IMG/VR virus record: IMGVR_UViG_3300033153_003192
Span: 1 to 33,693 of that record
Length of the DNA stretch: 33,693 bases
From: a virus
Strand: one strand, 5' to 3'
Position 1 is the stretch's first letter; each line of letters begins with the position of its first letter. The notes beneath the pieces were generated by a model that worked only from the letters and a program-made list of their open reading frames with translations, was not told the DNA's origin and made no database searches. A program made the translations under genes and the position numbers. Below, in pieces: positions 1-33,693 of this stretch.

Positions 1-112
1 TGGAGCTTTCTTTTTATGTGTTTTCAATTTAGTTCCCATTTCTGCAACTGCAAAAGCAAAATCTATTGGATCAGTGATTGCTGCAAGTTCTTTCGCTCTT
101 TCTGGATTGCTA
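1..112. repeat. Terminal repeat, left copy (circular closure)
   Basis: These 112 bases are identical to the last 112 bases of the window. They lie inside the scaffolding gene, which reads through unbroken when the copies are merged. This is the signature of a circular assembly from a circularly permuted, headful-packaged or circular molecule rather than a real gene-flanking repeat. The unique length is then 33,581 bp. Confidence 0.95.
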
Positions 113-738
113 CCAATGGCAGCGACAAGTAAAACTGAGTTCTTTTTTGCACCCTTTAATATAATGGCTTGTTGTTCAACAGATAAAGTATCTTTAACAA
201 CATCTTCTGCTTGGGCATAGTTTCTAATCTTAGTGTTCTTTACAGCTTCACTATAATCATCATATGTTTTTTTCCAGGCATCTGCTTGTTTTTGTTCTTC
301 TTCTTTAAGAACATTTTGTTGTTTGTCTACTTCTGCTTTTTCATCATACCACTTATCAAGTGCGACATTTAAATCTTCTTCTACATAATCAAAATCTTCA
401 AGAACTGGTCTTTTTGAAAGTGTTGCCGGCTTTGTTTCCTCAACAACTGCATTCTGTCTTTCTAACTCTTTAACTTTTTTATGTAGTTCTCTGTTTTGCT
501 TTCTAACGTCTTTAACCCATTCAGGAGCCTCGTTTGTTTCTTCTTCTTGAGGTGGTGCTTCCTCATCGCCAACTGTTACAAATATCTCTTCATCTTCTTC
601 AGTTTCACTTTCAGTTGTTTCTTCATTAGCTTCGGTTTCTGTTCCCTCTGCCTCTGTGTTCACTTCTGGTTGTTCCACCTCTGGTGTTTCAGGTTCTTTT
701 GTCTCTGTTGGTTCTACTACCGTTTCATTCTCTTGCAT
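1..738 (-). CDS. Scaffolding protein, N-terminal part (runs off the window start)
   Basis: This is most of a P22 gp8-type scaffolding protein, the internal assembly protein that directs coat polymerisation. Joined through the terminal repeat to 33441-33581 it gives an 879-nt gene (292 aa), close to P22 scaffold at about 303 aa. The ATG at 736-738 follows AAGGA. The first roughly 70 residues are extremely acidic (Glu/Thr/Pro rich), followed by a charged helical region (WVKDVRKQNRELHKKVKELE) and further predicted coiled coil, as expected of an elongated scaffold. No sequence motif proves the family. The call rests on position between portal and coat, size, composition and the basic C-terminus. 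The tandem repeat and portal stop lie immediately upstream. Confidence 0.85.
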   Translation of the reverse strand, partial: MQENETVVEPTETKEPETPEVEQPEVNTEAEGTETEANEETTESETEEDEEIFVTVGDEEAPPQEEETNEAPEWVKDVRKQNRELHKKVKELERQNAVVEETKPATLSKRPVLEDFDYVEEDLNVALDKWYDEKAEVDKQQNVLKEEEQKQADAWKKTYDDYSEAVKNTKIRNYAQAEDVVKDTLSVEQQAIILKGAKKNSVLLVAAIGSNPERAKELAAITDPIDFAFAVAEMGTKLKTHKKKAP

Positions 739-761
739 CAAGTTTTCCTTAAAATTTACTC

Positions 762-791
762 GCCCGTTTCTTTATTGCCCGTTTCTTTATT
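762..791. repeat. Exact 15-bp tandem duplication at the portal stop
   Basis: The unit GCCCGTTTCTTTATT occurs twice back to back (762-776, 777-791). The portal stop codon (787-789, leftward strand) lies in the second copy. A slippage duplication that lengthened the portal-scaffold spacer is the simplest reading; no function is evident. Confidence 0.8.
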
Positions 792-2838
792 GCGCGGTGG
801 TTGCGGTTACCGCTGTTGAGTCTACTCCCATTCTATCAAGGAGTTTTAAAAATGACTCTTGCTCCTGTTCATTCATATCTGCATAAATCTGTGCTGTTTC
901 AGCGTTTGTTTTCTCAGCACTTGCCAAAGATTTAATCGTGTCCGCTTCAGCTTTCTGTGCTTTTGCGAGTGAGTTTTGAGCCTCAGACTCAAGATATTTC
1001 TCTTCCGCTGTAGGTTCTGCACTTTCCGCTGCCTTCTGCATTTCATCTGCTTCTTCTGCTGTTGGCTCTACAACACCTCTTTTAACTAGAAGTTTACGAG
1101 CATAATCTTTAACGAATCCAATTCCCTCTCCCTCTATATTCATTGCAATTACTGTTGAGTAAAGAGATTGTAGATCTTGGTCTGTTGTAACTCTCATAAC
1201 CTCTGTAAGTGATTCTATTAATGAACGTTTCTTAGTGCTTGATGCCGGTCCACTTTCTGCAACTACATCAAATTTCCCGTCACTTAAGTCTTTAGAAACA
1301 ATCTCTCCGTTATCAGTTACGTTTAGTTCGCCAAGTGTTACGGTGCTAATTTCACCTTGTTTTCCGATAGTTTTTAATTTTCTATCATCTTCAAAGTAAA
1401 CTTCTGGAGCCATTGAAGCCCAAATCTCACCACATCTTTTCATTGACTTTTCCATATTAGACATAATCATATAAGTGGTTAACTCTAATTGGTCTTGCAC
1501 CATTCCCATCATTTTGCCGCTTGTTCCAGCGACTATCTTTTCGCCTTGGTTTTGATTACCTAAAAGCTCTTTGATGCTCACATCTGCTGTTTGGATTAAT
1601 ACTGCAAGTGCTGGTGGAACTGCTGGGGGTTTTGTATATCCAATTGGTCCGCTTGGGATCATTCGTCCCTCTTCGTCCTCTACAGGGTTAAGAAGCAAAT
1701 AAGGTGCATTATTTATATTATCGTTAGCGTGTGCGTTTTGATGCCCTGCTACTTGGTCAGGCGAGAAGTATGGTTTCTCTACTGCTGAAAGTGAAGCTAT
1801 CTCTGCAAGTTTAGAGAATTGTATGTTCATAAGTCTTTGCATATCTTTTGATGTTCTTACAAGCCCTCTAAAGCGTTCTATGTTGTCAATGTACCATCTT
1901 TCAAAGTAAAGTGGGACAATAGGAATTTCTGAACCTGCGATTATTCCTTTGTCTTCTAAGACTTTAGCGCCACTCATTATATACTTATGGACTTTTTTAC
2001 GTTTAATGGTTCGTTCTTTTACTAAAGTTGAGCCAATTGCTTCTAGTTCTGCAATTTCTTCAGCTTCTAAATCTTCTTTTTCAAATCTTTCTAACTCTTC
2101 GCCAACAAGAGGTTTGTAATATACGAAAGTTTCTTCTTTGATTTCTTTTACATAATACTCAGCGATATATATTTTATCGTCTGTGTTCCAATCAAATTGA
2201 TTAGTCTCTACGTTTTTATCAACACTTGTAGGAGATTCTTCTTCACCATATCTTTCTTTGAATGTCTCTGGAGTAATTGCGTGTAGTACAAAACACCAAT
2301 TAGCATCACTCTTGTCATATCTTATTGAATTAGGGTCCCAGTAAACACTAGTATCTGCATCAACTATTGGTTCTATAAAGATGCGTTGATATTCATTCTC
2401 TTCATCGTATTCATCTTCATAATCGTTTCTAAGTCTCCAAGAACCAAAACCACCGGCACTTGCTTCAGTGAAAGAGTTATCATAAGCTTCTTGAGCCACA
2501 CTGTTTTGTTCGTCTGCTCTGTAAAGCCCGTCAAATATATCAGCGAGTTCGTCACTGTCTGAACCATCTTTTGAAACAAAGTCAACTGTTAATCTGTTTT
2601 TTCTGTATTCTGCTTTAAGTTTAAGGAGAGGCATTGCGATTTTATTGATTTCTAGTTTAGGCTTATTCTCGAAGAATTGTCCTAGTTCATCTTCCCATTG
2701 TGCGCCGGCTATTGAAGCGAATCGTCTGTCCTCTAAAGATTGTTTTCTCTCGTCATAAGAATTAGATTGAACTTTGTTCATTCGTTGTATTGCTGTCTCG
2801 TGAACTGCCTCTAAATCTTTATCTTTCTTTTGAGCCAT
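787..2838 (-). CDS. Portal protein (P22 gp1 type)
   Basis: Forms the dodecameric portal ring at one capsid vertex through which DNA enters and leaves. The 683 residues are close to the P22 portal (about 725). The N-terminus (DERKQSLEDRRFASIAGAQW), the region around residues 130-170 (GGFGSWRLRNDYEDEYDEEN followed by an IEPIVDADTSVYWDPNS stretch) and the SKDMQRLMNIQFSKLAEIAS block are the type seen in P22-like portals. The last roughly 100 residues are Ala/Glu rich and helical, fitting the portal barrel. It sits between large terminase and scaffold exactly as in P22. A promoter with a good -10 lies 25-30 bases upstream, so portal probably opens its own transcription unit. The start at 2838 is the first ATG after the terminase gene. 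Confidence 0.93.
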   Translation of the reverse strand: MAQKKDKDLEAVHETAIQRMNKVQSNSYDERKQSLEDRRFASIAGAQWEDELGQFFENKPKLEINKIAMPLLKLKAEYRKNRLTVDFVSKDGSDSDELADIFDGLYRADEQNSVAQEAYDNSFTEASAGGFGSWRLRNDYEDEYDEENEYQRIFIEPIVDADTSVYWDPNSIRYDKSDANWCFVLHAITPETFKERYGEEESPTSVDKNVETNQFDWNTDDKIYIAEYYVKEIKEETFVYYKPLVGEELERFEKEDLEAEEIAELEAIGSTLVKERTIKRKKVHKYIMSGAKVLEDKGIIAGSEIPIVPLYFERWYIDNIERFRGLVRTSKDMQRLMNIQFSKLAEIASLSAVEKPYFSPDQVAGHQNAHANDNINNAPYLLLNPVEDEEGRMIPSGPIGYTKPPAVPPALAVLIQTADVSIKELLGNQNQGEKIVAGTSGKMMGMVQDQLELTTYMIMSNMEKSMKRCGEIWASMAPEVYFEDDRKLKTIGKQGEISTVTLGELNVTDNGEIVSKDLSDGKFDVVAESGPASSTKKRSLIESLTEVMRVTTDQDLQSLYSTVIAMNIEGEGIGFVKDYARKLLVKRGVVEPTAEEADEMQKAAESAEPTAEEKYLESEAQNSLAKAQKAEADTIKSLASAEKTNAETAQIYADMNEQEQESFLKLLDRMGVDSTAVTATTAQ

Positions 2839-2857
2839 CTTTAAAGCCTTTGGACAT

Positions 2858-2895
2858 TTTTCACTATTATACCATAATCATTCAAAGATTAACAA
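2858..2895 (-). promoter_or_regulatory. Promoter ahead of the portal gene
   Basis: Reading leftward: TTGTTA (2895-2890), 18-base spacer, TATAAT (2871-2866) with an extended -10 TG (TATGGTATAAT). The 20 bases 2858-2877 match 19 of 20 bases of the promoter upstream of the gp14-like gene (26856-26875), which also has a TTGTTT -35 at the same 18-base spacing. The transcript would start near 2859, about 20 bases before the portal ATG. Confidence 0.75.
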
Positions 2896-4290
2896 TCATC
2901 TCCCAAAACTTGGCATTGGTATACTTCCTGCGTGTTCTACTACTATTTCTTTTCGTTTGTGTCTTCTTACATCAGCATATGACATAATAAAAGCATCCGC
3001 TATGTTTGGCGAAGAAATACCACGCTTCTTCAAATCTTTTTTACTCTCAACTTTTACACGTCCATTGTTATCATAATCTTTTCTAGGGATTGATAGTTCG
3101 GTTATTAGTTTCTCTAAATTATCTACATTGCTATCTATTGCTATTATTTGATCTTCGTCAAACGGTTCATTATTCTCAATTGCATTATAAGTGGCTTTTA
3201 GTCTATCAGCTATAGTCCACCACGATTGGGCTTTTAAGTTTGCGAAGAAGTCTTTGTTTTTAATCTTAGGCATATAAAACTTCTCTGGAAACCTCACACC
3301 ATCCGCTGCGTTAAATTTATGAAACTTTATATTATCTATTCCATTATCGTTGAGTTCTTTGACCTTACTTCCTACCCCAGCACCAACACCGATTGAATCA
3401 TATATTATTTCAGCGTTTATTGCTTTAGCCTGGTTAAACACTCTGATTGCTGATTTGTTAAGCTCATGCTCTTTTGCTCTCCACTCTGTTATCTCTGTTG
3501 TGAGCAATCCGTATCTTGATACAGTTGAGTTGCTATCTCCGCCATCATCTGCAACATCAAATCCTATAACCTTGACACCCTTTGGCTCAATGTTTAATTT
3601 TTTATGAGCGTCAATTGCTGCCATTACCCAAGCTCTTTTAATGATAGATTCGTTATCATCAAGCTTTGGCTCTCCTAAGTAAATATGTCTATACTCTTCT
3701 TCATCTTCTTTTTTTGCGTGTTCTATAATATCTCGCATTGTTTTAGATAAAAATTGATTCTCATTGTAATTTATATGCCTAATGATTGTATTTGGTGGGG
3801 TGTTTATAATAAATCTTTCGTAAACATAATCAGTGATAAGTCTTGGATTAAATATTATCCAAACTTCACTTCCCTCTTTTCTTATCGTTGGTTCCAGTAT
3901 CTCCCATTGCTCTTTGGTTAGGTTGTGAGCTTCTTCTATGTATAAAATATCTACATTTTCTGTTGATTTTATTTCATCAATGTTTCTGTTGATCCCATAG
4001 AAAAGATATTCGCTTGAAGTGACTGTATTTTTGATAGAGTTGTTTATAATGTTGAAGTTGTCAGATACTCCAAATGCTTCTATTTTATCTTTAATTAAAG
4101 TATAAACACTGTCGCTGATCTTGTTTTGGAATTGTCTAACACAAAGGATTTTTAACTTGTATAGATTTGTAATGAAGACTAACCTACCACATGCATCGTG
4201 TGACTTTGAAGAGGACCTACCACCATAAAGGACTTTATTTCTGCTTTTCGTTGCCCAAAAGTCTCTGAGTGCTGGATTCATTAAAGGCAT
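2896..4290 (-). CDS. Terminase large subunit (ATPase/nuclease)
   Basis: Motor and nuclease that pumps DNA into the procapsid and cuts concatemers. Length 464 aa. Visible motifs: Walker A GGRSSSKS (residues 23-30), Walker B DILYIEE (114-120), a P-type coupling segment WIIFNPR (about 144-150), RNase H-like nuclease acidic motif FDVADDGGD (about 244-252), YDSIGVG (about 297-303), and the last acidic motif in SPNIADAFIMSYA (about 428-440). The pattern matches the PBSX/P22 family of headful-type large terminases. It overlaps the small terminase by one base (TAATG style coupling), and its stop abuts the portal promoter. All catalytic residues expected by eye are present. Confidence 0.95.
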   Translation of the reverse strand: MPLMNPALRDFWATKSRNKVLYGGRSSSKSHDACGRLVFITNLYKLKILCVRQFQNKISDSVYTLIKDKIEAFGVSDNFNIINNSIKNTVTSSEYLFYGINRNIDEIKSTENVDILYIEEAHNLTKEQWEILEPTIRKEGSEVWIIFNPRLITDYVYERFIINTPPNTIIRHINYNENQFLSKTMRDIIEHAKKEDEEEYRHIYLGEPKLDDNESIIKRAWVMAAIDAHKKLNIEPKGVKVIGFDVADDGGDSNSTVSRYGLLTTEITEWRAKEHELNKSAIRVFNQAKAINAEIIYDSIGVGAGVGSKVKELNDNGIDNIKFHKFNAADGVRFPEKFYMPKIKNKDFFANLKAQSWWTIADRLKATYNAIENNEPFDEDQIIAIDSNVDNLEKLITELSIPRKDYDNNGRVKVESKKDLKKRGISSPNIADAFIMSYADVRRHKRKEIVVEHAGSIPMPSFGR

Positions 4291-4865
4291 TAATTGTATA
4301 AGTCCTCTATTGTTAGAGCTTTATTGTCTTGGTTATTTTGATTATTGATTTGTATTTGGCTGTTAGCGTGTCTTTGATTAGTATTGTTTGTAACGCTGGC
4401 TTTATCAACTGTCTCTTGCATATTTTTTAAATCACTTGTATCTAAATCAATGTCTACTACATCAAGGCTTTCAGAACTTCCGTTATCTTTGCTGTATTCC
4501 TTCACCTTCATAACTACTTGCTTCTTGCCACTATCTAGCATTGTTGAAACTTTGTCTAATATCTTCTCCGTTATATCATAGACTTTTACTCTTTTATTGT
4601 CATCAGAGTGTTGCACTTTAAGTCTATATTCTACTGCTTGATTTATTGCTTGTATTTCTGTCGAACTTTTGTCTAACTTTTTGACATTTTCCAAATAGAC
4701 TTGAGCTTCGACAATATGGGAGTTCTTCGGATCTTCGTTCCCGACTATTTTCCCAACCATTACATCGCTCACTTTGTATAGTTTTGCTAGTGCTATTTTG
4801 GTATACTGCCCTGTATCCCATTTCGCCTTCATATTAATTTTTTGTCTTTCTGATAGTTTAGCCAT
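4290..4865 (-). CDS. Terminase small subunit
   Basis: DNA-recognition subunit of the packaging motor. The 191-residue protein begins with a helix-turn-helix-like segment (LSERQKINMKAKWDTGQYTK, then IALAKLYKVSDVMVGKIVG at about residues 22-40), the usual DNA-binding domain of small terminases. A central helical, charged region would form the oligomer. The Asn/Gln-rich tail (about residues 157-182) is low complexity and probably flexible, with a final hydrophobic/acidic tip that may contact the large subunit. It overlaps its neighbours by one base on each side. A packaging (pac) site often lies inside or beside this gene in P22-type phages, but I cannot identify it by eye. Confidence 0.88.
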   Translation of the reverse strand: MAKLSERQKINMKAKWDTGQYTKIALAKLYKVSDVMVGKIVGNEDPKNSHIVEAQVYLENVKKLDKSSTEIQAINQAVEYRLKVQHSDDNKRVKVYDITEKILDKVSTMLDSGKKQVVMKVKEYSKDNGSSESLDVVDIDLDTSDLKNMQETVDKASVTNNTNQRHANSQIQINNQNNQDNKALTIEDLYN

Positions 4866-5083
4866 TATTCTAAATCCATCCCTTCTTTAAGCCAAGCTAT
4901 CTGATTCATTCCCTCTGGAATTGACATGCTTCCACAAGTGAAACATTCAAGTGTGACAATTTCCAACTCTTCGCCGTTGTCGTGTTTTAGATAAACATAG
5001 TCAAGCAACTCATCTGTTGCAACTGAAAATGATTTACAAACACCGCAAAAATATTCATGTCCTATGTAGTTTTTATTTGCCAC
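4865..5083 (-). CDS. Small zinc-ribbon-like protein
   Basis: A 72-residue protein with two Cys pairs, CGVC (about residues 13-16) and CFTC (about 48-51), separated by 31 residues: a zinc-ribbon arrangement. It ends one base before the small terminase start (TAATG coupling) and begins right at the stop of the upstream gene, so it belongs to the packaging operon. The pairing with the small terminase is suggestive only; the zinc ribbon could bind DNA, RNA or a protein. I do not recognise a named family. Confidence 0.7.
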   Translation of the reverse strand: MANKNYIGHEYFCGVCKSFSVATDELLDYVYLKHDNGEELEIVTLECFTCGSMSIPEGMNQIAWLKEGMDLE

Positions 5084-5326
5084 CTATTCCACCTCACACT
5101 GAATCGCTATGTTATTTTTTATATATGTTATCTTTTTGTATTGCTCGTATGGCATAGAACATTCTTTTAGCATTACTTCCAGGTTGTGATCTATTTTATT
5201 ACAGGTACTTTTGATATTTTGCTTTTGTTTCAGCAGTGGGAAGTTTTTGTTGTAGTCATTTATTGCTATCTTGCACAACGTCTGTGCTTGTAGTGATATA
5301 GTGATTAGAATTATTAGTAGTTTCAT
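5084..5326 (-). CDS. Small secreted or membrane-anchored protein, function unknown
   Basis: 80 residues with a signal-peptide-like N-terminus (MKLLIILITISLQAQTLC), so probably exported to the periplasm or anchored there. The mature part is Lys/Asn rich and holds four further-spaced cysteines (in CNKID, ECSMP and QCEVE contexts plus one near the cleavage region) that could form disulfides outside the cytoplasm. The start follows GAGGGG with good spacing. It is the first gene after the promoter/hairpin at 5345-5378. Being exported ahead of the terminase genes is unusual; a superinfection-exclusion or envelope role is possible but is inference. Confidence 0.6.
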   Translation of the reverse strand: MKLLIILITISLQAQTLCKIAINDYNKNFPLLKQKQNIKSTCNKIDHNLEVMLKECSMPYEQYKKITYIKNNIAIQCEVE

Positions 5327-5344
5327 TTTATCCCCTCAATGGAA

Positions 5345-5378
5345 GCAAGAGATTGAGGCTCTTGCATTGGGCATTATA
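5345..5378 (-). promoter_or_regulatory. Candidate promoter and 5'-terminal hairpin before the packaging genes
   Basis: On the leftward strand a perfect TATAAT (5378-5373) is followed seven bases later by a 7-bp stem, GCAAGAG/CTCTTGC (5365-5359 and 5351-5345), with a 7-base loop. If TATAAT is used, the transcript begins almost exactly at the stem. No good -35 is visible. The hairpin is followed by the GAGGGG ribosome site of the gene at 5326. Confidence 0.5.
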
Positions 5379-5391
5379 GCGTAAATTGGCT

Positions 5392-5496
5392 TCATCCCCA
5401 TATCCACCTTATTAAAAAAAGAATTGCCGAACCTAATATAATAACCGCTGTTGAAACAGCTTCGTTTTTCTTTTCTCTCCAGTATTTTTTAATCAT
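5392..5496 (-). CDS. 34-aa single-pass membrane peptide
   Basis: ATG at 5494-5496 preceded by GGGAG. Basic N-terminus (MIKKYWREKKNEA) followed by a hydrophobic stretch (VSTAVIILGSAILFLIRWIW) long enough for one membrane pass, N-terminus in the cytoplasm by the positive-inside rule. It lies in a run of very short genes between the YopX-like gene and the terminases. Function unknown. Confidence 0.45.
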   Translation of the reverse strand: MIKKYWREKKNEAVSTAVIILGSAILFLIRWIWG

Positions 5497-5506
5497 CTCC
5501 CATCCC

Positions 5507-5677
5507 TCAACATCTGCTTGATCTCTCTCTCTTCACAACTCTCATTGATTTAACGTGTGCTTTGTTTGTTTCTTTAACCTGCTTTGGGTTAGGTGTTGCT
5601 ATTGGTTGTGTTTTCATTGTTCCCGGCATACTATCTGTCTCCATTTCTCTGTGTTCTGCTCTTTCTTCATCACTCAT
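5507..5677 (-). CDS. 56-aa hydrophilic protein, function unknown
   Basis: ATG at 5675-5677 with an AAGGAGAG ribosome site. Acidic first half (SDEERAEHREMETDSMPG) and strongly basic second half (KAHVKSMRVVKRERSSR), no hydrophobic segment. It lies ten bases after the stop of the zinc peptide and ten before the membrane peptide. No family recognised. Confidence 0.45.
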   Translation of the reverse strand: MSDEERAEHREMETDSMPGTMKTQPIATPNPKQVKETNKAHVKSMRVVKRERSSRC

Positions 5678-5686
5678 AATCTCTCC

Positions 5687-5809
5687 TTAACCTGCATTTC
5701 TTATGGCGATAACATAAGACTTTTCCAACCCGACATTACAGTGAGGATATTTTAAAGTTCTTAGTGGGTATGATCTTTTGCACTTAGGGCAACGGTTTAT
5801 TGTTTTCAT
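5687..5809 (-). CDS. 40-aa zinc-binding peptide
   Basis: ATG at 5807-5809 after AAAGGAAAA. The sequence has CPKC (residues 7-10), then a PHC at about 22-24 that could supply further ligands, typical of short phage zinc ribbons. It overlaps, in another frame, the open continuation of the interrupted membrane protein 5784-5999. Function unknown. Confidence 0.5.
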   Translation of the reverse strand: MKTINRCPKCKRSYPLRTLKYPHCNVGLEKSYVIAIRNAG

Positions 5810-5900
5810 CTGTTTTTCCTTTATCTACCCATTCTGCAAATTTAGTAAATCCTATTATTAGCGGAAACATTGCAAATAGTGGAGAGAATCCCAATAATAA
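5784..5900 (-). other. Open in-frame continuation beyond the TAA of the 32-aa membrane peptide
   Basis: Directly after the TAA at 5901-5903 the same frame stays open for 38 codons: LLLGFSPLFAMFPLIIGF, then TKFAEWVDKGK and a hydrophilic end. It reads as a second membrane helix plus cytoplasmic tail. Either a two-helix protein was split by one substitution (CAA to TAA), or the segment starts anew at an internal TTG or ATG (MFPLIIG), or it is not translated. Confidence 0.4.
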
Positions 5901-5999
5901 TTAATCAGGATTTTTAAAATAAAAGCTTAGTGAACATAGCACTATTCCCAATACTGATATAAACGTATTCATATATATTTCTCTTGGATTGTTTTTCAT
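5901..5999 (-). CDS. 32-aa single-pass membrane peptide (possibly truncated)
   Basis: ATG at 5997-5999 overlaps the TGA of the upstream gene (ATGA), which favours translation by coupling. One hydrophobic helix (FISVLGIVLCSLSFYF) follows a polar N-terminus. It ends FKNPD at a TAA, after which the same frame encodes a second hydrophobic helix and a tail (5784-5900), so this may be the front half of a broken 71-residue two-helix protein. Function unknown. Confidence 0.5.
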   Translation of the reverse strand: MKNNPREIYMNTFISVLGIVLCSLSFYFKNPD

Positions 6000-6226
6000 A
6001 ACTCTTCCCCCGTCATAACATCATTTGCGCTTTCAAAAACCAACTCTGAATCAACAACCTTGTAATATCTTATGATGTTTGTTTTTTTGTCTAAGACTGA
6101 CACTCCAAAGCCTGTTTTTTCGTGATGGCTTAACGATATGTTTGTGTTATCGTTTTCTAAAGCGTGTTGCATATTGTCGTTGTAGTCGATAAATTTGTCG
6201 TCTATTATTAGCTTAACTCCGTTCAT
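5996..6226 (-). CDS. 76-aa protein, function unknown
   Basis: Acidic, soluble protein with alternating strand-like segments (VKLIIDDKFIDYND, GFGVSVLDKKTNIIRYYKVV). It starts on the last base of the YopX-like gene stop and ends overlapping the start of the membrane peptide, so the three are probably translated together. No recognised domain. The adjacent YopX-like gene suggests an accessory cassette rather than virion structure. Confidence 0.6.
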   Translation of the reverse strand: MNGVKLIIDDKFIDYNDNMQHALENDNTNISLSHHEKTGFGVSVLDKKTNIIRYYKVVDSELVFESANDVMTGEEL

Positions 6227-6651
6227 TAGTTCTCTCCTAACAACTCAGGATTTTCTTGCAGAGTGCCTATGACTTTTAGGCTTCTAATTTCCATCCAATC
6301 AGTTAGCAATGCTCCATCTTTAGAATTGAATTGATAATTAAGTCCATTTTCATTGTAAGTAAAATATCCCTTTTGCCAACCTAAGTCATTTGTAGCAAAC
6401 TCAACAATAGAACTATCAGCATAAATCTTTTCGCCCTCTATGTCTGTTTTGCCTATGAATGGGAATCTATAAAATTTAGCATTTCCTTGATTGTCAGTAA
6501 TCATACCAAGATGCCAATCTTTTCTTAATTCTTTAGTATCTGTATTAATTCTTTTAAATACATAATTTCCATCATCATCTAGCTTCTCGTAACCAATATG
6601 CTCTAAAGTTTTACCACTATCAAAACTCCAAAATACTACATACTCATTCAT
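6226..6651 (-). CDS. YopX-like protein
   Basis: 141 residues with the hallmarks of the YopX family, phage/prophage proteins of unknown biochemical role: a central FIGKTDIEGEKIYADSSIV segment (matching the family pattern FIGL.D.nGkeIyegDIV) and the C-terminal signature LKVIGTLQENPELLGEN. Between them lies the expected aromatic-rich beta region. The ATG follows AAAGGATTAATT. A promoter-like extended -10 (TGCTACAAT) sits just upstream at 6673-6681, so the gene can be expressed apart from the HNH gene before it. Confidence 0.82.
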   Translation of the reverse strand: MNEYVVFWSFDSGKTLEHIGYEKLDDDGNYVFKRINTDTKELRKDWHLGMITDNQGNAKFYRFPFIGKTDIEGEKIYADSSIVEFATNDLGWQKGYFTYNENGLNYQFNSKDGALLTDWMEIRSLKVIGTLQENPELLGEN

Positions 6652-6672
6652 AATTAATCCTTTATTTCCAAA

Positions 6673-6681
6673 ATTGTAGCA
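6673..6681 (-). promoter_or_regulatory. Extended -10 promoter candidate for the YopX-like gene
   Basis: Leftward strand TGCTACAAT (TGn + TACAAT), about 20-25 bases upstream of the YopX-like ATG. The same nine bases form the rightward early promoter candidate at 7284-7292, both preceded by TTTTAA-rich sequence. No clear -35 is visible. Confidence 0.5.
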
Positions 6682-6691
6682 CTTTTAAAAG

Positions 6692-7198
6692 CTAATGTAT
6701 TTGACCTATGTCAATTTTTTCTTTTTTAAATCTCCATATAAATCCACCAGCGGTTTTTCTTTCATTCCTGCAAGTATGACCGATATTAGAGCTATAAATT
6801 CCTGTTTGTCTTTGTGCTTCCATTGAAGAGTGAAACTCTGCAATAAACTTGTCTTTTCTTGTAAACTGTAAAACTGCTTTGTTAACTTTATTATTTATTC
6901 CATTTTTCCTATCGCTCTCGCCTTTGGCTTTATTTACTTTCCAAGTCGTTAATCGAATATTATCAAAAGTGTAAGGCTTGTAATCATTACGCCTATCGAG
7001 TGATGGAGCTAGTTCTTTCAAGTATCCACTTTCTTTCCACTCACTATATAGTCTGTGAAACAATTGTTGACCGAATAACCATTCTCTTAAATCGTGGTTA
7101 GTGTAAGAGGGCATCGGATAATTCTTCTCTCTTGACCGCTCTCTTTGTTTTCCATAAATCTTTGAAACTACACCGTTTTTTGTTCTGTAATATTTCAC
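6692..7198 (-). CDS. HNH/NUMOD-type endonuclease-like protein
   Basis: 168 residues. The middle segment (PSLDRRNDYKPYTFDNIRLT, then TWKVNKAKGE, about residues 66-95) is the type found in phage HNH nucleases, where it follows the pattern 'sLDRidn..pYt.~NirL.Tw.eN.akg'. The C-terminal part (about 107-160: AVLQFTRKDKFIAEFHSSME then AQRQTGIYSSNIGHTCR and GGFIWRF) is a clear NUMOD1-like DNA-binding module. Such proteins are usually free-standing homing endonucleases or HNH nickases. It starts with GTG at 7196-7198 after AAAGGAG and is the first leftward gene after the divergent control region. The canonical HNH histidine pair is not obvious, so activity is uncertain. Confidence 0.75.
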   Translation of the reverse strand: MKYYRTKNGVVSKIYGKQRERSREKNYPMPSYTNHDLREWLFGQQLFHRLYSEWKESGYLKELAPSLDRRNDYKPYTFDNIRLTTWKVNKAKGESDRKNGINNKVNKAVLQFTRKDKFIAEFHSSMEAQRQTGIYSSNIGHTCRNERKTAGGFIWRFKKEKIDIGQIH

Positions 7199-7219
7199 AA
7201 ATACTCCTTTGATGTAAAA

Positions 7220-7228
7220 ATGATACCA
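7220..7228 (-). promoter_or_regulatory. Leftward promoter candidate (extended -10)
   Basis: On the leftward strand TGGTATCAT (TGn + TATCAT) lies about 22 bases upstream of the GTG of the HNH gene, inside the divergent control region. The -35 is unclear. Confidence 0.4.
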
Positions 7229-7246
7229 ATTAAAAACTTAATAACT

Positions 7247-7306
7247 CTTTAAACATTCTTTAAAGCTCTTTTAAGATTAACAATGCTACAATTCTTAATC
7301 TTTAAA
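7247..7306. promoter_or_regulatory. Candidate operator array in the divergent control region
   Basis: CTTTAAA occurs at 7247-7253, 7258-7264 and 7300-7306, with a near copy CTTTTAA at 7268-7274. The first three are spaced 11 and 10 bases, one helical turn, so a protein could bind on one face. They lie upstream of the early -10 and the fourth at its predicted start point. The ribbon-helix-helix protein encoded directly downstream is the natural candidate ligand; this is inference. Confidence 0.45.
7284..7292 (+). promoter_or_regulatory. Rightward early promoter candidate
   Basis: TGCTACAAT (extended -10) 32 bases before the ATG of the ribbon-helix-helix gene; predicted start near 7299. The identical nonamer precedes the YopX-like gene on the other strand. 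No strong -35; CTTTAAA repeats occupy that position. Confidence 0.5.
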
Positions 7307-7323
7307 AATTAAAAGGAATTAAA

Positions 7324-7488
7324 ATGGCTGAAAAGAGAAACAAGTTGGTCGGTTTTCAAGCAAGAGAATCAGAAGAGAACAGAATTATTGAGGTTGTATC
7401 AAAATCTGGTAAAACGAAAAGTGAGTTTTTAAGAGATACGATAATGAAAGAAGTTGAAAAACAAGAAAAAAAGCACAATATATTATAA
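7324..7488 (+). CDS. 54-aa ribbon-helix-helix (Arc/CopG-like) regulator
   Basis: First rightward gene, ATG at 7324 after AAAAGGAATTAAA. It reads as a complete ribbon-helix-helix: a short N-terminal strand (KLVGFQA, residues 7-13), helix A (SEENRIIEVVSKSG), a turn, and helix B (TKSEFLRDTIMKEVEK), then a Lys-rich tail. Such proteins bind DNA as dimers through the paired strands. Its position beside the divergent promoters and the CTTTAAA repeats suggests it represses or balances the two transcription blocks, like Arc or Mnt in P22. No CI-type repressor is seen elsewhere. The family is clear by pattern; the target is inferred. Confidence 0.7.
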   Translation: MAEKRNKLVGFQARESEENRIIEVVSKSGKTKSEFLRDTIMKEVEKQEKKHNIL

Positions 7489-7519
7489 TTGTGTTATCTA
7501 AATATAAAGGTTGGAGAAA

Positions 7520-7873
7520 ATGGCAACGTTAAGAATACAGTTAGAGGAAGCAAAAAACAAGACAGCAAGACTAGAAGAGGATATTAAAAATCTTAGTAAA
7601 GTTAATAATGCCAACAGAGATTTGAAAAGTGATTTAAAATCAGCTAACAACAAGCTAGAAGAAGTGAATCAAAGGCTTCACGATGTAGTAGTCATCACAG
7701 AGGCTTTTATATCAACAGAGAGAACTACCGAGCAAGAGGAAGTCGGAAACTATAGAGGAACGCCAAACTATGAGATGGTTGAAGTTGAATCTGAAGTAGT
7801 TAAGATTCTAAGAGTTATTTATAATGCTGCTAGCAAGAAGAGTACTAACTCTCTCGGCTATTCATCATTCTAA
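7520..7873 (+). CDS. Coiled-coil early protein, function unknown
   Basis: 117 residues from the ATG at 7520; an in-frame TTG nine bases earlier (7511) is less likely because an AAGG site at 7507-7510 has good spacing for the ATG. The first roughly 60 residues are a heptad-like coiled coil (LRIQLEEAKNKTARLEEDIK, then a second Leu-rich helix). The rest is mixed and acidic. No recognised domain. It follows the regulator by about 30 bases and is probably co-transcribed with it. Confidence 0.65.
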   Translation: MATLRIQLEEAKNKTARLEEDIKNLSKVNNANRDLKSDLKSANNKLEEVNQRLHDVVVITEAFISTERTTEQEEVGNYRGTPNYEMVEVESEVVKILRVIYNAASKKSTNSLGYSSF

Positions 7874-7889
7874 TAATAAAGGATATAGG

Positions 7890-7952
7890 ATGAATAAATT
7901 GCTTGACAAGTTTGAAAATTGGTGCGAGAAACAAGCTAAGAGGTTTTTCTAA
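7890..7952 (+). CDS. 20-aa micropeptide
   Basis: MNKLLDKFENWCEKQAKRFF: an amphipathic, basic helix. ATG after AAGGATATAGG, and its TAA overlaps the next ATG (TAATG), so it sits in a coupled gene string. Too short for certainty. Confidence 0.4.
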   Translation: MNKLLDKFENWCEKQAKRFF

Positions 7953-8020
7953 TGTCTATTATGGCATTGGTTGGGCTGTTATTGTTTGGAACTCTCTATA
8001 TGTTTAGAGAAGTTGCTTAA
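7952..8020 (+). CDS. 22-aa membrane micropeptide
   Basis: Starts on the stop of the previous micropeptide (TAATG). It is nearly all one hydrophobic helix (MALVGLLLFGTLYMF) with a charged C-terminal tip (REVA). It could be a membrane regulator or an unselected reading frame. Confidence 0.38.
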   Translation: MSIMALVGLLLFGTLYMFREVA

Positions 8021-8040
8021 ATTAAAGAAAGGTTAGGAAG

Positions 8041-8211
8041 ATGAAAAAAGAATATATTACAGCAAATCAACAGTTTGAAAAATGGTATGAAGAAAACAAA
8101 GATAAACTAAAAGAAAATACTGTGGGCGTAAGTGATGATTACAGAGTTAAACATACTGCAAATATGGCTTATATAGAGGGTTACTTTGATGGGATAAAGG
8201 AAAACAAATGA
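8041..8211 (+). CDS. 56-aa early protein, function unknown
   Basis: ATG at 8041 after AAAGGTTAGGAAG. Charged, aromatic-rich and soluble, with pattern QQFEKWYEENKDKLKEN in the first half and an aromatic C-terminal helix (MAYIEGYFDGIKEN). The stop overlaps the following ATG (ATGA). Small proteins ending in 'aYieGy.dGi' are common in phage early regions, but I cannot name a family. Confidence 0.6.
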   Translation: MKKEYITANQQFEKWYEENKDKLKENTVGVSDDYRVKHTANMAYIEGYFDGIKENK

Positions 8212-8420
8212 GCGAAGATGATTACAGAGACAATCAGTTAAATAAATACTTAGATGGCGATGATAGCCAAAATAGTAATTGTTGCAATGCTGCTATTTTA
8301 GAAGATAGTGATATTTGCTCTGAATGTCTTGAGCATTGTGTAACTATAACAGAAGAGTATGAAAATGCTATGTGCGACAAAGCGGATGCAGAAAGAGAAC
8401 TTAAAAGAGAAAGGGATTAA
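8208..8420 (+). CDS. Small Cys-rich zinc-binding protein
   Basis: 70 residues; overlaps the previous stop by four bases. The central CCNAAI...DICSECLEHC segment (about residues 25-45) is a zinc-knuckle type often seen in phage accessory proteins. It is flanked by an acidic N-terminus and a charged helical C-terminus. It ends four bases before the annealing-protein ATG. Role unknown; nucleic-acid binding is possible. Confidence 0.65.
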   Translation: MSEDDYRDNQLNKYLDGDDSQNSNCCNAAILEDSDICSECLEHCVTITEEYENAMCDKADAERELKRERD

Positions 8421-8424
8421 GACA

Positions 8425-9027
8425 ATGGAAACAAAAGGTATATATAAAAAGATAAACAACATAATGAAAAAAGTGGAGTTTGTTACAAAAGATGGAAAGT
8501 TAGGTTTTGGGAATAATCAGTTTTCGGTTGTTACTCACGACAAAGTCTTAAGTGTGGTAAGACAGCACTTTGTTGATGATGGAGTTATCGTCATACCACA
8601 TCAAGTAGAAAAAGCGGTGTGTGTTCCTGGAACTACTAAAAACGGTGGAGCAAAAATTAGAGTAGAAGCACTATATGATGTAACTTTTATTGATGTTGAT
8701 GATGGAAGCTCTATCGTGATTCGCTCAGAAGCCCACGCAGAAGATAATAGCGATAAGGGTGCTAACAAAGCTTTAACATACGCAGTTAAAAATGCACTAC
8801 TTAAAATCTTAATGCTTCAAACAGGTGATGATATTAACCAAGAAGTCGCGAATAAAATAAATGCTAAACAGATCACGATGTTAAAAGGTTTAATCGAATC
8901 AACAGAAACAGACTTGACAGATTTTTTAAATTATTATGGTGCTACAAGTTACGAAGATTTTGCTCAATCATATTTTGCTGGAGCAATCGACACTCTGCAA
9001 AAGAAACAAAAAAAGGCTAAATCGTGA
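8425..9027 (+). CDS. erf: Erf-type single-strand annealing protein
   Basis: Recombinase that anneals complementary single strands; in P22, Erf circularises the terminally redundant genome after entry. The 200-residue protein starts at the ATG 8425 (AGGGA upstream); an upstream in-frame ATG at 8359 lies inside the previous gene and is unlikely. ERF-family features: N-terminal helix with MKKVEFVTKDGKLGFGNNQF, the VVTHDKVLSVVR segment, beta-rich core (VEALYDVTFIDVDDGSSI), and the AHAEDNSDKGANKALTYAVKN stretch (split here by eye as helix plus loop) preceding LLKILMLQTGDD. The last roughly 60 residues form a variable helical tail ending in Lys. It heads a recombination cluster (Gp157-like, DUF1367, SSB-like, later RusA). 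Confidence 0.85.
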   Translation: METKGIYKKINNIMKKVEFVTKDGKLGFGNNQFSVVTHDKVLSVVRQHFVDDGVIVIPHQVEKAVCVPGTTKNGGAKIRVEALYDVTFIDVDDGSSIVIRSEAHAEDNSDKGANKALTYAVKNALLKILMLQTGDDINQEVANKINAKQITMLKGLIESTETDLTDFLNYYGATSYEDFAQSYFAGAIDTLQKKQKKAKS

Positions 9028-9521
9028 GCAAATTGACAAAACAATACACAACGAGTTTAGAAATAGCAAAGCCATCAGAGATTAATGCTGTTTTAGATGC
9101 CAAACTAGACGCTACAAGCTCTCAAAGTCTAACAGACTATGTTGGGCTAACTCTTGACAACTTAGAGGCTAAAATAGAGCGTATCAAACAAGCTGAAAAA
9201 GATATGAAACTTTTAAAAGATGATACTCAATGTCAAATTGATGTTATCAAAGGTGGTGTATCTAAATGGCTAACAGAATGTGGGGTTGATAAACTAGATG
9301 GTGATATAATTTCAAGTGTTAAAGTCACTCAACCAAAACCAAGTGAAGAGTTAATAATTACTACTGATACCGACAGTCTAATAAATATGGGATATTTTAA
9401 AACAACAGTCGATGAAACAGCTATCAAAAAAGATATTTTATCTGGTGTTGATGTAGATGGTGCAAAAATAGAAGTAACACACAAAGAAGATAGTATCGCG
9501 GTGTACAAGAAAAGAAAATGA
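9024..9521 (+). CDS. Gp157-like phage protein (recombination cluster)
   Basis: 165 residues; GTG start at 9024 overlapping the TGA of the Erf-like gene (GTGA). Layout matches the Siphovirus Gp157 family: a helical, Lys/Glu-rich first half (LEAKIERIKQAEKDMKLLKD, then a second helix), a beta strand with the substrate-like motif (ISSVKVTQPKPSEE), and the end IKKDILSGVDVDGAKIEVT then SIAVYKK, as in 'iKk.lk.G..v.Ga.l....sl.i'. Family members sit beside annealing proteins and have no proven activity. Tight coupling to Erf suggests joint action. Confidence 0.72.
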   Translation: MSKLTKQYTTSLEIAKPSEINAVLDAKLDATSSQSLTDYVGLTLDNLEAKIERIKQAEKDMKLLKDDTQCQIDVIKGGVSKWLTECGVDKLDGDIISSVKVTQPKPSEELIITTDTDSLINMGYFKTTVDETAIKKDILSGVDVDGAKIEVTHKEDSIAVYKKRK

Positions 9522-9919
9522 AACTCTTACTCAAACGACTTAACAACGCTTTTATTCCAATAGATGATGAGGGCGTGGAGGCATTTAGTAAAGTCAAAGA
9601 GGGCGAGGAGATTCTTGTAGAGTATAAACGTCATAGAAATGTCGGAAATCACAAGCGGTTATTTTCGATGCTGAAAGGAGTAGTTAGCAACACTGACCGA
9701 TACAAAACAGTAGATAATTTACTATCGGTTATTAAACTTAAGTCGGGACATTTTGAGACTATTGTCACTCACAAAGGCGATGCGGTGTATATTCCAAAGA
9801 GTATAAATTTCGCATCAATGAGTGAGGATAAGTTTCAAGAGTTCTTTAGTAGTGCTATAAATATTTGTTTGGAGATTATTCCTGAACAAGATATGGATAG
9901 TATTTTAAGATATGTATAA
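9518..9919 (+). CDS. DUF1367-like protein
   Basis: 133 residues, overlapping the previous stop (ATGA). The pattern EYKRHRNVGNHKRLFSMLKG (about residues 35-54) and SINFASMSEDKFQEFFSSAI (about 94-113) are the two signatures of DUF1367 proteins, found in phage recombination/nin-like regions. They resemble the NinB/Orf-type recombination mediators in context, although no activity has been shown. It stands third in the coupled Erf-Gp157-like-DUF1367 string, which strengthens a recombination role by association. Confidence 0.68.
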   Translation: MKLLLKRLNNAFIPIDDEGVEAFSKVKEGEEILVEYKRHRNVGNHKRLFSMLKGVVSNTDRYKTVDNLLSVIKLKSGHFETIVTHKGDAVYIPKSINFASMSEDKFQEFFSSAINICLEIIPEQDMDSILRYV

Positions 9920-9931
9920 AAGGAAAATAAA

Positions 9932-10216
9932 GTGAAAAAATTTAATTTATTAATGATGCTAGCAGGACTTACTGCTGCATTTGGTGGAAGCGGAAGTATG
10001 GTTGTAGATAGAAATTCTAAGGCAGGAGGGCAAGTCTTTGATTTAGTTGACTTACAAAATGCTTCTGCTTCAAAAAGAGTTATGAGACTAGAGCGTGGTT
10101 CACAGCCAGAACATAGAAAAGCTCGAAGATTTGACAGAGCAACGACAAGAGCAAGAAAAGCTAAAAATAGATACGGGAACAACATTGACGCTCGTGGCAA
10201 ACTTGTAAGAAACTAA
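9932..10216 (+). CDS. Basic 94-aa protein with hydrophobic N-terminus
   Basis: GTG start at 9932 after AAAAGGAAAATAAA. The first roughly 20 residues are a short hydrophobic segment (FNLLMMLAGLTAAFGGSGS), which may be a signal or membrane anchor. The second half is strikingly Arg/Lys rich (HRKARRFDRATTRARKAKNR), suggesting nucleic-acid or phosphate binding. It overlaps nothing and is followed one base on by another basic micropeptide. No family recognised. Confidence 0.55.
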   Translation: MKKFNLLMMLAGLTAAFGGSGSMVVDRNSKAGGQVFDLVDLQNASASKRVMRLERGSQPEHRKARRFDRATTRARKAKNRYGNNIDARGKLVRN

Positions 10217-10294
10217 ATGAAAACTAAAAAGCTCAAAGGTGTAAAACCTTTCAAACGTAGAAGTTATAAAATGAATCGAAAAGGACGGAAATAA
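10217..10294 (+). CDS. 25-aa highly basic micropeptide
   Basis: ATG one base after the previous stop; its TAA overlaps the next ATG (TAATG). Twelve of 25 residues are Lys or Arg (PFKRRSYKMNRKGRK at the end). It could bind RNA/DNA. Coding status rests on gene packing only. Confidence 0.42.
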   Translation: MKTKKLKGVKPFKRRSYKMNRKGRK

Positions 10295-10671
10295 TGAGTA
10301 AAAAATTAGCAGTAGCAAACGGAAGCTACACAAAAGACGGGCAAGAAAAAACAAGATGGGTAAATGTCGGAGTTATTTTAGAGAAAAATGGCAAAGAGTT
10401 TGCATTAATTGATCCAACAATCAACTTTGCAGCATTTCCAAGAGAGCAAGGCAAAGATATGGTGATGGTCGGGGTTTTTGATGATGCTAACCAAAACAAT
10501 CAGCAAGGCGGTAATAATAATTATCAGCAACAAGCACCTCAACAAAATCAACAGCAACAACAGCACCCTCAGGGCTACAACCAAACCCAGAGTTATCAAC
10601 AGCCAGTTCAAGAGTATAAAAACGCTCAAGGTCAGTTGACAGATGTTAATGGTAATATTTTACCACAGTAG
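10294..10671 (+). CDS. Possible single-strand DNA-binding protein with Q-rich tail
   Basis: 125 residues. The first roughly 70 form a compact beta-rich domain (KLAVANGSYTKDGQEKTRWV, VGVILEKNGKEFALIDPTIN, FAAFP) that resembles small OB-fold-like phage proteins annotated as SSB. The next roughly 40 residues are almost pure Gln/Asn/Pro, a disordered linker like those of SSBs, and the tip is QLTDVNGNILPQ. The usual acidic DDxPF tip is absent, so partner binding would differ. Context (Erf, Gp157-like, DUF1367) fits a recombination SSB. The family call is tentative; a structure search would decide. Confidence 0.45.
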   Translation: MSKKLAVANGSYTKDGQEKTRWVNVGVILEKNGKEFALIDPTINFAAFPREQGKDMVMVGVFDDANQNNQQGGNNNYQQQAPQQNQQQQQHPQGYNQTQSYQQPVQEYKNAQGQLTDVNGNILPQ

Positions 10672-10673
10672 CT

Positions 10674-10799
10674 ATGACCGACAGACAAAAAACTCAAGAT
10701 GCTCTAATGTTAGCACTTGAGAAAAAAGAGTATTGGGCTAAAGAAGTTGTTAGGTTGATGGAAGAGTTGGAGAAAGGAGATGAGAAAAATGGCCAATAA
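10674..10799 (+). CDS. 41-aa helical peptide, function unknown
   Basis: ATG at 10674, three bases after the previous stop. Charged amphipathic helix (LMLALEKKEYWAKEVVRLME). It ends overlapping the start of the next gene, in a different frame. No recognised family. Confidence 0.45.
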   Translation: MTDRQKTQDALMLALEKKEYWAKEVVRLMEELEKGDEKNGQ

Positions 10800-11073
10800 A
10801 GAAAAAGAGATAGAATTTAACATATTTATTTCTGAATTTTTAGGACAAGAACTAAGTGCGTTTGATTTAGCTAAAGAAGCATTTATCTATTTTGATAATC
10901 AGGCTTGTAAGCAACCGCTGAAAAAAGATATAGAAATTGCAAAACTTGAGGGAATGTTAGAAGCTATGAAAAAAGAAGTTTTTAGACTTCATCCAGATGA
11001 TTGTAACTGCATGACTTGTGAGGAGGCTAAAGATGCTATAATACGGAATAAAAGGATACAAAGTGAAATGTAA
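10789..11073 (+). CDS. 94-aa protein, function unknown
   Basis: The ATG at 10789 is preferred over 10780 because GGAG at 10776-10779 has workable spacing only for the former. Helical, acidic protein with a hydrophobic centre (FISEFLGQELSAFDLAKEAF) and a Cys cluster near the end (DDCNCMTCEEA) that could bind a metal. Its end overlaps the following zinc peptide in another frame. No recognised domain. Confidence 0.58.
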   Translation: MANKEKEIEFNIFISEFLGQELSAFDLAKEAFIYFDNQACKQPLKKDIEIAKLEGMLEAMKKEVFRLHPDDCNCMTCEEAKDAIIRNKRIQSEM

Positions 11074-11149
11074 TTACTGTGGTTGTCTAGAAACGATAAG
11101 AGATTTGCACAATAGATTGTTTTGTAAAAAGTGCGGGAGATTAAAATGA
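11063..11149 (+). CDS. 28-aa zinc-ribbon micropeptide (GTG start)
   Basis: GTG at 11063 with AAAGGATAC upstream. Contains KCNYCGC and CKKCGRLK, two Cys pairs about 16 residues apart: a minimal zinc ribbon. Its TGA overlaps the next ATG (ATGA), so it is likely translated. Confidence 0.5.
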   Translation: MKCNYCGCLETIRDLHNRLFCKKCGRLK

Positions 11150-11256
11150 ATTGGATTGATTATCTTATCATCGGGTTTTGTTTGGTTGGAACTTTTATTC
11201 TTTATGTGGAATTAAAGCCGAGAAGAAAGCTAGGGTGTAATCATAAGTGGTGGTAA
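11146..11256 (+). CDS. 36-aa membrane micropeptide
   Basis: Coupled to the zinc peptide by ATGA overlap. One hydrophobic helix (YLIIGFCLVGTFILYVEL) then a basic tail (KPRRKLGCNHKWW) with possible metal ligands. Last gene before the structured RNA region 11265-11491. Confidence 0.48.
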   Translation: MNWIDYLIIGFCLVGTFILYVELKPRRKLGCNHKWW

Positions 11257-11264
11257 ACTTTTGA

Positions 11265-11379
11265 TGGAGTGGTAGAAGAACAAGCGAGTAGTGTGGAAAG
11301 GCATCGCATTAAAATGTAACGTATGAGTACATTGTAGCTTTTTATATTAAGCCGACTATATAAATATTCTACCACTTCA
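11265..11379 (+). ncRNA. Structured RNA candidate closed by a 13-bp stem
   Basis: Between the membrane micropeptide and the ParB-like gene. TGGAGTGGTAGAA (11265-11277) pairs with TTCTACCACTTCA (11367-11379): 13 consecutive pairs with one G-U. Inside are three possible hairpins: GCGA/TCGC (11284-11287/11304-11307, weak), AATGTA/TACATT (11313-11318/11328-11333, 9-base loop) and TTTATAT/ATATAAA (11341-11347/11358-11364, 10-base loop). The whole would be a multi-branched RNA of about 115 nt. No open frame with a ribosome site covers it. It is not a tRNA: no acceptor CCA or T-loop pattern. No known RNA class recognised. Confidence 0.5.
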
Positions 11380-11387
11380 CAAAGAGT

Positions 11388-11404
11388 TTATGATATAATT
11401 GTTA
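11388..11404 (+). promoter_or_regulatory. Promoter candidate for the ParB-like/PAPS-reductase-like operon
   Basis: TTATGATATAAT (extended -10 TGA + TATAAT at 11394-11399) followed by TTGTTA. It resembles the two leftward late promoters (TTATGGTATAAT). No clear -35; that position is taken by the 3' arm of the 13-bp stem. A start near 11406 gives a leader of about 130 nt to the ATG at 11536. Confidence 0.5.
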
Positions 11405-11418
11405 CTGAGTTTTTAAAC

Positions 11419-11491
11419 AAGAGTAGTGATAGGTCTTCCAACCGCCTCGCTCCTACTCTTTTTTAAGGACTTCTTGAGCGAAAGGTTGGAA
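11419..11491 (+). ncRNA. H-type pseudoknot in the ParB-like gene leader
   Basis: Stem 1 pairs AAGAGTAG (11419-11426) with CTACTCTT (11453-11460). Its loop holds TTCCAACC (11436-11443) and CGCTC (11448-11452), which pair downstream with GGTTGGAA (11484-11491) and GAGCG (11476-11480): 13 pairs with a 4x3 internal loop. Stem 2's 5' arm ends at 11452 and stem 1's 3' arm starts at 11453, so the stems can stack with no linker; loops are 9 and 15 nt. T's at 11459-11464 also make stem 1 a weak terminator-like hairpin, which would yield a short RNA instead. The ATG of the gene follows 44 bases later with no strong ribosome site. Confidence 0.55.
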
Positions 11492-11535
11492 CTTTCTTAC
11501 TCTCCCTTAAATTTAATAATCCAGAAGACGAAATT

Positions 11536-12711
11536 ATGGAAAATACAAAAAAAGAAAGTGGTGCGGTAAAGCAGGCAATTATTGATATAAAAGTAATTTG
11601 CAAAAGGTTAGGCTTCTTAGAACTTGACGAAAAAATAGAAGCTATAAATGCAATAAGAGAAGAAATTCATAACATTAGTCCTTTTAAATCAGAGCCTGTT
11701 GATCTTATCAGATGGGTAAAAAACGATACTGTTGGAGCGAATGATTACAATCCAAACACAGTAGCACCTCCTGAAATGGAACTTCTAAGACTTTCTATCG
11801 CAAGTGATGGATTCACTCAACCGATTGTTACGTGGGCTAACTCCAAACAACACGAAAATGAAGTTATTGACGGTTTTCACAGGCATAGAGTTGGGAAAGA
11901 GTGCAAAGATATTCAATCAAGGATTCACGGGTATCTGCCGATTGTTGCTCTTAGTGAAGACAGAGAATCAAAGACCGACAGAATGGCATCTACTGTGAGA
12001 CACAATAGAGCCAGAGGTAAGCATAAAGTTGATGCAATGTCTGATATGGTAGTAGAATTGAAAAATAGAAACTGGTCAAATTCTAGAATTTGCCGTGAGC
12101 TTGGAATGGATGATGATGAGGTTTTAAGACTTTGTCAAATTACAGGGCTGCAAGATTTATTCAAAGACGATGATTTCTCCAAATCGTGGGATGTAGGAGA
12201 AAGTGAAGTATGTAATTTTGAGGCATTGACCGATGAAGTAACAGAGTTTGAAAGAGAGTTTTTGAACTTCAGAACAACAGTTAATACATCATACGACAGA
12301 ATAATGCACACTTATGATAAGTGGGAGTGTCACCAGAATGGATTCTTTGCTCAAAATGTAGAGGGAATGTCTAAAGAAGAGTGCGAAGAGGAGTTTGCAG
12401 ATTTATTGCGAAGTCCACACGATTTTGAATTAGCACTTCAGGGTGTCACGAAAGAATGGAAATTTTCTTGTGAGCATTATTTAACAAACAAAGCATCTAA
12501 TCGTATTGCGTGGCTTGGGCAAGCATCAGTATGTTATGCAAGAGGAATTCCTGCAAAGTTCACAGGCGGATGGTTCAAACTAACAAAAGAAGAGCAAAAT
12601 ATAGCTGATGAACTAGCATTAAAATATCTTAATCTTTGGTTAGATGAAAACGGTAAAGAAATGTTGAAGATGGAAATAGCAAAACCTGATAGACAAGTGG
12701 AGTTATACTAA
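11536..12711 (+). CDS. ParB/Srx-like nuclease-fold protein, IbrB-like
   Basis: 391 residues. After a helical N-terminus, a ParB-N/sulfiredoxin-fold domain spans about residues 55-165: NDYNPNTVAPPEMELLRLSI, IASDGFTQPIVTW, and the nucleotide-binding motif IDGFHRHRVGKE (111-122). A helix-turn-helix-like segment follows (about 172-205: NWSNSRICRELGMDDDEVLR). The C-terminal half is unassigned. It overlaps by one base with a PAPS-reductase-like gene. This pair is the IbrB/IbrA arrangement found in many phages and some pathogenic E. coli; its biochemical role is not settled. ParB-fold domains can bind ATP/CTP, and some act as kinases. A partition role is unlikely: no ParA, and the partner is fixed. 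The long structured leader suggests control at RNA level. Confidence 0.8.
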   Translation: MENTKKESGAVKQAIIDIKVICKRLGFLELDEKIEAINAIREEIHNISPFKSEPVDLIRWVKNDTVGANDYNPNTVAPPEMELLRLSIASDGFTQPIVTWANSKQHENEVIDGFHRHRVGKECKDIQSRIHGYLPIVALSEDRESKTDRMASTVRHNRARGKHKVDAMSDMVVELKNRNWSNSRICRELGMDDDEVLRLCQITGLQDLFKDDDFSKSWDVGESEVCNFEALTDEVTEFEREFLNFRTTVNTSYDRIMHTYDKWECHQNGFFAQNVEGMSKEECEEEFADLLRSPHDFELALQGVTKEWKFSCEHYLTNKASNRIAWLGQASVCYARGIPAKFTGGWFKLTKEEQNIADELALKYLNLWLDENGKEMLKMEIAKPDRQVELY

Positions 12712-13916
12712 TGAGAGTAAAAAAATATAAAAGAGAGAATGTCTTATCGGCTTCTTTAAAAAGAGTTAATAAGATATTTGACGACTTTGAAAACATTTAT
12801 ATATCGTTTAGTGGAGGTAAAGATAGTTCTGTTATGTCTCACTTAGTATTACAGGAAGCAAGAAAACGCAACAGAAAAGTAGGCTATTTAATAATTGACT
12901 TGGAAGCTCAATATGTAGACACTATCACTCATATAGAGTATATGATAGATGAGTATCAAGATGTTATTGATTTGCACTGGGTTTGTGTTCCTCTGCTGTT
13001 AAGAAATGCTTTAACTAACTATGAACCAAGATGGACTTGTTGGGATGAAGAAAAAAAAGATATTTGGGTTAGAGAAAAACCACCAATGGCAAAAGTTGCA
13101 GAAGACTATCCTTTCTTCGTTGATAAAATGGAGTTTGAAGAGTTTATGATTCTGTTTGGAGAGTGGTATGGTGGGGATAAAAAAACAGTTGCTCTTGTCG
13201 GCATTAGAGCAGATGAAAGTCTTCACAGATATAGAGCAATTACAGCGTATAAACACGGTTCAATGCACGATGATTTACATTGGACTTCTTTACAAGAAAA
13301 AAATCTATTTAATGCTTACCCGATATATGATTGGAAAACAGAGGATATATGGAGATTTCACGGCAAATACCCAAATTTAAAACATAATGAAATTTACGAC
13401 AAAATGAATATGGCTGGAGTAAAGTTATCACAGCAGCGATTATGCCAACCTTATGGAGATGATCAGCGACAAGGATTATGGTTATATCATATCTTGGAGC
13501 CTGAAACGTGGGGTAAAGTAATCAATAGAGTGAATGGTGCCAATAGTGGAGCATTATATATTAGAGAGACGGGGAATATGACAGGGTACAATAAAATATC
13601 TAAGCCAGAAGGGCATACTTGGGAGAGTTTTACAAATATGCTATTATCCACTTTGCCAAAACAAACATCTGATCACTATGTGAAAAGCTTTAAAAAGTTT
13701 ATAGTGTCTTGGCAAGATAGAGGCTATGTGAAGATACCAGACGAAGCACCACACGACTTAGAGGTAACACAGTGGGCACCATCTTGGAAAAGAATGGCAA
13801 AAACAATTCTAAGAAATGATTATTGGTGTAAAGGACTAGGGCAATCACAACCAAAATCTGATGCATACCAAAGGTTTAAAGATATGAAAAAAAGAAAGGA
13901 GGTAGGTATAAAATGA
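12711..13916 (+). CDS. PAPS reductase-like PP-loop protein (DUF3440/IbrA-like)
   Basis: 401 residues. N-terminal PP-loop ATPase motif ISFSGGKDSSV (31-41), then the family landmarks GIRADES (164-170), PIYDWKTEDIWRF (204-216) and a C-terminal DUF3440-like region (AGVKLSQQRLCQPYGDDQRQ at about 235-254, SWQDRGY, APSWKRMAKTILRNDYWCKG near the end). PP-loop enzymes adenylate a substrate; relatives include PAPS reductases and DndC of DNA phosphorothioation. Cysteines at about 110, 245 and near the C-terminus could hold sulfur or a cluster. It is translationally coupled to the ParB-like gene. A nucleic-acid or nucleotide thiolation/modification role is an inference; the known Ibr pair was named for a regulatory phenotype. 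Confidence 0.85.
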   Translation: MRVKKYKRENVLSASLKRVNKIFDDFENIYISFSGGKDSSVMSHLVLQEARKRNRKVGYLIIDLEAQYVDTITHIEYMIDEYQDVIDLHWVCVPLLLRNALTNYEPRWTCWDEEKKDIWVREKPPMAKVAEDYPFFVDKMEFEEFMILFGEWYGGDKKTVALVGIRADESLHRYRAITAYKHGSMHDDLHWTSLQEKNLFNAYPIYDWKTEDIWRFHGKYPNLKHNEIYDKMNMAGVKLSQQRLCQPYGDDQRQGLWLYHILEPETWGKVINRVNGANSGALYIRETGNMTGYNKISKPEGHTWESFTNMLLSTLPKQTSDHYVKSFKKFIVSWQDRGYVKIPDEAPHDLEVTQWAPSWKRMAKTILRNDYWCKGLGQSQPKSDAYQRFKDMKKRKEVGIK

Positions 13917-14218
13917 GAGTTCACAGAGCAATAATGCAAAATAACAAAATCAGCGAAAAGAACATCTTAGCTATTCAGAATAAAGCCAACAATTTCAAAA
14001 CTGTTACAATCAAAAACATAATGGTTATCGACAACAGAGGATACAAGTGTGCAACTCCGGCTTTTGACCTAAACGACTTAATTATCGCTCAAGCAGAATA
14101 CACAGAAAATTGCAGATCGCAAGTCAAAAAAAGAAATGTTGAGGTTTTAGCAATTCTTAGAAAGCTTAGAGATGATTTGATTGAAAAAGATTTGGTGTTT
14201 AAGAGGGTGCAATTATGA
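13913..14218 (+). CDS. 101-aa protein, function unknown
   Basis: ATG at 13913 overlaps the TGA of the PAPS-reductase-like gene, with an unusually strong AAAGGAGG site just upstream. Basic protein with a beta-rich start (KTVTIKNIMVIDNRGYKCAT) and a helical end (VLAILRKLRDDLIEKDLVF). Coupled on both sides by ATGA overlaps. No recognised family; its tight linkage suggests it could assist the upstream pair, but this is not shown. Confidence 0.6.
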   Translation: MRVHRAIMQNNKISEKNILAIQNKANNFKTVTIKNIMVIDNRGYKCATPAFDLNDLIIAQAEYTENCRSQVKKRNVEVLAILRKLRDDLIEKDLVFKRVQL

Positions 14219-14415
14219 GTAAAAAACAAAATATCCTTACGGATTTAGAATCAGGCAAGTTGGTTAATATGTTCGATGATTTGAAAAGATATGGAACTTC
14301 ATTGCGTTCAAGAATTTCAGAGCTTAGAGCATCAGGGCATACCATAGAAAGCAAAGTTATTGATGATAGCGGAGCTTTGGCTTATTATATGCCAGAAGTT
14401 AAGGATGTAAGATGA
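14215..14415 (+). CDS. 66-aa winged-helix-like DNA-binding protein
   Basis: The centre (YGTSLRSRISELRASGHTIE, about residues 26-45) followed by a short beta wing (SKVIDDSGALAYYMPE) is the pattern of small phage helix-turn-helix proteins (HTH_39 type: 'RIseLr..Gy.Ies...'). ATGA overlaps on both sides put it in the middle of the recombination operon. It may regulate the operon or act as a DNA-binding accessory factor. Confidence 0.55.
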   Translation: MSKKQNILTDLESGKLVNMFDDLKRYGTSLRSRISELRASGHTIESKVIDDSGALAYYMPEVKDVR

Positions 14416-14600
14416 AAACTGCAATAACAAGCGACATTTACGGATATACAGTTTTTGCGAATATTGATGATAGAAAAGGCACGATAAAAGGTCATCAGAT
14501 GATACTATCTAAAGAGCAATTAGAAGCTATAGAACAGATTGTATTGAGTGGAAAGGTGCGAGTGATTGATGAACATACTTACGAGGTATTAGAGAAATGA
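14412..14600 (+). CDS. 62-aa protein, function unknown
   Basis: Small soluble protein with beta segments (YGYTVFANIDDRKGTIKG) and a helix (SKEQLEAIEQIVLSG). Overlaps both neighbours by four bases (ATGA). No recognised family. Position directly before the RusA-like gene suggests co-translation. Confidence 0.58.
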   Translation: MKTAITSDIYGYTVFANIDDRKGTIKGHQMILSKEQLEAIEQIVLSGKVRVIDEHTYEVLEK

Positions 14601-14980
14601 TAATTAATTTAAAACCATTCCCTGCACCAAGACCAAGATTTAGCAAAAGAGGGACATATAACCCATCAGAATACACAAATTATAAAAAAACGTTTCTCCT
14701 ATTAGCAAAAAGACAATGTAAGGCTTACTTTAACGGTGCTATTTGCCTCAAAGTTACTTTCTTTATGCAAATCCCTGCTAGTGAATCAAAAAAGAAGCAG
14801 AGGGAACTTATAGGGCAGTACCATATTAAAAAACCAGATACGGACAATTTAATAAAAACTGTCAAAGATAGTTTAGAGGGAACTTTTTATCATAATGATA
14901 GCCAGATTTGTAAAGTTATTGCTGAAAAAATATACTCTGAAAATCCAAGAGTTGATGTGAACTTATGCGAACTAAAATAA
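14597..14980 (+). CDS. rusA: RusA-type Holliday junction resolvase
   Basis: Dimeric endonuclease that cuts four-way junctions, resolving recombination intermediates before packaging. 127 residues, the usual length. RusA landmarks: N-terminal beta strand with PFPAPRPRFSKRG, the catalytic DTDNLIKTVKDSLEG segment (residues 81-95, with Asp81, Asp83 and Asp91) and HNDSQI (99-104, Asp101). These are the acidic residues expected to bind the metal. It overlaps the genes on either side and completes a recombination set with Erf and the downstream HNH nuclease. Confidence 0.92.
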   Translation: MIINLKPFPAPRPRFSKRGTYNPSEYTNYKKTFLLLAKRQCKAYFNGAICLKVTFFMQIPASESKKKQRELIGQYHIKKPDTDNLIKTVKDSLEGTFYHNDSQICKVIAEKIYSENPRVDVNLCELK

Positions 14981-15357
14981 AACATAACCGATTAAGACCA
15001 AAGCCAAGCCAAAAAAACAAAAAAAAGATAACTAAAGAAGATAAAGATTATTTAGAATGGTTGCAAAATCAAGACTTTGTTTGTTTCGCTTGTGGTAAAC
15101 AAAACGGTATTGAATGGCATCACGTTAAAGAGTATAGCACGGATAGAAAAAATCACAAGAGATTAATCCCTCTTTGTGGTGATGAGTGTCACAGAAACGG
15201 ACAAGAGTTATCAGCACACGGAACACCGAAGAAGTTTAGAGAGGTCTATCCGGTTAAGGCTCAAAATGCTTTTGCTGATAGAATTTATAATTTTTACTTG
15301 AAACATTTAGATCAAGATGAAAGTGAACTTGTTATATTGGTTGAGGAGATGAAATAA
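14965..15357 (+). CDS. HNH nuclease, Ref/DUF968-like
   Basis: 130 residues. Zinc-HNH core: CFACG (about residues 40-44), EWHHVKEYSTDR (about 50-61, the HH of the motif), HKRLIPLCGDECHRNGQEL (about 64-82) and the trailing H of SAHG. This arrangement resembles the RecA-dependent nuclease Ref of phage P1 and DUF968 proteins of lambdoid nin regions. The Lys/Arg-rich N-terminus (residues 1-25) would grip DNA. The start overlaps the RusA end by 16 bases. It is the last gene before the terminator at 15411-15448. Exact family between Ref and DUF968 is not resolved by eye. Confidence 0.75.
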   Translation: MRTKIKHNRLRPKPSQKNKKKITKEDKDYLEWLQNQDFVCFACGKQNGIEWHHVKEYSTDRKNHKRLIPLCGDECHRNGQELSAHGTPKKFREVYPVKAQNAFADRIYNFYLKHLDQDESELVILVEEMK

Positions 15358-15372
15358 CACTTTATTCTAAAC

Positions 15373-15397
15373 CCCTTTACTTTTTAATCTAGTTGAG
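15373..15397 (+). repeat. 25-bp repeat, copy 1 (degenerate promoter?)
   Basis: Matches 23 of 25 bases of 15706-15730. In copy 2 the repeat supplies a TTTACT -35 and 17-base spacer in front of a perfect TATAAT; here the equivalent -10 position (15399-15404) reads CACAAA. Copy 1 therefore looks like a decayed promoter, or the repeat is a protein-binding site that only happens to overlap a promoter in copy 2. Confidence 0.6.
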
Positions 15398-15410
15398 ACA
15401 CAAACATTAT

Positions 15411-15448
15411 AACCGCCCCGTTGAACTTAACGAGGTGGTTGCTTTTTT
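15411..15448 (+). terminator. Intrinsic terminator after the HNH nuclease gene
   Basis: AACCGCCCCGTT (15411-15422), loop GAACTT, AACGAGGTGGTT (15429-15440) form a 12-position stem with one G-U and one mismatch, followed by GCTTTTTT. It is the best terminator in the window and closes the operon that ends at 15357. Confidence 0.78.
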
Positions 15449-15479
15449 AAATAAGCTATAATAACAAAAAGGATAAAAA

Positions 15480-15650
15480 TTGAAAAACGAAATAATCATA
15501 GAAACAGACAGCATTGTTTTTGTATGGAAGCCAGATTCAACGGGAATTGAAGAAATAATACTCCCAGAGATACCTTTAACTGCAATGGTTGAAGATAATG
15601 TTGCTTATAACGCAAAGATTATTCTAACTCCTATTGAAAAAAAAGAATAG
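15480..15650 (+). CDS. 56-aa protein with TTG start, function unknown
   Basis: TTG at 15480 follows AAAAGGATAAAAA, a good ribosome site; no ATG precedes residue 36. Beta-rich, acidic protein (NEIIIETDSIVFVWKPDSTG, later AYNAKIILTPIEKK). It stands alone between the terminator and the next promoter. A TATAAT at 15457-15462 is so close that the leader would be only about ten bases. Function unknown. Confidence 0.5.
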   Translation: MKNEIIIETDSIVFVWKPDSTGIEEIILPEIPLTAMVEDNVAYNAKIILTPIEKKE

Positions 15651-15666
15651 TTTAGATATAATTATT

Positions 15667-15687
15667 GTCTAATCTGATACATTAGAC
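15667..15687. promoter_or_regulatory. Perfect 7-bp inverted repeat, possible operator
   Basis: GTCTAAT (15667-15673) and ATTAGAC (15681-15687) around a 7-base centre, about 25 bases upstream of the -35 of the promoter at 15706-15737. No U-run follows, so a protein-binding palindrome fits better than a terminator. Confidence 0.4.
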
Positions 15688-15705
15688 CTATACGGAACAT
15701 ATTTG

Positions 15706-15737
15706 CCCTTTACTTTTTAATTTAGTTGGGGTATAAT
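15706..15737 (+). promoter_or_regulatory. Strong promoter for the GIY-YIG/replication operon (repeat copy 2)
   Basis: TTTACT (15709-15714), exactly 17 bases, TATAAT (15732-15737): the best sigma70-type promoter seen here. The first 25 bases repeat the sequence at 15373-15397. The start near 15744 gives a leader of about 160 nt, almost all of it able to fold, before the ATG at 15904. Confidence 0.8.
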
Positions 15738-15747
15738 AACAGTTCAA

Positions 15748-15840
15748 GGCGGAGAAAGACCGCCACATAAGCTTTTAGTAAGTAGCACTCCTCTTTGGTC
15801 AGACGGTGCTGCGTACTAAGTGCTTGAGGGAAGTCTGACC
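15748..15840 (+). ncRNA. Structured leader: hairpin plus H-type pseudoknot
   Basis: First a hairpin GGCGG/CCGCC (15748-15752/15760-15764, loop AGAAAGA). Then stem 1 pairs AGTAAGTAGCAC (15777-15788) with GTGCTGCGTACT (15806-15817): 11 of 12 positions, one G-U and one mismatch. Stem 2 pairs GGTCAGAC (15797-15804) with GTCTGACC (15833-15840), eight perfect pairs. The stems interlock as an H-type pseudoknot with loops of 8, 1 and 15 nt, nearly the same design as the RNA at 11419-11491. Both also carry CTTGAGnGAA in or at the end of the third loop. No known RNA class recognised. Confidence 0.58.
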
Positions 15841-15884
15841 GCAAACTCCCACATTAAACAATCATCACTTAAAATTAAACAGCG

Positions 15885-15900
15885 GTAACTTAAAGGTTAC
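15885..15900 (+). promoter_or_regulatory. Hairpin around the ribosome site of the GIY-YIG gene
   Basis: GTAAC (15885-15889) can pair with GTTAC (15896-15900), placing the AAAGG ribosome site partly in the 6-base loop and partly in the stem, four bases before the ATG. It could modulate initiation. Confidence 0.4.
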
Positions 15901-15903
15901 ACA

Positions 15904-16413
15904 ATGACAAACATAATATCTTTTGGAAAAAAAGAAGAACAAAAGCAGTTGTATTTTCAAATAGCAGATTGCTTTAAATCCTATAAAGAAACATACGAGG
16001 CAGATAAGGTTCAAGGACTTTACGCTATTTATAAAGAAGATATATGTCTTTATGTGGGACAATCTTCAAATCTGCCTAGCAGAATAGCAACCCACCTAAA
16101 AGGGAAATATAAAACCTGCGAAAAAATTGAAATTTTTGTAGATACTGAAGAGATGGGAAATCTGATTGCCTATGAAAAACAATTAATTCAAAAGCTCAAA
16201 CCTATCGAAAATGTTTTGGTTGATTTTTCAGAACAAATAGACATTGAATATAACCCTTGTTACGATAATGCTGAATTTATTTTAATAAACAGCAAAAATA
16301 ACTTAACAATGTTTTATGATTTTCACATAAATTTGTACACAGATGAATATTTATTAAAACATCTAAAGAGTGAGATTGAAAATGTTGAAAAGTTTAAAGA
16401 AGAGGAAAAATAA
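15904..16413 (+). CDS. GIY-YIG nuclease-like protein
   Basis: 169 residues with a GIY-YIG domain at about residues 36-105: GLYAIYKEDICLYVGQ (38-53, holding the two signature tyrosines), Arg60 in SNLPSRI, and Glu91 in AYEKQLIQKLKP, the residues expected in the active site. The C-terminal roughly 60 residues are a separate mixed domain of unknown type. Free-standing phage GIY-YIG proteins can be homing endonucleases, host-DNA-degrading enzymes or exclusion factors. Here it heads the replication operon behind a long structured leader, which argues for a regulated, possibly toxic activity. It overlaps the next gene by one base. Confidence 0.82.
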   Translation: MTNIISFGKKEEQKQLYFQIADCFKSYKETYEADKVQGLYAIYKEDICLYVGQSSNLPSRIATHLKGKYKTCEKIEIFVDTEEMGNLIAYEKQLIQKLKPIENVLVDFSEQIDIEYNPCYDNAEFILINSKNNLTMFYDFHINLYTDEYLLKHLKSEIENVEKFKEEEK

Positions 16414-17183
16414 TGAGTTTTTCCGATGAACAACTTTTAAACCTAGTTAATAATACAATTTTAACAAAATCAGAGTTTGAATTAAAAGATTTTACTGGAG
16501 GTGGTGTTCAAATTACTAGCACTCACAATCATAAAATTATTAAATATAAAATCTACCTTACTTTTGGATATGATGAAAAACGAAACAGTAGAAGCTATAA
16601 AGAAGACATAGATGAGGATATTTCTTTTATATGGCAAAAGGCAATACTACTAAAAGTTAAATCAATGCAAGTTCTTAAAACTGGCAGTTCATTATCAGAT
16701 TTGAATAAATTGATGAACACAGATAATAAGATAGAAGATAGTGATATAGAGATAATAGATAGTGATAAGGAGTGTAACGACATCATACTGACTTCGTTAC
16801 GAACTCCTAAAGAAAACAAATCACTAAAAGTTTTAACGGTTGAAAAATTAGCAGAGTATGGTAATATTAACATTGGTGCTTTTAATGAATGGGTAGACCA
16901 TAAAAAATATAAAACTATCTCGCCTATAACAAAACTTTTAAATATGTTTACTAAATATACACTACAGCAACAACAAGAAATGGTAGACAAAGCAATTATG
17001 AATGGGTGGAAAGGTTTAGTCGAGCCTAAGACACAAGCTCAACCACTTCAAAGCTTTAAACAGCAAGACAAACAAACAACAGATAATGCCATAGATGCTT
17101 TTTTAGATGCAAGAGAAAACGGCTTTGACTTACGAAATGTAAACAGCGAGACTGTACAAGATGCGGAGGTAATAGAGGGATGA
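16413..17183 (+). CDS. Replication-organiser-like protein
   Basis: 256 residues. The first 110 are unassigned beta/alpha sequence (KIIKYKIYLTFGYDEKRNSR and on). Around residues 160-205 the pattern AFNEWVDHKKYKTISPITKL, then QQQQEMVDKAIMNGWKGL, matches the C-terminal region of many phage O/gp18-type replication proteins ('feeW..yk........q..~id.aI.nGWkGl'). The tail is Gln/Asp rich and disordered. In P22 and lambda the O/gp18 protein binds an origin inside its own gene; an imperfect inverted repeat at 16769-16807 is noted separately. No helicase or primase motif is present, so the host replisome would be recruited. Confidence 0.6.
   Translation: MSFSDEQLLNLVNNTILTKSEFELKDFTGGGVQITSTHNHKIIKYKIYLTFGYDEKRNSRSYKEDIDEDISFIWQKAILLKVKSMQVLKTGSSLSDLNKLMNTDNKIEDSDIEIIDSDKECNDIILTSLRTPKENKSLKVLTVEKLAEYGNINIGAFNEWVDHKKYKTISPITKLLNMFTKYTLQQQQEMVDKAIMNGWKGLVEPKTQAQPLQSFKQQDKQTTDNAIDAFLDARENGFDLRNVNSETVQDAEVIEG
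16769..16807. other. Imperfect inverted repeat inside the replication gene, origin candidate
   Basis: GGAGTGTAACGA (16769-16780) and TCGTTACGAACTCC (16794-16807) are inverted apart from two extra bases. It lies in AT-rich sequence within the replication-organiser-like gene, where lambdoid phages keep their origin. No repeated iterons were found, so this is weak. Confidence 0.25.
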
Positions 17184-17377
17184 GTAAATATTATATGACG
17201 AGTTTAAATGGTTTAGTGTACGAGCTAAGAGCCAAGCTACTTGATGTTGAAATGACGGACATTCAAAGAAAAGAAACAGATAAGATAATGAAAGAAATGC
17301 TCAAAAAAATAAAAAATCAAGATGATTCATTGCACGATATTGCTCAAGACATAGAAAATCTAAGAGGCGAACTATGA
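17180..17377 (+). CDS. 65-aa helical protein, function unknown
   Basis: Helical, charged protein (LVYELRAKLLDVEMTDIQRK and a second Lys-rich helix), ending with an acidic helix. Overlaps both neighbours by four bases (ATGA), so it is translated with the replication-organiser-like gene. No recognised domain. Confidence 0.58.
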   Translation: MSKYYMTSLNGLVYELRAKLLDVEMTDIQRKETDKIMKEMLKKIKNQDDSLHDIAQDIENLRGEL

Positions 17378-17913
17378 ATAGTCTATCAAGAAACGAACTA
17401 ATCAAAGCATTAGTCAAAGGACTCAAGCTTGACGATAACATCTTCAACTATCAATCAGTAGCAGAAGAAACAGAGATGATCAAAGATTGTGATTTTGTGG
17501 ACTTTTACAAAGCTATTATGAGAGAAAACACCTATGGGAACGGACTTCAAGCTATTATGAAAGTTGTTGATCAATTTAAACCTGCAAATGTTGATTTGGT
17601 TGAAGTTAAAGCTAAAGAGCTAATTGAAATGTGCCACGGGATCAATAAAAAAGTTTTCGATGATGCAAAAATGAGCGGAAGAACTTTTGACGACCAGATG
17701 GCTGGAACTGTTTTTAAAGGAATTAGTGATAGTGATATGGCGATTCTGAATCAAGTTAAGCCCTATACAGACCACAAACAGCTATTTGGTAACATAAATC
17801 TATACGCAACGAGTTTAGAGCAGTTGAGAGCGTTTAAAAATGCGGTGGAATATTCGCAAAGTTACTCAGGTGCTATCGAGAATAGCAGAGTTAAAAAATT
17901 AATTAGTCAGTAA
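17374..17913 (+). CDS. 179-aa protein in the replication operon, function unknown
   Basis: Mostly helical, soluble protein. Segments such as CDFVDFYKAIMRENTYGNGL (about 45-64) and the C-terminal PYTDHKQLFGNINLYATSLE followed by QLRAFKNAV give it a repeated helical look. No Walker motif, zinc finger or nuclease motif is visible, so it is not an obvious ATPase loader. Its coupling to the replication-organiser-like gene makes a replication accessory role the first guess, comparable to the place of P or gp12 in lambdoid phages, but nothing in the sequence confirms that. Confidence 0.6.
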   Translation: MNSLSRNELIKALVKGLKLDDNIFNYQSVAEETEMIKDCDFVDFYKAIMRENTYGNGLQAIMKVVDQFKPANVDLVEVKAKELIEMCHGINKKVFDDAKMSGRTFDDQMAGTVFKGISDSDMAILNQVKPYTDHKQLFGNINLYATSLEQLRAFKNAVEYSQSYSGAIENSRVKKLISQ

Positions 17914-17949
17914 AGAGATTAGTTATTAAATGATAAAGAGGTGAGTGAG

Positions 17950-18300
17950 ATGAGTAGAAGTAAAACAGATATTATAAATGCAATGTGTATGACGTTTAGA
18001 CACGACTATGGATTAATGGAAGAAAAAGAAAAAGCTTCATTATTTAGAAGTATGAAGCAAATTTTCGAGAATGATATTGAACGAGAATGTATGATGCAAT
18101 CTGATTTAGATGACTATGATGAAAGAGTGGATGAATTAGAAGAAGAGTTGTCCAAAGAAAAAGACTTACACGCTTTGACTAGAAACAGATTTAAAGAAGC
18201 TGAAGAGTATATAGAAAAACTCAAAAAAGATAGAGATTATTGGAAAAAATCTTTTAACAAACAAGTAGAGGCTTCAAGAAATAACACCTCAACAACGTAA
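17950..18300 (+). CDS. Coiled-coil protein, function unknown
   Basis: 116 residues from the ATG at 17950, for which GAGG at 17938-17941 is well spaced; a GTG nine bases upstream is less likely. The N-terminal 50 residues form a compact helical region with several Met; from about residue 55 on there is a long acidic then basic coiled coil (DDYDERVDELEEELSKEKDL). No family recognised. Confidence 0.6.
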   Translation: MSRSKTDIINAMCMTFRHDYGLMEEKEKASLFRSMKQIFENDIERECMMQSDLDDYDERVDELEEELSKEKDLHALTRNRFKEAEEYIEKLKKDRDYWKKSFNKQVEASRNNTSTT

Positions 18301-18331
18301 AAAACAAAGTCGGCTTAAAAAAGTCCAAAAG

Positions 18332-18394
18332 ATGAACAGATATAGAATAAAAGTTCATCAAGAGTATGTTAGATCACAGAGGAGTGAGGGATGA
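18332..18394 (+). CDS. 20-aa basic micropeptide
   Basis: ATG at 18332; its TGA overlaps the next ATG (ATGA). MNRYRIKVHQEYVRSQRSEG is soluble and basic. Support comes only from overlap with the next gene; the ribosome site is weak. Confidence 0.3.
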   Translation: MNRYRIKVHQEYVRSQRSEG

Positions 18395-18651
18395 AAAAAG
18401 AAGATATCATTAACAAAATGAATCATTTAGAGGAAACCTATGCAGACGAAGAAACGGACAGGCTATATAAGGCTTTGCCTGAATCAAGATATGAAGCAAT
18501 TGCGGATTTTATTATGGAGCATTTTGAATCAAAGACTTGTGAGAATTGTAAAAGTTTATCTTGGTGTGATATTTGGAAACTTGTAGAAGACGATTGTGAG
18601 CCAAATGATTTTTATTGTAAAGATTTTCAACAAAAGAGGAGCGAGAAATGA
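18391..18651 (+). CDS. Cys-rich 86-aa protein, likely zinc-binding
   Basis: N-terminal helical half (KKEDIINKMNHLEETYADEE), then CENCKSLSWCDIWKLVEDD and CEPNDFYCKDF (about residues 50-80). The C-x2-C, C, C, C spacing with a final 'fyCkdf' is common in small phage zinc proteins. AGGAGTGAGGG precedes the ATG. It overlaps the next gene by four bases. Precise role unknown. Confidence 0.62.
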   Translation: MKKEDIINKMNHLEETYADEETDRLYKALPESRYEAIADFIMEHFESKTCENCKSLSWCDIWKLVEDDCEPNDFYCKDFQQKRSEK

Positions 18652-18770
18652 AAGTTTGGATAACTGATTTAACAGAGTATTTAAAAAGATACACAAATTG
18701 CGGAATGTTAAAAATTGAAAAAGATGAGCTTACTAGAATCATAAATGAACTAGAAGAAGTTAAAAAATAG
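18648..18770 (+). CDS. 40-aa helical peptide, function unknown
   Basis: Coupled to the previous gene (ATGA), with GAGGAGCGAG upstream of the ATG. Soluble helices (WITDLTEYLKRYTNCG, then LTRIINELEEVKK). No family recognised. Confidence 0.5.
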   Translation: MKVWITDLTEYLKRYTNCGMLKIEKDELTRIINELEEVKK

Positions 18771-18795
18771 TTCTTTACTATATAAAGGAGAGAAG

Positions 18796-19023
18796 ATGGA
18801 TGATGTGCTTAAAGATGGATTGTTGTCTATGCTTAATGACGAACTACTAAGTATTAGGAAAAAGAAGAGTGTCACATATGAAAAAATGGTTAAAGGTTTA
18901 GAAAAAATAATAGAACTACAAAAAAATATTACTGAACAAGATGAATCAAAAATACAGACTCTTGAAAAACTGGTAAAGAGCCAAGACGAGTATATAGAGA
19001 TGCTAAAACTAAAAATAGTATAG
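18796..19023 (+). CDS. 75-aa coiled-coil protein, function unknown
   Basis: Strong AAAGGAGAGAAG site before the ATG. Nearly the whole protein is an amphipathic helix with Leu/Ile heptads (LEKIIELQKNITEQDESKIQ, then a second helix LEKLVKSQDEYIEMLKLK). It may oligomerise. No recognised family. Confidence 0.58.
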   Translation: MDDVLKDGLLSMLNDELLSIRKKKSVTYEKMVKGLEKIIELQKNITEQDESKIQTLEKLVKSQDEYIEMLKLKIV

Positions 19024-19047
19024 ATAACTATACTGAAAAGGAAAATG

Positions 19048-19188
19048 ATGAAATGCGATGAAGAAGATTTAAAATATTGTTATATGCTACTTGCCGGAGC
19101 AGGTGCTATTGTTGCAGGTGCTGTGTTTTGTTTAACTGTATATTGGGATGGTGGGATTGATTCTTTACTTCAAATCCCTATGTTTTAG
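19048..19188 (+). CDS. 46-aa single-pass membrane peptide
   Basis: The ATG at 19048 has better spacing to AAGGA than the ATG at 19045. Acidic N-terminus (MKCDEEDLKYCYM), one Gly/Ala-rich hydrophobic helix (LLAGAGAIVAGAVFCLTVYW) and a short tail. It is the last rightward gene, and its end overlaps the end of the convergent M15 peptidase gene by 11 bases. Gly/Ala-rich helices of this kind occur in small holins, but no lysis partner is on this strand. Confidence 0.5.
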   Translation: MKCDEEDLKYCYMLLAGAGAIVAGAVFCLTVYWDGGIDSLLQIPMF

Positions 19189-19492
19189 GCTGAAATTCAA
19201 TATGATAATGGTCTTTTTCTAAAACTACATCGTATTGATCCCCTAATGCTTCTTTTAGTTTAGTTTTAATGGTCTTTTGTTCGTTAGGTGGAATATGACG
19301 AGTTCTTAAGTCAATTGCATTCCCGATATAGTGTAGGCTTCCTGTGCTATGTTTACCGCCTGTAGCTTCTGTTAGTACACAATCATACCCTGAGCTTGAT
19401 AGAATGTCGTTTGCGATAATAAGGGCTAGTAGTGCCTCTGTTCTTAACCCGTTGACTTTAGCTCCGCTTTGCCCTGATTTAATGCTTAACAT
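19178..19492 (-). CDS. M15-family peptidase, probable endolysin
   Basis: 104 residues. Zinc-peptidase M15 landmarks: HSTGSLHYIGNAIDLRT (48-64) with His54 and Asp61 as metal ligands, and a C-terminal DHYHIEF (94-100) with His97 as third ligand and the preceding Glu92/Asp94 region near the catalytic site. M15 members cut D-Ala-D-Ala or L-Ala-D-Glu bonds in peptidoglycan, so this is the likely cell-wall lytic enzyme. No signal sequence, so release needs a holin. It starts on the stop of the 46-aa membrane peptide (TAATG) at the end of the leftward block. It is short for the family and lacks a separate wall-binding domain. Confidence 0.85.
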   Translation of the reverse strand: MLSIKSGQSGAKVNGLRTEALLALIIANDILSSSGYDCVLTEATGGKHSTGSLHYIGNAIDLRTRHIPPNEQKTIKTKLKEALGDQYDVVLEKDHYHIEFQPKT

Positions 19493-19632
19493 TACTTCTC
19501 CCTTACTATAGTATCATTGTCATCTGCAAAGTCTAGTATATTAATGCCGTACTTTTCATCAATATAAACATTTCTTATTGCTAAAACAAGAGCAATTAGC
19601 AATCCAATTAAAGTTATTTCCGCTTTTCTCAC
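19492..19632 (-). CDS. 46-aa membrane peptide in the lysis region, holin or spanin candidate
   Basis: GTG start at 19630-19632, overlapping the stop of the DUF1353 gene (GTGA), with GGATAAGAA upstream. It has a short basic N-terminus (MRKAE), one hydrophobic helix (ITLIGLLIALVLAIRNVYI) and an acidic tail. Its stop overlaps the ATG of the M15 peptidase. Place and shape suit a one-helix holin or a small spanin subunit; sequence alone cannot tell. Confidence 0.55.
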   Translation of the reverse strand: MRKAEITLIGLLIALVLAIRNVYIDEKYGINILDFADDNDTIVREK

Positions 19633-20012
19633 TTCTTATCCTTTTTACGATATTTATTCCAAGCTACCCAACCACCAAGCTTTAATCCAGCAGTAATAGA
19701 CTTTCTTTTAATCCAGCTAACATCTAGACATTCTCTATTGGCTTCTTCTAGAATAGCATCACATACTTTTTTAGGGTACTTTCCGCTTCTATAAAGATTA
19801 TCGTGTGTAACAAAAGCATAAGTAGGCTTACCAGTAGGTGACATAATGCTGTGTAAAAACTTAGGGATAGAGCCATAGTCTGTAAACATACCTTTTTCAG
19901 ATATTATTTCTTCACCAACTAAAGAAGAAAAATACACTAAGTCTTCCATTAATTCTCTGTCGCCACCATCAAGCGGAACTTTAACAATTAATTGACTTTT
20001 AAATTTACTCAC
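19629..20012 (-). CDS. DUF1353 family protein
   Basis: 127 residues with the family landmarks: an N-terminal strand region (IVKVPLDGGDRELMEDLVYF), the core FTDYGSIPKFLHSIMSPTGK (about residues 43-62, the 'tDgaSIPr' motif), AFVTHDNLYRSGKYPKKVCD (about 66-85) and a C-terminal helix GLKLGGWVAW. DUF1353 proteins are common next to phage lysis genes and have no established activity; the conserved Asp/His residues have prompted peptidase-like guesses. Here it lies between a membrane protein and a membrane peptide/endolysin pair, so it is probably part of the lysis region. Confidence 0.82.
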   Translation of the reverse strand: MSKFKSQLIVKVPLDGGDRELMEDLVYFSSLVGEEIISEKGMFTDYGSIPKFLHSIMSPTGKPTYAFVTHDNLYRSGKYPKKVCDAILEEANRECLDVSWIKRKSITAGLKLGGWVAWNKYRKKDKK

Positions 20013-20021
20013 AAATATTCC

Positions 20022-20084
20022 TTATTTTTTTGCTTTTTTTGGCATTACTTTTTTTTTGCTTTTTTTGCTTTTTGGCTTAATCAT
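20022..20084 (-). CDS. 20-aa Lys-rich micropeptide
   Basis: ATG at 20082-20084 after AAAGGAAAATGAA. MIKPKSKKSKKKVMPKKAKK has 11 Lys. It fills the gap between the membrane protein and DUF1353 genes exactly. It could bind nucleic acid or lipopolysaccharide, or simply be a spacer. Confidence 0.4.
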   Translation of the reverse strand: MIKPKSKKSKKKVMPKKAKK

Positions 20085-20085
20085 T

Positions 20086-20571
20086 TCATTTTCCTTTGTT
20101 TTTGATTTCGTTTATTTGCATTTCTAGTGTATTTATTCGCCCTTGCGTTTCGGTTATTTGCTTGGGTAAATTCTCTTGAAATATTATCCATTGTAATGTT
20201 TCTTCATTGCTGTTTACACTTTTTTTAACGCCGGACATTTCTATTCTGGTAAGTTGATTTTGATTGCTATTTTGCATACTATTACTTTGTATAGTTGCGA
20301 GGGCTTGTGTCATTTGTGTTGTTTGAGCAATAATTGGAGCATTTGCTGAATTAGTTATATACATTACACTTCCAAACAATAAGGTAAATATACCCATTAT
20401 TGAGACAGCAATTCCTATATATCCTGCGACACCCATTGGTTTAGGTTGATTCTTTTCAATGTAGGCATCAAACTTTGTGAAGTGTGCCTTGACTAGGGTA
20501 TTAAGCGTATGTACCTCTGCTTTAATCTTGCCTAATTCTTCAGCTTGTTCTAATTCGTCACCGTTTGGCAT
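20086..20571 (-). CDS. Single-pass membrane protein with flanking coiled coils
   Basis: 161 residues. Soluble helical N-terminus (EELGKIKAEVHTLNTLVKAH, about 11-30), one membrane helix (GYIGIAVSIMGIFTLLFGSV, about 50-70), then a Gln/Ser/Asn-rich region and a C-terminal helix (TETQGRINTLEMQINEIKNK). The layout (cytoplasmic N-part, one pass, periplasmic coiled coil) resembles i-spanins or phage membrane proteins sited before endolysins. A holin role is possible but the long soluble parts argue against a simple pore. It opens the lysis region after the tail-fibre gene. Confidence 0.6.
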   Translation of the reverse strand: MPNGDELEQAEELGKIKAEVHTLNTLVKAHFTKFDAYIEKNQPKPMGVAGYIGIAVSIMGIFTLLFGSVMYITNSANAPIIAQTTQMTQALATIQSNSMQNSNQNQLTRIEMSGVKKSVNSNEETLQWIIFQENLPKQITETQGRINTLEMQINEIKNKGK

Positions 20572-20582
20572 TTTAAACCCTT

Positions 20583-20822
20583 TTATGCTGTTAATAAATC
20601 ACGTTCATCTCTAAGCGTATCAGCTTCATCATCAAAAGCTAGTAATTTATCTCTATCCGCTTGGGCATCCCTACCGGTACTCTTCTTTCTCATAGAACGA
20701 ACGCTTTTCCTATCTATTTCATCTAAACGGGCATCTATCTCTGCAATGCGATTATCTTTAACTATTTGGTTTACTTCTTCATCTGTTAATTGTTGTCCTG
20801 TTTTTGTTGTTACTTTTATCAT
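20583..20822 (-). CDS. 79-aa helical protein following the tail fibre
   Basis: After a short beta start (MIKVTTKTGQQLTDEEVNQI) the protein is a helical hairpin: DARLDEIDRKSVRSMRKKST and AQADRDKLLAFDDEADTLRD. The 'eIDrkSvRsmR ... L..~d.ea..LR.E' pattern is widespread in small phage proteins found just after tail genes, whose role is unknown (assembly chaperone suspected). It overlaps the tail-fibre stop by one base. Confidence 0.62.
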   Translation of the reverse strand: MIKVTTKTGQQLTDEEVNQIVKDNRIAEIDARLDEIDRKSVRSMRKKSTGRDAQADRDKLLAFDDEADTLRDERDLLTA

Positions 20823-22555
20823 TATGTGTCTCCTCTGTAGATTCTAATTTTAGAGCCAATACCAATAGTATTAGATATAGATGCTGTAAAAGTAAGTTGT
20901 GTTATGTTTGCAACTGTTGCAGTTTTTCTTCCACTTCCGCTAGTGCTGTTAACAGTTGTTGAGGATGTGGGCGATAGTGAAGAAACAATATAAGATGCAA
21001 CATCATCCACTATTGACACATTTAAAATAGTTTTCATTAATTGACTTGCAACCATTGTCGTTAATAAAGAACTATTAGGTCTAGACGCAGACGCAGAAGT
21101 GCTAAAAATTGTATGCTGCGAGTCATAATTAGTTACCGTCGTATCTCCGTTCACGAACAAATAAATATTTGGCGAAGATGCTAAAGGATTAATCAATTCT
21201 ATCTCTATTCTGTAGCTTTTGTGAGTATTTATATCTAATCCGCTGAAATTAATGCTTGTTAATGCTGTGCCTGTTACTTCAAATTCTGCCAACAATAATG
21301 GATCAGGATTTAAAATTTTCCCAAATGCTTTTAAATCTCCATGTTTTAATGTTGCGCTCGATACTGTTGGTGTTCCTGTTGGTGTGTCTGTTGCCACAAA
21401 TGTTATTGTATCAGTGTCTGCAACTGTTGCAACCTCCCATCTTCCATTAGGCGCATTAGTTGTTGCGATTAAGCCATCAACCGTAAAAAACTGTCCTACG
21501 CTTAGATTATGGATGGCTGATGTGTTTATTGTTATTGTTGTGCCTGAGAATGACCATGAAGCAACTGCGACGCTTTCTCCAATTGATAAATCTCCGATTT
21601 TTGTTTGGGCTGTGGCAGATACGTCTATTGCACTACTAGCTCCGCCTATAATTGCTTCTCCACTAGCTAAAGCATAACTAGTACATCTGAAATCTCCAGA
21701 ATCATACTCTTCAAATTCAAACTCGTCTCCGGCTGCTGTAGTATAATTTGCACCGCCGGGGATGATTAAATTTGTTGCGTGATGAGTTAATATTAAAATC
21801 TCGTTAAAATGTAATTTAATACTCGTGCCGACATTTCCTGTTGTAGCTATTGAGGCAATCGGTGTTGTGCCTGTTACATCAAAAGAGTTCCCATCTGACA
21901 ATATTGGTAGCTCTGAGGCACTTGCTACATCTGCACCTTTTGCTAATTCAACCATTCCTGTGAAAGTTGCACCTGTTAAGTTAGCTTTTAAATCAAGTGC
22001 TGTTTGTTGTGCGGTACTTACTGGCTTATTGACATCTGAAGTATTATCAACATTGCCCAATCCAACACTAGATTTGTCAATTTCATCTAATGTTTCGAGT
22101 GCTTTTTGTACAGTATCGTCTGCCGCTGATAATACTTTATCAAAGTTTGTTGTATCTGCGCTGATTAATGAGGCTTTTAAAATATCTGCTCTTAGAACTG
22201 CCTCCCATAAACCACTTGTGCTATTATATGTTAAGAAGTCGCCGTTAGCTTTGCCTGATGTGTCAACGTCTTCCAAATCATCTAAAACGACTACGCCGAG
22301 TTTACCATAAGCGCTCCCATCCCACGCATATATAAAGTTTGTGTCGGCTGCTATGTAAATGTGTTCTGTCTCTCCTGTTGTAGGAAATGATGCAAAATCA
22401 TCATATGTCTTAATTATATCAATATTAGCTTGCATATACTCCAACAGTGCTGATACTGCTAACTTCCTAGTATCTCCGTTTCCAGTAGCCCAGATTGCGA
22501 ATAAATCGCCTCCTGTGACTGTGTCTGTTGCTGAGAGCTTGTTTATTTCTGCCAT
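20822..22555 (-). CDS. Tail fibre or spike protein
   Basis: 577 residues, predicted to form a trimeric receptor-binding fibre. The N-terminal 45 residues (INKLSATDTVTGGDLFAIWA, then RKLAVSALLEYMQANI) are the head-binding-type domain common to podovirus fibres. A stretch near residues 145-190 carries the fibre repeat SSVGLGNVDNTSDVNKPVST followed by AQQTALDLKA. The remainder is a Ser/Thr/Asp-rich beta region, with a Gly/Thr-rich Ig-like block, and a C-terminal jelly-roll-like end (LAEFEVTGTALTSINFSG and on). No glycosidase or lyase motif is visible, so it probably binds rather than degrades its receptor. In P22 the equivalent slot holds the gp9 spike, to which this shows no obvious likeness. 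Confidence 0.85.
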   Translation of the reverse strand: MAEINKLSATDTVTGGDLFAIWATGNGDTRKLAVSALLEYMQANIDIIKTYDDFASFPTTGETEHIYIAADTNFIYAWDGSAYGKLGVVVLDDLEDVDTSGKANGDFLTYNSTSGLWEAVLRADILKASLISADTTNFDKVLSAADDTVQKALETLDEIDKSSVGLGNVDNTSDVNKPVSTAQQTALDLKANLTGATFTGMVELAKGADVASASELPILSDGNSFDVTGTTPIASIATTGNVGTSIKLHFNEILILTHHATNLIIPGGANYTTAAGDEFEFEEYDSGDFRCTSYALASGEAIIGGASSAIDVSATAQTKIGDLSIGESVAVASWSFSGTTITINTSAIHNLSVGQFFTVDGLIATTNAPNGRWEVATVADTDTITFVATDTPTGTPTVSSATLKHGDLKAFGKILNPDPLLLAEFEVTGTALTSINFSGLDINTHKSYRIEIELINPLASSPNIYLFVNGDTTVTNYDSQHTIFSTSASASRPNSSLLTTMVASQLMKTILNVSIVDDVASYIVSSLSPTSSTTVNSTSGSGRKTATVANITQLTFTASISNTIGIGSKIRIYRGDT

Positions 22556-22556
22556 T

Positions 22557-24530
22557 TTATTTCCTTTGTGTTGGTTTTTCTGTTTTTTGGTTTTCTTTTT
22601 GAGATTCGATTATCGCCATTAGGCTTGTTATTAAAGGTAATTCTTTACCTTTTGGAGCGTTTGCTATTTTTATCAGTGTGTTTCTAAATGGTTTCGATTC
22701 GTAAATCTTTGCCATTAATCCAACCCCACCTGTTGCTGCTAAACCTGTAATAGGGTCGCTTCCTAAGAACCAAGTTAACGCTGTAGGAGTTGCAATGGTT
22801 GTAAGTTCCGCCCCTGTTGTAGGCTTAACCCCTGCAATTCCACCTCTTCTTGTGATATGTAGAGCTTTCGATAAACCGTTTAGAGCTTTTTTATCTTCTC
22901 CTGTGAAGAAAATACCCGTTGACTTTTGAAGTCTTTTTAAGTGTGTAGTAAATCGCTCTGGTGTGAAGTTTTCTATTCCTCCAGCCTTTTCTACTGCTTC
23001 ATGCAATATCGCTGTTCTAGCGTTTGCTCTGCCCTCTCTATTTAAGTTTCTATATAGTGTTTTTATATCACTTGGTTTTTGGCTAAATAGTAAACTTTTT
23101 ACAGCTTCAGGAGTAGCGTTTCCTCTTTTTAGAACAGACTTTAGTGTTCCATTTTCAAGCTCTGAGAATGTTGCAGATAGTTCTCTGTTTGCTATTTTCC
23201 ATTTAGCAAAATCTTTTGGCTCTCCATTAAGTTTTACAAAGTCTCCAATATCTTCATTTAATGCACCATATATTTTTCTTGCTGATTTACCAGACTCTGT
23301 TTTAACTGATGCCATATCGGTAGAATCTAGCTGATCCCCAAGTTGTTTTCTTAATGCCTCAATGTTCGCAATATTTTTATCTTTAAATGCTGTCTTATAG
23401 TCATTTAAGACATCTATCAACGGAGAAACTCCTTTTGTTCCCATCTGTTTGAGTCTCAATATCTCACTATCTATTATGTTTAAAGTGCTGTCAGTATTTA
23501 CTTTACTATCAGGCATTTTTGCAAATACTTCCCCTTTGATTTTAGAAAACCTATTTATTTTATTTTCTCTTGCTTTTGTAAGAGAAGACATAACATCATC
23601 AATAACCGCACCTGTTCCAACTGCTCCATGCTCCGACAAGAAACCTTTTATTGCATTAGCTCTTTGGACTTGCTGTGCTGCTCTTGCTTCACCTGTTCCA
23701 ACTAAAGGTATTCTTTCGCCTACTGCTTGAGCGAATTTTCCAACAAAAGTCTTTGGGGGGATAACGTCGGTGGTCATTGGTATTATTCCTGCTCTTTCCG
23801 CTGTTTTTACCGCTTCCGCTGCTTTAACACCAGGTCTTGTTTTTGGAGCAGTTTTTGCAGCCATTGTTCCTCTAATGATTGTTTCTATTTCTGCACCTAA
23901 TGGTCCAAGTGCTTCTAACGGTGCAAGAGTTTCCGCTATCGCTTGAGTATATTCTTGACCTGTTTCTGTTGTAGGTTCATACGTTAAAGCTTGAGCGCCT
24001 TCTAGTGCTGCTTGCTTAACTGCTTCTCCTGCTTCTTGTGTTCCAAACTTTCCACTAACAATCTGCTCCACTAAACCTTTTAGTGTTCCACCTATCTGCC
24101 CAACTAGTCCACCTGTCGCACCTGTAACCAATGTTAAAGCCGTTTCTCCTACACCTATTGCCTTTTCACCCAATGTCGGCTCTTTAGTAAGCTTAAAGCC
24201 TTTTAATGGAGTTGATAAGTCTCCACTCGCTTCAAAAGAAGATACGGTTACACCTTCGGGTAATTTAAAAAGTCCCGCTCCTGCATCTTGTTCAAACTCT
24301 TGACTTTCTTCTGGTGTCATTCTACCTTCAAAATAAGCATCAAACACACCTTGCGGTAGTTCCTGTGGTGCTGTCACAGTTTCTTGTTGAGTGGTTACTG
24401 AAAAAGTCTTCCCTTGAGGTAATCCTATTACCCCTTCATTAACATCTTTTTCATATTCAACTTTTTCTTCAGGTAACATTTGTCCTGACTCATAAGCGTT
24501 ATATATTGCTGTTAATGTTTCTTCATCCAT
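22557..24530 (-). CDS. Ejection protein (P22 gp16 position)
   Basis: 657 residues, close to P22 gp16 (about 609). The N-terminus holds two related segments, LTAIYNAYESGQMLPEEKVE and VFDAYFEGRMTPEESQEFEQ, followed by a Gly-rich hydrophobic region (GETALTLVTGATGGLVGQIG, about residues 125-145) that could insert into a membrane. The rest is long-helical, with a second hydrophobic stretch near the C-terminus (TALTWFLGSDPITGLAATGG). Ejection proteins are packaged in the capsid and released to form a channel across the envelope. It is the third of the gp7-gp20-gp16-like trio in P22 order and overlaps its neighbour by one base. Confidence 0.8.
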   Translation of the reverse strand: MDEETLTAIYNAYESGQMLPEEKVEYEKDVNEGVIGLPQGKTFSVTTQQETVTAPQELPQGVFDAYFEGRMTPEESQEFEQDAGAGLFKLPEGVTVSSFEASGDLSTPLKGFKLTKEPTLGEKAIGVGETALTLVTGATGGLVGQIGGTLKGLVEQIVSGKFGTQEAGEAVKQAALEGAQALTYEPTTETGQEYTQAIAETLAPLEALGPLGAEIETIIRGTMAAKTAPKTRPGVKAAEAVKTAERAGIIPMTTDVIPPKTFVGKFAQAVGERIPLVGTGEARAAQQVQRANAIKGFLSEHGAVGTGAVIDDVMSSLTKARENKINRFSKIKGEVFAKMPDSKVNTDSTLNIIDSEILRLKQMGTKGVSPLIDVLNDYKTAFKDKNIANIEALRKQLGDQLDSTDMASVKTESGKSARKIYGALNEDIGDFVKLNGEPKDFAKWKIANRELSATFSELENGTLKSVLKRGNATPEAVKSLLFSQKPSDIKTLYRNLNREGRANARTAILHEAVEKAGGIENFTPERFTTHLKRLQKSTGIFFTGEDKKALNGLSKALHITRRGGIAGVKPTTGAELTTIATPTALTWFLGSDPITGLAATGGVGLMAKIYESKPFRNTLIKIANAPKGKELPLITSLMAIIESQKENQKTEKPTQRK

Positions 24531-25732
24531 TATTTAGTCTTCCCGTATTTAAGGTAACTTTTTTCAACTACCACATCACCATCTGTAACAACAGCAACTT
24601 CTTCTACCCCAAAGATATTATCAGGATTTAAAGAATAGTTTTTTATTACCGCTTCTAACGATTTTCTTGTTCTTTTTTCGTGTTGCCCTGAAGATTTCAT
24701 ATATTTTTCTGCGAGTCTTCCAAAATCTCCTCTTTGGCTTGGCGTTAAAAATTGACCTGTTTGTATTTTTTCTGCTGTATTTTTTAACCTTGCGAATAAA
24801 CCTGCTGTGTCACTTGCTAATGCAAATTCCGATTCTCTTACAACAGAGCCGGGATCAAGCATTTTCATAAAAGAGAAAACTAATGCTAAGTCTCCTGCAC
24901 CAGAACTATCTGCAACAGAAGATCTTATTTTATCAAGAACTACTTTTGATTCGTGGAAGTTTTTAGTTTTTGCAGAATATTCTTTTCTAAGTTTCTCTTC
25001 TTGATTAAAAGTTTTTTCAGGGTCTTTGCCACCTGTAGATTTTAAATACTCTAATTCTACAAGTGCTTTTTTTCCTTCGATTCCTAAGTTTTTGCCTTCG
25101 ATTATTACTTTGTTTGTTTTTGCTTTACTTAAGCCTGTTTCCGCTGCAAGTTTAGCGATTTCAGCATTTTCTTTTTTTCTTTTTTGTGGTGCTGTTTCCT
25201 CTGCTCTTCGTTCTTCCCCCAATGTTTTAAAAGTCTTCGCAAATTCTTTTTCGCCCATAAGTGAAGATAGGACTAAACCTGCATACCCTGTTGCACCTTT
25301 AGGGTCTCTCTCTATATAGTCTTTAATGCTTTGTAGTTTACTTGTGTCTTGACCGCTGTTACTTCTGGCTGTGATTTGCTCATTAATGATATTGTTTGCA
25401 ACTTCTGTGTTGTTAGATAATAAAGCGGAATAAACTTGCCCTGTTGTTTGTAATTCATTTTTCTTTTGGTCTTCGTTTAATACATCCCAACCTTGCTTAA
25501 AAGCTTCTCTTTGTCCGGGATGCTTAGCAATCAACATCGCCATTTTTTGAGGTGTCGGGTCTTTAAAGGCTTCTTGCACATCAAAACTATATTGTTTTTT
25601 AAGTGCTTCGGCTTTTTGTTGAGTCTCTTCTGCTTCTCTTGGCTTCTTAATAGCTCCGCCTATCTGTAAGCCTTGAAATGCTCTTTGTAGTGGGTCAACA
25701 CGCTGAATTGAATAATCAAATGGTCCTGGCAT
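24530..25732 (-). CDS. Ejection protein (P22 gp20 position)
   Basis: 400 residues, largely helical. The N-terminus PGPFDYSIQRVDPLQRAFQG resembles the start of many P22 gp20-type DNA ejection proteins. Central coiled-coil sequence is rich in Lys/Glu/Ala (KKENAEIAKLAAETGLSKAK), and the C-terminal third contains a Phe/Leu-rich helix bundle (FSFMKMLDPGSVVRESEFAL) followed by charged helices. Placed between the gp7-like and gp16-like genes and overlapping the latter by one base. No enzymatic motif is seen. Family is supported chiefly by the N-terminus and gene order. Confidence 0.8.
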   Translation of the reverse strand: MPGPFDYSIQRVDPLQRAFQGLQIGGAIKKPREAEETQQKAEALKKQYSFDVQEAFKDPTPQKMAMLIAKHPGQREAFKQGWDVLNEDQKKNELQTTGQVYSALLSNNTEVANNIINEQITARSNSGQDTSKLQSIKDYIERDPKGATGYAGLVLSSLMGEKEFAKTFKTLGEERRAEETAPQKRKKENAEIAKLAAETGLSKAKTNKVIIEGKNLGIEGKKALVELEYLKSTGGKDPEKTFNQEEKLRKEYSAKTKNFHESKVVLDKIRSSVADSSGAGDLALVFSFMKMLDPGSVVRESEFALASDTAGLFARLKNTAEKIQTGQFLTPSQRGDFGRLAEKYMKSSGQHEKRTRKSLEAVIKNYSLNPDNIFGVEEVAVVTDGDVVVEKSYLKYGKTK

Positions 25733-25741
25733 AATAACTCC

Positions 25742-26365
25742 TTAAAAGAAACCGGTAGCGACACCACCGATTCCTAGAATATCTCCAAAAGCCTGTTGTG
25801 TCGCTCCGCCTTGGGCAAGCTGACCGCCTGCTATTGCTGCGCCTTGTTGACCTAGTAAACTCCCAATATTTGAAGCCGACTGCATCCCTGCCGCTGCTTG
25901 TCCTGATGCACTTGCTTGTCCTAATTGTGAAAGCCCACCATATTGACCAAGCTTTTGATTGATTAAACTTGATAACATTTGAGGGCGAAACTGCGCTAGT
26001 GCTGCTTCAGTATTTCCACCTCTTAGCCCACCTGTTGCTGAAGCACTTTGCAATAATGCTTCTTCGCCTGTTTGTGTTAATGCTTGAAACTCTGGTCCTG
26101 CTTGTAGCGCTGCAATTGCCTCTGCTTGTGCTTCTGGTCCACTCAATCCCATCAACCCTTGTTGTGCTGATATTGCTCCTGTTCCTGCTGTTACATAAGG
26201 AGACATTAACTCAACCATTGCATCGAATTGTCTGCGATTTTCTGCTATTGCTGCATCTGAGCTTGCTGCTTGAGTTGCTGCTGCTGCTGTTCCTGCATCT
26301 GCTGCTTGAGAAGCCCCTGTTATGCCACCTACAACATCGCCAATCGCGTCTCCTATAAAACTCAT
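25742..26365 (-). CDS. Ejection protein (P22 gp7 position)
   Basis: The start at 26363-26365 gives MSFIGDAIGDVVGGITGASQ, with GGAG six bases upstream; an ATG four codons earlier (26377) lacks a ribosome site. 207 residues, close to P22 gp7 (about 229). Very rich in Ala, Gly, Gln and Ser, with a hydrophobic N-terminal helix and a Gly/Ala/Gln-rich second half (LGQASASGQAAAGMQSASNI), typical of gp7-like DNA-transfer proteins that are ejected with the genome and form part of the trans-envelope tube. The start overlaps the stop of the GNAT gene by four bases. Confidence 0.8.
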   Translation of the reverse strand: MSFIGDAIGDVVGGITGASQAADAGTAAAATQAASSDAAIAENRRQFDAMVELMSPYVTAGTGAISAQQGLMGLSGPEAQAEAIAALQAGPEFQALTQTGEEALLQSASATGGLRGGNTEAALAQFRPQMLSSLINQKLGQYGGLSQLGQASASGQAAAGMQSASNIGSLLGQQGAAIAGGQLAQGGATQQAFGDILGIGGVATGFF

Positions 26366-26811
26366 TTTATGCTCCATTCTCTACGAGTTAAACCGTAAAT
26401 ATAAATATCTTTCATTCTATTATCCTTTGAACAAGCATCTCTTCTAATGCCTTCTAGTGTAAACCCTAATTTAACTACATAGTTTTTCGCAGTGTTTAAG
26501 CCATCAATAATTGGTGCCGTTAGTCTCTGAGGGTTATAAAATGAGAATATGTAATCAATTACTTCTTTTCCTAACTGTCTTGAATACTTGATGAATTGTT
26601 TTTTTAATAGTGAGTGTATTTCAATTTCTGTTTTACTGAAGAGGATTATCATAAATGCTCCGGCAAATCTTCCATTAATTGATGCTGTTATGTATTTTAC
26701 TAAAGGGTGGTCTATTGACTCGAAAGGTTTGTTATCGTGGGAAACTTTAGAAATGTAAGAATCTTGGTAAATGTCTTGAAGATTTTTATCGCTGATTCCA
26801 ATGCTAACCAA
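26362..26811 (-). CDS. GNAT-like protein (P22 gp14 position)
   Basis: 149 residues. The C-terminal part has the GNAT pattern: LTAPIIDGLNTAKNYVVKLG (about residues 97-116), FTLEGIRRDA, and IYIYGLTRREW at the end, like RimJ/RimL-type acetyltransferases. In P22 the gene just before gp7 is gp14, a DUF2824 protein that is needed for, yet not part of, the finished particle; DUF2824 has the same type of fold. Acetyl-CoA binding residues are not clear, so an enzymatic role is not proven. It is the first gene behind a promoter matching that of portal, so the ejection module is separately transcribed. Confidence 0.75.
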   Translation of the reverse strand: MVSIGISDKNLQDIYQDSYISKVSHDNKPFESIDHPLVKYITASINGRFAGAFMIILFSKTEIEIHSLLKKQFIKYSRQLGKEVIDYIFSFYNPQRLTAPIIDGLNTAKNYVVKLGFTLEGIRRDACSKDNRMKDIYIYGLTRREWSIK

Positions 26812-26855
26812 AATAACTCCCTATTAGTGAGCCGCTGGCAGCAAATTTTCTCAGC

Positions 26856-26893
26856 TTTTCACAATTATACCATAAATTTTTCATTTAAAACAA
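26856..26893 (-). promoter_or_regulatory. Promoter ahead of the ejection-protein module
   Basis: Leftward: TTGTTT (26893-26888), 18-base spacer, TATAAT (26869-26864) with extended TG, followed by TGTGAAAA. The 20 bases 26856-26875 match 19 of 20 of the portal promoter. The -35 overlaps the last codons of the upstream tail gene. The transcript would start near 26857, about 45 bases before the GNAT-like gene. Confidence 0.75.
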
Positions 26894-28129
26894 CTCTCTC
26901 CAATTAACGTCCCAAGTTATGTCAACAGTTCCTGTTTGTGTGAACGCGATTATTGCATATTCTTGACCGGGATCTAAAAATAACTGCAACGCGTTTGTAT
27001 CTAGGTCTGCTGGGGTGCTTTGAGCAGGGGTAACACCGTGTCCTGTGATTGCTGCTACTGATAAAGTTAGTCCAACTCTTCCGCCTGTGAAGCCTGTTGG
27101 AGTGTCGTTTACTTGGAGAACACTATTAGCTGAATCAATATCATTATATGCTCCTCCAGTAACAGTCGCTTGACCCACTAACTGAACTGTAACTATAGTA
27201 TCTGCTGTTGCATCAAAAGGGATAAAACTAAATTTTATTAATTCTGCTCGTATCTTATTTGCAAATCCTTGGAAAGTAGTAACACTTTTGAAACCCGCCA
27301 ATACTACTGGAGTTGTTGTAACTGCTCCACCTGTTGTTATGTTTATTGAGCCTGGAGTATAAGGAAACGAAAAACCTCTATTTCCGCAAGTTTGACAAAG
27401 ACCCATTACTCCACCTTGCCAACTACCAGAACGAATTTGAACATCTGTTGTATTCCCTGTGTTTTCCACACTCATTTTTATTGGTAAATAAGGAAGTTGG
27501 ATATGTGTTTCAGTGTTTGTATTAGGATAATAGATTGTATGAATAGTATCAAAGTTATTAGTCCCGGGCTTCATCATCTCAAAAGTTATTGTTGCTGCTC
27601 CTAGATAACCAAATGTTATTCTAAATACATTGAGTTTTGTAAAATCAACAGTGCTTATATCAATATTACCGTTAAAGTCATTTTCAAAAATGTGAGTATG
27701 AACACTATCTCTCATTCGCATCATCGCAAACTCACCATCTATAAAACCTATTCCAAAACCATTCACACCGTCTGCTATCCCTATCCATTGATGAGTGTTA
27801 TCTGCTGTTGGGTCAGTAAATAGTGCAGTGAAGTGAGAAATTACAGTATGTCCGGGTCTGTAGCGTATGGAATTATAGCTTTCTACTGCTGCTGCTCCTG
27901 CTGCATCTGTACCGCTTGATACTGTTAATAAATTGTCTTCTTGTATCGTAACTGTTCCTGTTGCCGTCACCTCATCAGCTTTTAAATCATATGTGCTTTT
28001 CCCGTAAGAGAATTGTGCTAAAATATCGTTTTTTATATCTGTTGCCCATTGTTCTCCAAATACTCCGATAACATTCGATCTTCCTGCTTTGTCAATTACA
28101 ACTGTGCTGCCTTTTCGTAACTTACTCAT
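26885..28129 (-). CDS. Tail protein with beta-sandwich regions, function unknown
   Basis: 414 residues from the ATG at 28127-28129, which has GGAGA seven bases upstream; an earlier in-frame ATG (28159) lies inside the previous gene. Beta-rich throughout: an N-terminal domain (KGSTVVIDKAGRSNVIGVFG), a concanavalin-like sandwich (VHTHIFENDFNGNIDISTVD and neighbours), then a CQTC motif (about residue 255) and a C-terminal domain of repeated Gly/Thr strands ending DVNWRELF. It stands in the gp10/gp26 region of P22 order, so it is probably a tail needle, plug or tail-side fibre. I do not recognise a specific family. Confidence 0.68.
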   Translation of the reverse strand: MSKLRKGSTVVIDKAGRSNVIGVFGEQWATDIKNDILAQFSYGKSTYDLKADEVTATGTVTIQEDNLLTVSSGTDAAGAAAVESYNSIRYRPGHTVISHFTALFTDPTADNTHQWIGIADGVNGFGIGFIDGEFAMMRMRDSVHTHIFENDFNGNIDISTVDFTKLNVFRITFGYLGAATITFEMMKPGTNNFDTIHTIYYPNTNTETHIQLPYLPIKMSVENTGNTTDVQIRSGSWQGGVMGLCQTCGNRGFSFPYTPGSINITTGGAVTTTPVVLAGFKSVTTFQGFANKIRAELIKFSFIPFDATADTIVTVQLVGQATVTGGAYNDIDSANSVLQVNDTPTGFTGGRVGLTLSVAAITGHGVTPAQSTPADLDTNALQLFLDPGQEYAIIAFTQTGTVDITWDVNWRELF

Positions 28130-28130
28130 T

Positions 28131-28676
28131 TTAATTCTCCAAATACCAATTTGTGCCATTGGTTATAAAATTTAATACTTCTCCGTCAAGTAGCAAATCT
28201 TGACTAGTTTCTCCAACAACTAACTCACTGTCGAAAGGTAAAATATTGACAACATTTGCTGATGTGTCTATCTTTGTTATTCCTATTCTGTAAGACCTGC
28301 TGTTATCTAAACATAAAGAAGGGTCTGGCAAAGTTATGTCTCTGTCTCCACCAGTAGCATCAACTAAAACAGATTGAGACTCAGGGTCTAAGGCTGAATT
28401 TATATTAACACTTATTATTAAAGTTGTCGATATTGTTTGATCTAAAATAAGAATTGCATTATTAACAGAGTCTGAACCATCAATAAAGTTTGTATCACTT
28501 GGAATAATATAAGTTCCATCTTCATTAAGTTCAATCGCAATTATCATATTACTTACGATAAGACTAAGGTCTTCATCTTGAGCAAACAAGCGTTCAAACT
28601 CCTTAATCGACCTTTGGTCTGGAAGAAACTTTGCTAAGTCTGCTCTTGTTAATAATAACTTATCAAATTTAGGCAT
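28131..28676 (-). CDS. Tail protein, N-terminal attachment domain plus beta domain
   Basis: 181 residues. The start DKLLLTRADLAKFLPDQRSI followed by KEFERLF is a short helical motif shared by many podovirus proteins encoded after the gp10-like gene; I take it as an attachment segment to the tail. The rest is beta-rich with a fibre-tip-like end: RSYRIGITKIDTSANVVNIL and LLLDGEVLNFITNGTNWYLE. In P22 the tail needle gp26 occupies this slot, though that protein is a coiled coil and this one is not. It overlaps the gp10-like stop by eight bases. Confidence 0.68.
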   Translation of the reverse strand: MPKFDKLLLTRADLAKFLPDQRSIKEFERLFAQDEDLSLIVSNMIIAIELNEDGTYIIPSDTNFIDGSDSVNNAILILDQTISTTLIISVNINSALDPESQSVLVDATGGDRDITLPDPSLCLDNSRSYRIGITKIDTSANVVNILPFDSELVVGETSQDLLLDGEVLNFITNGTNWYLEN

Positions 28677-30075
28677 TTAATGGCTCAATTCTTGCTTCTA
28701 GTCTTGCTATTGATATGTGAGTATCACTATCACCACTAAATCGCTGAAGCCTCATATTTGCCATACTTCCTTGAAATAACCAAACTAATCTTTTTAGTGT
28801 CTCGTTTTCATTACCTGCTTTTATTGAAGCTTGTGAAGTGAATGTTAAACCATCTAAACTATAACTTGTTGAAATTGTTGGAGTTATTCCATTTGCAACT
28901 CGACCAGTTAAAGCGACTAATTCCATTTGATGAATTATTGCACCTCTGCTCTCATTATATAGAATTGTTGTTGTGAATTCCCACGATACTTTATCACCGT
29001 AATGAGTAGAAATTGAATCATCTAAATAACCGTATTTGAAACTATTAGTGTCTCCAACGTGCCATTTGTCATATACGAATACTAAATTTTTACCACGATA
29101 GATAGAATCTCCATCTGACCCGCTTGATAAAATGCTCCATACCGGTGTTCCTAAAACTTGACTGGCATTGCCATAATAAACAAGCGTTTTAGTTGGTAAG
29201 TGAATCAATAATTGTTCGTGTCCTTTATCAACTTTAGCTTCGACAATAACTTGATTTAATTCCGCTTCTGTGAACTCTAACAAGACTTGGTCAACTTCTC
29301 TTGTAGATATTTTAACTGTTGTTGCGTTATTTCCTAACCATATAGCCGGAGCTTCATTAGGCCCACCACCAAGAAAAGCGATTGATTGTAAAAATACAGC
29401 ACTTGCGTGAGTTCCTATACAACCTCTATCTATAATTGCACTTGCTATTCTCTGGAAAGGGAATCCACTTGTTCCAATATTAGCAAATACTTCAATTGAA
29501 TATCTATTTAGTGCATATATTTCGTTTCTTAGTTTCAATAAACCATTAACGGGATCTGGTGAAGCTTCCGCGCTTCCATATTTTAAAGGATTAACTTGAG
29601 TCGGATCACTCAACTCTGTAACAACTAGAAATTCTCCATCTGTTGTCATAAAATAGCCATCAACCCAAACAACATCAAGAACTTCTCCTAAGTCTGGGTC
29701 TGTTACTTGCACAAATGTTGAGTTATCCCAATAAAATAAATCCTCATTGCTTGCTATCGCTAATCTATCAAAAGAATAATCCATTGTGACGTTTTTACCA
29801 TCATCTCCAACTTCACCGATAACGATATAAGTACCGTTTGTGGCTATCTTTATTAGTTTACTGCCCATTACTCTATAATAAGCACCATCCCAATTAATAC
29901 CGCCTCTGTCTGTTCCCTCGGTAGTTACTCCAAACTCTACAATTCCATCTGCCGGTCTTAAATAACCTTTTGATATGCCTTGTTCTTTTGGTACGGGTAT
30001 AAAGTTTAGTGGGTATGCTGTGCGAAAGTCTGGTGCATCGTCGGTATAAATACCATTTAGGACATTAATTTGCAT
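28669..30075 (-). CDS. Tail hub / DNA-stabilisation protein (P22 gp10 type)
   Basis: 468 residues against about 472 in P22 gp10, which with gp4 and gp26 seals the filled head. The N-terminus LNGIYTDDAPDFRTAYPLNF then IPVPKEQGISKGYLRPADGI is characteristic. A long beta-propeller-like middle follows (LAIASNEDLFYWDNSTFVQV; RIASAIIDRGCIGTHASAVF), with a C-terminal beta domain containing SVSSTS-like strands and ending ISIARLEARIEPL. Position after the gp4-like gene matches P22 apart from the small HExxH gene between them. Confidence 0.9.
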   Translation of the reverse strand: MQINVLNGIYTDDAPDFRTAYPLNFIPVPKEQGISKGYLRPADGIVEFGVTTEGTDRGGINWDGAYYRVMGSKLIKIATNGTYIVIGEVGDDGKNVTMDYSFDRLAIASNEDLFYWDNSTFVQVTDPDLGEVLDVVWVDGYFMTTDGEFLVVTELSDPTQVNPLKYGSAEASPDPVNGLLKLRNEIYALNRYSIEVFANIGTSGFPFQRIASAIIDRGCIGTHASAVFLQSIAFLGGGPNEAPAIWLGNNATTVKISTREVDQVLLEFTEAELNQVIVEAKVDKGHEQLLIHLPTKTLVYYGNASQVLGTPVWSILSSGSDGDSIYRGKNLVFVYDKWHVGDTNSFKYGYLDDSISTHYGDKVSWEFTTTILYNESRGAIIHQMELVALTGRVANGITPTISTSYSLDGLTFTSQASIKAGNENETLKRLVWLFQGSMANMRLQRFSGDSDTHISIARLEARIEPLNA

Positions 30076-30077
30076 TG

Positions 30078-30425
30078 TTAGCCTTTTATTTCTTTACACT
30101 TACTAAAAATCGTATCTGTTAAGTAAGGGAGTATCTCACAGTCTGTGTCAAGTGTCTGTCCTATTAGGTAAAAAGTAAACAATGAGGCGTGAACACACTC
30201 GTGTACTATGTCAGCATCTCTATCCCTAAAGCTTCCTATTAATATAAGCGATTGCCCGTCACTTTCAACGACACTGCATCGACCACCGTCTGTGCTTATA
30301 TCTCTTTCTGCTCCAAAATGTTTTAATGCTTTACTATAATCTTCTCTGTTGGTAAAATAGTAATAGTGCATATTAACGACCTCGACCCAGAAGTAACTTT
30401 TTTTTAATAGTTTTTTAACTTTCAT
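30078..30425 (-). CDS. Small protein with an HExxH motif between gp4 and gp10 homologues
   Basis: 115 residues if the ATG at 30425 is used (TAATG coupling to the gp4-like gene). A second ATG at 30371 has a better site (GAGG eight bases upstream) and would give 97 residues. The protein contains DADIVHECVHASLFTFYLIG: an HECVH zinc-metallopeptidase-like motif in a helix, with further acidic residues (TDCEILPYLTD) that could be the third ligand. Such domains may process a virion protein or bind zinc structurally. P22 has no gene here. Function unknown. Confidence 0.65.
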   Translation of the reverse strand: MKVKKLLKKSYFWVEVVNMHYYYFTNREDYSKALKHFGAERDISTDGGRCSVVESDGQSLILIGSFRDRDADIVHECVHASLFTFYLIGQTLDTDCEILPYLTDTIFSKCKEIKG

Positions 30426-30904
30426 TATTCAAAGTCCAGTGTTCCATCTTGACCAACATCGAGCTTATCTTCTGCTGGTGGAAGGAAAGTTCTGCCCGTG
30501 TTTCTCCAGCTTTTGTTTCCTTGACCTGCTGGAAGTCTATTAAACTGCATATTGTTTGGCTCTGTGTGAAGCCCGAGTAATACATTATATGCTTGCTTTG
30601 CAGTAACTTTTGTTTCTCTTGAGACTGTTTTTCCTATTGCCGGAGCAAGTCTTACTGCTAAATTAGCGTAAATTGCTTCATTTGCTGAGTCTGGAACGTC
30701 TGTTGCTGTGTCTAATGAACTATCGTCTGGATTATCAGGTAGAGGATAGCTAACTCTTATTCCTTTGAAGTTCCAAGTAGCCATCATTGCATCAAGTTTT
30801 CTCAATGCTATTTTAAGCTGGTCGTCCGACAACGTGAAGTCGTAGTTAGCGTAACCTAGTTCTCCAAATGCTTCTTCACAAAATTGTTTTTTAGTCCAGC
30901 TCAT
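30425..30904 (-). CDS. Head-to-tail adaptor (P22 gp4 type)
   Basis: 159 residues, near the 166 of P22 gp4, which forms a ring under the portal. Landmarks: N-terminal TKKQFCEEAFGELGYANYDF, the central helix LKIALRKLDAMMATWNFKGI, then SANEAIYANLAVRLAPAIGK and TVSRETKVTAKQAYNVLL, ending with RLPAGQGNKSWRNTGRTFLP and an acidic tail. The pattern 'A...L..ld.mma.w...g..l.y' is typical of the gp4 family. P22 gp4 has been reported to have muramidase activity; catalytic residues cannot be judged here. Confidence 0.9.
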   Translation of the reverse strand: MSWTKKQFCEEAFGELGYANYDFTLSDDQLKIALRKLDAMMATWNFKGIRVSYPLPDNPDDSSLDTATDVPDSANEAIYANLAVRLAPAIGKTVSRETKVTAKQAYNVLLGLHTEPNNMQFNRLPAGQGNKSWRNTGRTFLPPAEDKLDVGQDGTLDFE

Positions 30905-30907
30905 AAT

Positions 30908-31207
30908 TTATCCTTCGTTTTCTTTTATCTTGTCATTGATTTTACCAAGAAGAGTAGAATCTTTTATATTTGATGGAAACTTAATCCCAAGTTCTTTTGC
31001 TTTGTCTTCCATCTCTTTTCTTGTCGGAGCTTTTGTTTCAATGTTAACATTATCTTCTCCATTTATAGCTTCATCGGCTTCAATAGGTGTTTTATAATAT
31101 CCGCCTTCTAAATGACTTTCGACATCATCTTCATCTACAACGATATAATCAACCATAACACCGTGAAGTTTCGTTATACCATTACCTGTATATAGCATTA
31201 CACTCAT
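30908..31207 (-). CDS. Small protein with C-terminal HeH/SAP-like motif
   Basis: 99 residues. The first half is a beta-rich head (MLYTGNGITKLHGVMVDYIV then VDEDDVESHLEGGYYKTPIE); the second is an acidic linker and a helix-extension-helix-type motif, TRKEMEDKAKELGIKFPSNI then DSTLLGKINDKI, similar to the LEM/SAP-like tails seen in several phage head-region proteins. Members are encoded beside coat and adaptor genes and may be minor head proteins. No enzymatic motif. Confidence 0.62.
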   Translation of the reverse strand: MSVMLYTGNGITKLHGVMVDYIVVDEDDVESHLEGGYYKTPIEADEAINGEDNVNIETKAPTRKEMEDKAKELGIKFPSNIKDSTLLGKINDKIKENEG

Positions 31208-31208
31208 A

Positions 31209-31265
31209 TTATTTCCTTTTCCCGTATGATTTTTTAGTCTTAGTCTTAGTTTTTCTACAAGCCAT
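31209..31265 (-). CDS. 18-aa Lys/Arg/Thr-rich micropeptide
   Basis: ATG at 31263-31265 with AAGGA six bases upstream; the stop is one base before the next ATG. MACRKTKTKTKKSYGKRK is strongly basic. Similar short basic genes also sit between other morphogenesis genes here (20022-20084). It may bind DNA in the head; coding status is by spacing only. Confidence 0.42.
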   Translation of the reverse strand: MACRKTKTKTKKSYGKRK

Positions 31266-31320
31266 TTTAAATCCTTGTTTCTGCTATCAAATCAACACCT
31301 CTAAAGATGCTCATATGATA

Positions 31321-31336
31321 AGGGGACGAATCCCCT
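31321..31336 (-). terminator. GC-rich hairpin after the decoration-protein gene
   Basis: On the leftward strand AGGGGA-TTCG-TCCCCT, a perfect 6-bp stem about 15 bases past the stop. The downstream bases TTATCATATG are not a U-run, so it is a poor intrinsic terminator. It more likely protects the 3' end of a capsid mRNA or partly attenuates. Confidence 0.5.
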
Positions 31337-31350
31337 CATTGATATTACTA

Positions 31351-32130
31351 TTATGCAATATCGCCTGTATTTGTCCATAACATTGTAACTGTACCTGTAA
31401 AAGTACCTGTTCCTGATGTGTGTGACGCATCATCATCTATTACAAAGTTAAGGAAAACATCACTTGCTGTTGCTGTTCCGTCAACAATTGTTGTTGCTGC
31501 CGATACTGCTCCTACTGCTGAAACATCTGCAATCGCTGTTGCAATTGGCACTGATGCCATAATATCCGCTTCTGTTCCAGTTAGTGTTGCACCTGTTGTA
31601 GCTGTAATACTACCAAGTGCAGTGTCACCATCATATGTTGCAATGATTGTTCCTGATACACCTAAAGTTAAGTCACCGTCGACAACACAACCAAGAAAGC
31701 TAATTGCACCTTCTGGTAAATCATAAAGTTTTGCAGTTCCACCATATTGTGCAACACCAGCGTCATCAGTGATTGTTACTGGAGTTGCCGTTAGAGTTAA
31801 TACAGTTTTATGAACAAACCCTTCATTGTACTCTACTGCTGCAACTGTAGCGCCATTTGATACACCAACGTTTGTAAGTGTTCCGTTTACATAAGTTACA
31901 AAATCTGAGCCTGCGTCAATTCTTACTTCCGTTGCTTCAGAAAAAGCAGCTGAAACATACTGCACATTTGCTTCTAGTGTTGCAAGAAGTTCCCATGCGT
32001 CTGGTTGAGTTGCTGAACTAGTGTTTTGAAAAACTTTTGCTCTTACTCCCGGAGAGAGTGCAGATATTTTATTACCTGCTACTACGTCAAGTGTTTTCGT
32101 TCCGTTTGGAAATATTTTATTTGCCATCAT
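31351..32130 (-). CDS. Probable capsid decoration protein
   Basis: 259 residues (MMANK; the second ATG at 32127 has slightly better spacing to AAAGG). Two Thr/Val/Gly-rich beta domains: an N-terminal one of about 85 residues (TLDVVAGNKISALSPGVRAK, FVTYVNG) and a second (TVLTLTATPVTITDDAGVAQ, GCVVDGDLTLGVSGT, then a strand-rich end TGTGTFTGTVTMLW). The product is encoded directly after the coat gene and followed by a hairpin like that of coat, suggesting it is made in amount. P22 itself has no decoration protein; related podoviruses do. The second half resembles uncharacterised structural proteins of marine podophages. Confidence 0.7.
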   Translation of the reverse strand: MMANKIFPNGTKTLDVVAGNKISALSPGVRAKVFQNTSSATQPDAWELLATLEANVQYVSAAFSEATEVRIDAGSDFVTYVNGTLTNVGVSNGATVAAVEYNEGFVHKTVLTLTATPVTITDDAGVAQYGGTAKLYDLPEGAISFLGCVVDGDLTLGVSGTIIATYDGDTALGSITATTGATLTGTEADIMASVPIATAIADVSAVGAVSAATTIVDGTATASDVFLNFVIDDDASHTSGTGTFTGTVTMLWTNTGDIA

Positions 32131-32149
32131 TTTACCTTTATTTATTGAA

Positions 32150-32162
32150 GGGGGAAACCCCT
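32150..32162 (-). terminator. GC-rich hairpin after the coat gene
   Basis: On the leftward strand GGGG-TTT-CCCC (plus one G-U), beginning seven bases past the coat stop, before the AAAGG site of the next gene. No U-run follows. Together with 31321-31336 it punctuates the coat/decoration transcripts. Confidence 0.5.
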
Positions 32163-32168
32163 CCTATG

Positions 32169-33437
32169 TTAAACAGTTTGTGCGAAAATCATAATCCCTG
32201 ACATCTCAGGTGCTTTGTTAACTACTCCAAACAATACATCCCAACGATACTTAGTTTTTTGAGTATTAATGTCAAATTGTTTCTGCATTACAACTTCGAT
32301 ACCGTTTTCAAGAGTAGCTCTTATTACTTTAGCGCCTGCCTCTGGGTCAATCGACAATCTTCCCGGTAAAATCTCAATAGCGTCTTTGTGCCAGAAAGGG
32401 TTAACTTTAGCAGTAACAATATTTAAGAATGCGATTGCTGCACCATTTGCCGGAGTTGCTGTAACATTTTGATATTGTTTTTCTGCATCTGTTGCACCTT
32501 GTGCTGAGATAATAGCAGGAGAAATTTTAACAGTACCTGTGCCACCTGAACCTGTCACAATTTCAATAATACGGAATGTTTTTAACTGCCCTGTATCTTC
32601 TTTAGTGATATGGTGAACAGAATTAACACCTGCTATTGTGAACGCGTCTCCAACTTTAACAGTGTTTCCGCCAACTGCAATAGAGATAGTTTGGTATCTG
32701 TTATCAACATTGTTTGTACCATTAGCGCCTGTGATTGTTGCTGCTGGTGTGTAATATTGGTCTGCTGCTGCCATTGTTACTGTTGTTGCTGTCGCTACTG
32801 CTAAACTTCCAGCGTAATCAAGTTTATTTGTTGTAAAACCTGCAACTGTCCCAACGTAAGAGCGCTCGTAAGCATTAATCGGCTTAGTGTTCATTGTTTC
32901 TCTAGCTGCTAAATTGCTTGCCATTCCGTTGTAATCTCTTGATGATAGAGCCATATATCTATCTTCCATTGTTACACCAAGTTCATTGAAAGAAGCATCT
33001 GCTTCTGCAACATCATCATATCCTGCTGCTGCTGCTGGTCTGGCTATTACAACTGTTCCCTGTTCTGTTGCTACTGTAGTAAGTGCTACATTAATATCAC
33101 TCGCTAGTTTTTGTGCAGCAGACGAACCTAAACGACCCTCTTGTAATTGGTCTCTTAATTCTTTAGCCGTTAATATTGCTGTTGAATGTTTTTGGAAACC
33201 GATAGAGGCTGGAACACTTAATTGTGTGTTATCTCCGAAGTTAGATGAAGCATCTGAGCCATCATAAGATTGCATAATGTAAGGCATAGGACGCCAAATT
33301 GTATCGTTTGCTCTCTCCATTGTTTGTTGATCAGTTGTGTACTTAGACACATTTCTTGACAATACTAACGCGTCCTCAAAGCCTTGACATAACTCTTCAA
33401 AAGCTACTACTTCTTCCTTACTGAAACCATTTGCCAT
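32169..33437 (-). CDS. Major capsid (coat) protein, P22 gp5 type
   Basis: 422 residues, near P22 coat at about 430; HK97-fold shell protein. Matching landmarks by position: ANDTIWRPMPYIMQSYDGSD near residue 45-60 (P22 'NTIWmPv'), TAKELRDQLQEGRLGSSAAQ (about 90-110), an inserted Ig-like domain with NVDNRYQTISIAVGGNTVKV, and near the C-terminus VNPFWHKDAIEILPGRL and YRWDVLFGV. The inserted domain is what P22 uses to stabilise its shell. The ATG follows AAAAGGATAAATC and starts three bases after the scaffold stop, the P22 scaffold-coat order. Expected to be the most abundant virion protein. Confidence 0.94.
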   Translation of the reverse strand: MANGFSKEEVVAFEELCQGFEDALVLSRNVSKYTTDQQTMERANDTIWRPMPYIMQSYDGSDASSNFGDNTQLSVPASIGFQKHSTAILTAKELRDQLQEGRLGSSAAQKLASDINVALTTVATEQGTVVIARPAAAAGYDDVAEADASFNELGVTMEDRYMALSSRDYNGMASNLAARETMNTKPINAYERSYVGTVAGFTTNKLDYAGSLAVATATTVTMAAADQYYTPAATITGANGTNNVDNRYQTISIAVGGNTVKVGDAFTIAGVNSVHHITKEDTGQLKTFRIIEIVTGSGGTGTVKISPAIISAQGATDAEKQYQNVTATPANGAAIAFLNIVTAKVNPFWHKDAIEILPGRLSIDPEAGAKVIRATLENGIEVVMQKQFDINTQKTKYRWDVLFGVVNKAPEMSGIMIFAQTV

Positions 33438-33440
33438 GAT

Positions 33441-33693
33441 TTATCCTTTTATTTTCTTTTTATAGGCTAACACTTTAGACATGTCGCCTGATTTTTCAGC
33501 TTCCTTGCGGAGTCTGCCTAACTCTTTTTCAGAGCCGCCAATATTTACGGTTTCTCCACCTGTGACTTTCTTATCAACATTTGGAGCTTTCTTTTTATGT
33601 GTTTTCAATTTAGTTCCCATTTCTGCAACTGCAAAAGCAAAATCTATTGGATCAGTGATTGCTGCAAGTTCTTTCGCTCTTTCTGGATTGCTA
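33441..33693 (-). CDS. Scaffolding protein, C-terminal part (continues from the window start)
   Basis: Continuation of the scaffold gene at 1-738 through the circular joint. The end of the protein reads SEKELGRLRKEAEKSGDMSK and VLAYKKKIKG, a basic helix-turn-helix-like tail as in P22 scaffold, where the C-terminal domain docks electrostatically on coat. The TAA (33441-33443) is followed by AAATC and the coat ATG. The first 112 bases of this piece (33582-33693) duplicate the window start. Confidence 0.87.
   Translation of the reverse strand, partial: SNPERAKELAAITDPIDFAFAVAEMGTKLKTHKKKAPNVDKKVTGGETVNIGGSEKELGRLRKEAEKSGDMSKVLAYKKKIKG
33582..33693. repeat. Terminal repeat, right copy (circular closure)
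   Basis: Identical to 1-112; see the left copy. Merging them restores the scaffold reading frame without a break. Confidence 0.95.

Follow-up and report, generated by a model that had tools for sequence, protein, structure and literature searches.

The two leader RNAs described here look like members of an undescribed family of control RNAs, because related viruses keep the knot with almost entirely different letters. Both lie in the window, the whole stretch of viral DNA that was analysed (33,693 nucleotides), which carries P22-like head genes, and at least ten leaders of the same architecture were found in eight related P22-like phages by whole-genome scans and sequence hooks. The initial annotation had proposed a phage-encoded RNA family controlling two operons, and the family does extend beyond the genome of the window; that it controls these operons is plausible. 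In most cases a TATAAT-like promoter directly precedes the leader and an early gene, often one of the replication operon, directly follows it. The reading put forward here, tentatively and at somewhat less than an even chance, is that they are cis-acting 5' leaders in which the pseudoknot might serve as a translational operator of the first cistron.

The pseudoknot of leader 2 (15769-15840, plus strand, as are all features below) lies directly 3' of a conserved promoter and 5' of the start codon of a GIY-YIG gene. The promoter TTTACT-17-TATAAT (15709-15737) matches the consensus in 10 of 12 positions and is followed by a hairpin GGCGG/CCGCC (15748-15764), both located where they had been annotated; the hairpin is an extra specific to the window and is absent in the phages G022, G023 and G026. 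The first stem had been described as 11 of 12 pairs (15777-15788/15806-15817), which is correct for the inner part of a longer stem, S1, of 20 positions, where the 5' strand (15769-15788) and the 3' strand (15806-15825) form 18 of 20 pairs. The second stem, S2, is a perfect helix of 8 bp, as claimed, between GGTCAGAC (15797-15804) and GTCTGACC (15833-15840). Since S1 extends outward to 20 positions, the last loop is reduced to 7 nt, GAGGGAA (15826-15832); the loops of 8, 1 and 15 nt given earlier are right when S1 is left unpaired at its outer 8 positions. A nearly G-free, unstructured linker with UUAAA repeats (15841-15880) leads to a conserved tail AGCGGTAACTTAAAGGTTACACA (15881-15903), which contains the Shine-Dalgarno sequence AAAGG and a small hairpin GTAAC/GTTAC. 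Just 5' of the leader 2 promoter, at 15634-15662, there is a further promoter-like site TTGAAA-17-TATAAT (11 of 12) followed by a hairpin GTCTAAT/ATTAGAC.

Leader 1 begins behind a -10 box TATAAT (11394-11399) with the 5' strand of S1 (11407-11426), followed by the 5' strand of S2 TTCCAACC (11436-11443), which may run on with TCGCTC (11447-11452), the 3' strand of S1 (11453-11472), kept in the phage G001 at 91% DNA identity, and the 3' strand of S2 GGTTGGAA (11484-11491). This pseudoknot (11407-11491) is real, and the loops of 9, 0 and 15 nt ascribed to it are valid if the second stem is taken as a composite of TTCCAACC+TCGCTC with GAGCGA+GGTTGGAA. The nearly identical design claimed for the two leaders holds for their architecture, with letters alike only among four leaders. 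The decamer CTTGAGnGAA, which had been taken as their shared mark, is ruled out as a family signature, because CTTGAGCGAA is altered to CACGAGAGCGAA in the close relative of leader 1 and two further copies are found outside the leaders (10945 and 23726).

Interlocking stems of this strength are rare in shuffled sequence. The best interlocking stems of leader 2 reach -41.1 kcal/mol, compared with a mean of -22.1 +/- 2.8 and a minimum of -33.9 in dinucleotide shuffles, and none of 300 shuffles was as good; the same was found for leader 1 (-39.3 kcal/mol, 0 of 300). When the whole window was scanned on both strands the two leaders were the top two matches, and the best single match reached -39.3 in 7 of 200 block-shuffled windows. 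A stricter descriptor gave two sites in the real window, both of them leaders, and six in total over the 200 block-shuffled windows. The pseudoknot structure is thereby confirmed as real at the level of computational modelling.

The wider family was found by structure as well as by sequence. A scan of approximately 2 Mb of P22-like loci gave L152 (from G026), with a tail homologous to that in the window and with S1 and S2 lacking sequence similarity. The conserved tail used as a sequence hook gave 13 contigs, five with a pseudoknot of -40 to -55 kcal/mol and eight at -19 to -24 kcal/mol, which were treated as chance matches, leaving a gap between -24 and -40 kcal/mol. G022a, G023, G024 and G025a were found by the tail without use of the pairing, while G026a came first from the scan and supplied part of the hook. 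In two of these five members nearly all letters of S1 and S2 are changed and the pairing is intact. The strict descriptor matched nine times in the eight phages, always in leaders, compared with six matches in 200 shuffled windows. The proposed family definition, with which the leaders agree, is an S1 of 14-23 nt, an S2 of 7-11 bp formed in the S1 loop, short loops 2 and 3, and a position behind a promoter and before an open reading frame. The structural descriptor (a stem of about 20 bp whose loop pairs immediately 3' of it) picks up members that escape sequence searches: BLAST of the leader against phage and plasmid collections gave no relatives, and the tail pattern gave only chance-like matches among genome contigs, with no Campylobacterota genome among them. 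Searches for related loci with the GIY-YIG protein found none, and those with ParB found one locus, without a leader. The leaders had no match among the Rfam 15 covariance models at the gathering score, nor at E up to 5, and no description of such a leader RNA was found in openly searchable papers. The leaders would work like a known kind of element but agree fully with no tested definition of a known family.

Pairing is retained where the letters are not. In ten leaders S1 is 90-95% and S2 100% paired within the leader, compared with 52% and 42% for combinations of strands from different types, the within-leader percentages being subject to the caveat that the scan itself selected its leaders for pairing. 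Covariation is weak within the four close leaders alone, where one pair is altered on both sides, 94% of positions are paired compared with 21-43% in slid controls, and S2 of leader 2 has a GC pair in three relatives at a position where the window has AU; the strong case lies between types. On the sense strand the oppositions comprise 24 G-U and 5 A-C, with the same caveat of selection for pairing, and this excess favours a transcribed RNA. It speaks against a single-stranded DNA structure with a role in replication (a primosome or origin hairpin, for example), which could be suspected because many leaders precede replication genes. However, the leaders sit between promoter and start codon and leader 1 precedes a non-replication gene, and a DNA structure is very improbable.

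Between types, S2 strands show no cross-pairing beyond six in a row, so that each leader type, as shown computationally, would pair only with itself. Such diversity would fit a specificity system of the kind known from P1/P7 C4 and P4 CI, which are phage leader RNAs with complementary elements, one of them near the ribosome site, and with specificity given by variable loops (PMC5320573). A released 3' strand of S2 would then pair in trans with the S2 5' strands or ribosome sites of related phages, and the diversity of S2 would mark exclusion groups. The tail GCGG can indeed pair with CCGC of the S2 3' end in six leaders. However, the complementarity in the leaders is mainly intramolecular, there is no sign of lysogeny (neither an integrase nor a lysogeny gene was seen among the proteins scanned), the C4 model RF01695 gave no match at the gathering score or at E up to 5, and the predicted access to the Shine-Dalgarno sequence does not respond, which leaves only a slim chance for this explanation. 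A switch in which the S2 CCGC pairs with the tail GCGG to open the Shine-Dalgarno sequence was rejected on the same unchanged prediction.

The replaced letters also bear on processive antitermination, where a nascent leader would bind RNA polymerase and terminators in the early operons would be read through. The put RNAs of HK022, which bind the zinc-binding domain of RNA polymerase and act in cis without a dedicated protein, consist of two stem-loops with sequence in common (PMC9378689). Like putL and putR, the two leaders of the window are structured RNAs behind two early phage promoters, and a terminator-like hairpin lies between the two operons (15412-15446). However, the stems of the leaders interlock instead of forming two adjacent stem-loops of conserved sequence, S1 and S2 have different letters from member to member, and there is no invariant loop motif, in contrast to the shared sequence of the put RNAs (PMC9378689). 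Antitermination of this kind is improbable.

Promoter, pseudoknot, linker and ribosome site form a cassette that stands before differing early genes, mostly in the replication operon. Leader 2 is followed by the GIY-YIG domain protein as first gene of its operon (15904-16413; PF01541, 1.6e-7) and by a replication initiation O-like protein (16413-17183; phrog_678, 3.2e-7) with a relative 3' of the G023 leader, and leader 1 is followed by a ParB/IbrB-like gene (11536-12711; phrog_2159, 2.6e-66, with IbrB matches). DnaB N-terminal-like and DUF6291 genes were found behind leaders of G021 and G026, a DUF6291-like gene in G022, zinc-ribbon-like and O-like genes in G023, an HTH-like gene in G024, and a short peptide followed by a replication-like gene in G025; the labels zinc-ribbon-like, HTH-like and replication-like (G001, G022-G025) were given by eye or synteny, without a family match. 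It is possible, though rather unlikely, that every phage holds several mutually orthogonal copies of one pseudoknot operator which have been swapped onto unrelated early genes and would form a regulon read by its shape by a single phage or host factor. The closest relatives of the G026 DnaB are mostly from Helicobacter phages, with one from a Sulfurimonas phage, and the hosts of the leader-bearing phages are therefore probably Campylobacterota. The ParB/IbrB-like gene is part of a pair at 11536-13916 together with an IbrA-like gene (DUF3440/PAPS reductase, with a weak DndC match), and G001 has other genes there.

The distance from S2 to the AUG is 61-65 nt in all six long leaders (the window and the five tail-hook members), and their linkers are nearly devoid of G (8 in 252 nt over the six). 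UUAAA is found four times in leader 2, and its enrichment is clear for the W type alone. In phage T4, the gene 32 operator has a pseudoknot about 60-67 nt 5' of the AUG, followed by A/U-rich sequence without structure that contains UUAA(A) repeats and reaches into the ribosome site (PMC3014915, PMC535899). It shares with the leaders an H-type pseudoknot 5' of a ribosome site and a phage replication context, and the long leaders resemble it in having some 60-70 nt of poorly structured A/U-rich RNA in between. On the other hand, the pseudoknot component in T4 is about 28 nt whereas S1 alone is 20 bp in the leaders, which also occur in several copies per phage and can have the Shine-Dalgarno sequence within S2, as in the short forms G022 14640 and G026 38072. 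The rpsO (S15) operator, named in PMC3014915, is by description also a pseudoknot at the ribosome site regulating translation, and differs from the leaders in belonging to a cellular ribosomal protein gene. The gene 32-like layout of the long form, together with an S2 over the Shine-Dalgarno sequence in the short forms, favours the view that the leader is a translational operator recognised by an RNA-binding protein. None of the first genes (GIY-YIG, DnaB-N-like, DUF6291, ParB and others) is known as ssb, and since the downstream genes differ among phages, the first product cannot in general act as a simple autoregulator.

In the predicted fold, the stem S1 of about 20 bp begins at the transcription start or a short way behind it, and its loop pairs with the sequence that immediately follows the stem to give the H-type pseudoknot. 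In the long form a phage or host protein binding RNA or single-stranded DNA might nucleate on the knot and, when in excess, spread over the linker and block initiation, while in the short form S2 itself would mask the Shine-Dalgarno sequence directly. S2 formation does not change the predicted Shine-Dalgarno accessibility in the six long leaders, so control there would depend on a bound factor or take some other route. With a loop 3 of 0-14 nt against an S1 of 20 bp, the full S1 and S2 probably cannot coexist on a rough estimate, and the outer part of S1 is therefore likely to open when S2 forms. One candidate for the bound factor, an ORF at 10294-10671 with relatives in G001 and G024, encodes 125 amino acids with a beta-rich N-terminus and a Q/N-rich tail; it was rejected as regulator because its beta-rich model (mean pLDDT 65) has no confident fold match and the protein is SSB-like in looks only. 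Binding by the small regulators of the phage itself is not supported.

The main rival is an element of the mRNA 5' end. S1 would protect the early transcript against degradation from its 5' end or serve as a site of RNase III processing, and S2 would do no more than lock the fold. In its favour, nearly every leader, irrespective of sequence, has an S1 of 20 positions containing one or two mismatches. S1 also begins within a few nucleotides of the expected transcription start in G022, G023 and G026, and the leader is portable before any gene. However, this explanation alone does not account for an S2 that is perfectly paired in every leader, the spacing of 61-65 nt or the overlap of S2 with the Shine-Dalgarno sequence, and it is considered unlikely. 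A pseudoknot beside the ribosome site is also a common riboswitch layout, and the 5' leader position would suit a small-molecule riboswitch. That possibility is the least probable of all, because no ligand-binding core is conserved across the types, the downstream genes are unrelated and there is no Rfam match.

As a translational operator, the leader family would probably govern when viral replication genes are translated. If this function is true, T4 gene 32 would be joined by a second case, unrelated to it and far more widely used, in which natural variation keeps only the fold. Shape-specific RNA recognition could then be tested cleanly, as could the way in which P22-like Campylobacterota phages control the timing of their replication genes.

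The closest phage, G001 (coat 98%, terminase 94%), has a version of leader 1, 91% identical, in which one mismatch has become a pair, the outermost G-U has become G-C and one pair is lost, while S2 keeps 7 pairs. The gene after the start codon is swapped, from the IbrB-like gene of the window to a 52-amino-acid zinc-ribbon-like protein. At leader 2 the RNA itself differs: the promoter segment 15706-15738 is identical in 33 of 33 positions in G001 and near-identical in G021, and behind it each of these phages carries a different RNA with its own interlocked stems. In G001 this is a structured non-coding sequence of about 560 nt (L177 8601-9160, corresponding to G001 16600-17159), for which no Rfam match was found. 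Within the window, a second copy of the promoter segment CCCTTTACTTTTTAATCTAGTTG (96%) is followed by the terminator-like hairpin ACCGCCCCGTT/AACGAGGTGGT and a T run (15373-15446), which looks like a duplicated module boundary. Four short blocks (11034-11057, 15301-15350, 17871-17936 and 18279-18396) are 93-100% identical in G001 and/or G021 with the genes between them swapped, and thus mark conserved boundaries within an early region of mosaic make-up.
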